Shown: piece by piece, positions 1 through 64,000 of the stretch | Position numbering within the stretch: the first letter of the stretch is position 1 | How the letters are laid out: every line of letters starts with the position of its first letter | Source of the DNA: Acidobacteriota bacterium | Lineage (GTDB): Bacteria; Acidobacteriota; Terriglobia; Terriglobales; Acidobacteriaceae | Length of the DNA: 64,000 nucleotides | NCBI GenBank assembly: GCA_021846985.1 | Contig: JAJZVX010000010.1 | Location: forward strand, 1 to 64,000 | Direction: 5' to 3' | Translations under genes and position numbers: made by a program | Notes under the pieces: model-generated | Database searches by the model: none | Told to the model about the DNA's origin: nothing | Seen by the model: only the letters and a program-made list of their open reading frames with translations

Positions 1-155
1 TGCCGGAGGGCGTGGAGATGGTGATGCCGGGCGACAACGTGCAGCTCGAGGTGGAGCTGATCACGCCGGTGGCCATGGAGAAGGGCCTGCGTTTTGCCAT
101 CCGCGAAGGCGGCCGCACCGTGGGCGCGGGCACGATCTCGGAGATTATCAAGTAA
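1..155 (+). CDS. tuf: Elongation factor Tu, C-terminal end (partial)
   Basis: The first 155 bases encode the last ~50 residues of EF-Tu in the frame beginning at base 3 and end with TAA at 153-155. The translated end carries the domain III signature of the family (MVMPGDNV, then [19 protein letters not shown] and the terminal [11 protein letters not shown]). EF-Tu delivers aminoacyl-tRNA to the ribosome as a GTP complex. Only the tail is present because the gene starts before the window. Its position just upstream of rpmG, tRNA-Trp, secE, nusG and rplK matches the common bacterial tuf-secE-nusG-rplK order. Confidence 0.95.
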
Positions 156-177
156 GCGGCAGTCCTGTTAACCGAGG

Positions 178-333
178 ATGGAAGGCAAGTTGTTCAACTC
201 GCGAAGATCGGCTTGCCGGATACGGATTGAGCGGGGAGAAGAAGAGCACTGCTTTCTGCTGAGATGGGAATATGTTCTGGCGATCGACGTGCCCAACGAA
301 GCAGCCAGCAACTTGATGGGATTGAAGAGGTAA
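178..333 (+). CDS. Possible 51-residue ORF between tuf and rpmG
   Basis: An ATG at 178 opens 51 codons closed by TAA at 331-333, filling the gap between tuf and rpmG almost completely. A weak purine stretch (CCGAGG) precedes the ATG. The product would be mixed charged and hydrophobic (start [10 protein letters not shown], end NLMGLKR) with two cysteines and no recognisable domain or signal peptide. It ends 8 bases before rpmG, compatible with translational coupling, but a chance ORF is equally possible in GC-rich DNA. I do not recognise it and assign no function. Confidence 0.25.
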
Positions 334-340
334 TCAGAGA

Positions 341-490
341 ATGCGGGAAATTGTGACATTGCAGTGCACGGAGTGCAAGGAGCGGAATTACTCGACGACC
401 AAGAACAAGAAGACGACCACGGGCCGTCTCGAGTTCAAGAAGTTCTGTAACCGCTGCCGCAAGCACACGCCGCACAAGGAATCGAAGTAG
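341..490 (+). CDS. rpmG: 50S ribosomal protein L33
   Basis: This encodes a 49-residue basic protein starting [12 protein letters not shown] and ending HTPHKESK, the usual length of bacterial L33, a component of the large ribosomal subunit near the E site. Two CXXC pairs (CTEC near residues 9-12 and CNRC near 36-39) form the zinc ribbon of the C+ type of L33. The gene lies in the normal place between tuf and tRNA-Trp/secE and is probably co-transcribed with them. No strong Shine-Dalgarno is seen; AGAGA lies directly before the ATG. Confidence 0.95.
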
Positions 491-582
491 GGGACGGGTT
501 CCTGGTTCGTCGTTGAAAGGCGGAGACGGACAGGTTGGCGCGCGAGCTGCGAACGGCGCACCAGGGACAGCGAACTCTATAC

Positions 583-658
583 AGGGGCGTAAGCTCAACG
601 GCTAAACTGCCGGTCTCCAAAACCGGACTTGGGGGTTCGAATCCCTCCGCCCCTGCCA
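583..658 (+). tRNA. trpT: tRNA-Trp (CCA anticodon)
   Basis: A complete cloverleaf is visible. The acceptor arm AGGGGCG (583-589) pairs with CGCCCCT (648-654). The anticodon arm CCGGT/ACCGG (610-614 and 622-626) holds loop CTCCAAA with anticodon CCA at 617-619. The T arm contains GGTTCGAATCC. G655 is the discriminator base and CCA (656-658) is encoded. The only codon read is UGG. Placement between rpmG and secE is common in bacteria and suggests co-transcription with the secE-nusG-rplK genes. Confidence 0.97.
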
Positions 659-711
659 GACAAGATGCGAGGCGCGCCCGGCCCAGCGCCGGGGGCAAAG
701 GAATTACGAGC

Positions 712-1014
712 ATGGGAACCAAGGCAACAATCGTGAATGGGGAAGAGCGTCCGGCGCCGGCGAAGCGCCCGGGATCCAATTCCGGCTCCAAGCTCTTTAG
801 CAGCGTAGCCGATCAGTGGCGGGGCATGACCCGCTTTCTGACTGACGTGCGCGCGGAGACGCGCAAGGTGGTCGTGCCCACGCGCAAGGAAGTGGAGAGC
901 ACCACCGTGGTGGTGATCGTCGCGACTTTTCTTTTCGGGCTTTTCTTCTTTGTGGTGGACGCGATCTTCGACTTTGGTCTGCACCGGTTGCTGGGCAAGC
1001 TGGGCGGTTTCTAG
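712..1014 (+). CDS. secE: Preprotein translocase subunit SecE
   Basis: SecE is the small essential membrane subunit that clamps SecY in the Sec translocon. The 100-residue product has a hydrophilic, proline- and lysine-containing N-terminus, the amphipathic SecE region (FLTDVRAETRKVVVPTRKEV, about residues 42-61) and a single transmembrane helix (VVVIVATFLFGLFFFVVDAIF, about residues 66-86). The frame is open further upstream across the tRNA, but ATG 712 is chosen because it follows AAAGGAATTACGAG and gives a typical SecE. It is followed 27 bases later by nusG, the classical secE-nusG pair. Confidence 0.95.
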   Translation: MGTKATIVNGEERPAPAKRPGSNSGSKLFSSVADQWRGMTRFLTDVRAETRKVVVPTRKEVESTTVVVIVATFLFGLFFFVVDAIFDFGLHRLLGKLGGF

Positions 1015-1041
1015 CCCCCGGCGCGGCCGCGAAACGAGAGC

Positions 1042-1650
1042 ATGATGGCAGAAGAACTGGAACAACCCGCAGAGCAACAGGAGCCGCAGGAGCAGCCCGC
1101 CGCGCCGGAGCGCAACGAGCGCTTCCGCTGGTACATTCTGCATGCCTATTCGGGCTTTGAGCGCAAGGTGAGGGAGTCGATCGAGAGCCGCGTGCAGGCC
1201 TTTGGGCTGCAGGAGAGGGTCGGCCGGGTCATGATTCCCACCGAGCCGGTTACCGAGATCGTCAACGGCAAGAAACGCACCGTGGAGCGTGTTTTCCTGC
1301 CCGGCTATGTGCTGGTGGAGATGGAGCTCGACAATCAACTCTGGCATGTGCTCAAAGACACGCCCAAGGTGACGGGTTTTCTGGGCACGGGCGACAAGCC
1401 GGTGGCGCTCACCGAGGAGGAAGTGAGCAGCATCCTCTTCCGCTCGGAGACCTCCAAGGACAAGCCCCGGCTCAAGATCAAGTTTGAGAAGAACGAGCAG
1501 GTCCGCATTACCGACGGGCCCTTTGCCAACTTCAACGGCGTGGTGGACGAGATCAACGAAGATCGCGAGACGCTAAAGGTCATGGTGACCATCTTCGGAC
1601 GCTCCACCCCGGTCGAGCTGGAGTTTGGCAAAGTGGAAAAGATTGAGTAG
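1042..1650 (+). CDS. nusG: Transcription termination/antitermination factor NusG
   Basis: NusG binds RNA polymerase, reduces pausing and links it to Rho or the ribosome. The 202-residue protein has an acidic, Gln/Pro-rich extension (residues 1-27), then an NGN domain starting RWYILHAYSGFERKV with the conserved FLPGYVLVEM (about residues 89-98), and a C-terminal KOW domain (VRITDGPFANFNGVVDEI, about residues 154-171). Two adjacent ATG codons (1042 and 1045) could start it. It is downstream of secE and upstream of rplK in the usual order. Confidence 0.96.
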   Translation: MMAEELEQPAEQQEPQEQPAAPERNERFRWYILHAYSGFERKVRESIESRVQAFGLQERVGRVMIPTEPVTEIVNGKKRTVERVFLPGYVLVEMELDNQLWHVLKDTPKVTGFLGTGDKPVALTEEEVSSILFRSETSKDKPRLKIKFEKNEQVRITDGPFANFNGVVDEINEDRETLKVMVTIFGRSTPVELEFGKVEKIE

Positions 1651-1658
1651 CTGTTGGT

Positions 1659-1798
1659 CTTCAGCCATTAACTTTCAGCTTCTAGCCGGCGCGCCCACCT
1701 GGCAGGCCTCCGGTTGCGAGTGAACGTTGAAGCGACAGCACCAAAATTGAAGAAACGAACCGACCGGCCGAAGGCTGAAAGCTAGGAGCTGAAGGCTG
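1659..1798 (+). repeat. Degenerate inverted repeat of CTTTCAGC-type units between nusG and rplK
   Basis: The 165-bp gap between nusG and rplK holds a left arm (1659-1688) with CTTCAGCC and CTTTCAGCTTCTAGCC. The opposite-strand version is the right arm (1771-1798), with AAGGCTGAAAGCTAGGAGCTGAAGGCTG. A related copy occurs at 19401-19427 behind coxD. The arms are imperfect, so this is a short, decayed palindromic element; whether it acts as terminator, attenuator or only as a dispersed repeat cannot be told from the sequence. Confidence 0.5.
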
Positions 1799-1815
1799 GT
1801 TCCCGAAGGAAACCC

Positions 1816-2253
1816 ATGGCACCTCCGAAGAAAATCACGGGCTACGTCAAGCTGCAGATCGAGGCCGGCAAGGCCACGCCGGCGCCGCCGGTCGGCCCCG
1901 CGCTGGGTCAGGCGCAGGTCAACATCATGGAGTTCTGCAAGCAGTTCAACGCGCGCACGCAGAACAAGGACATGGCGGGGCTGATCATTCCTGTGGTCAT
2001 CACCGTCTATGGCGACCGCAGCTTCACCTTTGTCACCAAGACTCCCCCGGCCGCCATTCTGCTGAAAAAGGCCGCCGGCATCGACAAGGGCTCAGGCACG
2101 CCCAACAAGGAAAAGAAGGGCCGGGTGACCGAGAAGCAGGTGCGCGAGATCGCCACCCAGAAGATGCCCGACCTCAACGCCGCCTCGGTCGAGACGGCCA
2201 TCAAGAGCATCAAGGGCACCGCCCGCTCCATGGGCATCGAAGTCGTGGCGTAA
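1816..2253 (+). CDS. rplK: 50S ribosomal protein L11
   Basis: L11 forms part of the GTPase-associated centre of the large subunit and is needed for stringent-factor activation. The 145-residue product has the family N-terminal domain ([21 protein letters not shown], about residues 12-32, with the conserved Pro-rich stretch) and the C-terminal rRNA-binding domain ending in the glycine- and threonine-rich loop before RSMGIEV. It starts at ATG 1816 behind GAAGGAAACCC. Unusually, rplA does not follow; a strong hairpin (2275-2306) and an unrelated gene come next. Confidence 0.96.
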
Positions 2254-2274
2254 GGCGTCTGCCCTACTCGCATG

Positions 2275-2306
2275 GCCCAGGCCCTCCCGTTGCGGAGGGC
2301 CTGGGC
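2275..2306 (+). terminator. Perfect 13-bp stem-loop behind rplK
   Basis: GCCCAGGCCCTCC (2275-2287) and GGAGGGCCTGGGC (2294-2306) pair perfectly around a 6-base loop, beginning 21 bases after the rplK stop codon. The following bases are GCGTTTGC, so the U-tract is poor. The position and strength suggest a transcription end for the secE-nusG-rplK unit, or an mRNA-stabilising hairpin. Confidence 0.6.
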
Positions 2307-2359
2307 GCGTTTGCAGCCCTGCTTGTCCGCGGGCTGTAGGATGGTGCGGAGGAGTGCAG

Positions 2360-3343
2360 GTGAACCACGTCGAGCGCTTCCGCGCGGTGATGAACTTCGA
2401 GCCCGTCGACCGGCTGCCCCGCTGGGAGTGGGCCATGTGGTGGGATCTGACCCTCGACCGCTGGCATGGCGAAGGACTCCCCGCGCAGCTCACTGACGTC
2501 TTCGCCATCCACGACTACTTCGGGCTCGATCCCTACAAGCAGTTCTGGTTCTCCACCACCGACGCGACCATCGAAGCCGTGCAGCACCACGTCGAGGGCA
2601 GCGTGGCCAACATGGACGACTATCTGCGCATTCTGCCCCGCCTCTACCCCGACCATGCCGCGGCCATCGCCTCCATGCGCCCCTGGGCCGCGCGCCAGGC
2701 TGCCGGCGAGGCCGTGGTGTGGGCCACACTGGAGGGCTTTTTCTGGTTTCCGCGCACACTGCTGGGCTTCGAACGCCTGATGCTGGCCTATCACGATCAG
2801 CCCGAGCTGGTGCACTGCATCAACAGCGACCTGCTGGCCTTCAACCTGCGCCTGCTTGAGGGGATGCGCGGCAGTTGCGTTCCCACTTTTTTCACCGTCG
2901 CCGAAGACATGTCTTACAACCACGGCCCCATGGTTTCGCGACGGGTCTGCGAGGAGTTCATGACGCCCTACTATCTGCGCCTGGTCGAGCGCATGAAGGA
3001 GATGAACGCCCTGGTCATCATGGACACTGACGGCGACTGCGGCAAGCTGGTTCCCTGGCTCGCATCGGTGGGCGTCGAGGGCGTGCTGCCGCTGGAGCGG
3101 CAGGCCAAGGTCGATGGCATGGCGCTGCGCGCTGCCTATCCCACGCTGCGCATGGTGGGCCACTACAACAAGCTCGTCATGCACCTGGGCGAAGCCGCCA
3201 TGCGCGCCGAGTTCGAGCGGCTCGCCCCCCTCATGCGCACCGGCGGGTTCATTCCCAGCGTCGATCACCAGACGCCGCCGGCCGTTTCCATGAGCAACTA
3301 CCGCATCTACCTGCGGCTGCTCGACGAATACACGGCCTGCTGA
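2360..3343 (+). CDS. Uroporphyrinogen decarboxylase (URO-D)-family protein
   Basis: A soluble ~327-residue TIM-barrel protein resembling the URO-D superfamily. It opens with the family N-terminal pattern (NHVERFRAVMNFEPVDRLPRWEW) and has a mid-protein EDMSYNHGPMVS block followed by CEEFMTPYYLRLVERMKE. The C-terminus has GHYNKLVMHLGEAAMRAEFERL and a GGFIPSVDHQTPP segment, as in the catabolic or methyltransferase-like branch rather than HemE proper. Substrate unknown; corrinoid or tetrapyrrole chemistry is possible. GTG 2360 is preferred because GGAGGAG lies 6 bases upstream; GTG 2354 is an alternative. It stands alone and converges on amt. Confidence 0.7.
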   Translation: MNHVERFRAVMNFEPVDRLPRWEWAMWWDLTLDRWHGEGLPAQLTDVFAIHDYFGLDPYKQFWFSTTDATIEAVQHHVEGSVANMDDYLRILPRLYPDHAAAIASMRPWAARQAAGEAVVWATLEGFFWFPRTLLGFERLMLAYHDQPELVHCINSDLLAFNLRLLEGMRGSCVPTFFTVAEDMSYNHGPMVSRRVCEEFMTPYYLRLVERMKEMNALVIMDTDGDCGKLVPWLASVGVEGVLPLERQAKVDGMALRAAYPTLRMVGHYNKLVMHLGEAAMRAEFERLAPLMRTGGFIPSVDHQTPPAVSMSNYRIYLRLLDEYTAC

Positions 3344-3388
3344 GGGCGGCGGGCCGCGCCCGATCCTGCCAGCGGGGCCGTGTGTTTG

Positions 3389-4675
3389 CTATTTGTACGA
3401 CTCGTCGCGGTGAATCACGAAGTCGGGATAAGCGCCGCCGCCCAGCTCGTGCAGGTCCATGCCGATGCGCTCGCCGTCCGGGTCCACGCGGAAGGGAATC
3501 GCTTTGTCAAGCAGCCAGAAGAGCAGGTAAACCAGCGGCAAGGCCACGCCGAGCAGGGCGGCGATGCCCACCAGTTGCGCCACCAGTTGCCCGGCCTGCG
3601 GAGCAAGGAATCCCGCAGCCAGCAGGCCCCAGAGCCCACCGGCCGCATGCACGGCGATAGCGCCCGAGGGGTCGTCGATGGAAAGCGCCAGCTCCATCAG
3701 CTCCACCAGCAGGGGCGTGCCCGCGCCCGCCACCAGCCCCACCATGATCGCCTCCCACGGCCGGGCGATGCCCGCGCAGGCGCACGAAGTCACCAGTCCG
3801 GCCAGCCAGCCGTTGGCGCAGAGGCTGGCGTCGGGTTTGCCAAAGCGGATGCGCGTGACGGCAAAGGTGGCGGCCAGCGCGCCGGCGGCCGCCAGCAGCG
3901 TATTCAGCGCCACCGCCGGGAGCCCGTAGAGCGGGGTGTGCAGCCAGATGACGGCGCCGGCCAGGTTCCATCCCAGCCAGCCCACCAGCGCCACCAGGCA
4001 GCCAAAGAGGACATAGACCACGTTGTGCCCGGGCAGCGCCGTGGCCAGCCCCTCGCGCGGAAACTTGCCTCGGCGCGGTCCGGCAATCCATACCAGGGCC
4101 AGCGCGCTCACCCCGCCCAGCACGTGCGCCGCGCCCGCGCCGCCGCCATCCACAAAACCCGCGCCCAAGCCGAAGTTCGCGCCCAGTTGCGCCAGCCAGC
4201 CGCCGCCCCATGTCCAGTGCGCAACGAGCGGAAAGACCAGCGTCCCCGTGACTGCCGCCGCGGCGCAGCCGGCCGGCAGACGCCAGCGGTCGGCGCCCGA
4301 TCCCCAGGGCAGCAGCGCCGCCATGGCCACGGCCAGAAACTCAAACAGCACGGCTAACTGCTGCTGCGGTCCGGCCAGGCCAAAACCGCCCAGCAGCAGA
4401 GGCGAAGCTCCCAGCCAGTTCCACGACTTGCCGGCCAGTTGCACGGTGTAGCTGGCGTCGTTTGGTCCGCCGGCCAGGGCCACGCCTGCCACGGCAAAGG
4501 CCAGCGCCGCCACGGAGACCATGGCCAGGCTGCCCAGCATGGCCTGCGCCGCCGAGCGCGACCGGCCCAGGCCGGTGTTGACCAGCGCTACGCCGGCCAG
4601 GGCTAGCGGCGCCAGCAGCAGCAGCGCCAGCGCCAGCGCAAACAGGGGATCGCTCAACGGCATGGGAGGATTCAT
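3389..4675 (-). CDS. amt: Ammonium transporter
   Basis: A 428-residue polytopic membrane protein of the Amt/MEP/Rh family, which moves ammonium across the inner membrane. About eleven hydrophobic helices are visible. The two pore histidines sit in AGAAHVLGG and, later, in DDPSGAIAVHAAGG, matching the twin-His pattern of Amt. The segments ASLCANGWLAGLVTSCA and GWLGWNLAGAV are typical of the family. Its ATG overlaps the TGA of the upstream 60-residue membrane protein (ATGA), so the two are probably translationally coupled. No adjacent glnK/glnB is seen, which is less usual. Confidence 0.9.
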   Translation of the reverse strand: MNPPMPLSDPLFALALALLLLAPLALAGVALVNTGLGRSRSAAQAMLGSLAMVSVAALAFAVAGVALAGGPNDASYTVQLAGKSWNWLGASPLLLGGFGLAGPQQQLAVLFEFLAVAMAALLPWGSGADRWRLPAGCAAAAVTGTLVFPLVAHWTWGGGWLAQLGANFGLGAGFVDGGGAGAAHVLGGVSALALVWIAGPRRGKFPREGLATALPGHNVVYVLFGCLVALVGWLGWNLAGAVIWLHTPLYGLPAVALNTLLAAAGALAATFAVTRIRFGKPDASLCANGWLAGLVTSCACAGIARPWEAIMVGLVAGAGTPLLVELMELALSIDDPSGAIAVHAAGGLWGLLAAGFLAPQAGQLVAQLVGIAALLGVALPLVYLLFWLLDKAIPFRVDPDGERIGMDLHELGGGAYPDFVIHRDESYK

Positions 4676-4854
4676 TGCTCACCCTCCCGGCGCGCGCCCA
4701 TATGCCCGCGCACCGCCACCGCCAGGCCCAGCCCCTCCACCGCCAGCCCGCACACCACGAAGGCCGCGCGCTGCGTCAGGGCGGGGAAGAGCGCCAGCGC
4801 GGCGAGGGAAAGAAAGAATCCGGCGGGCATCACCAGCAATCCGGCAAGTTTCAT
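4672..4854 (-). CDS. Small two-helix membrane protein coupled to amt
   Basis: A 60-residue protein starting MKLAGLLVMPAGFFLSLAALALF with two predicted transmembrane helices (about residues 3-24 and 31-50) and a basic tail (RGHMGARREGEQ). ATG 4854 is preferred over upstream in-frame starts because GAAAGGAAAGC precedes it on the minus strand and it leaves a clean membrane protein. Its stop overlaps the amt start. I do not recognise the family; the coupling suggests a role with the ammonium transporter, which is inference only. Confidence 0.6.
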   Translation of the reverse strand: MKLAGLLVMPAGFFLSLAALALFPALTQRAAFVVCGLAVEGLGLAVAVRGHMGARREGEQ

Positions 4855-4976
4855 GCTTGCTTTCCTTTCAGGCATCGGACCCGGCGGCAGATTCACGCGC
4901 TGCGTTTGTCCTCTGCTCTTGGCCGGCGGGAATCGCGGGCCTGCGCGCTTTGTTCGACTGGGAGCGCTTGGCAAGC

Positions 4977-4982
4977 ATTATA
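4977..4982 (-). promoter_or_regulatory. Candidate -10 element for the amt pair
   Basis: On the minus strand the hexamer TATAAT lies about 120 bases upstream of the 60-residue coupled gene. No good TTGACA-like element is found 16-18 bases upstream (the best is ATTCCA), and I see no convincing -24/-12 sigma-54 site, so the promoter class is uncertain. Confidence 0.3.
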
Positions 4983-5090
4983 GACACGGATCGGGGTGGA
5001 ATCGGATGATGGAAAAGAAGCTGGTCCCGTGGTGGCGCGGCCCCTTCCGCGGCCTGCCGTTGTGCCGGCTCCTTGCGGAGGTCCTCATTC

Positions 5091-5450
5091 ATGCCATTTC
5101 TCCATCGCTTTGTCGCGCACCCCCTTGGCGCGCTGGCCGCTCTGGCCCTCGCCGCCTTTCTTGAGGCCTACGGCGACTCCTGCTTTCAGGCTGGTTTCTA
5201 CCGCTCCACCGGCCAGGCCCGCGTGGCCGCGGTGGTGACGGGCGTCGTGGTCCTCGGCATCTACGGATCGGTCGTCAACGCTCCCCGCTGGGACTTTGGC
5301 CGCCTGATCGGCGTCTATGTTGCCTGCTTTTTTCTGGTCGCCCAGATTCTGAATCGCCTTCGTTTTGGTCACGCTCCCACCCCGCCCGTCTATGCGGGCG
5401 GCAGCCTCATCCTCGCGGGAGGTCTGCTCATGGCTTTCTGGCGCGGCTAA
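5091..5450 (+). CDS. Small four-helix membrane protein (UPF0060/SMR-like)
   Basis: A 119-residue protein with four hydrophobic stretches. The layout recalls the YnfA/UPF0060 branch of the small multidrug resistance/DMT superfamily: an early Glu in helix 1 (AAFLEAYGDSCF), a middle part with GRLIGVYVACFFLVAQ, and a last helix after PPVYAGGSLILAGG. ATG 5091 is chosen because GCGGAGGT lies 8 bases upstream. It is transcribed divergently from the amt pair. Transport function is inferred from topology only; the match to UPF0060 is distant. Confidence 0.6.
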   Translation: MPFLHRFVAHPLGALAALALAAFLEAYGDSCFQAGFYRSTGQARVAAVVTGVVVLGIYGSVVNAPRWDFGRLIGVYVACFFLVAQILNRLRFGHAPTPPVYAGGSLILAGGLLMAFWRG

Positions 5451-5800
5451 AGTCGATTGAAATCGGAGCAAAAAACTGAGCCGGTTGCGGCGGCCGTGCG
5501 CCGGAACCGGTTCCCGATCCTATGGAAATCCAGTCAAAAAGGGCAAAAACGCCCCTGTTTCTGTGTTTGTTAAATCAATAATCTATTTCGCTGCATAATA
5601 AATTTTTCAACGGACAACTTTTTTTTCGTGAGTCCAATCCTACGCTAGCAAGGGGTATGATTTTGCTGCTATAGTGGACCATCGTAGTCCAAAATCACGT
5701 GAGCGGTGCTTCCCCGGATTTACCTTGCTCCTGCCCACGGGATGACTGACGCGAGACTTACGTTCAAACCGAAGAAGAACTGCAAGCAGGGAAAGCATTC
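5451..5800 (+). other. 350-bp AT-richer intergenic region upstream of the act operon
   Basis: No ORF of note. The stretch is richer in A+T than its surroundings, contains an eight-T run near 5626-5633 and a TATAGT hexamer at 5670-5675 (a possible -10 element without a clear -35). It also has a short dyad GGAC-N7-GTCC (5676-5690). It most likely holds the promoter and control sites of the respiratory cluster that begins at 5801. A GC-rich imperfect dyad (GCCGGTT...AACCGGT, about 5478-5514) close behind the preceding gene could end its transcript. Confidence 0.45.
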
Positions 5801-6664
5801 ATGGCGCAATTGTTTGACCGCAGCTCCAATGCTTTGGCTCGCATGAGTCTGGTATTGACGGGGCTGATTGTAATCGCCTTGGGCGTCACTTTGGATCAGT
5901 TGCAGCGTTCTCCATGGGTGACCCGCCAGGGCCAGCGTGCCGACCAGCCAGTACCTTTCAGCCATAAGCACCACGTTGAAGGGCTGGGTCTCCAGTGTCA
6001 GTACTGCCACACGACAGTTGAGAAATCGAGCTACGCCGGGATTCCGCCCACCAAGACCTGCATGAACTGTCACGCGCAGATCTGGACGAATGCCGCGCTG
6101 CTGGAGCCGGTTCGCCACAGTTGGGCCACGGGCGAGTCGCTTGCCTGGACCCGGGTGCATGACCTGCCCGACTTTGTTTATTTCAGTCACGAGATTCATG
6201 TCAACAAGGGCATTGGCTGCGCCACCTGTCATGGGCGGGTCGACCAGATGCCGCTGATGTACGCCCAGAACACGCTGCAGATGGAGTGGTGTCTGGACTG
6301 TCATCGCAACCCTGCCAAGAATCTGCGGCCCACGAGCCAGATCTACAACATGGCCTGGCAGGCTCCCTCGCGGGACCGCCCTGTGTGGTGCGCGGCCGCG
6401 CCCGGCGAAACGGGCGTGCCTACGGCCCAGAGCGTGCGTTGCACCGCCGTCGATCCGGCCGCGGCGGGCGTTCAACTGGCCTCGCTGGCGTGGTCCCCGT
6501 CCGCCCCGCATCCGTTGACCGGCGCGGATTCCGCGGCGGCGCTGCCGGTCGCCCTGGCTTACCGGAAGTTCACCAGCCAGGACGACCTGGGCCACTTCCT
6601 GCTGGATCACTACAAGATCAAGAGTCCCAAGGATCTGACCAGCTGCGACACCTGCCACCGATGA
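5801..6664 (+). CDS. actA: Alternative complex III pentaheme cytochrome c subunit ActA
   Basis: A 287-residue protein with an N-terminal signal anchor (VLTGLIVIALGVTL, about residues 18-31) and five CXXCH c-type heme sites: CQYCH (66-70), CMNCH (87-91), CATCH (140-144), CLDCH (164-168) and CDTCH (282-286). Five hemes, FSHKHH and FSHEIHVNKG histidines that can be distal ligands, and the position directly before actB identify ActA. It sits on the periplasmic side and passes electrons from quinol oxidation to acceptor cytochromes. Its TGA overlaps the actB ATG (ATGA), the first of a series of tight junctions. Confidence 0.95.
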   Translation: MAQLFDRSSNALARMSLVLTGLIVIALGVTLDQLQRSPWVTRQGQRADQPVPFSHKHHVEGLGLQCQYCHTTVEKSSYAGIPPTKTCMNCHAQIWTNAALLEPVRHSWATGESLAWTRVHDLPDFVYFSHEIHVNKGIGCATCHGRVDQMPLMYAQNTLQMEWCLDCHRNPAKNLRPTSQIYNMAWQAPSRDRPVWCAAAPGETGVPTAQSVRCTAVDPAAAGVQLASLAWSPSAPHPLTGADSAAALPVALAYRKFTSQDDLGHFLLDHYKIKSPKDLTSCDTCHR

Positions 6665-9600
6665 ACAAAGGAATGAGTGGGCACGAAATGACACGATCCG
6701 CGAACGGCGCGCCAAACCAGGACAGGGAAACCGCGACCCATGAGACAGGCTCCACGGCGCCGGCGAAGATGACGCTGGCCGAGGTGCGTGAGCAGTTGAA
6801 GGCTGTCAAGGGTAAAAAGTACTGGCGCTCGATCGATGAGCTGGCCAACACGGCGGAGTTTCAGGCGGCCGTGGAGCAGGAATTTCCAGGCGCGGCGCAG
6901 GAGTGGGTCGATCCCGTCTCCCGCCGCGGTTTTCTCAAGCTCATGGGCGCCTCCATGGCCCTGGCGGGTCTGGCGGGCTGCACCAAGCAGCCTGACGAGC
7001 CGATTTATCCCTACGTCAAGGCGCCTGAGGATCTGATTCTCGGCAAGCCCATGTACTTTGCCACGGCCATGCCGTCGGTCACGGGCGCGCTGCCCCTGCT
7101 GGTCAAGAGCGACCAGTTCCGTCCCATCAAGATTGACGGCAATCCCGACCACGCATTCAACCGCGGCGGTTCCGATGTTTATTCACAGGGGGCGCTGCTC
7201 GACCTTTACGATCCGGATCGCTCCAAGCATGTGACCTTTCGCGGCGAGCGGCGCGAGTGGGCCGAGTTTCTGGATGAGTTTCGCGTCAAGGCGGCGTCTA
7301 CCAAGGACGGCACGGGCCTCTATTTTCTGAGCGAGACCGTCACCTCGCCCACGCTGGCCCGCCAGTGGAAGGCTGTGCAGGCAGCCTGGCCCAAGGCTGC
7401 GCTGGTGCAGTACGACCCAGCCATCGCGGGCACGGCGCTGGAGCGCGGTCCGCACGTGCAGTATGACCTGAGCGGGGCCGAGGTTCTCGTCTCGCTTGAC
7501 GCCGATTTTCTTTCCACGGCGGCTTTTCCGGGCTTTCATCGCCTGGTGCGCGACTATGCGGCGTGGCGCAAGGAGCCGGAGAAGGGTCTGAACCGGCTGT
7601 ATGCGGTCGAGTCTATGACCACCACCACGGGCATGAAAGCCGAACATCGTCTTGGCCTGCGGGCCAGCGAGATTCCTGCCTTCGCAGCGGAGCTGGCCCA
7701 GGCCCTTGGCGTAGCCGGCGCGGAGCTGCCCGCCCATGCGTGGACCGATGCCCAGAGGAAATTTCTTGCCGCCCTGGTGAAGGACCTCAAGGCCCATGCG
7801 GGCCGGTGCGTGGTGATCCCCGGGCTGTATCAGGATGCTTCGGTGGCGGAGCTGGCCCTGGCCATCAACAGTGCGCTTGGCAATGTGGGCAAAACGGTCT
7901 TTGTTGGCGCCGAGGCGCTACATCCTCTGCCGTCGGATCAGATGGCCGGCATCCGCTCTCTGGTCGCCGATCTCAACGCCGGCAAGGTGGACTGGCTGGT
8001 GATTCTCAACGCCAATCCCATCTACGCCGCGCCCGCCGATCTTGATTTTGCCGATGCCTTCAACAAGGCCAGCGTGGTGGTCCATCTCGGCTCGCACCTG
8101 GACGAGACCGGGCAGATAGCCCACTGGCACATTCCGGCGGCGCACTTTCTCGAGTCCTGGTCGGACGCGCGCGCTTACGACGGCACGGTCTCCATTGTGC
8201 AGCCGCTGATCGATCCGCTCTACGGCGGCAAGTCCGCGCACAACGTGTTGCAGGCTCTGCTCGACGAGCCGATGCTGAGCGCCTACGATGCGGTCCGTGC
8301 CACCTGGCGAGCGCAGCTTGAAAAGAGCGGCGACTTTGAAGAGGCGTGGCGTTCGGCGCTGCATGCCGGCTGGATCGAGGGCACTGCATTTCCCAAAGAA
8401 ACCGCCGCCGCCAAGGCTGCACCGGTAAAGATCGCCGTTCCCCCGCCGCTTCCTCCGGACTCCATCGAGGTGATCTACCGGCCCGATATGAATGTCTACG
8501 ACGGCCGCTGGTCCAACGTGGGCTGGCTGCAGGAGCTGCCCCGGCCGATCACCAACCTGAGCTGGGACAATGCCGCCATTGTCTCCGGGGCCATGCTCAC
8601 CCGCCTCGGTCTCGACGAACAGGACATCGTTGAGCTGAGCGTGGGCGGCGGCAAGGTGAAGGCGCCGGTGATTGTCGCTCCCGGGCATCCCGATCATGCG
8701 GTTACCGTGCATCTGGGCTACGGACGCGAGTTTGCCGGCCGCGTGGGCTCGGGGGTTGGCTTCAATGCCTACCTGATTCGCAACACCTGGGCGCCGTTCC
8801 AGGCGGCCGGAGGGGTACGCAAGGTGGATGGCCGCTGGGGCCTGGCCATTACCAAGAGTCACTATCAGGATCATCGCGGCTCCTTCTTTGGCCAGCAGGG
8901 CCAGGGCGGCAACTCTCTCGAAGGCAACGAGGCTCTGGGCGAGCGCGCCATCATTCGCTATGCCACGCTGGACGAGTTCAAGGCCAACCCGGAGTTTGCC
9001 CACGAGGGCGAGAGCCGCGAGACGCCGAAGACCGACACCACGCTCTTCCCGCTCTGGCCCTACAAGGAAAACAAGTGGGGCATGTCGATCGACATGAACA
9101 GTTGCGTGGGCTGCAATGCCTGCATCCTGAGCTGCTACGCGGAAAACAATATTCCCGTGGTCGGCAAGCAGCAGGTGCGCATCGGCCGCGACATGCAGTG
9201 GATCCGCATCGATACGTACTACGAAGGCGATTTGGCCGCGCCGCGCGCGCACTTCCAGCCCATGCCGTGTCAGCAGTGCGAGAACGCTCCCTGCGAGCAG
9301 GTCTGTCCTGTGGGCGCTACGGTGCACACGCCCGAAGGCCTGAACGTGATGGTCTACAACCGCTGCGTGGGCACCCGCTACTGCTCCAACAACTGTCCTT
9401 ACAAGGTGCGCCGCTTCAATTTTCTGCTCTACTCCGACTACGAAACCGAGAGCCTCAAGTTGATGCGCAATCCCGACGTGACGGTGCGTTCCCGCGGCGT
9501 GATGGAGAAATGCAGCTACTGCGTGCAGCGCATCACGGCCGCCAAGATCGAGGCGGACAAGGAAAATCGTCCCATTCGCGACGGCGAGATTGTGACCGCC

Positions 9601-9810
9601 TGCCAGCAGGCGTGCCCGGCCTCGGCCATCACCTTCGGCAACCTCAACGACAAGGACAGCCGCGCCGCCAAGCTGCGCGCCAACCCGAGAACCTATCAGG
9701 TGCTAGCCGACCAGAACACGCGCCCCCGCACGACTTATCTGGCCGAGGTCTTGAATCCCAATCCCGAACTTGAAGAAGCGCCGGTGGAGCACGCGCCGGC
9801 AAAGGACTAG
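6661..9810 (+). CDS. actB: Alternative complex III molybdopterin-oxidoreductase-like iron-sulfur subunit ActB
   Basis: A 1,049-residue fusion of a molybdopterin-oxidoreductase-like domain (about residues 100-740) and an NrfC-type ferredoxin domain. The ferredoxin part has the cysteine groups CVGCNACILSC (815-825), CQQCENAPCEQVCP, CVGTRYCSNNCP and CSYC/CQQACP, expected to bind three [4Fe-4S] clusters and one [3Fe-4S] cluster. In studied homologues the molybdopterin site is empty. The Tat signal (SRRGFLK, about residues 87-93, then a hydrophobic run) lies behind ~85 residues containing KYWRSIDEL, as in the extended Tat signal typical of ActB. ATG 6661 overlaps the actA stop; ATG 6673 is an alternative. 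Confidence 0.95.
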   Translation: MNKGMSGHEMTRSANGAPNQDRETATHETGSTAPAKMTLAEVREQLKAVKGKKYWRSIDELANTAEFQAAVEQEFPGAAQEWVDPVSRRGFLKLMGASMALAGLAGCTKQPDEPIYPYVKAPEDLILGKPMYFATAMPSVTGALPLLVKSDQFRPIKIDGNPDHAFNRGGSDVYSQGALLDLYDPDRSKHVTFRGERREWAEFLDEFRVKAASTKDGTGLYFLSETVTSPTLARQWKAVQAAWPKAALVQYDPAIAGTALERGPHVQYDLSGAEVLVSLDADFLSTAAFPGFHRLVRDYAAWRKEPEKGLNRLYAVESMTTTTGMKAEHRLGLRASEIPAFAAELAQALGVAGAELPAHAWTDAQRKFLAALVKDLKAHAGRCVVIPGLYQDASVAELALAINSALGNVGKTVFVGAEALHPLPSDQMAGIRSLVADLNAGKVDWLVILNANPIYAAPADLDFADAFNKASVVVHLGSHLDETGQIAHWHIPAAHFLESWSDARAYDGTVSIVQPLIDPLYGGKSAHNVLQALLDEPMLSAYDAVRATWRAQLEKSGDFEEAWRSALHAGWIEGTAFPKETAAAKAAPVKIAVPPPLPPDSIEVIYRPDMNVYDGRWSNVGWLQELPRPITNLSWDNAAIVSGAMLTRLGLDEQDIVELSVGGGKVKAPVIVAPGHPDHAVTVHLGYGREFAGRVGSGVGFNAYLIRNTWAPFQAAGGVRKVDGRWGLAITKSHYQDHRGSFFGQQGQGGNSLEGNEALGERAIIRYATLDEFKANPEFAHEGESRETPKTDTTLFPLWPYKENKWGMSIDMNSCVGCNACILSCYAENNIPVVGKQQVRIGRDMQWIRIDTYYEGDLAAPRAHFQPMPCQQCENAPCEQVCPVGATVHTPEGLNVMVYNRCVGTRYCSNNCPYKVRRFNFLLYSDYETESLKLMRNPDVTVRSRGVMEKCSYCVQRITAAKIEADKENRPIRDGEIVTACQQACPASAITFGNLNDKDSRAAKLRANPRTYQVLADQNTRPRTTYLAEVLNPNPELEEAPVEHAPAKD

Positions 9811-9818
9811 AGCTCAAG

Positions 9819-11237
9819 ATGGCAACCAGAGAAGTGAACCCGCACCAACCGGGGATCGACCCCGCGACAGGGGAGTACCGGGTCATCGCGCCGGGCCAAA
9901 CCTTCCGGTCGGTGACCGAAAAGATTACCCGCATAGTCCTTACTCCGTATACGCCGCTGGGCTGGTTTATGTTGATCGCGGTGGCGGGCGCCGGGGCTAC
10001 CATGCTGCTGGTGGCCGTCACCTGGCTTGTGCTGAAAGGCGTGGGCATCTGGGCGATTACGCAACCGGTGGCCTGGGGCTTTGCCATTATCAATTTTGTG
10101 TGGTGGATCGGCATCGGTCATGCGGGCACGCTGATCTCCGCCATTCTGCTCCTCTTCAAGCAAAGCTGGCGCAACTCCATCAACCGCTTTGCCGAGGCCA
10201 TGACCATCTTCGCGGTGATCTGCGCAGGCATGTTCCCGCTGATTCACGTGGGGCGTCCCTGGCTGGGGTACTGGCTTCTGCCGCTGCCCTTCACCATGCA
10301 GGTGTGGCCGCAGTTTCGCTCTCCGCTGATGTGGGACACCTTTGCGGTGTCGACGTATGCGACCATCTCGGTGGTGTTCTGGTACCTGGGCATGATTCCG
10401 GATTTTGGGACGATGCGCGACCAGGCGCGTTCGAAGGCGGCGCAATATTTCTATGGACTGCTCTCGGTGGGCTGGCGGGGATCGGTGCGCCACTGGGCGC
10501 GGTATGAGACAGCCTCTCTGCTGCTGGCCGGTCTGGCCACTCCGCTGGTGCTCTCCGTGCACACGGTCATCAGCTTCGACTTTGCCGTGGCCATTCTGCC
10601 CGGCTGGCACACCACCATCTTTCCGCCGTACTTTGTCGCCGGCGCCATCTACTCCGGTTTTGCCATGGTGCTCACGCTGGCCATTCCGCTGCGCAAGTTC
10701 TACCACCTCGAAGGCCTGGTGACCGAGCGCCACATCGACAACTGCGGCAAGGTGATGCTCGCCACCGGCTTCATTGTTGCCTACGGCTACGGCATGGAAG
10801 CCTTCATGGCCTGGTACTCGGCCAGCCACTGGGAGTCCTTCACCTTCTGGAACCGCGCCTTCGGGCCGATGGGCTGGTCTTACTGGGTGCTGATCACCTG
10901 CAACCTGGCGATTCCGCTGACCACGCTCTGGTCGCGGCGCCTGCGCCGCTCGATGCTCTTCATGTTTGTTCTCTCCCTTGTCGTCAACGTCGGCATGTGG
11001 TTCGAACGCTTCGTCATCGTGGTCACCAGCCTCACGCGCGACTTTCTGCCCTCATCCTGGGGCACGTACCGCGCCACCAAGTGGGACTACATGACCTACT
11101 TCGGCACCATCGGCCTGTTTGTCTTCCTCTTCCTGTTGTTTGTCCGCTTCCTGCCCATGATTCCCATGTCTGAAATCCGCACCATGCTGCCCGGCGCCAA
11201 GATCAAGCCCAAAGTGGCAGCGGAGGCTGGTGACTGA
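9819..11237 (+). CDS. actC: Alternative complex III quinol-binding NrfD-like subunit ActC
   Basis: A 472-residue polytopic membrane protein of the NrfD/PsrC family with about ten helices, including FAIINFVWWIGIGHAGTLIS (the conserved helix with His near the periplasmic side), GMFPLIHVGRPW and a C-terminal FVFLFLLFVRFLP. ActC holds the quinol site of alternative complex III and pairs with the iron-sulfur subunit ActB. Start ATG 9819 lies 8 bases after actB, and the gene overlaps actD by one base (TGATG), which implies coupled translation. Confidence 0.94.
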   Translation: MATREVNPHQPGIDPATGEYRVIAPGQTFRSVTEKITRIVLTPYTPLGWFMLIAVAGAGATMLLVAVTWLVLKGVGIWAITQPVAWGFAIINFVWWIGIGHAGTLISAILLLFKQSWRNSINRFAEAMTIFAVICAGMFPLIHVGRPWLGYWLLPLPFTMQVWPQFRSPLMWDTFAVSTYATISVVFWYLGMIPDFGTMRDQARSKAAQYFYGLLSVGWRGSVRHWARYETASLLLAGLATPLVLSVHTVISFDFAVAILPGWHTTIFPPYFVAGAIYSGFAMVLTLAIPLRKFYHLEGLVTERHIDNCGKVMLATGFIVAYGYGMEAFMAWYSASHWESFTFWNRAFGPMGWSYWVLITCNLAIPLTTLWSRRLRRSMLFMFVLSLVVNVGMWFERFVIVVTSLTRDFLPSSWGTYRATKWDYMTYFGTIGLFVFLFLLFVRFLPMIPMSEIRTMLPGAKIKPKVAAEAGD

Positions 11238-11779
11238 TGCCGCCAAGAGAAGGAACCTACGGCCTGCTGGCCGAATTCGATACCCCGGGCGATCTGATCC
11301 GCGCCGCCCGCCAGGCCCGCCAGGATGGCTGGCGCCGCCTGGATTGCTACACGCCCTATCCGGTCGAGGAAGCGGCCGAGGCCATTGGCTTCCACCGCAA
11401 CAAGGTGCCGCTGCTCACGCTGATGGGTGGCCTGCTCGGCCTTGGCGCCATGTTTTTGCTGGAGACGTGGATCTCGGTCTGGGCCTTTCCGCTGAATATT
11501 GCCGGGCGTCCCACTTACTCATGGCCGGCCTTCGTGGTGCCCGCATACGAATGGACGATTCTGTGGGCCGGTCTTTCGGCGGCGTTCGGCATGCTTGCCC
11601 TCAACGGTCTGCCCTCGCTCTATCATCCCGTCTTCAACGCGCCCAACTTCCGCAATGGCGCCACCACCGACAAGTTCTTTCTGTGCCTCGAAGCTCTCGA
11701 TCCCAAGTTCGATCCGGCTTCCACGCGCTCTTATCTGGAAACTTTCGCCCCTGTCTCCGTTGTGGAGGTGGAGTACTGA
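11237..11779 (+). CDS. actD: Alternative complex III membrane subunit ActD (DUF3341)
   Basis: A 180-residue protein starting MPPREGTYGLLAEF with the family pattern DLIRAARQARQDGWRRLDCYTPYPVE (about residues 18-43). Two transmembrane helices follow (LLTLMGGLLGLGAMFLLE and a second around WTILWAGLSAAFGMLAL), then a C-terminal YHPVFNAPNFRNGATTDKFF block. This matches the DUF3341/ActD subunit, which packs against ActC and ActF. Both ends overlap the neighbouring genes by one base (TGATG). Confidence 0.93.
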   Translation: MPPREGTYGLLAEFDTPGDLIRAARQARQDGWRRLDCYTPYPVEEAAEAIGFHRNKVPLLTLMGGLLGLGAMFLLETWISVWAFPLNIAGRPTYSWPAFVVPAYEWTILWAGLSAAFGMLALNGLPSLYHPVFNAPNFRNGATTDKFFLCLEALDPKFDPASTRSYLETFAPVSVVEVEY

Positions 11780-12558
11780 TGAAACTAATCCGCCTCTATC
11801 GCTGGAAAAGCAGACTGGTGCTGGCCGCCGCGCCGGTTCTTCTGCTATGCGCCGGCTGCCGCCAGGACATGCAGAACCAGCCCAAGATCATTCCCCAGCG
11901 CGGCTCCGATTTCTTTGCCGACCACCGCGGCGCGCGCCCGCAGGTGATGGACACCGTGGCCCGCGGCCAACTGCACGCGGACAGCTACTTTTACACCGGC
12001 GTGGTTCCGGGCCCCAACGGCGCACGCGAAGAGAAGGACGAGATGCCCTTCCCGGTGACCATGGAAGTGCTCAAGCGCGGACAGGAGCGCTTCAATATTT
12101 ACTGCACGCCCTGCCACTCGCGCGTGGGCAACGGACTGGGCGAGATCGTCATGCGCGGTTACAAGCCGGCCGCCAACTTTCACGACCAGGTGCGGCGAGC
12201 GCAGCCGCTCTCGCACTACTTTTTCGTGATGACGCATGGCTATGGGGCCATGCCCGACTACTCCGCGCAGGTGACGCCGGTGGACCGCTGGTGCATCGCG
12301 GCTTATATGCGCGCTTTGCAGCTCAGCCAGGCCGCCTCCCTTGAGGACGTGCCGGCCGGGATGCCGGTGCGTCATCTGAAAGAGATTGCCGCAGAAGAGG
12401 GCCACCCGGAGTGGGCGCGGCCCTGGACTCTGCCTGCCACCGCCGTGCAGGCTTATCCGCACACCAACGAGGGAACTCCCGCCATGGCTCCGGGCAATCC
12501 TGCCGATCCCGCCATCCGGATTCCCCCCGGCAAACCGGCCGTCGCGGCCCAAAAGTAA
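11779..12558 (+). CDS. actE: Alternative complex III monoheme cytochrome c lipoprotein ActE
   Basis: A 259-residue periplasmic cytochrome. The signal sequence ends in CAGC, placing a lipid-modified cysteine at residue 27. The heme site CTPCH is at 109-113 behind RGQERFNIY, and PDYSAQVTPVDRWCIAAYMRALQ (about residues 162-184) carries the usual C-terminal helix of the class I fold; HGYGAMPDY provides a possible Met ligand. The C-terminal tail is Pro/Ala-rich. The frame is open further upstream, but ATG 11779, overlapping the actD stop, is the only start giving a signal peptide. It follows actD as in other act loci. Confidence 0.94.
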   Translation: MKLIRLYRWKSRLVLAAAPVLLLCAGCRQDMQNQPKIIPQRGSDFFADHRGARPQVMDTVARGQLHADSYFYTGVVPGPNGAREEKDEMPFPVTMEVLKRGQERFNIYCTPCHSRVGNGLGEIVMRGYKPAANFHDQVRRAQPLSHYFFVMTHGYGAMPDYSAQVTPVDRWCIAAYMRALQLSQAASLEDVPAGMPVRHLKEIAAEEGHPEWARPWTLPATAVQAYPHTNEGTPAMAPGNPADPAIRIPPGKPAVAAQK

Positions 12559-12569
12559 GGAACCAGTTC

Positions 12570-13844
12570 ATGGCTCACGACTCGCACGCCAAAACGCTTC
12601 CCGCCGATCTGGCCGCGCCGTCTTTTGTCGGCGCCTGGCAGGGGCGCGCCCTCATGGCGGGAGCGGTCTTCTCGGTTATTGCTGCCGTTCTGGCTGTAGC
12701 CGAGGGCTCTCTCGAACATCTGCTGCGCGCCTGGCTGCTCGGCCTTATGATGGCCTTCGGCTTCGCCATCGGCGGCCTCGCCCTGCTCATGCTGCAGTAC
12801 TGCACCGGCGGCAAGTGGGGACTGCTCCTTCGCCGTCCTCTGGAGGCCATGAGCCGCACCCTGCCGCTGGTCTTCGTCTACTGGCTGGTGGTTGCCCTCT
12901 TCATGAAGAGACTTTACCTTTGGGCGCAGATCGGCGACGTTTCCGCGGCCCTCAAGGCCGGCCTTATCGACGAAATCCAGGCCCACTGCATCGCCTACAA
13001 GCGCCCCATGCTCAACCCGGCCGCGTTTGTGGGGGTCAGCCTGCTCTGCTTCGCCATCTGGTGGTACTACACATGGCGTCTCAACCGCCTGGGCGCTCTG
13101 CGCGACACCCAGTCCGCCGACAGCACGCCCTTCTGGATCAAGAAGCTTGAGAATATCTCCGGCCCCGGCATCATCATCTATGCCCTTACCATGACGGCGG
13201 CTGTCATTTATTGGGTCATGTCGCTCGATCCCACCTGGTACTCCAGCGTCTACGGGCTTCTCTTCCTGGTGAGCCAAGCCTACGCCGCGCTGGCGTTTGC
13301 CGTCATCGCCGTGGTTTCGCTGGCCAAGGCCGATCCCATTAAAACCGTCCTGCGCCAAACCGAGCAGCACGACCTGGGCAAGTTTCTCTTTGCCTTCGTG
13401 ATGCTCAACATTTATCTCGCCTTTGGCCAGTTCCTCATCATCTGGTCCGGCAACCTGCCCGAGGAGATCAACTGGTACCTTGACCGCATCCGCGGCGGCT
13501 GGGGCGTGGTCATCACTCTCGACTTCATCTTTCACTGGCTTATTCCTTTCACGCTGCTGCTCTCGCGCGACCTGAAGCGCAACCGCAAGCGCCTGGTGCG
13601 CGTTTGCCAGTGGATGATCTTTGCCCGCTTCGTGGATCTTTTCTGGCTCATCGAGCCCAACTTCAAAGACGCCGCGCGCAATCTCCACTTCAGTTGGGGA
13701 ATCCTCGAGTACGCCGCGGTCCCGGCAGCCATGACGGCTTTCTGGGTCGCCTACTTCTGCATGCAACTCAAAACGCGGCCGCTGGTGCAAACCAACGATC
13801 CGCACGTCGCCGAGATTCTGGAGCCCGAACATGCCCACGCCTGA
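12570..13844 (+). CDS. actF: Alternative complex III integral membrane subunit ActF (NrfD-like)
   Basis: A 424-residue polytopic protein, the second NrfD-like subunit, with about ten hydrophobic helices. These include FAIGGLALLMLQYCTGGKWG, FVYWLVVALFMKR, ALTMTAAVIYWVMSLDPTWYSSVYGLLF and FVMLNIYLAFGQFLIIWSGNLPEEINWY; the last two are hallmarks of ActF. It is thought to form a second quinone- or proton-related half of the membrane module. ATG 12570 lies 12 bases after actE with AAGGA upstream. It overlaps the next gene by 14 bases. Confidence 0.94.
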   Translation: MAHDSHAKTLPADLAAPSFVGAWQGRALMAGAVFSVIAAVLAVAEGSLEHLLRAWLLGLMMAFGFAIGGLALLMLQYCTGGKWGLLLRRPLEAMSRTLPLVFVYWLVVALFMKRLYLWAQIGDVSAALKAGLIDEIQAHCIAYKRPMLNPAAFVGVSLLCFAIWWYYTWRLNRLGALRDTQSADSTPFWIKKLENISGPGIIIYALTMTAAVIYWVMSLDPTWYSSVYGLLFLVSQAYAALAFAVIAVVSLAKADPIKTVLRQTEQHDLGKFLFAFVMLNIYLAFGQFLIIWSGNLPEEINWYLDRIRGGWGVVITLDFIFHWLIPFTLLLSRDLKRNRKRLVRVCQWMIFARFVDLFWLIEPNFKDAARNLHFSWGILEYAAVPAAMTAFWVAYFCMQLKTRPLVQTNDPHVAEILEPEHAHA

Positions 13845-14445
13845 CGAACACAACCACGCGGGCCGCCGGCCCGAAGAGATCGACGCCTCGCTCGGTTACG
13901 AGCCCACCGACGTGCGCGTCTCCGGCGTTGTTGTCTTCCTCACCGCCATGCTGATCTTTGTGGCTGTAACCGGCGCGCTTGCCTACGGCATCGGCAAAGC
14001 CATCGACGCTCACATGGCCCGCGAAGACGGCAAGCCCAGCCACTGGTCAAAGACTGTCAATCTCCGTTCTCTGGGCAACATGCCCAACAGCCCGGCGCTG
14101 CAGAACAAGATGGCCCAATTGATCCAGCAGTTTCCCACCCCGCGGCTGGCCGCCGACAACGGCGACCAGGACGTGGCCGACCTGCACGCCCGCGAGGATC
14201 TTCTGCTCAACCACTACACCTGGGTTGGCCAGGCCCAGGGCAAGGTGCGCATTCCCATTCAGCGCGCCATGGAGTTGATTGCCAAACAGGGACTGCCCGT
14301 GGCGCCGGCCGCTCCGCAGGCTCCGCTGCTCTTTGGCGACGCGCGGCCCGTCGTGACCGCCCCGCTCACCAACGGCTTTGCCCGCACGGGCTACGAACAG
14401 GAACAGGCCGAAGCGCAGAGGATCGAGGCCGCGCGCGGCCAATAG
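13831..14445 (+). CDS. Single-helix membrane protein of the act-cox cluster
   Basis: A 204-residue protein with one transmembrane helix (VVVFLTAMLIFVAVTGALAYG, about residues 33-53) and a periplasmic part. The latter contains DLHAREDLLLNHYTWVGQAQGKVRIPIQRAMELIAKQGLP, a segment I recognise from proteins encoded next to SCO and oxidase genes in acidobacteria and related phyla. It starts inside actF (overlap 13831-13844) and is followed by the SCO gene, so it is part of the same unit. It may be an accessory subunit of the complex or an oxidase assembly protein; its precise function is unknown. Confidence 0.75.
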   Translation: MPTPDEHNHAGRRPEEIDASLGYEPTDVRVSGVVVFLTAMLIFVAVTGALAYGIGKAIDAHMAREDGKPSHWSKTVNLRSLGNMPNSPALQNKMAQLIQQFPTPRLAADNGDQDVADLHAREDLLLNHYTWVGQAQGKVRIPIQRAMELIAKQGLPVAPAAPQAPLLFGDARPVVTAPLTNGFARTGYEQEQAEAQRIEAARGQ

Positions 14446-14524
14446 CGCACATCATCGGCGCCGGCCGGGACATGGCCAGCGTCCAGACAGCAGCAAAGCA
14501 ACAAGCAAGAAAGAAGAAGGAACT

Positions 14525-15469
14525 ATGCAAAGCAAAGACACAATTCGGAGAAAGTGGCGCCGAGCGGGATGCGCCGCCGCGCTGGTTCTGGGCCTCTCCG
14601 TTGCGCCGCTCGCCGCGCAGGTGTCCACCTACGGCGCCAAAGGGCTGCCGGCCATGAACACCCGGCTCGGGCCCACCAACAACATGCCGGGCTTTCTCGG
14701 CAAAGTCGGCATCGAGCAGCACTTGAACCAGCCGCTTCCGCTCAACCTCACCTTTACCGACGATGCCGGCCATGAGGTGCCGCTGAGCCGCTACTTCGGC
14801 AAGGTACCGGCCATTCTGGCGCTGGTTTACTACCGCTGCCCCATGCTTTGCTCGGAGGAGCTAGACGGGCTCACCAGCGCGCTCAAGATGGTCAGCTTCC
14901 GCCCCGGCAAGGACTTCAACATCCTTGTGGTGAGCATCGATCCGTCCGAGGGGACCGACCTGGCCGCGGCCAAAAAGAAGTACTATCTCCGGCTGTACGG
15001 CCATCCTGAAACCGCCAATGGCTGGCACTTCATGACCGGCACGCAGGCCAACATCGACGCGCTCACCAGCGCTGTGGGCTTTCGCTATGTGAGAATTCCG
15101 GGCCCCGATGGCAAGCTGACGCAGTTTGCCCACGCCAGCGCCATTCAGATTGTTACCCCCGAGGGGAAGCTGGCCCAGTATTACATGGGCGTCGTCTACT
15201 CGCCCAAGGACATGCTGCTGGGCCTGGACGAGGCCTCCAGCAACCGCATCGGCTCGCCGGTGGACAACATTCTCACCTATTGCTACCACTACAATCCCCA
15301 AACCAATACCCACGATCTCATCATCGCGCGCATCGTGCAGCTCGGCGGACTGATCACCTTCCTGTCGCTGGGCGGCTTCATGCTGGTGATGTTCCGCCGC
15401 GATTTCCGGCAAGAGAAGCAGCCGGAAGCCGGGTTAACCGCGGATGCAGGCACAAAGGTGAACGGATAA
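14525..15469 (+). CDS. SCO1/SenC-family copper chaperone
   Basis: A 314-residue protein with an N-terminal signal region (GCAAALVLGLSVAPLAAQ), a thioredoxin-fold SCO domain and an unusual C-terminal transmembrane helix (LGGLITFLSLGGFMLVMF). The copper ligands are visible: CPMLC (Cys105 and Cys109, CXXXC) and His203 in QFAHAS. SCO proteins deliver copper to the CuA site of oxidase subunit II, which is encoded 3 bases downstream. ATG 14525 is chosen because AGAAGGA lies just upstream and the signal sequence follows directly; the frame is open further upstream. Confidence 0.9.
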   Translation: MQSKDTIRRKWRRAGCAAALVLGLSVAPLAAQVSTYGAKGLPAMNTRLGPTNNMPGFLGKVGIEQHLNQPLPLNLTFTDDAGHEVPLSRYFGKVPAILALVYYRCPMLCSEELDGLTSALKMVSFRPGKDFNILVVSIDPSEGTDLAAAKKKYYLRLYGHPETANGWHFMTGTQANIDALTSAVGFRYVRIPGPDGKLTQFAHASAIQIVTPEGKLAQYYMGVVYSPKDMLLGLDEASSNRIGSPVDNILTYCYHYNPQTNTHDLIIARIVQLGGLITFLSLGGFMLVMFRRDFRQEKQPEAGLTADAGTKVNG

Positions 15470-15472
15470 CGC

Positions 15473-16561
15473 ATGTCGCATATCAGTCCAGTACTTTGGC
15501 AATATCTCGTCAAGTGGCTGACGAACTTCGCGCTCTTCCCGCCGGAGGCGTCGAAGATCGCGCCGCAGATGGACGCGCTGTTCTTCTTCATGGTGTTGGT
15601 GAGCCTGGTGGGCCTGACCATCGTGGTTCTGCTCATCACCGCCTTCTCCATTCTGTATCGCAAGGAGCGCCACCCGGTGGCCGAGCAGATTGAGGGCTCC
15701 ACGCTGCTGGAAGCCACGTGGACCATCATCCCGCTGGGCCTGTTCCTCATCATGTTTGTGTGGGGAGCCCTGATCTACTTCCGCGTTTACACGCCTCCCG
15801 CCAACGCCATGAATGTCTACGTGGTTGGCAAGCAGTGGATGTGGAAGGTGGAGCATGCCGGCGGGCAGCACGAGATCAACGCCCTGCACATTCCCGCGGG
15901 ACGGCCCATCCAGCTTACCCTCATCTCGCAGGACGTGTTTCACAGCTTTTCGATACCCGCCTTCCGCGTGAAGCGCGAGGCTATCCCCGGCCGTTACACC
16001 ACTGTATGGTTCGAGGCCACCCAGCCCGGCACCTATCACTTCTTCTGTACGCAGTACTGCGGCACCGAGCACTCGCACATGACCGGCGATGTGGTGGTGA
16101 TGACTCCGGACGGCTACAAGAAGTGGCTGGCCGAGTCCACCAGCGGCATGAGCCTGGCGCAGAACGGCGAGCGGCTCTTTGCCAGCCTCAGTTGCACGGC
16201 CTGCCACAACGACCGCGCCGATGCGCGCGGCCCCTCGCTGGTCAACGTTTACGGCTCCAGGCTGCCGCTGCCCAACGGCGGCACGGTGGTTGCCGACGAC
16301 GCCTTTCTGCGCGAGGCCATCCTCGATCCCTCGCAGCATCTCACCCAGGGCTTCGCTCCCATCATGCCCACCTACCAGGGCCAGATCAGCGAAGATGGCG
16401 TGATCTCCCTGGTCGAGTTCATCAAGGGTCTCCACTCCGGCTACCGCCTCCAGCAGACTCTGACCACGACCACGCTGCTGCCTGAAAGCGAAGGCAAAGC
16501 GGTCCCGGTCCGCCAGGCGCCCCCGCAATCGCATCTCGCAAAAGGATGGGTGAAGCCATGA
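15473..16561 (+). CDS. ctaC: Cytochrome c oxidase subunit II with fused cytochrome c (caa3 type)
   Basis: A 362-residue protein with two N-terminal transmembrane helices, a cupredoxin domain and a C-terminal cytochrome c. CuA ligands are H157 (DVFHSFS), C192, C196, H200 and M203 in [12 protein letters not shown]. The heme c site is CTACH (241-245), with a MPTYQGQIS methionine as likely sixth ligand. The fusion defines the caa3 type. The last bases overlap the start of ctaD. In organisms with alternative complex III the fused cytochrome can receive electrons directly from that complex. Confidence 0.96.
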
Positions 16562-18222
16562 GCACAAGCACCATCGTCCGTCTTCCCGATCAGTCCACGG
16601 CGCGCATCCCGCGGATGAACTTTCTGAGCCGCGAGAACGGCCTGCTGAGCTGGCTGCTCACCAGCGACCACAAGCGCATCGCCATCCTCTATCTGATTTC
16701 CATCACCTTCTTTTTCTTCGTGGGCGGCGCCCTGGCCGGCCTCATCCGCCTGGAGTTGCTTACGCCGCAGAGCGACCTGATGGCCACTGACACCTACAAC
16801 AAGGTGTTCACCATGCACGGCCTGATCATGATCTTCTTCTTCCTGGTGCCGTCGGTGCCGGCCACCATCGGCAACTTCGTGCTGCCCATGATGGTGGGCG
16901 CCAAAGACCTGGCACTGCCCAAGATCAACCTGCTGAGCTGGTATCTCTACATTGTGGCGGGCGGCCTTATGCTCTACACCATGGCCGTGGGCGGCGTGGA
17001 CACGGGCTGGACCTTCACCACTCCGCTTTCCACGCACTATCTGAACACGCACGTCATCTCCGCCGGCCTGGCGGTGTTCGTGGCCGGCTTCAGCTCCATC
17101 TTCACGGGCCTGAACTTCATCGTCACCATCCACAAGATGCGCTGCCCGGGGATGACCTGGTTCCGTCTTCCTCTCTTTGTCTGGGCCCACTATGCCGCCA
17201 GCCTCCTCATGGTGCTGGGTACGCCCGTTCTGGCCATCACCCTGGTCCTCGTGGTGCTCGAGCGCACCGTGCACATCGGCGTCTTCGACCCGGCGCTGGG
17301 CGGCGATCCGCTGCTCTTCCAGCATCTCTTCTGGTTCTACTCCCACCCCGCCGTTTACATCATGATCCTGCCCGGCATGGGCGTCATCTCCGAGGTGATC
17401 TCGACTTTCAGCCGCAAGCGGGTCTTTGGCTACACGGCGGTCGCCTTTTCATCGGTGGCCATTGCGGTCTTCGGCTTCTTCGTCTGGGCCCATCACATGT
17501 TCATCATGGGCATCTCCAACTACGCCGCCCTGGTCTTCTCCCTGCTCACCATGCTGGTCGCCGTGCCCTCGGCCATCAAGATCTTCAACTGGTCCTTCAC
17601 TCTCTATAAGGGCTCCATCACCTTTGAGACGCCCATGCTCTATGCCATCGGCTTCCTGGGGCTGTTCACCATCGGCGGCATGACCGGGGTCTTCCTCGGC
17701 ACCGCTGGTACCGACATCCACCTCACCGAGACCTACTTTGTTGTGGCTCACTTCCACTTTGTCATGGTGGGCGGCATGCTGATGGCCTTCCTGGCGGGCA
17801 TCCATTTCTGGTGGCCGAAGATCACCGGCCGGATGTATCCGGAAAAGATATCCCAGCTCGCCGCCGTGGTTACTTTCATCGGCTTCAACCTCACCTTCTT
17901 CCCCCAGTTCATCCTCGGCATGCTGGGCATGCCCCGGCGCTACGCCTCCTACCCGCCGGAGTTCCAGATCCTCAACGTCTTCTCCACCGCGGGCGCCACC
18001 GTGCTGGGCGTCGGCTACCTGTTGCCGGTGCTTTACCTCACATGGTCACTCAAGTACGGCAAGATCGCCGGCAACAACCCCTGGCAGGCCACCGGCCTGG
18101 AGTGGCAAACCCAGTCTCCGCCGCTCACGGAAAACTTTACCCGGATTCCCATCATGGACCACGAAGCCTACGACTACGAGTGGCTAGAAAATCAGCAGCA
18201 GAAAGAGGTGGCCAGTGCCTGA
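16558..18222 (+). CDS. ctaD: Cytochrome c oxidase subunit I (A2-type heme-copper oxidase)
   Basis: A 554-residue twelve-helix subunit that carries heme a, heme a3 and CuB. Visible motifs are [16 protein letters not shown] (a heme a ligand His), [17 protein letters not shown] (CuB ligand), FVWAHHMF (two CuB His) and [15 protein letters not shown] (heme a/a3 ligands). The HPEVY glutamate is replaced by HPAVY with YS in front, which is the diagnostic D-channel variant of A2-type oxidases. ATG 16558 overlaps the ctaC stop (ATGA); ATG 16546 is an alternative. Confidence 0.96.
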
Positions 18223-18985
18223 TTCCCCTGCCATCGCCAGCTCCGGCGCCGCCACGGCCGTTGAAACCGCGCATGCCGCGGCGCACCCAGACTACCTGCG
18301 CCATCACTTCGAGTCCGTCGAACAGCAGGCCGACACCACCAACTTTGCCATGTGGCTCTTTCTGCTCACAGAAGTGATGTTCTTCGGTGGCCTCTTCATG
18401 GCCTATCTGATCATGCGCAACTGGTACTACCCGGCCTTTGTGGAGGCCTCGCACCATCTGAGCATTTTCTGGGGCACCACCAACACGGCTGTGCTCATCA
18501 CCTCGAGCTTCACCATGGCCATGGGCGTCTGGTGCGCCGAGACCCGCCGCAAAAAGGGTCTGCTGCTGTCGCTCATTCTCACCTTTTGCCTGGGTCTGGT
18601 CTTTCTCTGCATCAAGGGCATCGAGTGGCACGCTGAGTGGGTGCAGCACCATGTTCCCGGTCTCCACTATAGCGTCGAGTCGTTCGTCAATCCCGCCTCC
18701 GATCCCGAGATCTACGCCGAGTACCACGACAGGGCCCTGTCCCCGGCCATGGCGCTCAGAACCGAGATGTACTTTTTTCTCTACTTTGCCATGACCGGCA
18801 TGCACGCCCTGCACATGATCGTCGGGATCAGCATTCTCGGCTTCATGATTTTGCGCGCCCGCGCCGGCAGTTACACCAACGGGCACGTCACCTTCGTGGA
18901 GAACGTCGGCCTTTACTGGCACTTTGTCGATATCATATGGATTTTTCTGTTTCCGCTGCTCTACCTGGTCAGCCGCCACGGCTAG
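18215..18985 (+). CDS. ctaE: Cytochrome c oxidase subunit III
   Basis: A 256-residue membrane protein with about five helices. Typical subunit III features are [61 protein letters not shown] and the C-terminal HALHMIVGI and [18 protein letters not shown]. It starts with GTG 18215, overlapping the end of subunit I, behind AAAGAGGTG. Residues between helices are longer than in short bacterial forms (a loop with [18 protein letters not shown]). Confidence 0.93.
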
Positions 18986-19077
18986 CTTGCAGAGGGAAAG
19001 GGCGTCCTTGAAACGCAGCCAATTCCGCGGCTCGACCAGCGCCAGCCGCAGCCACCGCAAGGAAGGGAATCGCAGCT

Positions 19078-19386
19078 ATGACCGAAGCCCACGAGCACCA
19101 GCGCCATATCGTCAGCCCCAAAGTTTACCTGGCGGTGTTTCTCTCGCTGCTCTGCCTAACCGCTCTGACCACGGCCGCTTCCTTTGTGGAACTCTACGTC
19201 TTCAATGTGGTCGTGGCCCTGGCCATTGCCGTCATCAAGGCCGCGCTGGTGGTTCTCTTCTTCATGCACGTCCGCTATAGCAACCGCCTGACCAAGCTGA
19301 CGGTCGCTTCTGGCATCTTTATGTTCTGCGTGCTCGTCGGCATGACGCTTACCGACTACTTTACCCGCGCCTGGGGACAGTGGTAA
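19078..19386 (+). CDS. ctaF: Cytochrome c oxidase subunit IV (CtaF/CyoD-like)
   Basis: A 102-residue protein with three transmembrane helices. The second and third are separated by FFMHVRYSNRLTKL, the family hallmark (FMHLRY/FMHVRY). It follows subunit III after a 92-bp gap without another ORF and closes the act-SCO-cta cluster. AAGGAAGGGAATCGCAGCT precedes the ATG. The subunit stabilises the oxidase. Confidence 0.9.
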   Translation: MTEAHEHQRHIVSPKVYLAVFLSLLCLTALTTAASFVELYVFNVVVALAIAVIKAALVVLFFMHVRYSNRLTKLTVASGIFMFCVLVGMTLTDYFTRAWGQW

Positions 19387-19400
19387 CGGCCAGCCGCCGG

Positions 19401-19446
19401 TTCTCAGCCTTCAGTTCTCAGCTTCAAGGGCCGCCCTCGGGCGGCC
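19401..19446 (+). repeat. CAGCCTTCAG-type repeat followed by a GGCCGCC/GGCGGCC palindrome behind ctaF
   Basis: Behind ctaF lies a copy of the repeat seen around rplK (TCTCAGCCTTCAGTTCTCAGC, about 19401-19422). It is followed directly by the perfect inverted repeat GGCCGCCC-TC-GGGCGGCC (19429-19446). The palindrome could fold into a hairpin and end the cluster transcript, but no T-run follows, so a terminator role is only possible. Confidence 0.45.
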
Positions 19447-19561
19447 ACCGCGTCGTCCCGGCCGTAACGGCAGCCAGGAACGAAATGTGTCCTGCATCTC
19501 CGCCCGCGCGGCCGCCGCATGCGGCGTCGTTCCCGGGCTACCATGAGACTCAGACGTGCGC

Positions 19562-20986
19562 ATGCCCAGCGAATCTCCATGCCCCGAAGAACTAGCCCGC
19601 CTTGCCGATAACCCGCGCGTTACGGTTCGGCGTCCGGGCCGGCCGCGTCCCGGCGGCCAGTGCGTTGTCTACTGGATGCAGCGCGCCCAGCGCATCCTCG
19701 ACAACCCCGCCCTCGATATCACCGTCGAGGCCGCCAACCTGCTTGGCCTGCCCGTAGTCATCTTCTTTGGCATTGTGCCCAACTTCCCCAACGCCAACCT
19801 TCGCCACTACCGCTTCATGCAGCAGGGACTTTGCGATGCCGCCGCGGACGCCGCCGAGCGCGGCGTCGCCTTTGTCGTCCGCCGCCCGCCAGGCAACTCC
19901 CTCGACGCCTTCCTGGAAGAGGTTCACGCCGCCCTGCTTGTCGGCGACGAAAACCCCTGCCGCGAGCCGGAGCGGTGGCGCCGTGTGCTGGCCCGCCGCC
20001 TGCACATTCCTTTCTGGACGGTCGATGCCGACGTGGTGGTGCCTTCGCGCACTTTCAATCGCAGCTTTGTGCTTCTTCATCACTTTCGTCCGCATCTCAG
20101 GCGCGCACTGCCTCACTTTCTGGCCGCTCCTGCCAATACGCGACCCGGTTTCTCCTTCCACGGGAAGCTTGAGAGCTTTCCTCTCGATCAGGACATGACC
20201 GCAGGCTTCGCCAAACTCGACCGCACCATTCTGCCGGTCGACACGTTTACCGGCGGCACACACGCCGCCCTCCGCCGTCTTCGTGACTTCGTCCGCCACG
20301 ATCTTGCCGGTTACAACGATGCCCGCAATCACCCCGAGATCGAGGGCACCAGCCGCCTCTCGCCCTATCTTCATTTCGGCCACATCTCACCGGTCACCGT
20401 TGCCCTGGCCGTGGAAAAGGCAGCCGCCCCTGGCGCCGTCAACGCGGAAACCAAGGAGAGATTCATGGAGCAGCTCATTGCCTGGCGCGAGCTCTCCGTT
20501 CTCTTCGTCCGCCACGAGCCCCACTACGACACATGGGAGTGCGCCGCGCCCTGGGCCCGCCAAACCCTCATCGAGCACGCCGCCGACGCCCGTCCTTATC
20601 GCTACACCCTCGCTCAGCTCACCGGCGCTCTTACCCGCGACGAGCTCTGGAACGCCGCCCAGCGCCAGATGACCGAAACCGGGTGGATGCACAACTTCAT
20701 GCGCATGTACTGGGCCAAGAAGATCCTCGAATGGGCGCCCGACCCTGCCACGGCCTTTGACTGGGCCGTGCTGCTCAACGACCGCTACCAACTCGACGGA
20801 CGCGACCCCAACGGCTATGCCGGCATTGCCTGGGCGATCGTGGGCCGCCACGACCGTCCCTGGTTCCGGCGCCCCATCTTCGGCCTGGTGCGGGCCATGA
20901 CCGGCGCCTCGATGGCCAAAAAGTTCGATGCAGGCCGTTATATGGCCGCTCACGGCGGCGGGCCCCCGGGGATGAGAGAGTTGTAA
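19562..20986 (+). CDS. phr: Class II CPD photolyase
   Basis: A ~474-residue DNA repair flavoprotein that splits cyclobutane pyrimidine dimers with light. The N-terminal half has VVYWMQRAQRILDNPAL (about residues 37-53), the typical class II opening. The C-terminal FAD domain carries TGWMHNFMRMYWAKKILEW and LNDRYQLDGRDPNGYAGIAWA with GRHDRPWFRRPIFG, the class II fingerprint including the FAD-contacting Arg/Asp/Asn set. GTG 19556 two codons upstream is an alternative start; neither has a clear Shine-Dalgarno. It is a single gene between the oxidase cluster and a large secreted protein. Confidence 0.92.
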   Translation: MPSESPCPEELARLADNPRVTVRRPGRPRPGGQCVVYWMQRAQRILDNPALDITVEAANLLGLPVVIFFGIVPNFPNANLRHYRFMQQGLCDAAADAAERGVAFVVRRPPGNSLDAFLEEVHAALLVGDENPCREPERWRRVLARRLHIPFWTVDADVVVPSRTFNRSFVLLHHFRPHLRRALPHFLAAPANTRPGFSFHGKLESFPLDQDMTAGFAKLDRTILPVDTFTGGTHAALRRLRDFVRHDLAGYNDARNHPEIEGTSRLSPYLHFGHISPVTVALAVEKAAAPGAVNAETKERFMEQLIAWRELSVLFVRHEPHYDTWECAAPWARQTLIEHAADARPYRYTLAQLTGALTRDELWNAAQRQMTETGWMHNFMRMYWAKKILEWAPDPATAFDWAVLLNDRYQLDGRDPNGYAGIAWAIVGRHDRPWFRRPIFGLVRAMTGASMAKKFDAGRYMAAHGGGPPGMREL

Positions 20987-21019
20987 GACGAGTGTTCTTC
21001 AACGGTTCCGCATCTGGTC

Positions 21020-21025
21020 TATAAT
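21020..21025 (+). promoter_or_regulatory. Candidate -10 element upstream of the large secreted protein
   Basis: A TATAAT hexamer lies about 105 bases before the proposed GTG start. The best upstream element is weak (TTCAAC at 20998-21003, 16-base spacer). The transcript would have a ~95-nt leader containing AGGGGAGGA as ribosome-binding site. Confidence 0.35.
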
Positions 21026-21129
21026 CGGCAGCAAATTCCATTCCCGGAAACTGCGCGTTTCGCACGTCGATTTTTCTTGGATTCCGCTCAAGTCCCCCTC
21101 GGATGATGACGAGAGGGGAGGACGGAACC

Positions 21130-24100
21130 GTGTACAGGGCGTGTGTGAGCCTTTGCATTCTTAAGCGGATTCCAATCTTTCGCATGTTGGCCACGGGCCG
21201 CGCGCCGCGCCCCCGCGCCGGCTTCCGTCTCGCTGTTCTTGCCTGTGCTCTTCTGGCCGCCGTTTGCGGCGGCGCGCAAGCGCCCCTTGTTCCGCTCACC
21301 GTGCCTCCGCGTCAGGCCGCGCACCAGCGCTTTCTGGCCCGCCGCGGTTTTGTTCCCGGCCGCGCCTTTTTTGGCCCGCCCCGGCTCCGCGCCAGTCTGG
21401 CCCGCCCGCAGGACGCCTCCGCGGGAACGGCTGCCTGGCAGCTCTTCGGTCCCACTTCCGTTGTCACGCCCAGCTTTGGCCCGGTCAGCGGCCGCATTAC
21501 CGCTCTGGCTCTGGACCCCGCCGACCCCACCGGCAACAGGCTGTACGTGGGCACCACGGGCGGCGGCATCTGGATGGCTTCCAACGCCGGGGCGCAAGAT
21601 CCATCGGGCATTGTCTTCACCTCCCTCTCTGACAACCAAGCGCCCTTCAACGGCGCCCAAGAGCCTTCGCTCAGCATTGGCGCTCTGGCGGTGCAGCCGG
21701 GCGGGACCGGGGTGATCCTGGCTGGCACCGGCGACCCCAACGACGTTCTCGATTCCTATTACGGGGCCGGCATCCTTCGTTCCGCCGACAATGGCAGCAC
21801 CTGGACTCTGATCCAGACCACGGCCGACCTGCAGTACAGCTTCATCGGCGAGGGCATTGCCGGCATCGCCTTCTCCACCGCCGACCCTCAGCTTGTTGTG
21901 GCCGCTGTCTCGCAGGCCTACGAAGGCACGCTCGTAGACGCTCCCCGCCAGGGCCGCAGCTACCAGGGCCTCTACTACTCCAACGACGGCGGCCAGACCT
22001 GGTCGCTGGCTCGCATCTCCGATCCGAGCGGCGATGTTCAGGGGACGGGCGATCTGTTCGACGCGCCCGACGGCAATGCCGCCACCAGCGTCGTATGGAA
22101 TCCGGTCCGCGGCATGTTCTTTGCCGCGGTCCGCTTTCACGGTTACTACCAGTCCACCGATGGCGCGAACTGGAGCCGGATGCAGGCGCAGCCTGGCGGC
22201 ACGGAGCTTGACGCCAGCCTCTGTCCTGCCAATCCGGGCAGTACCGGCTCCATCGCCTGTCCCATCTACCGGGGCACACTCGCCGTCAATCCCATGACCG
22301 GCGACACCTTCGCGTGGACGGTCGATCTCGATCTTCAGGATCAGGGCCTGTGGCAAGACCCGTGCGGCGCCAGCGCCAACGCCTGCACGACCCAGATCAC
22401 CTTCGTCAAGCAATGGAGCACCGCCGCTCTTGAGGCCAACACCCGCCTCGGCTCCGCCACGATCCTTAACGGCGATTACAACCTTGCCCTGGCCGCACTG
22501 CCGGCCGGGCCCGGCCAGGGGGAAGACACCATTTTGCTGGCCGGCGGCAACGACCTTTGGCGTTGCAGCCTCGTCATGGGCTGCGCCTGGCGGAACACCA
22601 CCAACGCCACCAGTTGCATGAGCGCTCGCGTGGCTCCATACCAGCATGCGCTGGCGTGGGACGCCTCGAACCCCCTGGAGATCTTTGTGGGCAACGACAG
22701 CGGGCTGTGGCGCTCGACGGACGGCATCTACAGCACGGCTCCGGTCTGCGACGCCAGCGACGCCAGCCATTTCCAGAACCTGAACGGCGGCCTGGGCTCG
22801 CTGGCCGAGGTCGAGAGCTTTGCCCAGCCGCCCAGCACGCCCTACACGGTACTGGCCGGCCTGGGCGCCAACGGCGCGGCCGGCATCAAGGGCAACTCCG
22901 CCACGCCCGTCCCCTGGTCGCAGAATCTCGCGGGCTTCGGGGGGCCTGTGGCCATCAATCCCGTTGTTCCCACGGACTGGTATGTGAACGACCAGGCCGG
23001 CGTGGCCATCTACACCTGCTCCCAGCCTGGCGCGTGCACGGCCAGCGACTTTGGTTCCAGTCCGATTGTTGACAATGCCGACGTGGGCGGCGACGGCCTG
23101 ACCATGCCCACGCCGGCGCCTTTCCTGGTCGATCCCCTCGATTCGACCCAGCTTCTGGTGGCCACCTGCCGCGTGTGGCGCGGCCCCAGCGACGGCTCTT
23201 CCTGGAGTTCGGCCAACGCCATCAGCCCCATCCTCGACCACGGCGCCTACTCCTACTGCAACGGCGACGCTCTCATCCGCTCTATCGCCGCCATGCCCCT
23301 CGGCAACGGCAGCGAGATCATTTACGCGGGCATGTACGGTTCGGCCTCGGGCGGGCTCACGCTTCCCGGACATGTGCTGAGCGCCATCTACAAGCCCGGC
23401 GGACCGGCTCCGGTGTGGAACGATCTGACCTTCAGTCCCGTGACCAACGACAGCCAGGCCATGAACGCCTATGGCCTGGATATTTCGAGCATCACCATTG
23501 ACTCTCACGACCCCAGCGGCAACACGGTCTACGTCACCGTCTCCGGCTTTGCCAGCCCCACGCAGGAGGTGGACGTTCTCTATCGAACGACCGACGGCGG
23601 CGCGCACTGGGCCTATCTCACCTCCAACCTGCCCCCCTCGCCGGCCAACAGCGTGGTTGTCGATCCGCAGGATGCCTGCACCGTCTATGTGGCCACCGAC
23701 GCGGGCGTCTACTCGACACGCAGCGTCACCTCCTGCGCCCATGCGGGTTCCACCTGCTGGTCGGCCTTCGGTTCGGGGCTGCCGCTGGCGCCCGTGGTCT
23801 CGCTCAGCGCCTCCACCACCGCGGCCACAGCCCAGATGCTCACCGCCGCCACCTATGGCCGCGGCATCTGGCAGATACCGGAATGGAGTTCGGGCACCAG
23901 CCTGGCCCTCGGCTCCGTGAACCCTTCTTCGCTCGTCTTTTCCAGCCAGTTCACGGGGAGCGGCGCCAGCACGCCGCAGAATGTTTTGATCCGCAACACC
24001 GGCAACATTCCGCTCGTGATCGCCGGCCTCACCCTTACCGGCGACAGCGCGGATTTCAGCGCCAGCGGCTGCGCGTCCAGCACGTTGCAGCCGGGCGATT

Positions 24101-26331
24101 CCTGTACTCTTGCGGTCGTCTTCACGCCCAGCCAGGCAGGCCCGCGCGCCGCCACCCTGGCCGTGGACGCCAACGTCTCCTGCCAGCAGTTGACGGTAGC
24201 CCTGAGCGGCACGGGCATGACCCCGCCCATCCAGGTGGCCCCGGGCGCCATCGACTTTGGCAGCGTGGTGGCGGGCAACGCATCGGCGCCGCTTCCGGTC
24301 ACCGTGACCAACACGACCGCCGCAGCCATCAACTTTACCTCAGCCTTTAACGTTGCCGGACCGTTTGCCCTGACCGCCAACGGCTGCACGGGCGGGGGAC
24401 TGGCGGCGGGCTCGGCCTGCGTTCTCGATCTTACGTTCATGCCCACACAGGCTGGTCCCGGAACCGGTTCGCTCAGCTTCAGCTATCAAACCGGCTCTCA
24501 GTCCGGCGCGCTGACCGTGGCTTTGAGCGGGACGGGGCAGGCCCAGGCCACGGACGCGCTCTCCGCCGCATCCCTCAGTTTTTCCGCCACCATCGAGGGC
24601 CAGCTTTCCGCCGCGCAAACCGTCACGCTCTCCAACAACGGCGACGTGCCGCTGACTTCAATCTCCGCCTGGACCAGCGCCAGCTACCAGACCTCCAACA
24701 ACTGCAACGGACGGCTGGCCGCGCACGCCGCCTGCACCATCAGCGTGGTCTTTGCGCCCACGCAGGCGGGAAGCCAGCCGGGTACGCTCAGCGTGGCCGA
24801 CGCGCTCCAGACCCAAACCGTCTCCCTGAGCGGAACCGGTCTTCAGCCGCCCGCCATTGGTGTTTCGCCCGCTTCGCTCAGCTTTGCCGCGCAGCAGGTG
24901 GGCCAGGCGTCGCAGCCGCTCACGCTTACGGTGACCAACACCGGCGGGGCGCCCATGGCCAATGTGGGATTCCAGATCATGGGCCAGTCGGCGGGCAGTT
25001 TTTCCAGGGGCGCGACCACCTGCGGCGCTGCGCTTGCGGCCGGCGTCAGTTGCAGCGCGCAGGTTCTCTTTACGCCCGCCGCCACCGGCGGAGCCACGGC
25101 CACGCTGGTGGTCTCATCCTCCACGGCGGGTGTCGCCGCCGTCCCGGTTCCCTTGAGCGGCACGGGCACGGCCTCCGGCGCCATCGGCGTCAATCCTTCG
25201 CAGGTTGTCTTTCCCGTCACCGCTCCCGGCCAGTCCAGCGGTGTGCAAACCGTCACGGTGATGAACACCGGAGCGTCGCCGCTGGCCTCGCTCACCCTTG
25301 CCGCCACCTCGCCCTTCACGCTGGTGCAGAACACCTGCGGACCGACGCTTGTGGCCGGCGGCAGGTGCACCACGGGCGTGGTCTTTTCGCCCGCCGTGAA
25401 CGGCTCTTACACCGGCACGCTGACCGTCTCTTCCACCTCCATCGCTTCGGCGGCCAACGTTCCCCTCAGCGGCGTTGCCGGCGCTCCCGGTTCGCTCCAG
25501 GCACAGCCCGGGCTGGTCAACTTTCCCCTGACCGGCCTTGGCGTTCCCAGCAGCCCTCTCACCGTCAAGCTCACCAATCCCAGCGGCGCGGGTTCTGTTG
25601 CCAATCTCGTGCTTGGCGCGACCGGTCCTTTCCAGGTTGCCTCCACCGATTGTCCCGCCACGCTGGCGGCACTGGCCAGTTGCACGGCCTCGCTCGTCTA
25701 TACGCCCACCGCCGCCGGCCCGCAGACCGGCAGCATGACCGTGGCCAGCGACCAGTACTCCTCGCAAAGCTTCCTGCCGCTCTCCGGTACGGGTTTCGAT
25801 TTCACCGTTGTTCCCGGCGGCGCGGTCACGGATACGGTCGCCAGCGGCCAGACCGCCAGTTACGCCCTCACCTTCAACCTTCTTAGCCAGACCAGTCCCG
25901 CGGTGCTGGCGCTTGCCTGCAACACGACGTCGAACTTCCCCGCCTACGCCTCCTGTTCCTTCAATCCCTCGGCCAACCCCCAGGTTCCGGCCTCGGCCAG
26001 CGGCAGCGCCACTCTTCTGGTGGCCACCAGCCAGTCGCAGAGCGCGGCTCTGCGCGCGGCTCCCGCGCCGTGGCGCGCTCTGCCGCTGGCCTGCGGAGCG
26101 CTGCTTTTGCCGTTGGCTCTTGGCCGCCGCCGCAGGGCGCTGCTGCTGGTTCTCGTCCTCGGCATTCTCTCCCTGGGCGTCTCCAGTTGCGCCTCCTCGG
26201 GGATCTCCATTGGCGGCGGCTCGCCCCACAGCGGCCCCGGCATTACCCCTGCCGGCACTTACTCCATTTCCGTCAACGTGAGCGCCAACGGCGTGACCCA
26301 TCCCATCGCCTTCACTCTGATTGTGGACTGA
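21130..26331 (+). CDS. Giant secreted protein: BNR/beta-propeller plus choice-of-anchor D repeats
   Basis: About 1,733 residues. An N-terminal export signal (RLAVLACALLAAVCGGAQA) precedes a sialidase/GH74-like BNR propeller region (about residues 80-810) with repeated Asp-box-like pieces such as YYSNDGGQTWS, YQSTDGANWS, LWRSTDG and YRTTDGGAHW. From about residue 815 to 1575 there are seven or so immunoglobulin-like choice-of-anchor D (ASPM/SPD-2/Hydin-type) repeats, each with VTNTG- and C...L..G..C.....F.P...G-type motifs. Near the C-terminus are a GRRRR-flanked hydrophobic segment and a TPAGTYSISVNVSANGVTH domain. Role unknown; adhesion or glycan binding is likely. GTG 21130 has GGGGAGGA upstream; ATG 21103 and ATG 21184 are alternatives. 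Confidence 0.85.
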   Translation: MYRACVSLCILKRIPIFRMLATGRAPRPRAGFRLAVLACALLAAVCGGAQAPLVPLTVPPRQAAHQRFLARRGFVPGRAFFGPPRLRASLARPQDASAGTAAWQLFGPTSVVTPSFGPVSGRITALALDPADPTGNRLYVGTTGGGIWMASNAGAQDPSGIVFTSLSDNQAPFNGAQEPSLSIGALAVQPGGTGVILAGTGDPNDVLDSYYGAGILRSADNGSTWTLIQTTADLQYSFIGEGIAGIAFSTADPQLVVAAVSQAYEGTLVDAPRQGRSYQGLYYSNDGGQTWSLARISDPSGDVQGTGDLFDAPDGNAATSVVWNPVRGMFFAAVRFHGYYQSTDGANWSRMQAQPGGTELDASLCPANPGSTGSIACPIYRGTLAVNPMTGDTFAWTVDLDLQDQGLWQDPCGASANACTTQITFVKQWSTAALEANTRLGSATILNGDYNLALAALPAGPGQGEDTILLAGGNDLWRCSLVMGCAWRNTTNATSCMSARVAPYQHALAWDASNPLEIFVGNDSGLWRSTDGIYSTAPVCDASDASHFQNLNGGLGSLAEVESFAQPPSTPYTVLAGLGANGAAGIKGNSATPVPWSQNLAGFGGPVAINPVVPTDWYVNDQAGVAIYTCSQPGACTASDFGSSPIVDNADVGGDGLTMPTPAPFLVDPLDSTQLLVATCRVWRGPSDGSSWSSANAISPILDHGAYSYCNGDALIRSIAAMPLGNGSEIIYAGMYGSASGGLTLPGHVLSAIYKPGGPAPVWNDLTFSPVTNDSQAMNAYGLDISSITIDSHDPSGNTVYVTVSGFASPTQEVDVLYRTTDGGAHWAYLTSNLPPSPANSVVVDPQDACTVYVATDAGVYSTRSVTSCAHAGSTCWSAFGSGLPLAPVVSLSASTTAATAQMLTAATYGRGIWQIPEWSSGTSLALGSVNPSSLVFSSQFTGSGASTPQNVLIRNTGNIPLVIAGLTLTGDSADFSASGCASSTLQPGDSCTLAVVFTPSQAGPRAATLAVDANVSCQQLTVALSGTGMTPPIQVAPGAIDFGSVVAGNASAPLPVTVTNTTAAAINFTSAFNVAGPFALTANGCTGGGLAAGSACVLDLTFMPTQAGPGTGSLSFSYQTGSQSGALTVALSGTGQAQATDALSAASLSFSATIEGQLSAAQTVTLSNNGDVPLTSISAWTSASYQTSNNCNGRLAAHAACTISVVFAPTQAGSQPGTLSVADALQTQTVSLSGTGLQPPAIGVSPASLSFAAQQVGQASQPLTLTVTNTGGAPMANVGFQIMGQSAGSFSRGATTCGAALAAGVSCSAQVLFTPAATGGATATLVVSSSTAGVAAVPVPLSGTGTASGAIGVNPSQVVFPVTAPGQSSGVQTVTVMNTGASPLASLTLAATSPFTLVQNTCGPTLVAGGRCTTGVVFSPAVNGSYTGTLTVSSTSIASAANVPLSGVAGAPGSLQAQPGLVNFPLTGLGVPSSPLTVKLTNPSGAGSVANLVLGATGPFQVASTDCPATLAALASCTASLVYTPTAAGPQTGSMTVASDQYSSQSFLPLSGTGFDFTVVPGGAVTDTVASGQTASYALTFNLLSQTSPAVLALACNTTSNFPAYASCSFNPSANPQVPASASGSATLLVATSQSQSAALRAAPAPWRALPLACGALLLPLALGRRRRALLLVLVLGILSLGVSSCASSGISIGGGSPHSGPGITPAGTYSISVNVSANGVTHPIAFTLIVD

Positions 26332-26431
26332 TGTCTGTCGCGCGGCGCGCCCGCTCTATACTGGACCTTCGGATCGCTTTTTCCCTCGCTTGAAACCACA
26401 TCCACTCCAACCCCCCGGAGAAGAGCGGGCC

Positions 26432-26739
26432 ATGACAGCCAGAGTTACCGCCGAAGAAGTCCAGCGTGTTGCCGAGCTGGCCCATCTGGAGCTGAAGCCG
26501 GACGAGATGCCGCGCATGCTCAGAGACCTGAACGCCATCCTCGACTACGTGGCCGAGCTCAACCAACTGGACACGGCGGGCGTCGAGCCGCTGGCGCAGG
26601 TTAGCGAGATGGTCGAGGCTGCCGGCCGGGGCGTGTTGCGCGCCGACGTCCCCGGCTCCTCGCTGGACCGCGCCGCCGTCCTGCCCCAGGCTCCGGAGAC
26701 GGATCAGGTCTTCTTCAAGGTTCCCAAGGTGATCGAGCG

Positions 26740-26743
<4 letters not shown>
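26432..26743 (+). CDS. gatC: Aspartyl/glutamyl-tRNA amidotransferase subunit C
   Basis: GatC stabilises the GatAB amidotransferase, which converts Glu-tRNA(Gln) or Asp-tRNA(Asn) to the correct amide. The 103-residue product has the family pattern TAEEVQRVAELAHLELKPDE (about residues 6-25), ILDYVAELNQLDTAGVEPLAQ and the C-terminal DQVFFKVPKVI. ATG 26432 follows CCGGAGAAGAG. The stop overlaps the gatA GTG (GTGA). Confidence 0.95.
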
Positions 26744-28248
<1,505 letters not shown>

Positions 28249-28398
28249 GCCGGTTCTCATGCCTGGGTGGGATGGGATGAAGGCGGCAGGACCGGCACAG
28301 AGGAACCACGCACATTTCGCGCCCCGTTCTTCCGGCTCTTTCGCGCGGAAAGAATGGAAAACTCGCAACCTCAACCAGCCAGGTGAACAGGAGTAGAG

Positions 28399-29082
28399 AT
28401 GGGCAAAGGATCGCTCCTCACCGCAGTTGCACTCGCCGCCATCCTTTCCGCGGCAGCCGCCCCCCGCAAACCCCGCCAGGTCGTTCTGGGCGCTGCCAAA
28501 CGCGTTCCCTACTCGCAGGCCGGCGACCCCGCCTCGGCCGCGCCCGGCGAAACCGGGCTGACCATCCGCGCCATTCTCGTGGACGGCGCGATCAAGGAAT
28601 GGATCACCGGCGATCCCCACAATGTCACCGACCGCAGCTTCGTCGCGCGCAGCGCCATGAAGATCAACAATGCCCTGCCCGGCGGCAAGGCTGACCAGTG
28701 GGTCTGGCAGCGCGGCCCCTGGCTCCTTGTCGATCGCGCCACCGGCCGCGCCGCCGTTCTGCGCCTGCCCGGCTACGATCCCGCCGTCAGCCATGTGAGC
28801 TGGTTCCGCGACTACGCCGCCTACTGCGGCCTTGCCCCCAGCGGCAAAAGCCTCTACGCCATGGTGGTCCAGATCGGCGTCCGCAGGGCGGTTCTCCGCA
28901 AGCGCCTCGCTGCCTATGATCCTGGCTCCGGTCCCGCGTGCGGCGAGCCCGAGTGGCAGATCAACCCTGCCCGTGTGACCTTTCATCCCGCCGGCAACGA
29001 GGCCTTCGCCTTCAGCCTCGTCCCCGCTGCCGCCACGCCGCCCGCGCCGGGGGCCAAACCCCAGGCGGAGGCTCAACCCTGA
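28399..29082 (+). CDS. Exported protein of unknown function
   Basis: A 227-residue protein with a short signal peptide (LLTAVALAAILSAAAA, about residues 6-21) and a mature part rich in Pro, Arg and Ala. Recognisable stretches are VDGAIKEWITGDPHNVTDRSFVARSAMKINNALPG (about residues 61-95), WQRGPWLLVDRATGRAAVLRLPGYDP and WFRDYAAYCGLAPSGKSLYAMVVQIG. No known domain is evident to me; such proteins occur in acidobacteria. ATG 28399 follows CAGGAGTAGAG. It lies 30 bases upstream of the FmdE-like gene and may be co-transcribed. Confidence 0.7.
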   Translation: MGKGSLLTAVALAAILSAAAAPRKPRQVVLGAAKRVPYSQAGDPASAAPGETGLTIRAILVDGAIKEWITGDPHNVTDRSFVARSAMKINNALPGGKADQWVWQRGPWLLVDRATGRAAVLRLPGYDPAVSHVSWFRDYAAYCGLAPSGKSLYAMVVQIGVRRAVLRKRLAAYDPGSGPACGEPEWQINPARVTFHPAGNEAFAFSLVPAAATPPAPGAKPQAEAQP

Positions 29083-29112
29083 TAGCAATCTCTCCATCCC
29101 GGGAGACGCGCC

Positions 29113-29724
29113 ATGGAATCCTTCGAAGAACTTCTCGTTCGGGCGGAAGCCGCTCACGGCCATCTCTGCGCCGGTCAGATTCTCGGCGTGCGCATGGCTC
29201 TGCTGGGCCTGGCCCATCTGGGCATTGCCGATCCCCGCGGCGCGGACCGCAAGCGGCTCGTCACCTTTGTCGAAATCGACCGCTGCGCCACTGACGCCAT
29301 TGCGCTGGTCACCGGCTGCCGCCTCGGCAAGCGCGCCCTCAAGTTTCGCGACTGGGGCAAGATGGCCGCCACCTTCGCCGATCTCGACACCGGCCGGGCC
29401 ATCCGCCTCGTCGCCCTGGAAACCTCCCGCGACCTCGCCCGCCAGCGCTATCCGCACATCGAGAGCAAGAGCCAGCAGCAGATGCTTGCCTACCGCGAAC
29501 TTGCCGACGCCGATCTCTTTACCGGGCAATGGGTCCGGGTCCACATCGACTCCGCCGACCTGCCCGGATACCGCGGCCAGCGCATCACCTGTCCGCTCTG
29601 CGGCGAAGGCGTCAACTTTGGCCGGTTTGCCGAAGTGGCCGGCCGCCGCCTCTGCCTCTCCTGCGCCCGCCCCGAACTTCGCTACTGGTCCCCGGCCGCT
29701 CCCGCCTCGGGCGAGGCGGGCTGA
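29113..29724 (+). CDS. FmdE-family protein with C-terminal zinc finger
   Basis: A 203-residue soluble protein. The N-terminal FmdE domain has HGHLCAGQILGVRMA (residues 15-29), VEIDRCATDAIALVTGCRLGKRALKFRDWGKMA (about residues 53-85) and the conserved Cys19, Cys58 and Cys69, which in homologues bind metal. The C-terminal part has a four-cysteine zinc finger: Cys160/163 (CPLCGEG) and Cys181/184 (CLSC). FmdE-family proteins occur in molybdenum/tungsten enzyme systems, including formylmethanofuran dehydrogenase operons, but in bacteria their role is largely unassigned. Here no formate or formylmethanofuran dehydrogenase is nearby. Confidence 0.85.
   Translation: MESFEELLVRAEAAHGHLCAGQILGVRMALLGLAHLGIADPRGADRKRLVTFVEIDRCATDAIALVTGCRLGKRALKFRDWGKMAATFADLDTGRAIRLVALETSRDLARQRYPHIESKSQQQMLAYRELADADLFTGQWVRVHIDSADLPGYRGQRITCPLCGEGVNFGRFAEVAGRRLCLSCARPELRYWSPAAPASGEAG
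29701..29720 (+). repeat. Hairpin at the end of the FmdE-like gene
   Basis: CCCGCCTC (29701-29708) and GAGGCGGG (29713-29720) pair perfectly around GGGC, ending just before the stop codon (29722-29724). No T-run follows. It may be a stabilising or pausing hairpin. Confidence 0.5.
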
Positions 29725-29779
29725 GTCCGCTCTCCCGGCGCCTGTGTCCAGAAACCCCATGCAGGCGTCCCTGGGCTGT

Positions 29780-29844
29780 GCAGGGCAAACCGATTTGGAT
29801 TTCAATTCGCGAGCAGAAGCAACTTTGAAATGCGTTTGCCCTGC
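29780..29844 (+). repeat. Two-stage inverted repeat upstream of the yajC promoter
   Basis: GCAGGGCAAAC (29780-29790) and GTTTGCCCTGC (29834-29844) are perfect 11-bp arms. Inside them ATTTCAA (29799-29805) and TTGAAAT (29825-29831) form a second 7-bp stem. The whole would fold into a 65-nt hairpin between the FmdE-like gene and the promoter at 29863. It could terminate the upstream transcript or serve as a protein-binding site; no T-run follows. Confidence 0.6.
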
Positions 29845-29862
29845 GCGGCTGTGGCTTCCGCC

Positions 29863-29890
29863 TTGACACGCAACCGGCCGCGCGTATCTT
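29863..29890 (+). promoter_or_regulatory. Sigma-70-like promoter for yajC-secD-secF
   Basis: TTGACA (29863-29868), a 16-base spacer and TATCTT (29885-29890) form the best vegetative promoter match seen in the window. It lies 337 bases upstream of yajC, so it predicts a long 5' leader. Confidence 0.6.
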
Positions 29891-29896
29891 ATCTTG

Positions 29897-30226
29897 AAAG
29901 GCGCTCTTTTGGGATTCGGACGAAGCAGGTACCCGGATGGGGGCATTCCCCGCGTTCAGGCCTTGGCATCGGAGTTCCAGGGGATGGCCCTGTCGAACAG
30001 GAAGTAGACGGTAGCTGGGTTGCAGGCAGGCCGTGGTTGGAGGATGGTGCCCGTTCTCCCCGTACGGCGGCCGGGCCCTGTTCCCCGTGCCCGTGCCGGT
30101 GGTTTCTGGCGGCCGGGCCTTTTCCCGGAGACAAATCTTTTCCCGGGCAACCGGCTCCTGGCCGGCGATGCCTGTGTCCTGGGTCCTGTGGGGTTTCTGC
30201 CGGTCCGGGACGAGTAAAGGACGAAC
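29897..30226 (+). other. Long GC-rich leader between promoter and yajC
   Basis: About 330 bases without a convincing ORF. Structure visible by eye includes a direct repeat of GGCGGCCGGGCC at 30066-30077 and 30108-30119 (42-bp period), GGGGGCATTCCCC (29941-29953) and other GC-rich dyads. TGGGGTTTCTG at 30189-30199 is complementary to CAGAAACCCCA at 29749-29759, upstream of the promoter. It may be a structured mRNA leader or a separate small RNA; I do not recognise 6S, SRP, RNase P or tmRNA signatures. Confidence 0.4.
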
Positions 30227-30550
30227 GTGGCAACGAGTCTTGCATTATGGATGGGCGCGGCCGGTGGAGGCGCCAGCAGCATCACCTTGCTTTTGCCCCT
30301 GCTCCTGATTGCCGTGCTCTACCTGCTGATGATCCGGCCCCAGCAGAAGCGCCAGAAACAGTGGCAGCAGATGCTGTCCAACATCAAAGCTGGCGATCGC
30401 GTGACCACCTCCGGCGGCATTCGCGGCGTCATCCTTTCCATCAAAGACGACGCCATCGTCATTCGCGTCGCTCCCGACAATCTCAAGATGGAAGTGGCCA
30501 AGAACGCCATTGCCAGCGTGACTACCCAGGACAGCGCCTCCGGCTCCTGA
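30227..30550 (+). CDS. yajC: Preprotein translocase subunit YajC
   Basis: YajC is the small accessory membrane protein of the SecDF-YajC complex. The 107-residue product has one transmembrane helix (SITLLLPLLLIAVLYLLMI, about residues 18-36) followed by the family motif RPQQKRQKQWQQML and the KAGDRVTTSGGIRGVI domain. Start GTG 30227 has AAAGGACGAAC in front. It heads the yajC-secD-secF cluster; secD follows after 44 bases. Confidence 0.95.
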   Translation: MATSLALWMGAAGGGASSITLLLPLLLIAVLYLLMIRPQQKRQKQWQQMLSNIKAGDRVTTSGGIRGVILSIKDDAIVIRVAPDNLKMEVAKNAIASVTTQDSASGS

Positions 30551-30594
30551 TTGTTCGACAAGGCTTTGGGAATCGAAACTAGAGAAACGGAACC

Positions 30595-32211
30595 ATGAAG
30601 AAGAATCTCAAGAATAAGATCGCCCTCATCATTGCGGTTCTGGTCGTTTGCGTCTATGGCATCGTCGGCGTGCCCGACGGAGTCTCGGGCAGGGCTCTGC
30701 TCAACTCCATGACCAAGCGTATCCACCTCGGCCTCGATCTGCGCGGCGGCGCTCACCTCATTCTCCAGGTTGTCGTCAAGGAGGCGATCAACGCCGAGAC
30801 CGACAACACCGCAGGCCGCATCCAGCAGGATCTCAAGGCCGCCAATCTTACCTTCACGCAGGTATACAAGCCCGATCCCAATAAGCCTGAGATCATCCGC
30901 GTGGAGGGAACATCGCCGGCGCAGTCCAGTTCCGTGCGTTCCGTGCTCGACGACAAATACTCCAACGAGTACGACGTGGCCGGCGGCGGGGCAGAGAACT
31001 CCTGGATGCTCACCATGAAGCCAGCCGTGGAGTCCGCTCTCGAGGAGAAGACGGTTCAGCAGGCGATCGAGACCATTCGCGACCGCGTGGATACGCTCGG
31101 CGTCAGCGAGCCCGTCATTCAGGAGTACGGTCTGGGCAAGGACCAGATTCAGGTCGAGTTGCCCGGCATCGACGACCTTGACCGCGTCAAGGCCATCATT
31201 CAGTCCACCGCGCGGCTGGAGATTCACGCCGTGGTCGGCGGGCCGTACAAAGACGAGCAGACCGCCACGGCCAGCCTGGGCGGCACGGTGCCCTACGACG
31301 ACGAACTCGTGCACGGCTCCGGCGCCCTCACCGGCTCCGACTCCGACAGCGTCTACGTCCTCAAGCGCGTCGCCATTGTGGCCGGCAGCGACTTCCGCTC
31401 CGCCGACCCCGGCACCGACTCCAACACCGGTCAGCGCACCGTCCGCTTCACCCTGACCAACGAGGCCGGGGACCGCTTCTACGACTACACCAGCAAGAAC
31501 GTTGGCCATTCCATGGCTGTCGTTCTGGGCGGCCGCGTGAAGGAGGTCGCCAACATCGAGAGCGCCATCCGCGACTCGGGCGAGATCCGCGGCAGCTTCA
31601 GCCCTGACGAGGTGCTGGTCCTCTCCAAGATGCTCCGCACCGGCGCCCTGCCCGCTTCGTTGAATTACCTTGAGGACCGCACCGTCGGCGCCTCGCTGGG
31701 CGCGGACTCCATTCGCGAGGGCGTCCTGGCGGCCATCGTGGGCGTGCTGGTGGTCTGGGCCTTCATGCTCGTCTACTACCGCGGCGCGGGCATCAACGCC
31801 GACCTCGCCCTCTTCCTCAACCTGGTTATTCTGCTCGGCTTTATGGGCTTCACCGGTTCCACGCTCACCCTGCCGGGCATCGCCGGCGTCATTCTCACCA
31901 TTGGTATGGGCGTCGATTCCAACGTGCTCATCTTCGAGCGAATACGAGAAGAGATCCGCGCCGGCAAGGCCGCGGCCGCAGCCATTGATCAGGGATTCGC
32001 TCACGCGTGGGTCACCATCGTCGATACCCACGTCACCACCATCGTTTCGGCCGCCATCCTGTTCCTCTTCGGCAGCGGTCCAGTCAAGGGCTTTGCTGTT
32101 ACCCTCACGTTTGGTCTGGCGGCCAACCTCTTTACCGCGGTTTACGTCTCGCGGGTCATCTTCGATGCTCACCTCAACAAGATGAAGCCCGGAGAGATGG
32201 TGTCCATCTAG
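30595..32211 (+). CDS. secD: Protein translocase subunit SecD
   Basis: SecD, with SecF, uses the proton gradient to help pull exported proteins through the Sec channel. The 538-residue protein has an N-terminal helix, the LGLDLRGGAHLILQV motif (about residues 43-57), a P1 periplasmic domain with ETIRDRVDTLGVSEPVIQEYG, and a C-terminal bundle of helices. The bundle contains GIAGVILTIGMGVDSNVLIFERIREE, with the conserved Asp of the proton path, and VTTIVSAAILFLFGSGPVKGFAVTL. secF follows; the stop is at 32209-32211. Confidence 0.96.
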   Translation: MKKNLKNKIALIIAVLVVCVYGIVGVPDGVSGRALLNSMTKRIHLGLDLRGGAHLILQVVVKEAINAETDNTAGRIQQDLKAANLTFTQVYKPDPNKPEIIRVEGTSPAQSSSVRSVLDDKYSNEYDVAGGGAENSWMLTMKPAVESALEEKTVQQAIETIRDRVDTLGVSEPVIQEYGLGKDQIQVELPGIDDLDRVKAIIQSTARLEIHAVVGGPYKDEQTATASLGGTVPYDDELVHGSGALTGSDSDSVYVLKRVAIVAGSDFRSADPGTDSNTGQRTVRFTLTNEAGDRFYDYTSKNVGHSMAVVLGGRVKEVANIESAIRDSGEIRGSFSPDEVLVLSKMLRTGALPASLNYLEDRTVGASLGADSIREGVLAAIVGVLVVWAFMLVYYRGAGINADLALFLNLVILLGFMGFTGSTLTLPGIAGVILTIGMGVDSNVLIFERIREEIRAGKAAAAAIDQGFAHAWVTIVDTHVTTIVSAAILFLFGSGPVKGFAVTLTFGLAANLFTAVYVSRVIFDAHLNKMKPGEMVSI

Positions 32212-32332
32212 TTCCTTTTTGTGTATTGGCTGCCGGCTCGCGGCCTTGCTTGTTATCGCCGCCCGGCAGAGAAAAACGATTCAGGCGCCGGAGCCTCCGG
32301 GTTCCGGCCTCCCAGCAAGCGGAGTGAACCAA

Positions 32333-33307
32333 GTGGAATTCTTTCACAGCGTCAATATCGATTGGCTGAGGCTCAAGTGGTACTTCCTCGGCTTCTCCAT
32401 GATCTTCAGTGTTGCCGGCATCATCTCCATGGGCATGCACATCGCCCGCATCGGCAGCCCCGTGCCTCTCGGCGTCGATTTCCGCGGCGGCACACAGGTG
32501 CAGGTGCGCTTCAACCAGCCCCCCGACATGAACAGCATCCGCTCCGCCACCGAGGCTGCCGGCATTCACGACGCCCGCATCCAGGCCATCCGCGGGCTGG
32601 ATGAATCGGGCGGCAGCGAGGTCCTCATCAGCCTGCCCGAGCAGCACGATGAGACCTCCCTCGACGTGGGCCGCCAGCGCATCGTGGACGCCCTCCACGC
32701 GCACTACAACAATCCCTTCGTCGTCCGCAACGTGCAGGTGGTCGGTCCCACCGTTGGCCGCCAGTTGGAACGCCAGGCGGGCCTCGCCACGCTCTATTCC
32801 ATGGTGGGGATGCTCATCTATCTCTGGTTCCGCTTCCAGCTCATTTACGGCGTCGCCGCCGTGGTGGCCTGTTTTCACGATACGCTGATCACCGTGGGCG
32901 CCTTCGCCCTCACCAACCAGGAGATCAGCCTCACTGTCATTGCCGCCATCCTCACGCTGGTCGGCTACTCCATGAACGACACCATCGTCGTCTTCGACCG
33001 CATCCGCGAGAACCTGCGCCTCAACCGGCGCGAGACTCTTCCCGATGTCGTCAATCGCAGCATCAATCAAACCCTGAGCCGGACCGTGCTGACTTCGGGC
33101 CTCACCTTCCTCACGGTTCTCTCGCTGTATATTTTCGGCGGACAGGTGTTGCGCGGCTTTTCATTTGCGCTCGTGATTGGTATTCTGATTGGCACATACT
33201 CATCCATTGCCGTGGCTTCACCCATGCTGGTGGCGTACCAGGAATGGCGCGCCAAAAGCGGCAAGGCAACGGCAACGCTGCCACCCGCCAAGCGGGCTCG
33301 AGTTTAG
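32333..33307 (+). CDS. secF: Protein translocase subunit SecF
   Basis: A 324-residue six-helix membrane protein of the RND superfamily. Landmarks are VDFRGGTQVQVRF (about residues 49-61), VGYSMNDTIVVFDRIREN (with the conserved Asp), INQTLSRTVLTSGLTFLTVLSLYIFGG and ALVIGILIGTYSSIAVASPML. GTG 32333 is chosen because GGAG lies 8 bases upstream and the product then begins directly with the usual EFF-type N-terminus; the frame is open to 32219. It is separate from secD, not fused. Confidence 0.94.
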   Translation: MEFFHSVNIDWLRLKWYFLGFSMIFSVAGIISMGMHIARIGSPVPLGVDFRGGTQVQVRFNQPPDMNSIRSATEAAGIHDARIQAIRGLDESGGSEVLISLPEQHDETSLDVGRQRIVDALHAHYNNPFVVRNVQVVGPTVGRQLERQAGLATLYSMVGMLIYLWFRFQLIYGVAAVVACFHDTLITVGAFALTNQEISLTVIAAILTLVGYSMNDTIVVFDRIRENLRLNRRETLPDVVNRSINQTLSRTVLTSGLTFLTVLSLYIFGGQVLRGFSFALVIGILIGTYSSIAVASPMLVAYQEWRAKSGKATATLPPAKRARV

Positions 33308-33470
33308 GCCTTGAGGGCTGGATTTTGCTGTATTTTTCATCTCTTTTTGCATGTGGAGCGTTTCATCTGATAAGGTTGTCACGCTTCTAAAAGACCGGTT
33401 CGGCGCCGGGAACATTTGCGGTTTTCCCGGTGTCTAAATAGAAGTACCAACACCCGATTCGAGGCTGGCC

Positions 33471-34190
33471 ATGTTTGAAGATTCCACATTTGAATCCAGT
33501 GGCAGGATCCGGAAGTCGAGCAAGAGCAAATATTGGATGTGGTTCACCTTTTGCACCAATGGCTCGATTCTGCTTCTGCTGATTCTGATTCCGCTGATCT
33601 ATCCCGAGGCGCTGCCCAAGACCGCCATGCTGACCCAGCTGACGGTTCCGCCGCCGCCGCCGCCACCCCCCCCGCCGCCCCCGCCGCCGCAGGCCGTCCA
33701 CGTCGTCCATGTGCAGACGGAAATGATGAACAATCAGCTGACGGCGCCCACCCGGATTCCGCACAACATCCTGATGGTCTCCGAGAAGGAAGCGCCGCCG
33801 ACGCAGGGCTTCGGCGTGGCCGGCATGGAAGGCCTTGGCGGCTCCGGCAGCATGAGCATGTTCGACTCCAATGCTCCCAAGATCAAGGCCGCCGCGCCCA
33901 AGAAGATCAATATCTCCGCCGGCGTCATGCAGGGCATGTTGATCCAGAAGACGGTTCCTACCTACCCGCCCATCGCCAAGGCGGCGCGCGTGCAGGGTAC
34001 CGTGGTTCTGCAGGCCGAAATCTCCAAGCAGGGCACGATTCAGAACCTCCGCATTGTCAGCGGCCCGGCCATGCTGCAGCAGGCGGCCATGGACGCCGTC
34101 AGAACCTGGCGCTACAGGCCTTATCTGCTCAACAACGAGCCGGTCGAGGTGGAGACCACCGTCAACGTGATCTTCAGCCTGGGCGGTTAA
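33471..34190 (+). CDS. tonB: TonB-like energy transducer
   Basis: TonB spans the periplasm and transfers proton-motive force to outer-membrane receptors. The 239-residue protein has one inner-membrane helix (SILLLLILIPLIY, about residues 32-44), then an uninterrupted run of about 14 prolines (about residues 60-73), and a linker. A C-terminal TonB domain follows, with TYPPIAKAARVQGTVVLQAEISKQGTIQNLRIVSGPAMLQQAAMDAVRTWRYRPYLLN (about residues 164-221). It is followed by exbB and two exbD genes, the complete motor set. Confidence 0.92.
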   Translation: MFEDSTFESSGRIRKSSKSKYWMWFTFCTNGSILLLLILIPLIYPEALPKTAMLTQLTVPPPPPPPPPPPPPPQAVHVVHVQTEMMNNQLTAPTRIPHNILMVSEKEAPPTQGFGVAGMEGLGGSGSMSMFDSNAPKIKAAAPKKINISAGVMQGMLIQKTVPTYPPIAKAARVQGTVVLQAEISKQGTIQNLRIVSGPAMLQQAAMDAVRTWRYRPYLLNNEPVEVETTVNVIFSLGG

Positions 34191-34330
34191 AGCCATCTCT
34201 GGCTCTTTTGCTCTGCCGGGAAGAGCCTTTCTTTTGACCTGAATGCCGCCCCCGCGGGCGCCGCATTCGCAGTTTTCATCCGCCTTGGCGGATCGCAGTC
34301 CACAAGAAACTCCTTAGGAGGAACGATTCA

Positions 34331-35077
34331 GTGATTCTCGCTCAACTTGCACATTTTGGTTCGCATACGGTCAGCAGCCTTGCTTTCCTGCTTCAGGAAG
34401 GCGAGCAGACAGTCAACTTCAGCCCCATGGGTCTGTGGGATCACATGGGATGGATGGCCCGCTGCGTGGCTATTCTCCTGTTCATTGAGTCCATCTGGTC
34501 GCTGGCCGTCATGATCGACCGTTACCTCTACTTCGCGGCTGCCCGCAAGCAGTCCCGTGAGTTCGCCCCCAAGGTGGCCGGCGCCCTCAAGGACTCCAAG
34601 CTGGAAGAAGCCATCAAGATCGCCGACCGCAACAAGAAGTCGCACCTCGCCGAAGTCGTCACCGCGGGTCTGCAGGAATTCCGCGCCTCCGGCGGCGTCG
34701 CCAGCGAGGAGACGATTGCCAGCTCCGAGCGTGCTCTGGAGCGCGCCGAGGCGATTGTTCACGCCAAGCTGAAGAGAGGCCTCGCGGTTCTGGCCACCAT
34801 CGGCGCCACCGCCCCCTTCGTCGGCCTGTTCGGCACCGTGGTCGGCATCCTCAACGCCTTCCAGCAGATCGCCACCCAGAAGACCTCCGGCATCGGCGCG
34901 GTCGCTGGTGGTATCTCTGAGGCCCTGGTCACCACGGCGTTCGGCCTGCTCGTCGCCATTCCCGCCGTCATGGCCTTCAACTATTTCACCGGACGTGTGG
35001 AAGCCTTCGACGTGGAGATGGATAACTCCTCGAGCGAATTGGTTGACTATTTCATCAAGCAGAGCCGCAAGCGCTAA
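34331..35077 (+). CDS. exbB: ExbB/TolQ/MotA-family proton channel protein
   Basis: A 248-residue protein with three transmembrane helices. The first, near residues 40-62, contains RCVAILLFIESIWSLAVMIDRY. The conserved channel block GLAVLATIGATAPFVGLFGTVVGILNAF is at about residues 150-177, and GISEALVTTAFGLLVAIPAVMAFNYF at about 194-219. ExbB with ExbD powers TonB. Start GTG 34331 is supported by TTAGGAGGAACG. It precedes two exbD genes. Confidence 0.94.
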   Translation: MILAQLAHFGSHTVSSLAFLLQEGEQTVNFSPMGLWDHMGWMARCVAILLFIESIWSLAVMIDRYLYFAAARKQSREFAPKVAGALKDSKLEEAIKIADRNKKSHLAEVVTAGLQEFRASGGVASEETIASSERALERAEAIVHAKLKRGLAVLATIGATAPFVGLFGTVVGILNAFQQIATQKTSGIGAVAGGISEALVTTAFGLLVAIPAVMAFNYFTGRVEAFDVEMDNSSSELVDYFIKQSRKR

Positions 35078-35230
35078 CTGTGGCGCCTGCCGGTTCGAGC
35101 GAGAATACGCGGCGGGCGGGAGCGCTTGAGCGCCCCCGTCCCCGGGTTCCCGATTCGATCCCTACGCGGGTCGCCCGGTTGAACCGGAGGCCGTCCGGTA
35201 TCACAACTTTCAGGTAACGGAGCCCCAACG

Positions 35231-35668
35231 ATGGGAATCGCAAAACGTGATCTAAGCAAAGCCGTCAACTCCAACATCAACGTCACGCCCATGGTCGACG
35301 TGATGCTGGTGCTGCTCATCATCTTCATGGTCATCACCCCCATGCTCCAGAACAAGGTCGCCATCGACATGGCCAAGGTCGCCAATGCCGTCAATATGCC
35401 CGACGCCGACAAGGAAGACGCCATCGTCGTGGCCATCACGCGCGACGGCAGCGTCTATCTGGGTCAGAACAGGGTAGCCTTGGAGCAGCTTGGCGGTATG
35501 GTCCGCGACCGTTTGTCCGACAAGCCCGGGAAGACGATCTATGTCCGCGCCGATGCGCGCGCCCAGTTCCGGACCGTCGAAGATGCGATCGATGCCGTGC
35601 GCACCGCCGGCGTGGACGACGTGGGTCTGCTGACCCAGAGGAAAGAAGGCAACCTGGCGGGTCAGTAA
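35231..35668 (+). CDS. exbD: ExbD/TolR-family protein (first copy)
   Basis: A 145-residue protein with a short cytoplasmic start, the conserved NINVTPMVDVMLVLLIIFMVITP helix (about residues 15-37, Asp23 as the proton-carrying residue) and a periplasmic domain (GSVYLGQNRVALEQLGGMVRDRL and KTIYVRADARAQFRTVEDAIDAVRTAGVDDVGLLT). It partners ExbB in the TonB motor and lies 153 bases after exbB. Confidence 0.94.
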   Translation: MGIAKRDLSKAVNSNINVTPMVDVMLVLLIIFMVITPMLQNKVAIDMAKVANAVNMPDADKEDAIVVAITRDGSVYLGQNRVALEQLGGMVRDRLSDKPGKTIYVRADARAQFRTVEDAIDAVRTAGVDDVGLLTQRKEGNLAGQ

Positions 35669-35723
35669 CACCCCTCCCGTGCGGGTGCCTTAACGATTTT
35701 GACTGAACGAGGAGTTTCTAGCC

Positions 35724-36161
35724 ATGGCAATGTCAATGGGTGGGTCGGGCGGCAGTATGTCCGACATCAACGTCACCCCGATGATCGATGTCCTTCTGGT
35801 GTTGTTGATTATCTTCATGGTCATCGTACCGGTGACCCCCAAGGGTCTTGATGCGCTGGTGCCCCAGCCGCCGAAGAACAAGCAGCCGGAGAATCAGAAA
35901 CAGGATCGCACCATCGTGGTGCAGGTTCTGTATCGCCCCGGCGCGCCTGTGGCGTACAAGATCAATGACACCGACGTGACCAAGCCTCAGCTCCTGCCCC
36001 AGTTGCAGGATATCTATGCCAATCGCGCCGAGCGTGTCATGTTCGTCAGGGGTGATGACGATGTCAACTTCCAGTCCATCGCCGATGTGATCGACATCGG
36101 ACGCTCGGCCGGCGTTGACCACATCGGCATCATGACGCCCAAGATTATGGCGGGCCAATAA
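35724..36161 (+). CDS. exbD: ExbD/TolR-family protein (second copy)
   Basis: A second 145-residue ExbD with SDINVTPMIDVLLVLLIIFMVIVP (about residues 13-36, Asp as above). Its periplasmic domain differs and has QDRTIVVQVLYRPGAPVAYKIND and RVMFVRGDDDVNFQSIADVIDIGRSAGVDHIGIMTP. Two exbD genes behind one exbB are common in acidobacteria and Bacteroidota; they may form mixed dimers. A GAGGAGTTTCTAGCC site precedes the ATG. Confidence 0.94.
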   Translation: MAMSMGGSGGSMSDINVTPMIDVLLVLLIIFMVIVPVTPKGLDALVPQPPKNKQPENQKQDRTIVVQVLYRPGAPVAYKINDTDVTKPQLLPQLQDIYANRAERVMFVRGDDDVNFQSIADVIDIGRSAGVDHIGIMTPKIMAGQ

Positions 36162-36462
36162 CCCCTCGGGCGGCGGATCCGCCCTTTGGGGGGAGCGCCG
36201 CGCGTGCGCCTTTGCCCGCCTTGCCGCGAGCAGACGCGCGCACCCTGTGTCGGCTCAGGCTGGCGAAAGGCTAGCGCCGGAATGGCTCTTCTGCATCCCG
36301 GCCTGTGCATGGCGTCAGCCCCGTCCGGATGCAGTTCGTCCGGCCGGATTACAGGAGTACAATTCTTCCATCCTGGTTTCGGTTGCTCCCGCCCGCAACC
36401 AGCAGCACAGATTTTCCAGGCGCGTATGCGACTCGCACGGCCTGAAGGAGAAGGATACGAAC
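36162..36462 (+). other. 301-bp gap between exbD and the TPR lipoprotein gene
   Basis: After a short hairpin with T-run (36168-36187) nothing conserved is recognisable. A TACAAT hexamer at 36358-36363, with a weak TTCGTC 17 bases upstream, is a possible promoter for the TPR lipoprotein gene. Confidence 0.35.
36168..36187 (+). terminator. Short hairpin with T-run behind the second exbD
   Basis: GGGCGG (36168-36173) and CCGCCC (36179-36184) pair around a 5-base loop and are followed by TTT. It would end the tonB-exb transcript shortly after the stop codon at 36161. The stem is only 6 bp. Confidence 0.45.
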
Positions 36463-37299
36463 ATGAATGGACCCGCACGTATTACGGCGCTCGCGGTTGC
36501 CTTGGCCGGCATGGTGCTTTCCATGAGCGGGTGCAACCGCCTGGCAGCCCGCGACCAGTTGAACAAGGGAGTGGATGCTTATAAGAGCGCCCATTATGAA
36601 GAGGCGATCGGACACTTCCAACGAGCTACGCAGCTTGACCCCACGCTGCCCATGGCCAAGACTTACCTGGCCACCGCGATGGCGCAGAATATCGTGCCCG
36701 GACTGGATACGCCGGAAAACATGAATACGGCTCAGCAAGCCATCGGCCTCTTCCAGCAGGTACTGGCCGTGAACCCCAACGATGTCAACAGTCTCAAGCA
36801 GATCGCCGGCATCTACTTCTCCGTGCGGAAGTTCCAGGAGGCCAAGGACTGGCAGAAGAAGGTTCTGGCTGTCGATCCCAAGGATCCGGAGGCGGCCTAC
36901 ACCATTGGCGTTGTGGACTGGACGCTGGTCCACCAGAACAAGCTGAAGGCTCTGGCTGCGGTCGGTCTCGACGACGACGGCAAGGGCAACGTCAAGGCCC
37001 CCAAAAAGGTCATGGAAGAGCTCAAGCAGGAGAACAGCGCGCTTGTCGACGAGGGCATGCAGTATCTGAATCAGGCTCTGGCCAACCGCGCCAACTATGA
37101 GGATGCCATGCAGTACATGAACCTCATGTACCGCAACAAGGCCGACATGGACTATGGCGACGCCGCCGCCGTCAAGGCTGATCTCGCCGCGGCGGATGAC
37201 TGGACCTCCAAGGCCATGGGCGCCCGCAAGGCTAACGAAGCCAAGAAGAACAAGGGCCCGGGTGGCATCACCATGGACTCCAGCGGCAACCTGCAGTAA
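36463..37299 (+). CDS. TPR-containing lipoprotein
   Basis: A 278-residue protein with a lipoprotein signal (ITALAVALAGMVLSMSGC). Several tetratricopeptide repeats follow: DQLNKGVDAYKSAHYEEAIGHFQRATQLDPTLPMAKTYLATAM, then AQQAIGLFQQVLAVNPNDVNSLKQIAGIYFSVRKFQEAKDWQKKVLAVDPKDPEAAYTIGVV, and the C-terminal helices DAMQYMNLMYRNKADMDYGDAAAVKADLAAADDWTSKAM. It probably acts as a periplasm-facing scaffold; its partner is unknown. ATG 36463 is preceded by GAAGGAGAAGGA. It follows the TonB motor genes and ends in an intrinsic terminator. Confidence 0.85.
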   Translation: MNGPARITALAVALAGMVLSMSGCNRLAARDQLNKGVDAYKSAHYEEAIGHFQRATQLDPTLPMAKTYLATAMAQNIVPGLDTPENMNTAQQAIGLFQQVLAVNPNDVNSLKQIAGIYFSVRKFQEAKDWQKKVLAVDPKDPEAAYTIGVVDWTLVHQNKLKALAAVGLDDDGKGNVKAPKKVMEELKQENSALVDEGMQYLNQALANRANYEDAMQYMNLMYRNKADMDYGDAAAVKADLAAADDWTSKAMGARKANEAKKNKGPGGITMDSSGNLQ

Positions 37300-37321
37300 G
37301 TTGTTCGCACCGCCCGTTTCC

Positions 37322-37356
37322 AACGGCCTCCGCTTTGCGCGGAGGCCGTTTTGCTT
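37322..37356 (+). terminator. Rho-independent terminator behind the TPR lipoprotein gene
   Basis: AACGGCCTCCGC (37322-37333) and GCGGAGGCCGTT (37339-37350) form a perfect 12-bp stem around TTTGC, with a TTTTGCTT tail. It lies 22 bases after the stop codon and directly before the group II intron. Confidence 0.85.
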
Positions 37357-37357
37357 G

Positions 37358-37833
37358 GTGCGCCCAGCATGGGCGCACTCTTACGGGTGCAAGTCCCGTC
37401 ACAAGCTGGTGACGGCGAGTGAAGCGAAGCGCAACTGCATGAGGGCGACCGAGTGTGGGGAGAAAGCGTGGAGCGAAGCTGCGGGCCGATGAACAAGAAC
37501 CGGATACAAGGCGGTACCGGCCCGGGCGAGCGGGCAAGCGTCCGCGAAGCTCCCGTGACCTAGGGTCGGCGTCGTACATCCGGCGGTCGTGCCGCGAAGG
37601 AGTGATTCCTGGAAGGCGATGTGTTGGAAATGGCATCAGATGTCCGCATTGGCGGAACGGTCCGGAAGGGGCGAGGTGAAGCCGAGTCTGTTCCGGGCAG
37701 TGATGAAGACCGGCGCCCGCGCCCTCACACAAGGAGCACTGGGTAAACATCAACTTCTCGAACCGCCCGGTGCGGACCCGCATGCCGGGTGGTGTGGGAG
37801 GAAAGAGCGGAAAACCGCTCCCCCTATCCCGAT
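37358..37833 (+). mobile_element. ORF-less group II intron
   Basis: A ribozyme-type element of about 475 nt. Its 5' end reads GTGCGCCCAGCATGGGCGC, as in many bacterial group II introns. It continues with a domain I-like stretch (CGGGTGCAAGTCCCGT), an AAGAACCGGATACAAGGC segment and a domain V hairpin (37762-37793: ACCGCCCGG, TGCG, loop GACC, CGCA, bulge TG, CCGGGTGGT) with a CGC triad. A domain VI-like hairpin ends in CCTATCCCGAT. No reverse transcriptase/maturase ORF is present where domain IV would carry it. It sits directly behind a terminator hairpin, a preferred target of group IIC introns. The exact 3' end is estimated. Confidence 0.85.
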
Positions 37834-37846
37834 TCTCAGATCTTCT

Positions 37847-38923
37847 CTAGTACGAGCTTCGCTTCAGAATCTGCTCCGCGTAGTAGTTGTGCACCTTGGC
37901 CTCGTCGTGCAGAACCTCGAGATAGGCCGACTTCAGCAGTTGCGCGTGACTTTCCCGAAGTCCCTGACGGATGGTCTGTTGCACCCGCGGATCGTTCAGC
38001 TCCCGCTGTCCGGCCGGCTCGCGCGCGATCAGCTTGTAAATGGCGTAGCCCATCACCCGGTGTCCGGGCGACGAGGTATCCACCACCGGGATCACGTCGG
38101 TGATCTGCCCCGGCCTCAGTTTGCTGATCGCATCCCAGGCCAGCGGCTCGCTGTGCAGCGCCGACTCCGGGATGAAGCCCATGTCTCCGCCGCTCGAGGC
38201 CGTGTTGGGGTTCTCTGAGAAGTTCATGGCCAGCGCGCCGAAATCCTCGCCGCTCTGCAGCCGGATCAGCAGGGCCTGGATCTTCTTCCGCGCGTCGGCC
38301 TCGCTCACCGCCTTGCTGTTCTGCAGGTTGCCGGGCTGCTGCGCCGGCATGGCTGTCACCACGATCTGCGCCAGGTGATACTGCGGCTCGATCAGGTTGA
38401 ACTCCGCCTTGTGGGCGGCATAATACGCGCTGATCTCGGCGTCGGTGATGTTGATCTTCGACTCGATCTCCTTGTTCAGCAGCTTCGATTTGGTGAGCGA
38501 CCGCCGCAAATCCCGCTTCAGGTCATCCACCGTGATGTTGCGCTGCTTCAGTTGCCGTTCCCACTCTTCCTGCGTATACGGCGCCTTCATTTCCGTCAGC
38601 TTCGCGTTCACATCCTCGTCGCTGGCCGCCAGGTTCAGCTTGGCCGCCCGCTGCTGCAGAATCTCGTCTTCGATCATCTGGCGCAGAATATTCAGCCGCA
38701 CAATATCGGCCTGCTCCGCGGTGGGCGGCTCGGGGTTGTCGCCCAGCGTGGCCTTGTAGTACTTCTCTAAGTCCGAGCTTAGAATCTCTTTTCCATTGAC
38801 GGTTGCCATCACGTCCGGGGCGGGCGCGCGGTGGCAGCCGCTGACGGACGCCAGCACCGCACCACTGCAGACAGACAACAAGGCAACACGGGCACTCGCG
38901 CGGAACCATCCATCGAATTGCAA
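37847..38923 (-). CDS. SurA/PrsA-like peptidyl-prolyl isomerase lipoprotein
   Basis: A ~358-residue periplasmic chaperone. A lipoprotein signal (ALLSVCSGAVLASVSGC) is followed by VMATVNGKEILSSDLEKYYK, a SurA-type N-terminal helical domain with RLNILRQMIEDEILQQRAAKLNL. A parvulin-like PPIase domain (about residues 175-290) has LAQIVVTAMPA and SGEDFGALAMNFSENPNTASSGGDMGFIPE. The start is probably TTG 38923, behind GGGAGAAG; an upstream TTG (38983) would add 20 residues and spoil the signal peptide. It lies downstream of lptD and the DsbA-like gene and is convergent with the group II intron. Confidence 0.85.
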   Translation of the reverse strand: MQFDGWFRASARVALLSVCSGAVLASVSGCHRAPAPDVMATVNGKEILSSDLEKYYKATLGDNPEPPTAEQADIVRLNILRQMIEDEILQQRAAKLNLAASDEDVNAKLTEMKAPYTQEEWERQLKQRNITVDDLKRDLRRSLTKSKLLNKEIESKINITDAEISAYYAAHKAEFNLIEPQYHLAQIVVTAMPAQQPGNLQNSKAVSEADARKKIQALLIRLQSGEDFGALAMNFSENPNTASSGGDMGFIPESALHSEPLAWDAISKLRPGQITDVIPVVDTSSPGHRVMGYAIYKLIAREPAGQRELNDPRVQQTIRQGLRESHAQLLKSAYLEVLHDEAKVHNYYAEQILKRSSY

Positions 38924-39054
38924 GATTGCTTCTCCCGCGGGGCCACCCAAGGCCCCTGCTTTCAAGAATAAATCCCCGTACAATGGCGCGGAAAAGCCTT
39001 CTACGGCCTTTTCGCAACCTCCTTACAGGGGGCCCCGGCTCTGGCGGCAAGCTT

Positions 39055-39993
39055 TTATCGGCCGCCCTGGCCGCCCGCCGCGGTTGCGCCTGTATCGGCT
39101 GGCGGCTGCTGGCCGGCGTCCCGCAGCGCGCGGTCAATCACAATCCACAACTCTGGCTCCGGAATCGCCCCTACAATCCGCTCACCCTCCACAAACAGGG
39201 CAGGCGCGCCGTCGGCGCCCAGCACGTCCGCCAGATGCATCGACTGCCGCACCGCCGTCTCGTCCTGTTTCGCCAAGCATGCGTCCAGCTTGCCGATGTT
39301 CACTTTGGCTGTCGTTCCCTGCTCCCGGGCCAGCCGGTCCAGCGTCGCCACGCTCCGGGCAGGATTGCGATCCGGTCCTGTCACTTCGTCTGCATGACTG
39401 TGGATGTAGTCCACAAACTTCCAGTAGGCAGTGCCGTTCTGCGCTGCCAGGCAGTCGGCGTCCACTGCGGCGTGCATTGCCCAGGGATGGATCTCGACCA
39501 GCGGATTGTCCATATAAATGAACCGCACCTGATTTTTGTACCGCTCCAGCGTGGACGGAAACAGGGTGTCGTGCATCCGCGAGCAGTACGGGCACTCCAG
39601 ATCGTCGAAGTTGATCACCGTCACCTTCGCGTTCGGATTGCCCCGGATCGGACGTCCCTTCACGTCGATCGAAAACACCGGGTTTGACGCCAGATCAAAC
39701 TTCTCCAGCCGCGCCAGCGTCTTGCCGTCTTTCGAGATGAGGAAATCCATCTCCTTGCTGACGCCGCCGCTCGACAGCAGCACCGGCAGCTTGTCATAGC
39801 CAGGAATATTGCTGGGTTTGCGCGCGCCGAGGGTCACGTCGATATGCGGCGGCAGGTTAAACGTTGAACGGACCATCACTTCGATGCGCCGATTCATCGG
39901 CAGCGCGGAACCGGCTTGAGGGGTGGATTGAGCCTTGCAGCCTCCGGCCAGGCCCGCCAGCAGCAGACCAGCCAGCAAACGTTTCTGTAACAA
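39055..39993 (-). CDS. DsbA-family thioredoxin-fold lipoprotein
   Basis: A ~312-residue protein with a lipoprotein signal (LLAGLLLAGLAGGC, Cys19). An N-terminal domain follows that resembles the substrate- or dimer-interface part of large DsbA-like proteins, then a thioredoxin-fold domain with active site CPYC (134-137) in VINFDDLECPYCSRMHDTLF. The cis-Pro region is near GAPALFVEGERIVG. It likely oxidises or isomerises disulfides in the periplasm. TTG 39993 with GAGG upstream is preferred; ATG 40017 would add 8 residues. It lies between lptD and the SurA-like gene, all on the minus strand. Confidence 0.85.
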   Translation of the reverse strand: MLQKRLLAGLLLAGLAGGCKAQSTPQAGSALPMNRRIEVMVRSTFNLPPHIDVTLGARKPSNIPGYDKLPVLLSSGGVSKEMDFLISKDGKTLARLEKFDLASNPVFSIDVKGRPIRGNPNAKVTVINFDDLECPYCSRMHDTLFPSTLERYKNQVRFIYMDNPLVEIHPWAMHAAVDADCLAAQNGTAYWKFVDYIHSHADEVTGPDRNPARSVATLDRLAREQGTTAKVNIGKLDACLAKQDETAVRQSMHLADVLGADGAPALFVEGERIVGAIPEPELWIVIDRALRDAGQQPPADTGATAAGGQGGR

Positions 39994-40256
39994 GTTGGAA
40001 TCCTCTTTGGAAAGCATACTCCAGCCGGGCCATGCGCTGGCGCGGCGGGCGCTTCTTCCCGCTCATTGAGTGGACGCAGCGGCGGCCGAAAAGCAAGCAA
40101 TTCTTCCTCGTGCCTTGCCTGCCGGGCCAGGCCTAGCCTGACGTAGCGCTCGCCCAACCCGGTGGAGGCGGCTCTATCTTGAAGAAACAACCGCCGGGCC
40201 GCGCGGCATGGCGGCTCCCTTATGGGCCGCATCCTGCCTTGCCGCCGATGAATCCC

Positions 40257-42746
40257 TCAATACGCAGGGGGCAAATGTGGATCGGGGAACACCGTGTTCA
40301 CCCGCCGGATGTCTCCCACCGATCCGAAGTTGGCCAGCGTGAAGCTATAAAGCCATTGGGTCTCGTCGCGCAATGTTCCCAGCGCGAAGCGCCGGTAGCC
40401 TACGGTCAATCCGCAGCAGTCCCAGTTGTACACTGCCTGGATGCCCGCGTACTGCAGCGCCTGGTTCACAAAATCGTAGCTGCTGTTGGCTGCCAGGTTG
40501 AATCCCTGCCCGCTCTGCTTGCCTACGGTCAGGAATGGCTGGAACTGGTTGCTCTGAATCATCGAAGCCGCGCTGCCTGTCTCGTCCACCGCGTTCAGCA
40601 GCGCGTGTCCCATGCCCACCGTCGTCCGGCCCCAGCTATAGCCCGCGTAGATATTACTCGAACTCAACCGGCCCTCTTTCGGGTCGTAGTCCATGTCCCA
40701 CTCGATACGCAGGTTGTGCACCGCTTCGAAGCGCAGGCGCGAGATCAGCGGCGCCAGGTTGCGCGGGTCCGTCAGGAAGGCCACCCCGCTCAAGTCCAGT
40801 GTGGAGTCGAACACATTGCGCCGTCCGGGGATGAGCGCGCCGCCAAAGTTCGGATCGATGTAGTACTTCTGCGCAATCTGCCAGCTCGCCCACTCGCGCG
40901 GCTTGTCTTCGCAGGGCGTGCCGGTTTTGCCTGCTGCGCAGGCCGCTCCCGTCTCCGGTTTTACATAAAACCGCTGCGTGAGGGAAAATCCCGCCTCGTT
41001 GGTGTCGGTGGCCGTGTCCGTTGGATCGAAGAGCAGGACATTGCGCGCCGCCGGTCCAATGCCTCTCACCAGCCGGTAGCTCAACTCCGGCTCGATCACG
41101 TGCCGCAGCTCCCGGTTCCACCGTGTCAGATGGAAGTCGTGCTCCAATACCGGCGGACGCAGGTCCACTGCCACTTCGGCATCGTGCCGGTCCAGCGACT
41201 CATGGCTGAGAGTTGGCGTTCCCCCCGCGTTGTTCGTCAGGTTGGGTGTCTGGCTCACGGAGTAGTAGGTCATCCGCAGCGCCGCCTCCGGCGTCAGGCT
41301 CCAGCCCCGCGACCACAGCGGCAGCGAGATGCGGGGATAAATGTCCATGCGTCCCACGTTGCGCGCGTGAAAGTGCGGCGCGGAGCGGCTCAGGAAAGAC
41401 AGGGAGCTGCCCATCCTCCAGTAAAACGGCGAGCGTCCCAGTCTCTGGTCCACCGCGTCGAAGCGCAGACTGGGCAAATGCAGAATGCGCGCTTCGTTGC
41501 CCGTCGTCGGACTGGCAAAGGTTTGAAACCGTTCCAAGGATGCCGACGGTACCATGCCGTTGTGCGTGTGCGTCAGCGATACATTGCTTTGCACCTCGGA
41601 GCTTACCGCCTGCCAGAAGTCGTCGTTGAACACCAGCCGGTAGATGTAGCTCGACAGATACTCCATGTCGCCCGCCACCCGCGTTCTCGGCGATAGATCC
41701 TTTCGCCCGTCCGCGTAAATATCCACGCCGCCCTGGTTCACCAGCCCGTTTTCCACCGGGCCCGTCCCTCCCGCCAGATCCGCCGCGATGCCGCGGTCCA
41801 GCAGCCCGTTCCATCGCGCCGACAGCCGGTCCAGTCCTCGTCCCTTGTAGCGAAAGTCCCCATTGGGCGCGAAGCCCCGCTTGCTGTAGTACTCGGTCCC
41901 CACCACCATGTCCATGCTGCGGTTGATGACCCAGTAGTACTGCTCGCCCACCACAAAGCCCTTGATGGACGAGTTGCTCAATACCGGGATCAAAAATCCG
42001 CTCTGCCGTCCCGACCCGGTGGTGGGATGCCGCAGATAGGGCAGATAAAACACCGGCACGCCCAAGAGCTTGAAAATCGCCCTCGATGCCGAAGCTGTCC
42101 CGTTGTCCAGCCGGATCAGGTGCGCGGCCAGCGTCCAGTCCGGATGCGGCAGCTTGCAATTGGTCATCGTTCCGTCGATCACCTGGTACTGGCCCTCGCC
42201 CGTCTGCAGCAGCACCCGGCCCGAAAACAGAAACGGATTGGGCGTGCTGTACACGGTGGTTCTGCCCTGCCGTCTCACCCCCAGCGAGCCGGTTACGTTG
42301 TAGAGCCGCGCCGTGTGCATGTCCAGCCGCATGTCGCCGTGCGAGGCCTCGACCTCCAGGTCTTCCGGACCGCCGCTCACCTGCAGATGTCCCTCGGCCT
42401 CCAGCACGGTCGTTGCCTGGTGATAGATCACGCGGTCGGCCCGCAGCGTGTAGTCGCGGTAGTGCACGGTCACGTCGCCCACCAGCGTCCAGGTATCGCC
42501 CGCGCGCGTCTGCTGCCGCGCCTCCCACACCACGGGAGTGCCCTTGGCCGGTTCCGGCTCCGGCCGCGCGACCGGCAGCAACTCCTGCCCCGGATCGTCG
42601 GGCAGCGTCCCGCCCTGCGGCGCGCTCATCATGCTGCCGCTCGCCCTTTGCGGCGCCAGGGGTAACCCATCCGTCAACCCCTGACCGCGTACTTGCAGGT
42701 GACAGAGCGACAGCAGCGTGATACACACTAAATAACGAGGACGCAT
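40257..42746 (-). CDS. lptD: LPS-assembly protein LptD
   Basis: An 829-residue outer-membrane protein that inserts LPS into the outer leaflet with LptE. A signal peptide (YLVCITLLSLCHLQVRGQG) is followed by a beta-jellyroll LptA-like domain (VWEARQQTRAGDTWTLVGDVTVHYRDYTLRADRVIY, then LEVEASHGDMRLDMHTARLYNVTGSL) and a barrel domain from about residue 210. The barrel has VPVFYLPYLRHPTTGSGRQSGFLIPVLSNSSIKGF, the family signature. Few cysteines are present (CKLPH, a CAAGKTGTPC loop, WDCCG), so the E. coli disulfide pattern is not preserved. It heads the gene cluster read on the minus strand. Confidence 0.93.
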   Translation of the reverse strand: MRPRYLVCITLLSLCHLQVRGQGLTDGLPLAPQRASGSMMSAPQGGTLPDDPGQELLPVARPEPEPAKGTPVVWEARQQTRAGDTWTLVGDVTVHYRDYTLRADRVIYHQATTVLEAEGHLQVSGGPEDLEVEASHGDMRLDMHTARLYNVTGSLGVRRQGRTTVYSTPNPFLFSGRVLLQTGEGQYQVIDGTMTNCKLPHPDWTLAAHLIRLDNGTASASRAIFKLLGVPVFYLPYLRHPTTGSGRQSGFLIPVLSNSSIKGFVVGEQYYWVINRSMDMVVGTEYYSKRGFAPNGDFRYKGRGLDRLSARWNGLLDRGIAADLAGGTGPVENGLVNQGGVDIYADGRKDLSPRTRVAGDMEYLSSYIYRLVFNDDFWQAVSSEVQSNVSLTHTHNGMVPSASLERFQTFASPTTGNEARILHLPSLRFDAVDQRLGRSPFYWRMGSSLSFLSRSAPHFHARNVGRMDIYPRISLPLWSRGWSLTPEAALRMTYYSVSQTPNLTNNAGGTPTLSHESLDRHDAEVAVDLRPPVLEHDFHLTRWNRELRHVIEPELSYRLVRGIGPAARNVLLFDPTDTATDTNEAGFSLTQRFYVKPETGAACAAGKTGTPCEDKPREWASWQIAQKYYIDPNFGGALIPGRRNVFDSTLDLSGVAFLTDPRNLAPLISRLRFEAVHNLRIEWDMDYDPKEGRLSSSNIYAGYSWGRTTVGMGHALLNAVDETGSAASMIQSNQFQPFLTVGKQSGQGFNLAANSSYDFVNQALQYAGIQAVYNWDCCGLTVGYRRFALGTLRDETQWLYSFTLANFGSVGDIRRVNTVFPDPHLPPAY

Positions 42747-42959
42747 CCCATTCCCAGGTGCAGCTTAGGCTCAGCATAGCAAAGCTCGCTGCTTCCGTGG
42801 ACGGCATGCTTCCCCGCTCTGGCGCTTGTTCAATTCGTCTCTCTGCCCGCTCGCGGATCGCATGACCCGCGCGGATGAATTGTTCTCCGCCAGCCTCCCC
42901 AACTCTCCCGAATCAACCTCCGCGGTCCTGCGCTCTGCGCTTGTTCGCGGAATGCCCCG

Positions 42960-44267
42960 GTGGCCTCGTGGCGCCTGGGAAACTGCATCGGAAGGGATTC
43001 GGCAGCCTTGAACACATCGGCAGAAACCACCACGACCGCACCCGCCTGGAAGCAGGAAGTCCACCGCCGCGTGGCCGCTCACAAGAGCCGCCGGTACGGC
43101 CCAGCCGTGGAGCCAGAGGCCCCTGTTGTGGAAGCGCGCGCGGCCTCTGGCAGCCTGGCAGCGCAGGCCGCCGCCCGTGTTGCCGCGCGCTACGCCCAGG
43201 CGCCCAGTTACAACCAGATGCAGGCTGCCGAGGCCCGGGTTGCCGTTCGCGCCGCTGAAATTGCCACCCGCGTGGCGCGCGAAGCCCAAGCCAACGCGCG
43301 CGCCGTCATCGCCGGCATCGAGTCCGCTGTGCAGCGTCCCCAGCCGCCCGAGCCCGTGGCCATGCAGACGGCCCCCGCTCCGGTTGCGCCTGCTCCGGCC
43401 TCTCTCGATGCGGCGCCCCTGCCCGTTTCCCACGCCGTTCCGCTTGCGAAGCCCACCGTCGAGCCCCAGCCGGATGCCTTCCTGCCCCAGCCGCATTTCG
43501 CCGCCGCCGTTCCCGATTCTGCCGAGGACTGGTGGCAGACCGCCCGTCCCGAACCGATGCGCGATCCCCTCGGCGCGGAAAAGCTGGACCGCCTCCAGGC
43601 CGCTCTGCCTGAGATGCCCATCCACGCCAACCTCATAGAGTTTCCGCGCGCCGCTTCCGCGGCCCACAAGCCGCGCCACCATGCCGCCCCCGGCGAACCC
43701 CAGTCCAGCTCGCAGTTGAGCATCTTCGAGGTCGATCCCGTCGCCGTTGAGGAGTTGCCGGCGCCGTCTCTCTCCTCGCCCTGGTCCGGCATCGAGCTTG
43801 AAGCTGCGCCGGATGACGATCCCGCGCCCGCTCCCGATGCTCCCAAGGTGAAGATCGAGCTGGCCTCCTTCAGCCGCCGCCTGCTTGCCGCCGTTGTCGA
43901 TGGCGCCCTCATCGCCGGCGCTCTTCTGGCGGCTGCTTTTGCCGCCGCTTCTCACATGGACCATCTGCCCTCTGTGCGCGCGCTCCAGTTCGGCGCCCTG
44001 CCCGCGCTTTTTGTCGTCGGCCTCTTCTACCAGGCCCTTTTCTTCACCCTCTCTGACGCTACCCCCGGCATGCGCTATGCGCGCGTCTCCCTGTGCGATC
44101 TGGAGGGCCACTGTCCAACGCGCGCACAGCTCCACGGCCGCCTCGGCGCCCTCCTTCTCTCGCTTTTCCCTATCGGCCTTGGCCTCGCTTGGGCCATCTT
44201 TGACGAGGACCACCTCACCTGGCACGACCGTCTCTCCCGCACCTACCAGCGCAAGTGCGAAGTTTAG
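42960..44267 (+). CDS. RDD-family membrane protein with long Ala/Pro-rich N-terminus
   Basis: A ~435-residue protein. The last ~130 residues form an RDD domain: ELASFSRRLLAAVVDGALIAGALLAAAFAAA, LPALFVVGLFYQALFFTLSDATPGMRYARVSLCD and GALLLSLFPIGLGLAWAIFDEDHLTWHDRLSRTY, with three helices and the Arg/Asp pattern of the family. The first ~300 residues are hydrophilic and low in complexity (Ala, Pro, Gln), with AAARVAARYAQ-type helical stretches. The start is uncertain: GTG 42960, or TTG 43008 behind GAAGGG. RDD proteins are often transport-related; the function here is not assigned. Confidence 0.75.
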   Translation: MASWRLGNCIGRDSAALNTSAETTTTAPAWKQEVHRRVAAHKSRRYGPAVEPEAPVVEARAASGSLAAQAAARVAARYAQAPSYNQMQAAEARVAVRAAEIATRVAREAQANARAVIAGIESAVQRPQPPEPVAMQTAPAPVAPAPASLDAAPLPVSHAVPLAKPTVEPQPDAFLPQPHFAAAVPDSAEDWWQTARPEPMRDPLGAEKLDRLQAALPEMPIHANLIEFPRAASAAHKPRHHAAPGEPQSSSQLSIFEVDPVAVEELPAPSLSSPWSGIELEAAPDDDPAPAPDAPKVKIELASFSRRLLAAVVDGALIAGALLAAAFAAASHMDHLPSVRALQFGALPALFVVGLFYQALFFTLSDATPGMRYARVSLCDLEGHCPTRAQLHGRLGALLLSLFPIGLGLAWAIFDEDHLTWHDRLSRTYQRKCEV

Positions 44268-44544
44268 GCCGGGCCCCCGGGTGCTGCTTTAGGGCAAGGG
44301 TTCTTCCGGAATCCTTGCCCCCTTTCTTGTCCGGCAAACCATCGGACCTGCCGCGGCGGAGAAACCCGATGTCCGCTTTCTCAACCGGCAGCAGGGAGCG
44401 GACGGCCGCCGCCCTCCCTGCCGCCCGGCCCGTCCGCGCGCCGCGCCGTCCGGACGTATCATGAGTACGGAACCGCCGGGGGCGGAGAGCGCCTGCGCGT
44501 CCCGCAGCCCAGACGATCATCTTTCGAGTGAGGCAGAGAACCAG

Positions 44545-44991
44545 ATGCCTATTGTGCGCAGTTGCCGCTCCTGCGGCACGCAAAACCGCATTCCCGCCAT
44601 GCGCCTTGCCGACAACGGCCGGTGCGGAGCCTGCAAGGCGGCCCTGCCCGCCATCGACGAGCCCATCGACGCGGCACCGGAGCTGTTCGACGAGATCGTG
44701 CGCGAGAGCAAAGTGCCCGTCCTTGTCGATTTCTGGGCGTCGTGGTGCGCGCCGTGCCGCATGGCGGCGCCGCAGGTGGCGCAGACGGCACGCGATCTGG
44801 CCGGCCGGGCCGTGGTGCTGAAGGTCGATACCGAACGCTACCCGGAGTTGGCCGCGCGTTACGGGGTGCAGAGCATTCCCAACTTCGCGGTGTTTGCGCG
44901 CGGCCGGCTCCACTTCCAGCAGGCGGGCCTGGTGGATGCCGCAACCATGAAAGCGTGGGTGGCGCGCGCGGCCGGCCCATCGAAGGCGTAA
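44545..44991 (+). CDS. trxC: Thioredoxin 2 (zinc-finger thioredoxin)
   Basis: A 148-residue TrxC-type thioredoxin. An N-terminal zinc finger (Cys7, Cys10, Cys27, Cys30 in SCRSCGTQNRIP and RCGACKAALP) precedes a thioredoxin domain with active site WCAPC (67-71) in VLVDFWASWCAPCRMAAP and the cis-Pro in GVQSIPNFAVF. It reduces cytoplasmic disulfides and is often linked to oxidative stress. ATG 44545 gives the usual length; ATG 44461 would add 28 residues without resemblance to the family. Confidence 0.9.
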   Translation: MPIVRSCRSCGTQNRIPAMRLADNGRCGACKAALPAIDEPIDAAPELFDEIVRESKVPVLVDFWASWCAPCRMAAPQVAQTARDLAGRAVVLKVDTERYPELAARYGVQSIPNFAVFARGRLHFQQAGLVDAATMKAWVARAAGPSKA

Positions 44992-45059
44992 GAAGCGCAC
45001 CAAACGCGCGGTCTTCATCCTCATCGGACGCGGACCGCAGTGCCCGGTGTGGCGCTGGG

Positions 45060-47306
45060 TCAGCCCGCGGAAACGCCTTCGCGGGAGATGGTATAGTTCG
45101 TGCCCTGATGGCGCAGGTTGATGAGCCGCGCTTCGGGATCGAAGGCATCCAGCCGCGGGAGGGCGTGGACGGCATCGTAGAGAGTCAGATTCACGCCGAA
45201 GATGGTGTCGATTACCAGGTCCGTAAAGGCGCCGCCCGCAATGCAGCACCAGTCGTTGTAATAGGGCGCGTCGGTGGGGCACTTGTACGCGGCGCCATGC
45301 TCCAGCGGAAACACCGTCTCGGCAAAGTGCGCCTGGCCTACCGGCCCCTGATTCACCACGCGCGACAGATTCTTCAGCCATGCCGCCACCCGCGCCGGCT
45401 TATCCACCTTGTAAAGCGCCTTGGCCGACAGCGGCGGCCATCCGGCGTAGGCGCCCAGCCAGCTATGGTCCGGCCGCGGATTCCAGCTCGCGTCGGCGTC
45501 CCGCGGCGAAAGCGCGTGCATCCAGGAGTGGCTGTGCAGCTCACGCCAGAAAAAATCGCTCATCTCGCGCCTCTGTCTCTCGCTCAGGTCTTCGGCCATG
45601 TTGTCGAAGACGGAGAGAAAGTCGTAGCAGAAGCGCGCTTCGTGGAATGAGCCGTCGGGCTGGCCGCAGCGCCACCAGCCTTTGCCTTCCACATAGAGCT
45701 TGCGGTTGATGCGGCGGGCCAGTTCGCCGGCTTCGTTGCGCAGTCCGGCGGCCCGCTGCGCGTCTCCGCCGCGCTCCAGAAGATCGGCGACAAACCGCAG
45801 GGAAGAGACGTTGCCCGCGTTGATACCGGCCACCTCGTGCGTGTAAGTGCTGATCACTTCGCTCAGGTTTTCCACGCCGCCATAGTCGCCCAGCCCGTGC
45901 CCCGCCTTGTCGAGCCGCTTCCAGCATCCGGCGTGCTCGGCCAGATGGTCGAGCACCTTGCGGCCTTCGATGACGGTATGGAGCCAGGCAAAGTTGCCGG
46001 TGACGCGGAGGTACTCGCGTGCGCAGCGCACCACCGCCATGTCATTCACGCCGTACCACGGGCCCACGCCCTGTCCGCTCACGTAGTCCGTGGCCAGGCA
46101 CTGGTGCAGGTCGATGGCCAGCCACCGCTCCATCAGCCGCCGCAGCGCCTCGGGGTCCAGCAGGGCCAGGCTCAGCGCGGTCAGCGAGGTGTCCCACGGA
46201 AAGCTGAGCGTGGGATGCACGCGGCCGCCGAGGGTCACATAGGTGGCGCCATAGGCGGAGGCGGGCGAGGCGCAGCGGGCAAACAGCAGGTTGCGAAAGC
46301 CCGCGTGATACAGGTTCCACAACTCTTCGCTCTCGGTTTCCAACTGCGGCAAATAGCCGCTGAAGTCGCTGTTGCCGGGCGTGAATGCGTTGCGCACCAA
46401 GCGGTCGAAGGTCTGCTCGTGGGCGCGCGCCAGCCGGTTGAACTCCTGCTGGACCCGGTCATAAAGCGCCCGCGCCTCGTCTGCGCCGGCGGCCAGCGTG
46501 TTTGCGTAATGCAATTCGCGCGTTTCTCCGGGGCCAAGGTCGAAGTCGAGCATGATCATGCGCGCCTCTTCGCAGCGCGCTGTCCCGGGCGTGATGCCCT
46601 GCACGCTCACGGCCTGGCTGTGCCGCGCGCTGAAGATCAGGCAGCCGCGCGCCAGATCCCAGTCGATGTGGTTGTCGGCTTCGCCGCTGTTGTCAGCCAG
46701 GCTGGTTCCGCTGCTGAACCAGGGACCGGTGCGCTGCGCCACGGCGGCGCGCATGTCAAAGCCCAGCGTGAATCTTCTGCGCTCCTGCCCGCGGTTGGTC
46801 ACCTGGATGGACTGCGCCACGGCGCGCATCCCCTCGGGCAGAAAGGTGACGGTGCGGAAACGCAGGCCGCCGGCCTCCGTGACGCGCACAAACTGGTGCG
46901 GAAACCATTGGTAGGCCATCTCATCGCCGCCGGGCCACGCGGTCAGAATCCGCCCGTCGAGAAAGATTTCGCACGTCAGCAGAAAGCCGGGACTGAAGGG
47001 CACGCTAGGGATGCCGCAGCAGCCAAAAGGGGGAAAGGCGATGCCCGTCAAGCCGGCCACGGACTTGGCGGCCTGGGCGTAACCCAGGTCGTTCTGCGCG
47101 GCGGGCGAGCAATAGAGGTCGCGCCAGCGATGCGCCAGGCGCGCCCCCGCCAGCTCACGGCTGGTGGGGATCGAGGGCCGCGGCGTCTTCTTCGCGGCGC
47201 TCAGAGAGGCGCCCGGCGCGCCCGGCAGAGTGCCCGCGGCCAGGCCGGCCCGCAAAAACGAACGGCGCGACCAGCCGCGGCCAAAGCCGAAGGATTTCCA
47301 TTCCAT
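45060..47306 (-). CDS. Tat-exported six-hairpin glycosidase-like protein
   Basis: A 748-residue protein. The N-terminus is a twin-arginine signal (GWSRRSFLRAGLAAGTLPGAPGAS). An N-terminal beta domain (about residues 90-300) is followed by an (alpha/alpha)6-barrel-type region with LSFPWDTSLTALSLALLDPEALRRLMERWLAIDLHQCLATDYVSGQG (about residues 370-420), a KVLDHLAEHAGCWKRLDKAGHGLGDYGGVENLSE block and SFHEARFCYDFLSVFDNMAEDL. The ensemble resembles trehalase/GH63-like or glucosylglycerate hydrolase-type enzymes, but I cannot assign substrate or family with certainty. It is convergent with trxC. Confidence 0.7.
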   Translation of the reverse strand: MEWKSFGFGRGWSRRSFLRAGLAAGTLPGAPGASLSAAKKTPRPSIPTSRELAGARLAHRWRDLYCSPAAQNDLGYAQAAKSVAGLTGIAFPPFGCCGIPSVPFSPGFLLTCEIFLDGRILTAWPGGDEMAYQWFPHQFVRVTEAGGLRFRTVTFLPEGMRAVAQSIQVTNRGQERRRFTLGFDMRAAVAQRTGPWFSSGTSLADNSGEADNHIDWDLARGCLIFSARHSQAVSVQGITPGTARCEEARMIMLDFDLGPGETRELHYANTLAAGADEARALYDRVQQEFNRLARAHEQTFDRLVRNAFTPGNSDFSGYLPQLETESEELWNLYHAGFRNLLFARCASPASAYGATYVTLGGRVHPTLSFPWDTSLTALSLALLDPEALRRLMERWLAIDLHQCLATDYVSGQGVGPWYGVNDMAVVRCAREYLRVTGNFAWLHTVIEGRKVLDHLAEHAGCWKRLDKAGHGLGDYGGVENLSEVISTYTHEVAGINAGNVSSLRFVADLLERGGDAQRAAGLRNEAGELARRINRKLYVEGKGWWRCGQPDGSFHEARFCYDFLSVFDNMAEDLSERQRREMSDFFWRELHSHSWMHALSPRDADASWNPRPDHSWLGAYAGWPPLSAKALYKVDKPARVAAWLKNLSRVVNQGPVGQAHFAETVFPLEHGAAYKCPTDAPYYNDWCCIAGGAFTDLVIDTIFGVNLTLYDAVHALPRLDAFDPEARLINLRHQGTNYTISREGVSAG

Positions 47307-47415
47307 GCGGCGTCTCCTTCCGTGGGTTGCTGCACCCTATCCTACGGCGCGAGAGCGGCGGGAGCCGCAAAAATGCAGGAGAGGAATGAGGGCACGCCGC
47401 GGTCAGCCTTGCCGC

Positions 47416-49002
47416 TCAAGCGCGCGCTTTCGGCCCGGCATGGCGAACCGCATCGGAAACGTCAAACTGCCTGAAGTTCTCCTCGAAGCGCGCTGCCAGA
47501 TCGGCGGCTGTGCGGTCGTAAGCCTCCTTGTCGGCCCATGCGTTGCGCGGATTCAGCACCTCTGCTGGCACGCCGGGGCAGGCTACCGGAATGCTCAGGC
47601 CGAATGCCGGTTCAGTCACGAACGGAATGTTGTCCAGGTGGCCGCTGAGCGCGGCGCTGACCAGCGCGCGCGAGTGCGCAATGCTCATGCGGTGGCCCAC
47701 GCCAAACTTGCCGCCCGACCAGCCCGTGTTCACCAGCCAGCATGCGGCGTGGTGCCGCTTCAGGCGCTGGCCCAGCATCTCCGCGTAGACGTGCGGCGCC
47801 AGCGGCAAAAACGGCTTGCCAAAACAGGCCGAGAACTCCGGCACGGGCTCGGAGCCCAGCCCTGCCTCGGTGCCGGCCAGCTTGGCCGTGTAGCCGGAGA
47901 GAAAGTGATACATCGCCTGCTCCGGGGTGAGCCGCGCGATCGGCGGCAGCACGCCAAAAGCGTCGGCGGCCAGAAACATCACGTTGCGCGGATGCCCGCC
48001 TACGCCCGGAATCACGGAGTTGTCGATAAAGTGCACCGGATAGGCGGCGCGCGTGTTCTCCGTCAGCGAGCCGTCGGCATAGTCGGGTTCGCCGCTGACG
48101 GCGTCGAGCACCACGTTTTCCAGCACCGAGCCGAAGCGGATGGCGCGATAGATCTGCGGTTCCTTCTCCTCCGTCAAGTTGATGCACTTGGCATAGCAGC
48201 CGCCCTCGAAGTTGAAGATGCCCGCCGGGCTCCATCCGTGCTCGTCGTCGCCAATCAGCCGGCGTTCCGGATCGGCGCTGAGCGTCGTTTTGCCGGTGCC
48301 GGAAAGGCCAAAGAAGAGCGCCGTCGCGCCGTCGGGGCCCACGTTGGCCGAGCAGTGCATGGGCAGCACGTTGCGCTGGGGCACGAGATAGTTCATGACG
48401 CCGAAGATCGACTTCTTGATCTCACCGGCGTAGTGCGTTCCGCCGATCAGCACAATGCGCCGCGTAAAGTCCACCATGATGAAGGCTTCCGAGCGCGTGC
48501 CGTCGCGTTCTGGAACAGCCAGAAAATCGGGAGCCGCCAGCACCGTGAATTCCGGCTTGTGCGCAGCCATGTGCGCGGCGTCGGGCCGCACAAACAGCTG
48601 CCGCACAAACAGCGCCTGCCAGGCCTGCTCCGTGATCACGCGGATGGGCAGACGATAAACGGGATCGGCTCCGCAGTAAAGACCTTGCAGAAACAGTTCG
48701 CGGCCGTTCAGATGCGCCGCCACCCTCTCCAGCAGCGCTTCGAACTTCTCCGGAGAGACCGGCTGGTTCACCTTGCCCCAGTCCACCACATCGTGGGTCT
48801 GCGCATCGTCTACGGTGTACTTGTCTCTGGGGCTGCGGCCGGTACGCGAGCCGGTGCGGGCCACCAACGCGCCGTTGGCGGCCAGACGGGCTTCTCCGCG
48901 CTTCAGGGCCAGCTCCACCAGAGTAGAGACGGGAAGATCCTTGTTCACGTGGGGACCGCTTGCCAATGCCTGCACTACGTCGTTTGCCGATAGACTCGCC
49001 AT
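47416..49002 (-). CDS. pckA: Phosphoenolpyruvate carboxykinase (ATP)
   Basis: A 528-residue enzyme that makes PEP from oxaloacetate and ATP in gluconeogenesis. Visible motifs are RSPRDKYTV (about residues 56-64), the active-site block LIGGTHYAGEIKKSIFGVMNY (about 185-205), the P-loop GLSGTGKTTLS (232-242) and LIGDDEHGW (249-257) with the metal-binding Asp. LPMHCSANVG and TSYTAKLAGTE-like segments also match. ATG 49002 follows CAAGGAGTT. It is isolated from namA by a terminator (49100-49147) and so has its own promoter. Confidence 0.96.
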   Translation of the reverse strand: MASLSANDVVQALASGPHVNKDLPVSTLVELALKRGEARLAANGALVARTGSRTGRSPRDKYTVDDAQTHDVVDWGKVNQPVSPEKFEALLERVAAHLNGRELFLQGLYCGADPVYRLPIRVITEQAWQALFVRQLFVRPDAAHMAAHKPEFTVLAAPDFLAVPERDGTRSEAFIMVDFTRRIVLIGGTHYAGEIKKSIFGVMNYLVPQRNVLPMHCSANVGPDGATALFFGLSGTGKTTLSADPERRLIGDDEHGWSPAGIFNFEGGCYAKCINLTEEKEPQIYRAIRFGSVLENVVLDAVSGEPDYADGSLTENTRAAYPVHFIDNSVIPGVGGHPRNVMFLAADAFGVLPPIARLTPEQAMYHFLSGYTAKLAGTEAGLGSEPVPEFSACFGKPFLPLAPHVYAEMLGQRLKRHHAACWLVNTGWSGGKFGVGHRMSIAHSRALVSAALSGHLDNIPFVTEPAFGLSIPVACPGVPAEVLNPRNAWADKEAYDRTAADLAARFEENFRQFDVSDAVRHAGPKARA

Positions 49003-49099
49003 GGCCGGAACTCCTTGCGCTTGGATGACGGAAAAGTGGAAGGAAACTTCATTCTTTCACAGGGAAAGACAAAATGGCGCGGGCACGCCGCCGCGCTCC

Positions 49100-49147
49100 G
49101 CGCAAAAATCGCTGCGGCCCACGGAAAATGCGCTTCGTGGGCCGCAG
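49100..49147 (-). terminator. Rho-independent terminator behind the NADH:flavin oxidoreductase gene
   Basis: CTGCGGCCCACG (49112-49123) and CGTGGGCCGCAG (49136-49147) pair perfectly around a 12-base loop. On the minus strand the hairpin is followed by a GATTTTTGCG stretch (49104-49108 are five T on the minus strand). It ends transcription of the gene at 49217-50311. Confidence 0.8.
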
Positions 49148-49216
49148 TCTCGCAGAATGGGATGGATGGCGTTTCCTTCGCCGCGCTTCCGGTTGCGGAC
49201 TCGTTCTCCTCCGCGC

Positions 49217-50311
49217 TCAGAGCGCCTTTCGTGCCGGCGAGTTCGGCGGCGCCGCGCGCAGATACTGCTGCGGCCACGATGCCGGCTCGCCCAGTTGGCT
49301 GGCTGCGTGCAACGGCCAGTAGGGGTCGCGCAGCATCTCCCGCCCCAGCAACACCAGGTCGGCCTCGCCCCGGGACACAATCTGGTTCGCCTGCTCGGCC
49401 TGGGTAATCAGCCCCACCGCTGCCGTGGGCACATGGGCCTCGTTACGGATACGCGCGGCAAACTGCACCTGGAAGCCTGGCGCCGCAGGAATCTGCGCGT
49501 AGGGAACAAGTCCGCCCGTTGAAACATCAAACAGGTCCACGCCCCGCGGCCCCAGCAGCCGGGCCAGCGCCACCGAATCGTCCGCTGTCCAGCCATTCTC
49601 CACCCAGTCTGTGGCAGAGATGCGCACCAGTAGCGGCAGGTGCGCGGGCACTTCCGCGCGGGTTGCATCCACGACTTCCATCAGGAGCCGCGCGCGATTT
49701 TCCAGGCTGCCGCCGTAGAGGTCGGCGCGCTGATTGGTCAGCGGCGAAAGAAACTGGTGCAGCAGGTAGCCGTGCGCCGCATGCACTTCCACCATGTCAA
49801 AGCCGGCTTCCACCGCGCGCCGCGCCGCCTGCCGGAACGCCGCCACAACGGCGTCGATGCCTGTCTGATCCAGCGCCTTGGGCGTCGAATAGGAATCGGA
49901 AAACGCCACGGCGCTAGGGGCAACCGTCTGCCAGCCGCCCTCATCGGGCGTCAGCAGGCGCTCGCCGGCGAACGGAATCGCCATGCTGCCCTTGCGCCCC
50001 GCGTGCGCCAATTGAATGCAGGCATAAACGCCTTGTGAGTGGAGAAACTCCACAATGCGCTTCAATCCCGCAATCTGTTCGTCCTTCCACAGTCCGAGGT
50101 CGCCCGGGGAGATGCGGCCCTCCGGCGTCACGGCTGTCGCTTCCACCACAATGAACGCCGCGCCGCCCTGCGCCCGCGCGCCCAGGTGCACCAGGTGCCA
50201 GTCGCTGGCCATCCCGCCGGTGGCAGAAAACTGGCACATGGGAGGCACGCCAATGCGGTTGGGCAGGGTAAGAGAACGCAACGAAAAGGCTGAGAATAAA
50301 GGTTGGCTCAT
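49217..50311 (-). CDS. namA: NADH:flavin oxidoreductase, old yellow enzyme family (YqjM-like)
   Basis: A 364-residue FMN-dependent ene-reductase. The thermophilic-like class is indicated by VPPMCQFSATGG with Cys26 (as in YqjM) and EVHAAHGYLLHQFLSPLTNQR with the two active-site His. YGGSLENRARLLMEVVDATRA and the C-terminal DLVLLGREMLRDPYWPLHA also match the family. It reduces electron-poor double bonds using NAD(P)H; physiological substrate unknown. ATG 50311 has only a weak ribosome-binding site. It lies 60 bases downstream of the GH94-like gene and may be co-transcribed. Confidence 0.9.
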   Translation of the reverse strand: MSQPLFSAFSLRSLTLPNRIGVPPMCQFSATGGMASDWHLVHLGARAQGGAAFIVVEATAVTPEGRISPGDLGLWKDEQIAGLKRIVEFLHSQGVYACIQLAHAGRKGSMAIPFAGERLLTPDEGGWQTVAPSAVAFSDSYSTPKALDQTGIDAVVAAFRQAARRAVEAGFDMVEVHAAHGYLLHQFLSPLTNQRADLYGGSLENRARLLMEVVDATRAEVPAHLPLLVRISATDWVENGWTADDSVALARLLGPRGVDLFDVSTGGLVPYAQIPAAPGFQVQFAARIRNEAHVPTAAVGLITQAEQANQIVSRGEADLVLLGREMLRDPYWPLHAASQLGEPASWPQQYLRAAPPNSPARKAL

Positions 50312-50371
50312 ATAGAAATGGACTCACCAGCACCCTTCGCGGATGCAAAAGCCGTTGTCCGCAGCCTGCGT

Positions 50372-52600
50372 TTAAACAGAGTTCCGCGTGGCCCGGTGAA
50401 TCTGCAACGCGGAGAAGGCCTGCCAGGAGATCATCGGGCTCATGGGGCACAGTCCCACGCGGTTGAAGACGTTGACCTGTGTCCAGCCTTCGGAGTCCCC
50501 CGCCAGCCGCGACGACCAGCAGTCGGGCCCGTTGAAGATGCCGTAGGGCACCTCCGGGAACTCCTTCGAGTGATTGCGCAAGGTGCCGCGCACCCACTCC
50601 CCGGCGGCCAGGTCGAGCTGCCCCTCCTGGGCCATGGCCCACACCGTCCAGTGAATGGTTTGCGGCCAGATGCCGCCGTTTTCGCCTTCGCCGGCGGGAA
50701 TCGGACACCACGAAATTGCGTGCGGCGCGGGACTGGAGTAGGCCTTGCTCATCAACATCATGCCGATGCGGCTGCCGCACGTGCGCGCCGCCGCCTGCAG
50801 CGCGCTTTGCCGCTGCTCCCTGGTTCCACAGCCCCCCAGCGCCGCCCACGACTGCGCGTTCAGATAGAGCCGGTCGCCGTAACCGCAGATGGGCGCCCCC
50901 TCGTCGGTGTAGCAGCCCACAAACCACTCCTGGTCAAAAGCCCGCCCCACCGCTTCGCGCAGCGCGTCGCGCCAATGAGCGGCCTTGGCCGCAAACTCCG
51001 CGTCGCCCTTTTTGCGTGCAACACGCGCCAGCGAGTCGAAGGCGCGCGCGGCCATGCCGCTGTTCATCACGCTTTCGCCCTGGCCCTTGGCGCCCACCGT
51101 GGAGAGGTAATCGTTCCAGTCGCCCTCGAGGATGAGGATCAGCCCGTGCCGGCCCACGCCAATGCCTTCGGTGATCCACCGGAAGGCGCGCTGCGCATGA
51201 TCCCACAGGCTCGTCTTCCCGCTGGGAAACCACGCCAGTTCGTCGTCCAGCACGGCCATGTCGCCGGTGGTTTCCACGTACTCGCCCAGGGCCATGAGGA
51301 ACCATATCTCGGTGTCGGAGTCGTGTTGCGCGGTGGCAATGTCGAGCCGGGTGCGTGTGTAGTTGTAGTTTTTGGGAATGTCGCCGCTCTCTACCTGCAT
51401 CTGCGCCAGCCAGCGCAAGGTGCTCTTTGCCAGGCGCGGCTCAAAGTGCGCAATCACCACCGCGTTCTCCGCCGCTTCGCGAACCGTGTAAGCCACGTGA
51501 TCCGGCGGATTGTCGGCATCGGGAAAGAATCCGTATCCGCCCAGGTGCAGATAGTGTTCGCCGAGAATTGGATCGTAAAACTCGAAGCTCAGAAGCTGTC
51601 CCAGCGCCCAGCGGCACTCGTCGAGCATCCATGGTTCGAGGGCGGGCACGGCGAAGACCGCCAGCCGCGCGGCCCAGTCGCGGCGCGCAGCGGCGGGGCT
51701 CATGCGCGCCATTTTGGTTCGCCGTTCGGCTGCATCCGTGTTCCTGCCGTAGCCCAGCAGCACGGCCGCCGTGACCGTTTCGCCCGGCTGCAGCGCGACC
51801 TGCCGCGCCAGCCGCAGCGTGTGGCCGTCACAGCCGCCCGTCCACTCCGCGCCACCCACCAGATACACGTCGCCGAGCGCCGCGCTCGCCTGGCGGAAGA
51901 CGGCGAAGCCCGCGCCGCTCTCTGGGCGCAGGCTTTTTAGCCACTCCTCGTAATCGAGGCCGGGCCGGATGAAGACGTCGCTCTGCAGAGAAAGCGTGCC
52001 GGCGATCGGCGCCTTGCCGCTGTTCTTGAAGGTGAAGACGCACCCCAGCGCGCGGTCCCTGTCCGGCGGCGCGTACACCTCCTGGGTCACGCTCAGCCGC
52101 ATTTCCTCTGCCGCCATCTCCGCGCAGTAGGTGATCGAGCCCGTGCCGTAGCGGATGCGCTGGTTCTCCTTCATCTCCGAGTGCACCAGGCTGTAGAGCT
52201 GGCCGCTGGTTTCCAGCATGGCGTAAAGCCCGCTGCGCGTTCTCCCGGTGGTGGGCGTCAGACACACCGGGCCGTCTTCGCTGGTGATCAGCCGGACATT
52301 GCCCCAGCGGTCGGCCAGCGCTCCGGCCGTGCCCGTGCTCAGAATGTGCGCGAAGCTGGCGTACGGAGCCGGGTGGCGCTGGAGATCGGCGTCGAAGCAC
52401 GGCAGCCCGGTGTCGTCGTGCGTCCAATCGCCATAAAGAGAAGCGCCCCAGGCGGCGCGCGAGGCGGGCTCTTCCGCCATCGCGGCCAGTTCCGCGGCCG
52501 CCGCATGCGGCGCGACGGCCAGCGACAGACTGCCCGCGCCCATCGTGGCTAGAAGCGAACGGCGGGAGATGGGGACGGATTTTTTGCTCTCATTTTTCAT
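50372..52600 (-). CDS. Tat-exported GH94-like protein (cellobiose/chitobiose phosphorylase-related)
   Basis: A 742-residue protein with a twin-arginine signal (PISRRSLLATMGAGSLSLAVAPHAAAA), a super-beta-sandwich N-terminal domain (about residues 40-300) and an (alpha/alpha)6 barrel. Family landmarks are LEGDWNDYLSTVGAKGQGESV (DWND at 494-497, the catalytic-acid motif of GH94) and ISWCPIPAGEGENGGIWPQTIHWTVWAMA near the C-terminus. GH94 enzymes are usually cytoplasmic phosphorylases, so export is unusual; it may have become a hydrolase or act on an imported sugar. ATG 52600 is chosen as the start that opens the Tat signal. Confidence 0.75.
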   Translation of the reverse strand: MKNESKKSVPISRRSLLATMGAGSLSLAVAPHAAAAELAAMAEEPASRAAWGASLYGDWTHDDTGLPCFDADLQRHPAPYASFAHILSTGTAGALADRWGNVRLITSEDGPVCLTPTTGRTRSGLYAMLETSGQLYSLVHSEMKENQRIRYGTGSITYCAEMAAEEMRLSVTQEVYAPPDRDRALGCVFTFKNSGKAPIAGTLSLQSDVFIRPGLDYEEWLKSLRPESGAGFAVFRQASAALGDVYLVGGAEWTGGCDGHTLRLARQVALQPGETVTAAVLLGYGRNTDAAERRTKMARMSPAAARRDWAARLAVFAVPALEPWMLDECRWALGQLLSFEFYDPILGEHYLHLGGYGFFPDADNPPDHVAYTVREAAENAVVIAHFEPRLAKSTLRWLAQMQVESGDIPKNYNYTRTRLDIATAQHDSDTEIWFLMALGEYVETTGDMAVLDDELAWFPSGKTSLWDHAQRAFRWITEGIGVGRHGLILILEGDWNDYLSTVGAKGQGESVMNSGMAARAFDSLARVARKKGDAEFAAKAAHWRDALREAVGRAFDQEWFVGCYTDEGAPICGYGDRLYLNAQSWAALGGCGTREQRQSALQAAARTCGSRIGMMLMSKAYSSPAPHAISWCPIPAGEGENGGIWPQTIHWTVWAMAQEGQLDLAAGEWVRGTLRNHSKEFPEVPYGIFNGPDCWSSRLAGDSEGWTQVNVFNRVGLCPMSPMISWQAFSALQIHRATRNSV

Positions 52601-52831
52601 CGTGCCGGCTCCGGAGCGCGCGCATGCGGCTGTTTGTTGCGGATGCCTTGCAGCGCCATGCCCGCCCGCGCTCTTGCGTACCGGCCAACCTATCAACCCG
52701 CCCTGTCCGTGTCAAACGCCCGCTGACGCCCCACGCCTTCTCCGCCCCGCCATCCCGCTCCCTGCCGCCTGCCAATCCTCCCTCGCATGGAGTACCCTTA
52801 TTGCGTCTGAATCCATTCCACAGGAGTCATT

Positions 52832-54358
52832 ATGTCCTCCATTCGCCAGCAGGATTTCATCTCCAGCGTTGCCGCTGCCTTGCAATACATCAGCTATTAC
52901 CACCCCGTCGATTACATCGCCTCGCTGGCCCGCGCCTACGAGCGCGAGCCTTCGCCCGCCGCCAAAGACGCCATCGCCCAGATTCTGATCAACAGCCGCA
53001 TGTGCGCCGAGGGCCACCGGCCCATCTGCCAGGACACCGGCATCGTCAGCGCATTTGTCAAAATGGGCATGAATGCCCGCTTTGAGGCTGCACCCGGCGA
53101 AGACGTCATGGACCTTCAGCAGATGGTCGATGAGGGCGTCCGCCGCGCCTATCTGGACCCGGACAACAAGCTTCGCGCCTCCGTCCTTGCCGATCCCGCG
53201 GGCGCCCGTAAAAACACCCGCGACAACACGCCGGCGGTGGTGAGCGTGGATCTGGTCAAGGGCGACACGGTGGAAGTTACCGTGGCGGCCAAAGGCGGCG
53301 GCTCCGAGGCCAAATCCAAGTTCGTCATGCTCAACCCCTCCGACTCGATCGTTGACTGGGTGCTCAAGACCGTGCCCACCATGGGCGCCGGCTGGTGTCC
53401 GCCGGGCATGCTCGGCATCGGCATCGGCGGCACCGCGGAAAAGGCCATGCTTCTCGCCAAGGAATCCCTGATGGATCCGATCGACATGCAGGATCTGATG
53501 GCGCGCGGTCCCAAGAACCGCGCCGAAGAGTTGCGCATCGAGCTGTATGAAAAGGTCAACCGGCTGGGCATCGGCGCGCAGGGCCTGGGCGGCCTGGCCA
53601 CGGTTCTCGACGTGAAGGTGCGCGACTATCCCACCCACGCCGCCAATCTTCCCGTGGCCATGATTCCCAACTGCGCCGCCACGCGCCACGCCCACATTGT
53701 GCTGGACGGCTCTGGCCCGGTCTACCTCGATCCGCCGTCGCTTGATGCCTGGCCCAAGCTCGCCCACGACGTTTCGGCGGCCCGGCGCGTGAACCTGGAC
53801 ACCGTCAGCCGCGAAGAGGCCGCCACGTGGAAGCCGGGCGAAGTTCTGCTGCTCACCGGCAAGCTCCTGACCGGCCGCGACGCCGCGCACCAGCGGCTCA
53901 CGCAGATGCTCAACCGTGGCGAGAAACTTCCTGTCGACTTCCGCGGCCGCTTCATCTATTACGTTGGCCCCGTCGATCCTGTCCGCGACGAGATCGTCGG
54001 CCCCGCCGGCCCCACCACCGCCACGCGCATGGACAAGTTCACCCGCCAGATGCTCGCCGAAACCGGCCTTCTTGGCATGGTGGGCAAGTCCGAGCGCGGC
54101 CCGGCCGCCATCGAGGCCATCAAGGAGTTCGGCGCGGTCTATCTGATGGCTGTCGGCGGCGCCGCCTATCTGGTCTCGAAGGCCATCCACGGCTCGCGCC
54201 TGCTGGCCTTCGGCGACCTCGGCATGGAGGCCATCTACGAGTTCGACGTCCGCGACATGCCCGTTACCGTGGCCGTCGACGCCAAAGGAACCAGCGTCCA
54301 CCAGACCGGCCCCGCCGAGTGGCAGCAGCGCATCGCCGGCATCCCCATCCTGCCCTGA
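52832..54358 (+). CDS. fumA: Fumarate hydratase class I (iron-sulfur)
   Basis: A 508-residue two-domain fumarase that interconverts fumarate and malate in the TCA cycle. The three cysteines expected to hold the [4Fe-4S] cluster are Cys66 (ICQDTG), Cys189 (GAGWCPPG) and Cys281 (IPNCAATRH). The beta domain follows (LLLTGKLLTGRDAAHQRL, about residues 349-366, and FIYYVGPVDPVRDEIVGPAGPTTATRMD). Class I fumarases are oxygen-sensitive; none of class II is seen here. It is transcribed divergently from the GH94-like gene. Confidence 0.95.
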   Translation: MSSIRQQDFISSVAAALQYISYYHPVDYIASLARAYEREPSPAAKDAIAQILINSRMCAEGHRPICQDTGIVSAFVKMGMNARFEAAPGEDVMDLQQMVDEGVRRAYLDPDNKLRASVLADPAGARKNTRDNTPAVVSVDLVKGDTVEVTVAAKGGGSEAKSKFVMLNPSDSIVDWVLKTVPTMGAGWCPPGMLGIGIGGTAEKAMLLAKESLMDPIDMQDLMARGPKNRAEELRIELYEKVNRLGIGAQGLGGLATVLDVKVRDYPTHAANLPVAMIPNCAATRHAHIVLDGSGPVYLDPPSLDAWPKLAHDVSAARRVNLDTVSREEAATWKPGEVLLLTGKLLTGRDAAHQRLTQMLNRGEKLPVDFRGRFIYYVGPVDPVRDEIVGPAGPTTATRMDKFTRQMLAETGLLGMVGKSERGPAAIEAIKEFGAVYLMAVGGAAYLVSKAIHGSRLLAFGDLGMEAIYEFDVRDMPVTVAVDAKGTSVHQTGPAEWQQRIAGIPILP

Positions 54359-54412
54359 ACTGCTACGGAGGGCAGGGAACGGAATGGGCAGATGGCTCAG
54401 ACCTCAGCCTGA

Positions 54413-54519
54413 GGCGAAACTCCGGCTTGGAAAGGGCCGTCTGTGGTGAAGCTCCGGATAGGAAGGGGCGTGTCAGTGGCGCAACTCCGGTTTTGAAGGG
54501 GCACGGCTTTAGCCGTGCC
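54413..54519 (+). repeat. Three tandem ~32-bp units plus a REP-like palindrome
   Basis: Units start at 54413, 54445 and 54478 and share GGYGMARCTCCGG followed by a purine-rich tract (GGAAAGGGCC, AGGAAGGGGC, TGAAGGGGC). The last leads into GGCACGGCT-TT-AGCCGTGCC (54500-54519), a 9-bp perfect dyad. The third unit and the palindrome overlap, so the palindrome may have been the seed of the array. Confidence 0.7.
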
Positions 54520-54938
54520 GTTAACTCCGCAAAACGAGTGAGGCTTTAGCCCCTGAGGGACGGTTTTTCCGCAATCGTGACCTTTACCACAGTCCGGGCA
54601 GCTGGCCCGGTTATGCTCCCAGAGCATCACCAGAACCACGAAGGGCTGTGCCCATCATGCATCGCAGGCGGGTCGCCCAGGTGCCGGGGAGCGCAGCGAG
54701 TTCTCCCCCGAGTGATGGGTGCCCGGGTGCCGCTTTGGGCGCTCGGGACAGCAGAAACCTTGATCTGCCACTCTCAACCGAGAACACCCCCTTGCGGCGG
54801 CGGCGCATGGAGTCACAAGCGAAAATGCGGAGCCTTGCAGAAAATTACGCCCTGCCATGGGAAAATGGCTTCGGAACATGCCCACAAAAACCGGCTCTCG
54901 AGCTGGAGCAACCCCGGCGAAGAGCCGGAGCAAATGCA

Positions 54939-54975
54939 ATACCCCCCTACCCCCCTCCCTACCCGAGGGGGGTAT
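54939..54975 (+). repeat. 10-bp inverted repeat ATACCCCCCT/AGGGGGGTAT
   Basis: ATACCCCCCT (54939-54948) and AGGGGGGTAT (54966-54975) are perfect arms around a C-rich 17-base loop. The C-runs could also form an intercalated or G-quadruplex structure on the two strands. It is one of several non-coding dyads in this spacer. Confidence 0.5.
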
Positions 54976-55171
54976 CGTGCAAGCGGTTGAAAACAAAGAG
55001 TCATCACTGTCAAAGTATCACGATCCGGTACATTTTGACCAAAAATTCGCCTGTTTGTGCAGTTCAAGGCCCCGGGGACTGTCCCACGGCAACCACTTCC
55101 AGAGTCTTGCTGGGCGCACAGAACTCTTCTGTTTTTCGTTGCCATGCGCCGCGCTTTGACTCCACCAAAGG

Positions 55172-55199
55172 AAAACCCCGGGAAGCAGTCTCCCGGGGT
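55172..55199 (-). terminator. Rho-independent terminator behind the outer-membrane protein gene
   Basis: ACCCCGGGA (55175-55183) and TCCCGGGGT (55191-55199) pair perfectly around AGCAGTC. Read on the minus strand the hairpin is followed by TTTTCCTTT. It lies 25 bases after the stop codon at 55224. Confidence 0.8.
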
Positions 55200-55223
55200 C
55201 CGCGGCGTCCACTGTGGCGCGGC

Positions 55224-55973
55224 TCACATCTTTCCAAACCGGTACCCGATTGTCACGGAAAACCCAAAGCTGTGCTGGATGGTCGATCCAAATCCGGTGG
55301 GGATAAACTCCGGAGCCAACCGCGCTGAAACCCTTGGCGTCAGGTTGTACTCGCCGATAAGAGAAGCATTGGCCGCAAACACCGGTCCGTTCGGCCAAAG
55401 ACCCAGCGCCTCGGCCAGGGTTTCGCTCCCGCTCAAATCACCGGTAAAGTGGCCATAGGCCATGCCCGCCATGATCCTTCCGGCAACCGATACCTTCGGC
55501 TGCATATAAAACCGGTAGGTAGGTCCGGCCATGAAAGTGTACTGAGTTACCTCCACATTGGTGATGGCGCTGTTCGTAATCGCGTTGTTATACACATAGG
55601 CCGCGCCGAAATAACCGCGCGCATCGCCCGTAATGCCCAGTCGTTCGTTGAAGTACCGCGTAACTCCTGCGTCCCAGGCATATTCATGCGCCCGCTGCAG
55701 GTTCACCCCCGGCACAAACCGCAGGTATCCCATGCCGAAATAGCCCTCGTACCGATGCGCGTAAGCCTGCTGAATGGCGAGGGCGCGGCGCTGTGCCCGG
55801 CGTGCCCGGATGCGCGCCTGCACGGTGATTTCGCCCTGGGTTTCGGTGCCGGCGGCCGGTTGCTGCGTCGCCTCCGGGGTGGCGGGATTGCTGCTCGAAC
55901 TTTGCGCCAAAGCGGCGGGGACGGCTGGGCAAATCAGCGCCAGCGAAAGAGCTAAACGGAAAAAAGATGACAT
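55224..55973 (-). CDS. Outer-membrane beta-barrel-like protein
   Basis: A 249-residue protein with a signal peptide (FFRLALSLALICPAVPAALAQ), a Ser/Pro/Gln-rich linker and a barrel-like mature part. The latter has alternating aromatic strands (YEGYFGMGYLRFVPGVNLQRAHEYAWDAGVTRYFNERLGITGDARGYFG, then YTFMAGPTYRFYMQPKVSVAGRIMAGMAYGHF) and a C-terminal FGFSVTIGYRFGKM strand ending in an aromatic-rich pattern. It is similar in layout to the OmpA-type outer-membrane beta-barrel proteins common in acidobacteria. ATG 55973 is supported by GGAGGAAATG. The frame runs further upstream but without a signal peptide. Confidence 0.8.
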   Translation of the reverse strand: MSSFFRLALSLALICPAVPAALAQSSSSNPATPEATQQPAAGTETQGEITVQARIRARRAQRRALAIQQAYAHRYEGYFGMGYLRFVPGVNLQRAHEYAWDAGVTRYFNERLGITGDARGYFGAAYVYNNAITNSAITNVEVTQYTFMAGPTYRFYMQPKVSVAGRIMAGMAYGHFTGDLSGSETLAEALGLWPNGPVFAANASLIGEYNLTPRVSARLAPEFIPTGFGSTIQHSFGFSVTIGYRFGKM

Positions 55974-56268
55974 GGACGTTGCATTTCCTCCACGGGACTG
56001 CGGAAGCACACCACGGCTTCGCGCAGCGCTTCCCCCACTTCGTATTAAATCATCTGGAGCGAGCCTTGTGGGCGGATGCGGCTGGTTTAGAGGCTGGAAC
56101 CGGCGTATCCCGGCAAATTCCAGGCCTGTCCTCCAGCGCTTCCCGGCTTTTCTGCCCATCCCGGCCGGTTCCGCCACGCCGGCGCCTTCGCCCCGCCTGT
56201 CGCTTAATACCATGCCCACGGCGCCGCCAGGTACGTTACCATGAAGGCCATTGGAGGCCAAATCGCTC

Positions 56269-56847
56269 ATGGGTAAGATTCTGCTCGGGCTGTTCCTTGG
56301 AGTTGTTCTTTTCCCCCTCGCCGTGCTGGGATGGCTGTACTTTGGCAACGTGCCCGTCGCCGTAGCCGACCCGCCGTTCCCTCAGGAAAGGTTGATCACC
56401 CACATTCCGCTGCACGCCCGCATCGATCGCGAAGCCCCGAAAACCGCGCCGATTGAGGCCGATGAAGCCAACCTCGTGGCCGGAGCGCAAATCTACGGCG
56501 ACCACTGCGCGGGTTGCCACGGCCTTTACGGCAAACCCTCCCCCATTGGCGACCGGATGTTTCCCCCTGCGCCTCCGCTCTGGAAGCCTCACCACCACGG
56601 CTCACAAACCGTGGTCGGGGTAAGCGATGACCCGCCGGGCGAAACCTACTGGAAGGTCGCCAACGGCATCCGCCTCACCGGCATGCCGAGCTACAAAGGC
56701 GCCTTGACGGAGAACCAGATGTGGCAGGTGAGCCTGCTATTGGCCAACGCCGACAAAACCTTGCCGCCTGCCGCTCTGGACCTCCTGAAAGGCGTCTCCC
56801 AGGTGGAGGCTGCACCCGTCAAGACGGCGCGCGTCCAAACGAAGTAG
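56269..56847 (+). CDS. Membrane-anchored monoheme cytochrome c
   Basis: A 192-residue protein with an uncleaved or signal anchor helix (ILLGLFLGVVLFPLAVLGWLYFG, about residues 4-26) and a class I cytochrome c domain (heme site CAGCH near residue 87-91 in GAQIYGDHCAGCHGLYGKPSP). A Met ligand is likely in NGIRLTGMPSYKGALTENQMWQVSLLLANADKTLP (about residues 133-168). ATG 56269 has GGAGG upstream at slightly long spacing; TTG 56251 is an alternative. It may carry electrons between membrane complexes; a partner is not evident. Confidence 0.88.
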   Translation: MGKILLGLFLGVVLFPLAVLGWLYFGNVPVAVADPPFPQERLITHIPLHARIDREAPKTAPIEADEANLVAGAQIYGDHCAGCHGLYGKPSPIGDRMFPPAPPLWKPHHHGSQTVVGVSDDPPGETYWKVANGIRLTGMPSYKGALTENQMWQVSLLLANADKTLPPAALDLLKGVSQVEAAPVKTARVQTK

Positions 56848-56894
56848 TCCACCCCGCCGGAAGGACTCGTTCACGGCTTCAAAGGAGCATCGAG

Positions 56895-57014
56895 ATGAAC
56901 GTCATCGAGCTGATCCGTAAAGGGCTAGGATTCTTTTTGATGAGTATTGGCGTCTCCAGCCCGGCAAAGAAACCGCAGTCGGCCACAAAGCCAGGGGCAA
57001 AACAAACCCCGTAA
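56895..57014 (+). CDS. 39-residue small protein
   Basis: An ORF of 39 codons starting at ATG 56895 with AAAGGAGCATCGAG upstream, the strongest ribosome-binding site in this stretch. The product (MNVIELIRKGLGFFLMSIGVSS then a Lys/Pro-rich tail) has one short hydrophobic helix with a cationic end. It lies 47 bases after the cytochrome gene and may be co-transcribed. I do not recognise a family. Confidence 0.55.
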   Translation: MNVIELIRKGLGFFLMSIGVSSPAKKPQSATKPGAKQTP

Positions 57015-57403
57015 CCGGCGCGATGGCCGCTGGGAATGGTCTCGATCGTTCTCGTCACTCTCGTTCTTTGCCTCGGCCCTTCCAACGATGGGCCGGGGCA
57101 GATTCTGGCTGTTTTCCGGGGAAGCTTCAGAGAGGCGGGACGCGCGGAGCGGCCAGGCCGCACGCAGGATGCATCGTAAGGGCCAGCAGGGAATCTTCTA
57201 TACAGGCGAGCACATTCATATGGCTGCACAAAAGGGTTTTTGGCGGGCATTTTGGGATTTTCTGGTTCTCTTCAGCGGAATTTCCACCGCTTCAAATCTG
57301 TCCCGCACACAGAGACGCCCCGTGCGCAGGAGGGGATTATTCCTGTTCCGAAACGATGGCGGCAACGCAAAGGTGATCCCCGGCAAATGAGCCGATTGCT
57401 AAA
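57015..57403 (+). other. 389-bp gap before mqnC, with one small ORF
   Basis: No clear gene. The only candidate is the 56-codon ORF at 57220-57390. A TATACA hexamer near 57199-57204 could be a -10 element but no -35 is convincing. Confidence 0.35.
57220..57390 (+). CDS. Possible 56-residue small protein
   Basis: ATG 57220 opens 56 codons (MAAQKGFWRAFWDFLVLFSG then a basic tail RRPVRRRG and NAKVIPGK). The first half is aromatic and amphipathic, the second strongly basic. No good ribosome-binding site precedes it. It ends 14 bases before mqnC. Real translation is uncertain. Confidence 0.3.
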   Translation: MAAQKGFWRAFWDFLVLFSGISTASNLSRTQRRPVRRRGLFLFRNDGGNAKVIPGK

Positions 57404-58459
57404 ATGAAGGCTATGCCGCTGACTCGTCAACAGGCTCTTGATTACTTTCGCTCCTCCGATCTGATTGGACTCGGATTTGAGGCGGATGCTGTTCGCCGCC
57501 GTCTTCACCCCGAGGGAGTGGTCACCTACATTATTGACCGCAACATCAACTACACCAACTTCTGCACAGAGTACTGTACCTTCTGCGCCTTCTATCGGCC
57601 GTTGACGGGCCCACGATCGGAAGAGGGTTATGTACTTGACTTCGAGAAGATCTACGAGAAGATCGCCGAAACCGAAGAGATGGGCGGTACCGGGGTGCTG
57701 ATGCAAGGTGGCATTCATCCGGAATTGAAAATCGACTGGTTTGAGCGTCTCTTCAGCGGCATCAAGCAGCGTTTTCCGCGCATCTGGCTTCATTGCCTTA
57801 CCGCCTCGGAGGTTCTGGCCATCGCCAAGTACAGCGATCTCAGCCTGCGAGACACCCTCATCCGCCTGCGGGATGCAGGCCTGGATTCAATCCCCGGGGG
57901 AGGCGCCGAAATTCTGGACGACGATGTCCGCCAGCGTATTGCCCGCCTCAAATGCAACACGGAGGACTGGTTGAGTGTGCATCGCAGCGCGCACCAGCTT
58001 GGCATGCGCACTACGGCGACCATGATGTTCGGCGTGGGCGAGACCTTTGATCAGCGCATCAACCACTTCGAAGCCGTCCGCCGCCTGCAGGAAGAAACAG
58101 GCGGATTCACGGCCTTTATTCCCTGGAGCTTTCAGCCCCGGCACACAGCTCTGGGCGGCCGCGGCTGGGACGAAGCCACCTCGGTTGAGTATCTCAAGGT
58201 GCTTGCCATCTCGCGTCTTTATCTCGACAACATCGAGAACGTGCAGGCGAGCTGGGTTACCCAGGGCCTGAAGGTGCTGGAGCTGGGCTTGCATTTTGGC
58301 GGCAACGATGTGGGCTCGGTGATGCTGGAGGAGAATGTCGTGAAGGCCGCCGGCACCAGCAACTGCACCACCGAGGAGGAACTCCGGCGCATCATCCGCG
58401 ATGCAGGCTTCAAGCCGGTGCAACGGGACACGCTCTACCGGACCATGTTCCTTAACTGA
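57404..58459 (+). CDS. mqnC: Cyclic dehypoxanthine futalosine synthase (MqnC), radical SAM
   Basis: A 351-residue radical SAM enzyme of the futalosine pathway to menaquinone, converting dehypoxanthine futalosine to its cyclic form. The [4Fe-4S] cysteines are Cys54, Cys58 and Cys61 in FCTEYCTFCAF (CX3CX2C), followed by a SAM-binding TGVLMQGGIHPEL. The C-terminal QPRHTALGG, WVTQGLKVLELGLHFGGNDVGSVMLEENVV and KPVQRDTLY are diagnostic for MqnC against MqnE. ATG 57404 or 57413 could start it. Menaquinone would serve the act complex described above. Confidence 0.94.
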   Translation: MKAMPLTRQQALDYFRSSDLIGLGFEADAVRRRLHPEGVVTYIIDRNINYTNFCTEYCTFCAFYRPLTGPRSEEGYVLDFEKIYEKIAETEEMGGTGVLMQGGIHPELKIDWFERLFSGIKQRFPRIWLHCLTASEVLAIAKYSDLSLRDTLIRLRDAGLDSIPGGGAEILDDDVRQRIARLKCNTEDWLSVHRSAHQLGMRTTATMMFGVGETFDQRINHFEAVRRLQEETGGFTAFIPWSFQPRHTALGGRGWDEATSVEYLKVLAISRLYLDNIENVQASWVTQGLKVLELGLHFGGNDVGSVMLEENVVKAAGTSNCTTEEELRRIIRDAGFKPVQRDTLYRTMFLN

Positions 58460-58676
58460 CCCCGCGATTTCTTGGCGTCTGGGACAGGAGGAGCGAATGT
58501 ACAGAGCACGCAAAGCATGAATGAGCGATTCGTCCCGTTTTTCTTGATCCGGCGCGATGCGGGTCGTGGGGCGCGGGAATTCCGAAGGCGGTTTGTATCG
58601 CGAGGGGACTTGGCAATCGAGTCCGGTGAGCCGCAGACCCCAGAGAGCAGAGCGGTGTTCCGCCGGCAGGAACCGG

Positions 58677-59156
58677 TCAAGGGTGGGTCTGGCTTCCCGC
58701 GGCCACTTGTAGCCCATGCTGCAGCAAGTCAACGATGGAGGCCAGGCTCTGCTCCGCTCCACGCTTGCTTCCTGGCAGGTTCACGATAAGCGTTCTGTCT
58801 TTCAGGCCCGCAGCGCCGCGCGCGAGCCATGCATAAGGATTGGCAGCAGCGCCGCGGGAGCGCATAGCTTCAGCAAGTCCAGGAGCTTCCCGGTCAATCA
58901 CGCGGCGAGTCGCCTCCGGGGTCCGGTCGCGGGGACCGAGTCCCGTGCCGCCCACGGTGAGGACGAGCGCATCTCCGCGGCAGGATAACCGGTTCAGTTC
59001 GGCGGAAATGGCATCTTCGTTATCCGCGAGCAAGCTGGTTTCAATCTCAGCCTCGGGCCAGTATTTCCGCAGTAGCGTTACAACCGCAGGGCCTGCGGTG
59101 TCTGTCATCAGTCCCTGCGAACACCGGTCGGAAATCGTAAGCACCGCGATCACCAT
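58677..59156 (-). CDS. mogA: Molybdopterin adenylyltransferase (MogA/MoaB family)
   Basis: A 159-residue protein starting MVIAVLTISDRCSQG. It contains the family-typical VLTVGGTGLGPRDRTPEATRRVIDREAPGLAEAMRSRG (about residues 66-103), with the GGTG nucleotide-binding loop and the catalytic Asp/Glu region, and LIVNLPGSKRGAEQSLASIVDLLQHGLQ at the end. It adenylates molybdopterin before molybdenum insertion. It is next to the lipid kinase gene (17-base gap), which may be chance or co-transcription. Confidence 0.92.
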   Translation of the reverse strand: MVIAVLTISDRCSQGLMTDTAGPAVVTLLRKYWPEAEIETSLLADNEDAISAELNRLSCRGDALVLTVGGTGLGPRDRTPEATRRVIDREAPGLAEAMRSRGAAANPYAWLARGAAGLKDRTLIVNLPGSKRGAEQSLASIVDLLQHGLQVAAGSQTHP

Positions 59157-59173
59157 GCCGATGATTGTACCGT

Positions 59174-60133
59174 TTATGCCCTTGCTCTTGGCGGAATCAG
59201 CAGGGTTACTGCATCGGGGACGATCTCAATGCGAGCCGGAAGGTTACCGAGGACCTCTCCATCGGCTTCTGCAATGATGTCGTGAGGGAATCCGTTACAG
59301 GGGTGGCACTCCACCGAGTTTGCCTGAATGAGATGGACATTGCGGGAAAAGGTCTGGCGGCCAAAAATCACCGCCATGAGAAAGCTGAGATAGTCGCGGC
59401 GGCGGCGGGTGCTGAAGGCGATCAGATGCAAACTGTTGCTTTCGAGCATGGCGCCGGGCGCAAACTTGCGCAAAACCCCGCCGAAGTCGCTCACCCGGAT
59501 GGCCAGGAGTTGGGAGAGATGTTCCACGCGCGGCACGCTGGAACCATTGACAAACGAAGCTTCAAAGAGAGGAAAAGAATGGGTGGCCCACACGCGGAAT
59601 CCTTCAATCATATAAAGGGCATACCCGATACGGCGTTTGAGAGCCGGATTCATGCGGGAGAGAAAGAGCGCATCGGCTCCAATGCCTGCAGCCACCGTGA
59701 AGTAGCGGGCACTAAGATTCCCGCCTGCATCCCGGGTGTGAATCCGGCCGATGGGGACGCGTACCCTTTCGGCACTACAGAGGAGCCGCGCGGCTTTGGC
59801 TGGCGAGCCGCCCATGCCCAGGTTGTTGGCCAATGCATTCGCGGTTCCCAAGGGCAGAACGCCGAGCGCCACATGCGTGCCGACCAGCGCCTGGAGCACC
59901 TCGTTCATGGTTCCGTCGCCTCCGCAGGCGACCACCGTATCAAAGCCGTCATCGACAGCTCGACGCGCCACATCCACCGCACGGCCGGCGCCATCGGTTT
60001 CAAAAGGCACCGCAGCGATGCCGGCTTCCGTAAGGGTAACTAGCGCGTGCTGCACCGCATTCCCGTGTCGCGAAGAACCCATGCCGGAAAATGGGTTATA
60101 AATCAGTGCAACCTTGCGTATGGTCGAATGCAC
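59174..60133 (-). CDS. Diacylglycerol/lipid kinase family protein (YegS/BmrU-like)
   Basis: A ~320-residue protein of the DAGK catalytic fold. VALIYNPFSGMGSSRHG (about residues 7-23), the nucleotide site VVACGGDGTMNEVLQALVG (about 64-82), LGVLPLGTANALANNLGM and the C-terminal FAPGAMLESNSLHLIAF and EADGEVLGNLPARIEI pattern are typical. It phosphorylates a lipid, the acceptor unknown. The open frame continues upstream into rhaB, so GTG 60133, 8-9 bases after GGGGGA, is chosen as start. Confidence 0.88.
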   Translation of the reverse strand: MHSTIRKVALIYNPFSGMGSSRHGNAVQHALVTLTEAGIAAVPFETDGAGRAVDVARRAVDDGFDTVVACGGDGTMNEVLQALVGTHVALGVLPLGTANALANNLGMGGSPAKAARLLCSAERVRVPIGRIHTRDAGGNLSARYFTVAAGIGADALFLSRMNPALKRRIGYALYMIEGFRVWATHSFPLFEASFVNGSSVPRVEHLSQLLAIRVSDFGGVLRKFAPGAMLESNSLHLIAFSTRRRRDYLSFLMAVIFGRQTFSRNVHLIQANSVECHPCNGFPHDIIAEADGEVLGNLPARIEIVPDAVTLLIPPRARA

Positions 60134-60266
60134 CTTACGGTCCCCCGGTGTTAGCTCCACCGGTTTATGATTGCACAACCGTACAGCATCCCGTACACCG
60201 TAAGCCCTATGGCGAGGAGAAAGGCCCAACCTCGCATAAGGTATCTTTTTGAATGCACGGCTGGAG

Positions 60267-61775
60267 TTACGCAATTTCAGGCGTGCGGCAGCGCGCAACG
60301 GCGGCTTTGTACCGCTCGTAAGCATCGGGCCAGGCAGCGCCTGAGGCTGGCTCGTATCGCTGACACTCAACCGACTCGCCCAAGGCCGCACGGCCTTCTT
60401 CCAGGTTCTTCAGGTGGCTGGTGGCGACGGCTTGCAACATGGCATTGCCCAAAGCCGCAGCCTCCACCGGGCCGGCCACCACTTCGCGGCCACAGGCGTC
60501 GGCGGTCATCTGGCAGAGAAATCGATTCAGGCTTCCGCCGCCTACCACGCGTATTGTGCGCAGTGTTCGTCCTGTAATACGCTCCAGGCTTTCGATCGCA
60601 TCCCGGTAAGAGAAGCTCAAACTCTCAAAGATGCAACGCGCCATTTCTCCGGCCGTGCCCGGAACAGGCTGGCCGCTGTGGGCGCAAGAGTCCCGGACCG
60701 CTGCCAGCATGTTGGCAGGAGCCTGCAATGCGCTGGCCGAAGGGTCGATGAACGATCGAAAGGCCGTGGCTTTTTGCGCCGCAGCTTCCAGGTCGCTCCA
60801 TGCGTGGTGCTCGCCGGCGGCATCCCAGGCGTGCACGCACTCCTGCAGAATCCACAAGCCGGTCAGGTTCTTTAGCATGAGCACGCCGCCATCGGCCGCG
60901 CCTTCGTTTGTAAACCCGCCGCGGAAGAAGTCGTCGCTCAGATTGGGCTCGTGGGCGGCAATGCCCATCAGGCTCCACGTGCCGCTGCTGAGAAAGACAC
61001 TCGACTGATCGAGAGCGGGAATGGCCGCAACCGCGCTGGCTGTATCGTGCGAGGCGACGGCAATGCACGGAAACGGGCGAGCGAATCCGCACTCTGCCTG
61101 TACGGCAGGAAGCAGGGAGCCAAGGATCGTTCCCGGCAGAACTACCGCCTGAAAGATGCGCGGCGGCAATTGAAACGCGGCCAGCGTGGCTTGCGACCAA
61201 CTTCGCGCCTGCAGATCGTAGAGCTGGGTGGTGGTCGCCTCGGTGTATTCCGCGCGCTTCTGGCCGCTCAGCAAAAACTGAAATAGATCGGGGATCATCA
61301 GCAGCGCGTAGGCGTTCCTCAGTTGCCGGTCGCGGTGAAAGATCATGCTGGCGAGCTGGAATACCGTGTTGATCTCCATGGTTTGTCCGCCGGTGGCGCG
61401 AAACAGCTCGCGCGGTCCCATCACCGTGTGCACCCGCTCCGGAAGCCCTTTGGTGCGAGCATCGCGATAGTGATACGGATTCCCCAACAGGCGATCGCGT
61501 TCGTCGAGCAGGCCGAAGTCCACACCCCACGCATCTACGCCAATTCCGCACGGCGTATCGCCTCCCGAAGCTCTGTACAGCCTTAATCCGTTCTGAATCT
61601 CTGACCACATGCGGAGCGCATCCCAATGGAGACTGTTTCCGAAGTGAACACCTCCATTCGGAAAACGATGAATCTGCTGCATGCTGAAGCGGCTGCCATC
61701 CCAACGGCAATCCATCACGCGGCCGCTCGATGCTCCGAGGTCTACGGCAAGAAAATGCGCGGCTGTTGTCATCAC
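60267..61775 (-). CDS. rhaB: Rhamnulokinase
   Basis: A 502-residue FGGY kinase that phosphorylates L-rhamnulose in L-rhamnose catabolism. It has the N-terminal ATP-site LAVDLGASSGRVMDCRW (about residues 9-25), GIGVDAWGVDFGLLDERDRLLGNPYHYRDART (family block with the catalytic Asp region), QLASMIFHRDRQL and the C-terminal RVVGGGSLNRFLCQMTADACGREVVAGPVEAAALGNAMLQA. It reads divergently from the exported GH2 gene, consistent with a glycan-degradation locus; rhaA and rhaD are not in the window. Confidence 0.93.
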   Translation of the reverse strand: MMTTAAHFLAVDLGASSGRVMDCRWDGSRFSMQQIHRFPNGGVHFGNSLHWDALRMWSEIQNGLRLYRASGGDTPCGIGVDAWGVDFGLLDERDRLLGNPYHYRDARTKGLPERVHTVMGPRELFRATGGQTMEINTVFQLASMIFHRDRQLRNAYALLMIPDLFQFLLSGQKRAEYTEATTTQLYDLQARSWSQATLAAFQLPPRIFQAVVLPGTILGSLLPAVQAECGFARPFPCIAVASHDTASAVAAIPALDQSSVFLSSGTWSLMGIAAHEPNLSDDFFRGGFTNEGAADGGVLMLKNLTGLWILQECVHAWDAAGEHHAWSDLEAAAQKATAFRSFIDPSASALQAPANMLAAVRDSCAHSGQPVPGTAGEMARCIFESLSFSYRDAIESLERITGRTLRTIRVVGGGSLNRFLCQMTADACGREVVAGPVEAAALGNAMLQAVATSHLKNLEEGRAALGESVECQRYEPASGAAWPDAYERYKAAVARCRTPEIA

Positions 61776-62301
61776 TGTCCAGTTGAATCTCGTGCAACCA
61801 GTTTAGCTGCCCGGCCTTTCTTGCGCGATGACGATAGAGGGGATATTGGCAGGTGATTCCCTGGCGCCAGCGATCAGTTGATGGATTTGGACGGGTGGCG
61901 CAATGTGTGTGTCCAGCGCGCCCATATCGTTTTACTGCATGAAAGCAGCGGGATCAGCCTCTCGACCCGCAAACCGTGGCCGCGACCAGCGAACGAGCTT
62001 CTGACATGGACACTGCCTGGCTGCCTGGCTTGCCTTCGCCGCTCCATCGTTTTTGGATATTTCGTTGCGCGTAACAACCCGTGCCTGCTCACATTCAGAT
62101 TCCCACTGCGGCTCTCCGCGCACTATCCTTTCTCCCGTTCGGCCGCACCCGTGCTGCCGCGCGTGAAGCCCTCCGTGAGCCGCCCGCAACTTCTCTCGCG
62201 GAAAGGCACGCATGCCACACTCAATCGCCGCCACCGCAAAGGAACGGCAGTTTGATCCATATGTATAAACGGTGGCCAAACTGCCAGAGAGAGACAGCGT
62301 C
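61776..62301 (+). other. 526-bp divergent regulatory region between rhaB and the GH2 gene
   Basis: No supported ORF. The most striking element is the dyad at 62246-62285, close to the GH2 start, with TATAAA (62264-62269) inside its spacer. The rhaB-proximal half has no clear motif. Both promoters should lie here. Confidence 0.4.
62246..62285 (+). promoter_or_regulatory. Operator-like dyad upstream of the GH2 gene
   Basis: GGCAGTTTG (62246-62254) and CAAACTGCC (62277-62285) are perfect 9-bp arms separated by 22 bases that include ATCCATATGTATAAACGG. The dyad ends 16 bases before the ATG. It may be an operator for a sugar-responsive regulator, or a 5' UTR hairpin that controls translation. Confidence 0.5.
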
Positions 62302-64000
62302 ATGAAAAGACATGTGATTCTTACTGCGATGTTCATCGCCTTGGCTGCGACTCAGCCGGCCTTGGCAAAGAGGGCGCGCTCCGCCCCGGCCACGCCAGAA
62401 GCCACCAAGCCCGCCAGCCACGCGATTCTGTTGAGCGACGCGGACTGGAAGCTGAAATCGTATCCCATGGGGGCGGGCGAAGAGCAAAAAGCCTACGCCC
62501 CCGGTATTGACGAAAGCGGCTACAAGACCGTCGCTGTCCCCGCGGAGATTCAACTCACGACCGGCCTGAAAGGGATGGATCTCTATCGGCAGTCGCGCGC
62601 AATCTCTCTGATCAACAAGAGCGAGTGGTGGTACCGCAAGAGCTTTATGACTCCGCGGCTCGACCCGGGAGACCGTGTGCGGCTGGTCTTCGAGCGGGCG
62701 GACTACTTCGCCTCGGTGTGGCTGAACGGCGAAAAGCTGGGCGACCACGAGGGCGCTTATACGACCTTCTCCTTCGACATCACCTCGAAGCTCAAGCGCG
62801 GCGGGGAAAACCTGCTGGCGGTCAAGGTCACCTGTCCCTGGCTGCCCAAGGGCCGCAATCTTGCCGAGTACAACAAGAGCAGCTTCACGCTGGTTTGGCC
62901 GGGGGGCACCGAGATTTTTCCCCATCCGCCCTACGCTCTCAGCTTTGGCTGGAACCAGATTCCCGCCCAGGGCAACGCCGTGCTGACCATCGGGCTGACC
63001 GGTAAAGTGAAGCTGGTGACCACGCCGGCGCGAAGCATCGAGGATCTTTTTGTCTACACCAAGTCGCTGAACAAGGACGGCAGCGCCACGCTCTCCATCT
63101 CCGGAACGGTACGCAATGACGGACCAGACGATGTGCGCGCCACCGTCGACGTTGAATTACGGCCGCACAACTTCGCAGGCACTGCGCAGCGGCTGCCCAG
63201 ACAGGAGTTGGCACTTCACCCCGGAGAAAACGAGTTTCATCTGGAAGCCACGGTCCGCAACCCGAAGCTCTGGTGGACCTGGGATCTGGGCACGCCGAAC
63301 CTCTACAAGCTGGTTGCCACGCTCGGCGCACCAGGGCAGACCGAAGAATCGCGCCAGACCGTTTTCGGCATCCGCACTATCGAGCGCCTCTCGGATATGA
63401 GCTACTGGCTCAATGGCAGGCACATCTTCCTCAAAGGCGCATGGTATGCCATGGCGAGTTACTACTCGTCGCAGGATACCCGCGCCACCTACCGCCCCGA
63501 TCTTCTTCTGCTGCGTGCCGCGAACGCCAACTACATTCTGGTTCAGCTGATCGAGAAAGACAGCTTCTACGATCTCTGCGACGAGATGGGGTTGATGGTC
63601 TTTACGCAAATGCCCTTCAACCAGCCGGGACCGTTCTACACGCTCGAACCCGGCAACCCGCGCCGCGAAATCTTCCTGAAAACCGCCATGGAGCAGGGTG
63701 CGGAGATGGTGCGCGAACATCGCAACCATCCCTCGATGGCGGTATGGGCGCCGCTGGCCGAGTCCACCTGGTCCAAATGGGCCAAGAAGGATTACGTGCC
63801 CTTCTACGAGGGCATGCGCAGGGTGGTGCAGAAGCTCGCGCCGGGCACCATCTATCAGCGCAGTTTTTGCGACGACGGCGAGGAGCATATCTGGACGGCC
63901 ACGGCTGGATTTTTCGGAACCGGAGATTACCGCTATCACTACGATTTCGCTCCCGCCTTCGTCTCCGAATACGGCAGCGACGCCATGTCGTCCTACGAAA
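62302..64000 (+). CDS. Exported GH2-type glycosidase (partial)
   Basis: At least 566 residues, running off the window end. A signal peptide (VILTAMFIALAATQPALAK) is followed by the GH2 sugar-binding jelly-roll (WWYRKSFMTPRL, SVWLNGEKLGDHEGAYTTFSFDIT, about residues 112-175), the immunoglobulin-like domain (KLWWTWDLGTPNLYKLVATL) and the TIM barrel (SYWLNGRHIFLKGAWYAM, about 370-390; REHRNHPSMAVWAPLAEST). Expected catalytic residues are Glu487 (acid/base, in LAEST rather than the usual NE) and Glu556 (nucleophile, VSEYG). Architecture suggests beta-mannosidase-like activity; substrate unproven. It is divergent from rhaB. Confidence 0.85.
   Translation, partial: MKRHVILTAMFIALAATQPALAKRARSAPATPEATKPASHAILLSDADWKLKSYPMGAGEEQKAYAPGIDESGYKTVAVPAEIQLTTGLKGMDLYRQSRAISLINKSEWWYRKSFMTPRLDPGDRVRLVFERADYFASVWLNGEKLGDHEGAYTTFSFDITSKLKRGGENLLAVKVTCPWLPKGRNLAEYNKSSFTLVWPGGTEIFPHPPYALSFGWNQIPAQGNAVLTIGLTGKVKLVTTPARSIEDLFVYTKSLNKDGSATLSISGTVRNDGPDDVRATVDVELRPHNFAGTAQRLPRQELALHPGENEFHLEATVRNPKLWWTWDLGTPNLYKLVATLGAPGQTEESRQTVFGIRTIERLSDMSYWLNGRHIFLKGAWYAMASYYSSQDTRATYRPDLLLLRAANANYILVQLIEKDSFYDLCDEMGLMVFTQMPFNQPGPFYTLEPGNPRREIFLKTAMEQGAEMVREHRNHPSMAVWAPLAESTWSKWAKKDYVPFYEGMRRVVQKLAPGTIYQRSFCDDGEEHIWTATAGFFGTGDYRYHYDFAPAFVSEYGSDAMSSYE

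What the first reader, a model, noticed from the sequence alone, without database searches (positions are those of the whole stretch)
37358..37833. ORF-less group II intron parked directly behind a terminator
Seen: a ~475-nt element with a group II-type 5' end, a domain V hairpin carrying a CGC triad and a domain VI-like 3' end, but no reverse transcriptase ORF. It begins 8 bases after the perfect 12-bp stem of an intrinsic terminator. Known: group IIC introns prefer sites behind terminator hairpins and use a CGC triad. Inferred: a non-autonomous group IIC-like intron that could be mobilised or spliced in trans by an intron-encoded protein elsewhere, or a dead remnant. Its 3' end is 14 bases from the stop codon of the convergent isomerase gene, so it forms part of that gene's antisense side.
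Basis: partly seen in the sequence, partly recalled or inferred. Interest (0 to 1): 0.6.

Follow-up and report, generated by a model that had tools for sequence, protein, structure and literature searches.

The report
Decayed ORF-less group IIC intron
The segment is a broken copy of a bacterial mobile intron that has lost both its own protein gene and part of its catalytic RNA core; close relatives in other soil bacteria keep that core and look as if they spread by borrowing another intron's protein.

Summary
37358-37833 is a group II intron (RF02001 106 bits; domain V/VI model 37.7 bits, under its cut-off of 40) without an ORF, 7 nt behind a 12-bp hairpin after a TPR gene. It is class C/IIC: an ORF+ relative's RT is closest to GsI-IIC RT and has no En domain, and 55 of 61 mapped copies follow a GC-rich stem. 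Its ORF-deletion junction is shared with a 599-nt copy in a sister genome and a 600-nt copy in a third, both at other terminators and both with that region; the sister genome also has an intact 459-aa RT. The intron is 91-95% alike between hosts whose flanking gene is 63.5% alike at third codon positions, so simple inheritance is unlikely. The window genome has a second ORF-less intron and no match to the class C RT. Best reading: a decayed member of a non-autonomous IIC subfamily. New member of a known kind.

The parts
36466..37299 (+). TPR-repeat protein gene whose downstream hairpin is the insertion site (frame used for comparison; true start codon not determined)
   Evidence: Pfam TPR_2 and others; 79.4% nucleotide identity to L023
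37322..37350 (+). Perfect 12-bp hairpin AACGGCCTCCGC-TTTGC-GCGGAGGCCGTT, the terminator-like target
   Evidence: Sequence; GC-rich stem in 68 of 73 relatives at this place; not found by the consensus scan
37353..37357 (+). 5' exon IBS1 GCTTG
   Evidence: Pairs with CAAGC at 37535-37539, one nt out of the register used for the covariation test
37358..37833 (+). ORF-less group IIC intron, 476 nt, decayed
37439..37608 (+). Part of domain I matched by Rfam RF02001
   Evidence: 106.4 bits
37535..37539 (+). EBS1 CAAGC in an 8-nt hairpin loop of domain I
   Evidence: loop position and covariation over 52 copies
37597..37604 (+). AAGGAGTG: scar of the 123-nt deletion that removed the stretch with domain II, J2/3 and domain III
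   Evidence: alignment to the 599/600-nt copies; RF01998 matches inside that stretch in 11 of 15 loci tested and not in the window's own locus L010
37619..37742 (+). Remnant of the RT ORF N-terminus (about 41 codons) in domain IV; the ORF-deletion junction lies at its end
   Evidence: translations of window, L207 and L208; junction shared with L207, L206 and L247
37761..37833 (+). Domains V and VI, CGC triad at 37764-37766
   Evidence: RF00029 37.7 bits, cut-off 40
37847..38983 (-). Convergent SurA/PPIC-type peptidyl-prolyl isomerase gene
   Evidence: Pfam SurA_N_3, Rotamase

Best explanation
The element is a decayed copy of a non-autonomous group IIC intron. Shown: forms of this intron without the RT gene but with the RNA parts of domains I to VI sit behind different terminator hairpins in two related species, and the window copy has their ORF-deletion junction. 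Inferred: they moved by retrohoming with an RT supplied by a full-length relative; the window copy entered this site after the host species had diverged, then lost domain II, J2/3 and domain III by slippage between two AAGGAGTG repeats, and is now an inert passenger. Splicing and movement were not measured for any copy.
For: Intron models. Same ORF junction in copies that keep the deleted stretch: sister genome G200 has one complete 599-nt copy (L207), a copy split over two contigs whose outer flanks are the TPR gene (L209) and the isomerase gene (L206), and half-copies L210 and L211; a third genome, G409, has a 600-nt copy, 95.2% identical to L207. G200 also has an ORF+ copy (1835 nt) with an intact 459-aa IEP. 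The 730-nt ORF-less copies L234 and L235 are identical over all 730 nt and have different flanks in two genomes. EBS1/IBS1: 138 of 208 possible Watson-Crick pairs over 52 copies, permuted mean 84.4, SD 5.5, 0 of 5000 as high. Intron identity to G200 copies 92.4% (L207), 91.1% (L209) and 95.3% (L206), against 63.5% at third codon positions of the TPR gene. Class C IEP query: 0 matches in the window genome, at least one match in 11 of 11 other genomes with ORF-less copies (several of these are remote or fragmentary, 31-37% identical). Deleting the conserved GA of J2/3 gave almost no splicing in a IIB intron (PMC6224600, passages).
Against: The window genome is a 48-contig assembly, so an RT in an unassembled repeat cannot be excluded. 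That the deleted stretch is domain II-J2/3-domain III rests on RF01998, on a covarying fold (which predicts mainly the part I read as domain II) and on recalled IIC anatomy. RF00029 is under its cut-off. Domain I still scores 106 bits, near the 110-123 bits of L121, L207, L208, L209 and L247, so decay is recent or partial. In the EBS1 test the window row (2 of 4 pairs counting one wobble) and the C10 row fit poorly; they pair only if shifted by one. The copy at the same terminator in G200 pairs only 2 of 4.
Confidence: 0.82

Rival explanations
1. A still functional minimal intron: domains II-III are dispensable here or supplied in trans, and the 476-nt form is itself mobile.
For: Domain I, domain V and VI and a 5-bp EBS1/IBS1 pairing (if shifted by one) are retained; some differences from L207 in domain I look compensatory by eye.
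Against: J2/3, part of the catalytic triplex, is absent; 40 of 50 copies with at least 400 nt of sequence keep its AGTCAGC motif, and several of the 10 without it are decayed. In the listing for 80 genomes of the genus no other hit shows this gap (G391 has a different, larger one); the junction itself was not searched for. No class C RT match in the genome.
Confidence: 0.04
2. Vertical inheritance: the intron was at this terminator in the common ancestor of this species and G200 and decayed in place in one lineage.
For: The same terminator is occupied in both; the 123-nt deletion between repeats looks like decay in place.
Against: TPR gene 63.5% identical at third positions, intron 91-95%; exon tails and EBS1 loops differ between the two copies; 71 of 73 relatives show no intron 5' motif there. 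Strong purifying selection on the intron could mimic this.
Confidence: 0.13
3. Chance resemblance or an unrelated structured RNA.
For: Only the sub-threshold RF00029 score and the empty terminator scan.
Against: RF02001 E 9.5e-21; relatives with an intact IEP between the same RNA parts.
Confidence: 0.01

Closest known systems
Bacterial class C / group IIC introns (GsI-IIC; B.h.I1 and O. iheyensis I1 named in passages)
   Same: IEP of the ORF+ relative L121 is closest to GsI-IIC RT (433 bits; next 316 and 262 bits; LtrA 130, chain 6me0 128), with RVT_1 plus GIIM and no En domain; insertion behind terminator stems; CGC triad; short EBS1.
   Different: This copy has no ORF and lacks the stretch with domain II, J2/3 and domain III.
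ORF-less TeI3 introns of Thermosynechococcus elongatus (Mohr et al. 2010, PMC2882425, passages)
   Same: ORF deleted within domain IV with ORF remnants left; many sites; driver IEPs in the same genome.
   Different: There all 17 go back to one deletion; here at least 4 changes of ORF state are forced on the tree. That TeI introns are IIB is recalled; these are IIC.
C.te.I1 of Clostridium tetani (PMC4424553, passages: the sole known ORF-less bacterial intron without an IEP gene in its genome, as of 2015)
   Same: ORF-less intron in a genome with no intact related IEP found.
   Different: C.te.I1 self-splices in vitro; the window copy is probably dead. The second copy here (C10) keeps the domain II-III stretch, weakly matched (RF01998 28.5 bits, cut-off 35).

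Membership tests
Group II introns | Domain I structure | tested here: met
   RF02001 106.4 bits, cut-off 32
Group II introns | Domain V/VI | tested here: inconclusive
   RF00029 37.7 bits, E 8.9e-6, cut-off 40; only 4 of 15 loci tested pass the cut-off, at 40.2-45.5 bits
Group II introns | Domains II-III with J2/3 | tested here: not met
   123 nt absent; RF01998 passes in 11 of 15 loci, not in L009, L010 (window), L133, L235; not listed at E up to 1 in the window, where one overlapping hit of the same clan was left out of the list
Group II introns | Splicing activity | not testable with these tools
   needs RNA
Group IIC / class C | Insertion directly behind terminator hairpins | tested here: met
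   stem score 20 or more in 55 of 61 copies, in 57 of 1200 control positions of the upstream flanks
Group IIC / class C | Class C IEP without En domain | tested here: inconclusive
   met by the ORF+ relatives L121 and L208; this copy has no IEP to test
Group IIC / class C | Short EBS1 pairing to IBS1 | tested here: inconclusive
   met for the family (52 copies, 138 pairs against 84.4 permuted); the window row pairs well only when shifted by one
Trans-mobilised ORF-less introns | Same ORF deletion at several genomic sites | tested here: met
   599/600-nt form in G200 and G409; 730-nt form L234/L235
Trans-mobilised ORF-less introns | Helper IEP in the same genome | tested here: not met
   0 matches in the window genome; at least one in 11 of 11 other genomes, some remote

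The most novel reading that the evidence does not exclude
In this bacterial family, loss of the RT gene is a recurrent and successful step: non-autonomous group IIC introns arise again and again, hop horizontally from terminator to terminator on borrowed RTs, and end as orphans and fossils in genomes that have lost every helper. ORF-less introns would then be common in some bacteria, not rare as stated in the literature.
Probability: 0.5. Interest if true: 0.55.

Novelty: new member of a known kind. Interest (0 to 1): 0.38.

Why it matters
ORF-less bacterial group II introns are described as rare (PMC4424553, passages). A family with several ORF-less forms next to autonomous relatives offers a natural series from autonomous intron to parasite of a parasite to fossil, and lets one ask which RNA parts an IEP needs to move an RNA in trans. 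This single copy is itself ordinary.

Tried and rejected
Rejected: that the window copy is an intact trans-spliced intron (the stretch with J2/3 and domain III is missing). Rejected as first choice: simple vertical inheritance (identity contrast). Considered: a hot spot at this terminator. L023 has the intron there; L027 has a short 5' motif that may be a remnant or chance; 2 of 73 loci. Left open.

Biases and dropped rows. Loci for searches were picked by me from search rows, with a preference for complete copies, so the 16 to 16 split in the tree is not a frequency. In the tree L242 was left out by name and L212 by length (under 390 nt); L010 and L133 were trimmed; L245 (1542 nt, no IEP match) and L215 (with IEP fragment) were labelled ORF-less, which can add changes. 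A less biased survey used RF02001 in 150 genomes of at least 95% completeness: 39 hits in 21 genomes (with filters that lose weak hits), classed by script as 9 ORF+ with domain V, 2 with IEP but no domain V found, 8 ORF-less with domain V by a loose pattern (L260 and L270 not checked further), 14 decayed or other (one, L144, has a mutated domain V that the pattern missed), 6 cut by contig ends. ORF+ copies are probably cut more often, so ORF-less may be over-counted. The permutation test and the stem test take no account of relatedness. For one search, 15 rows and a corrected L221 were entered by hand from the output; 10 copies with a mapped 5' end had no readable loop and were dropped (L124, L125, L128, L130, L146, L149, L212, L237, L238, L242).

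Full report
Observation. The stretch 37358-37833 (476 nt) reads as a group II intron: GTGCG at its 5' end, CTATCCCGAT at its 3' end. Rfam matches RF02001 at 37439-37608 (106.4 bits, cut-off 32) and RF00029 at 37761-37833 (37.7 bits, cut-off 40). It starts 7 nt behind a perfect 12-bp hairpin after a TPR gene and ends 13 nt before the stop codon of a convergent SurA/PPIC-type isomerase gene. A consensus terminator scan finds nothing there, but 68 of 73 relatives carry a GC-rich stem at that place.

What kind of intron. The best relatives of a neighbouring ExbB gene are records titled Acidobacteriaceae, Terracidiphilus and the like. Full-length intron relatives in the same family are 1803-1978 nt with an RT/maturase ORF. 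The IEP of L121 matches GsI-IIC RT (433 bits) far better than LtrA (130) or the maturase of 6me0 (128), with RVT_1 and GIIM domains and no En domain. Of 61 copies with a mapped 5' end, 55 have a strong stem just upstream, against 57 of 1200 control positions. The EBS1 loop covaries with the last exon bases: 138 Watson-Crick pairs of 208 possible over 52 copies, permuted mean 84.4, SD 5.5, none of 5000 as high. Both copies of the window genome fit poorly in that register; shifted by one they pair over 5 (window) and 4 (C10) bases (read). This is class C / IIC behaviour as described in PMC8919778 and PMC4424553 (passages).

What is missing. Against its nearest relatives the window copy lacks 123 nt between two AAGGAGTG repeats. 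RF01998 matches inside that stretch in 11 of 15 loci tested; the four without are the window's own L010, L009 (28.5 bits), L133 and L235. In the window no RF01998 hit is listed up to E 1, though one overlapping hit of the same clan was left out of that list. The homologous stretch of 13 copies folds with 14 of 27 pairs showing changes on both sides, mainly in the part I read as domain II. I read the stretch as domain II, J2/3 and domain III from the AGTCAGC motif and IIC anatomy (recalled). J2/3 belongs to the catalytic triplex, and deletion of its GA gave almost no splicing in a IIB intron (PMC6224600, passages). So this copy is very probably inert.

Where it comes from. The sister genome G200 (Terracidiphilus sp. 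MAG_BO331, locus L023) has a complete 599-nt ORF-less copy (L207) at another terminator with the same ORF junction, plus half-copies at contig ends. One pair of halves (L209 with L206) has the TPR gene on one outer side and the isomerase gene on the other, so I take it as one copy at the same site. A third genome, G409, has a 600-nt copy behind yet another hairpin. G200 also holds an ORF+ relative with an intact 459-aa IEP. The window copy is 92.4% identical to L207, 91.1% to L209 and 95.3% to L206, while the TPR genes of the two hosts are 79.4% identical and 63.5% at third codon positions. This speaks for arrival after the species split and against simple inheritance. 71 of 73 relatives show no intron motif at this terminator.

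The wider family. The window genome has a second ORF-less intron, 634 nt, behind a hairpin after a murG-like gene (Pfam Glyco_transf_28; the name murG is recalled). It has no match to the class C IEP, only a C-terminal GIIM fragment and a short RT fragment. Other ORF-less forms: 635-642 nt (L131, L135, L137, L218), 730 nt (L234 and L235, identical over all 730 nt with different flanks in two genomes) and shorter decayed ones. On a tree of 32 introns the ORF state changes 7 times, at least 4 forced by supported branches. In 150 genomes, 39 RF02001 hits in 21 genomes split into 9 ORF+, 2 ORF+ without domain V found, 8 ORF-less, 14 decayed or other, 6 cut. Of the 8 ORF-less, 3 keep the J2/3 motif.

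How it most likely works. Shown: ORF loss, ORF-less copies behind different terminators, EBS1/IBS1 covariation in the family, IEP-bearing relatives. Inferred: movement by retrohoming on a borrowed IEP, then decay. Not measured: splicing or mobility of any copy.

Known or new. ORF-less bacterial introns moved in trans are known from T. elongatus (PMC2882425, passages) and are called rare in bacteria (PMC4424553, passages). A library search for ORF-less group II introns with Acidobacteria found one paper; in the passages shown, 'ORF-less' occurs only in its reference list. The library holds open-licence papers only. The window copy is a new, decayed member of a known kind. The recurrence of ORF loss in this family is the part a specialist may want to follow.

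Noticed in passing
L009:2596-3229 (G000:C10:31095-31728): Second ORF-less intron of the window genome, 634 nt, behind a hairpin after a murG-like gene; keeps the J2/3 motif, RF01998 28.5 bits (cut-off 35).
   Followed up: partly
L006:1339-1926 and L007:1402-1527: Two fragments of group II intron RTs in the window genome: a GIIM-domain C-terminus in an open frame of 195 aa, and a 42-residue RT piece.
   Followed up: partly
L027, 66 nt after the TPR gene stop: Possible 5' remnant of an intron directly behind the same hairpin in another genome; could be chance.
   Followed up: no
G408 contigs C292, C223, C181, C156: In four contigs the match to the intron 3' end begins at base 68: a multi-copy intron that seems to break the assembly.
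   Followed up: no
window 34331-36161: ExbB-type gene (Pfam MotA_ExbB) followed by two small ORFs that look like ExbD (recalled, not tested).
   Followed up: no
window 37353-37357 and 37535-37539; L009 around 2592-2595: Both introns of the window genome pair EBS1 with the exon one nt out of the register used by most relatives.
   Followed up: no
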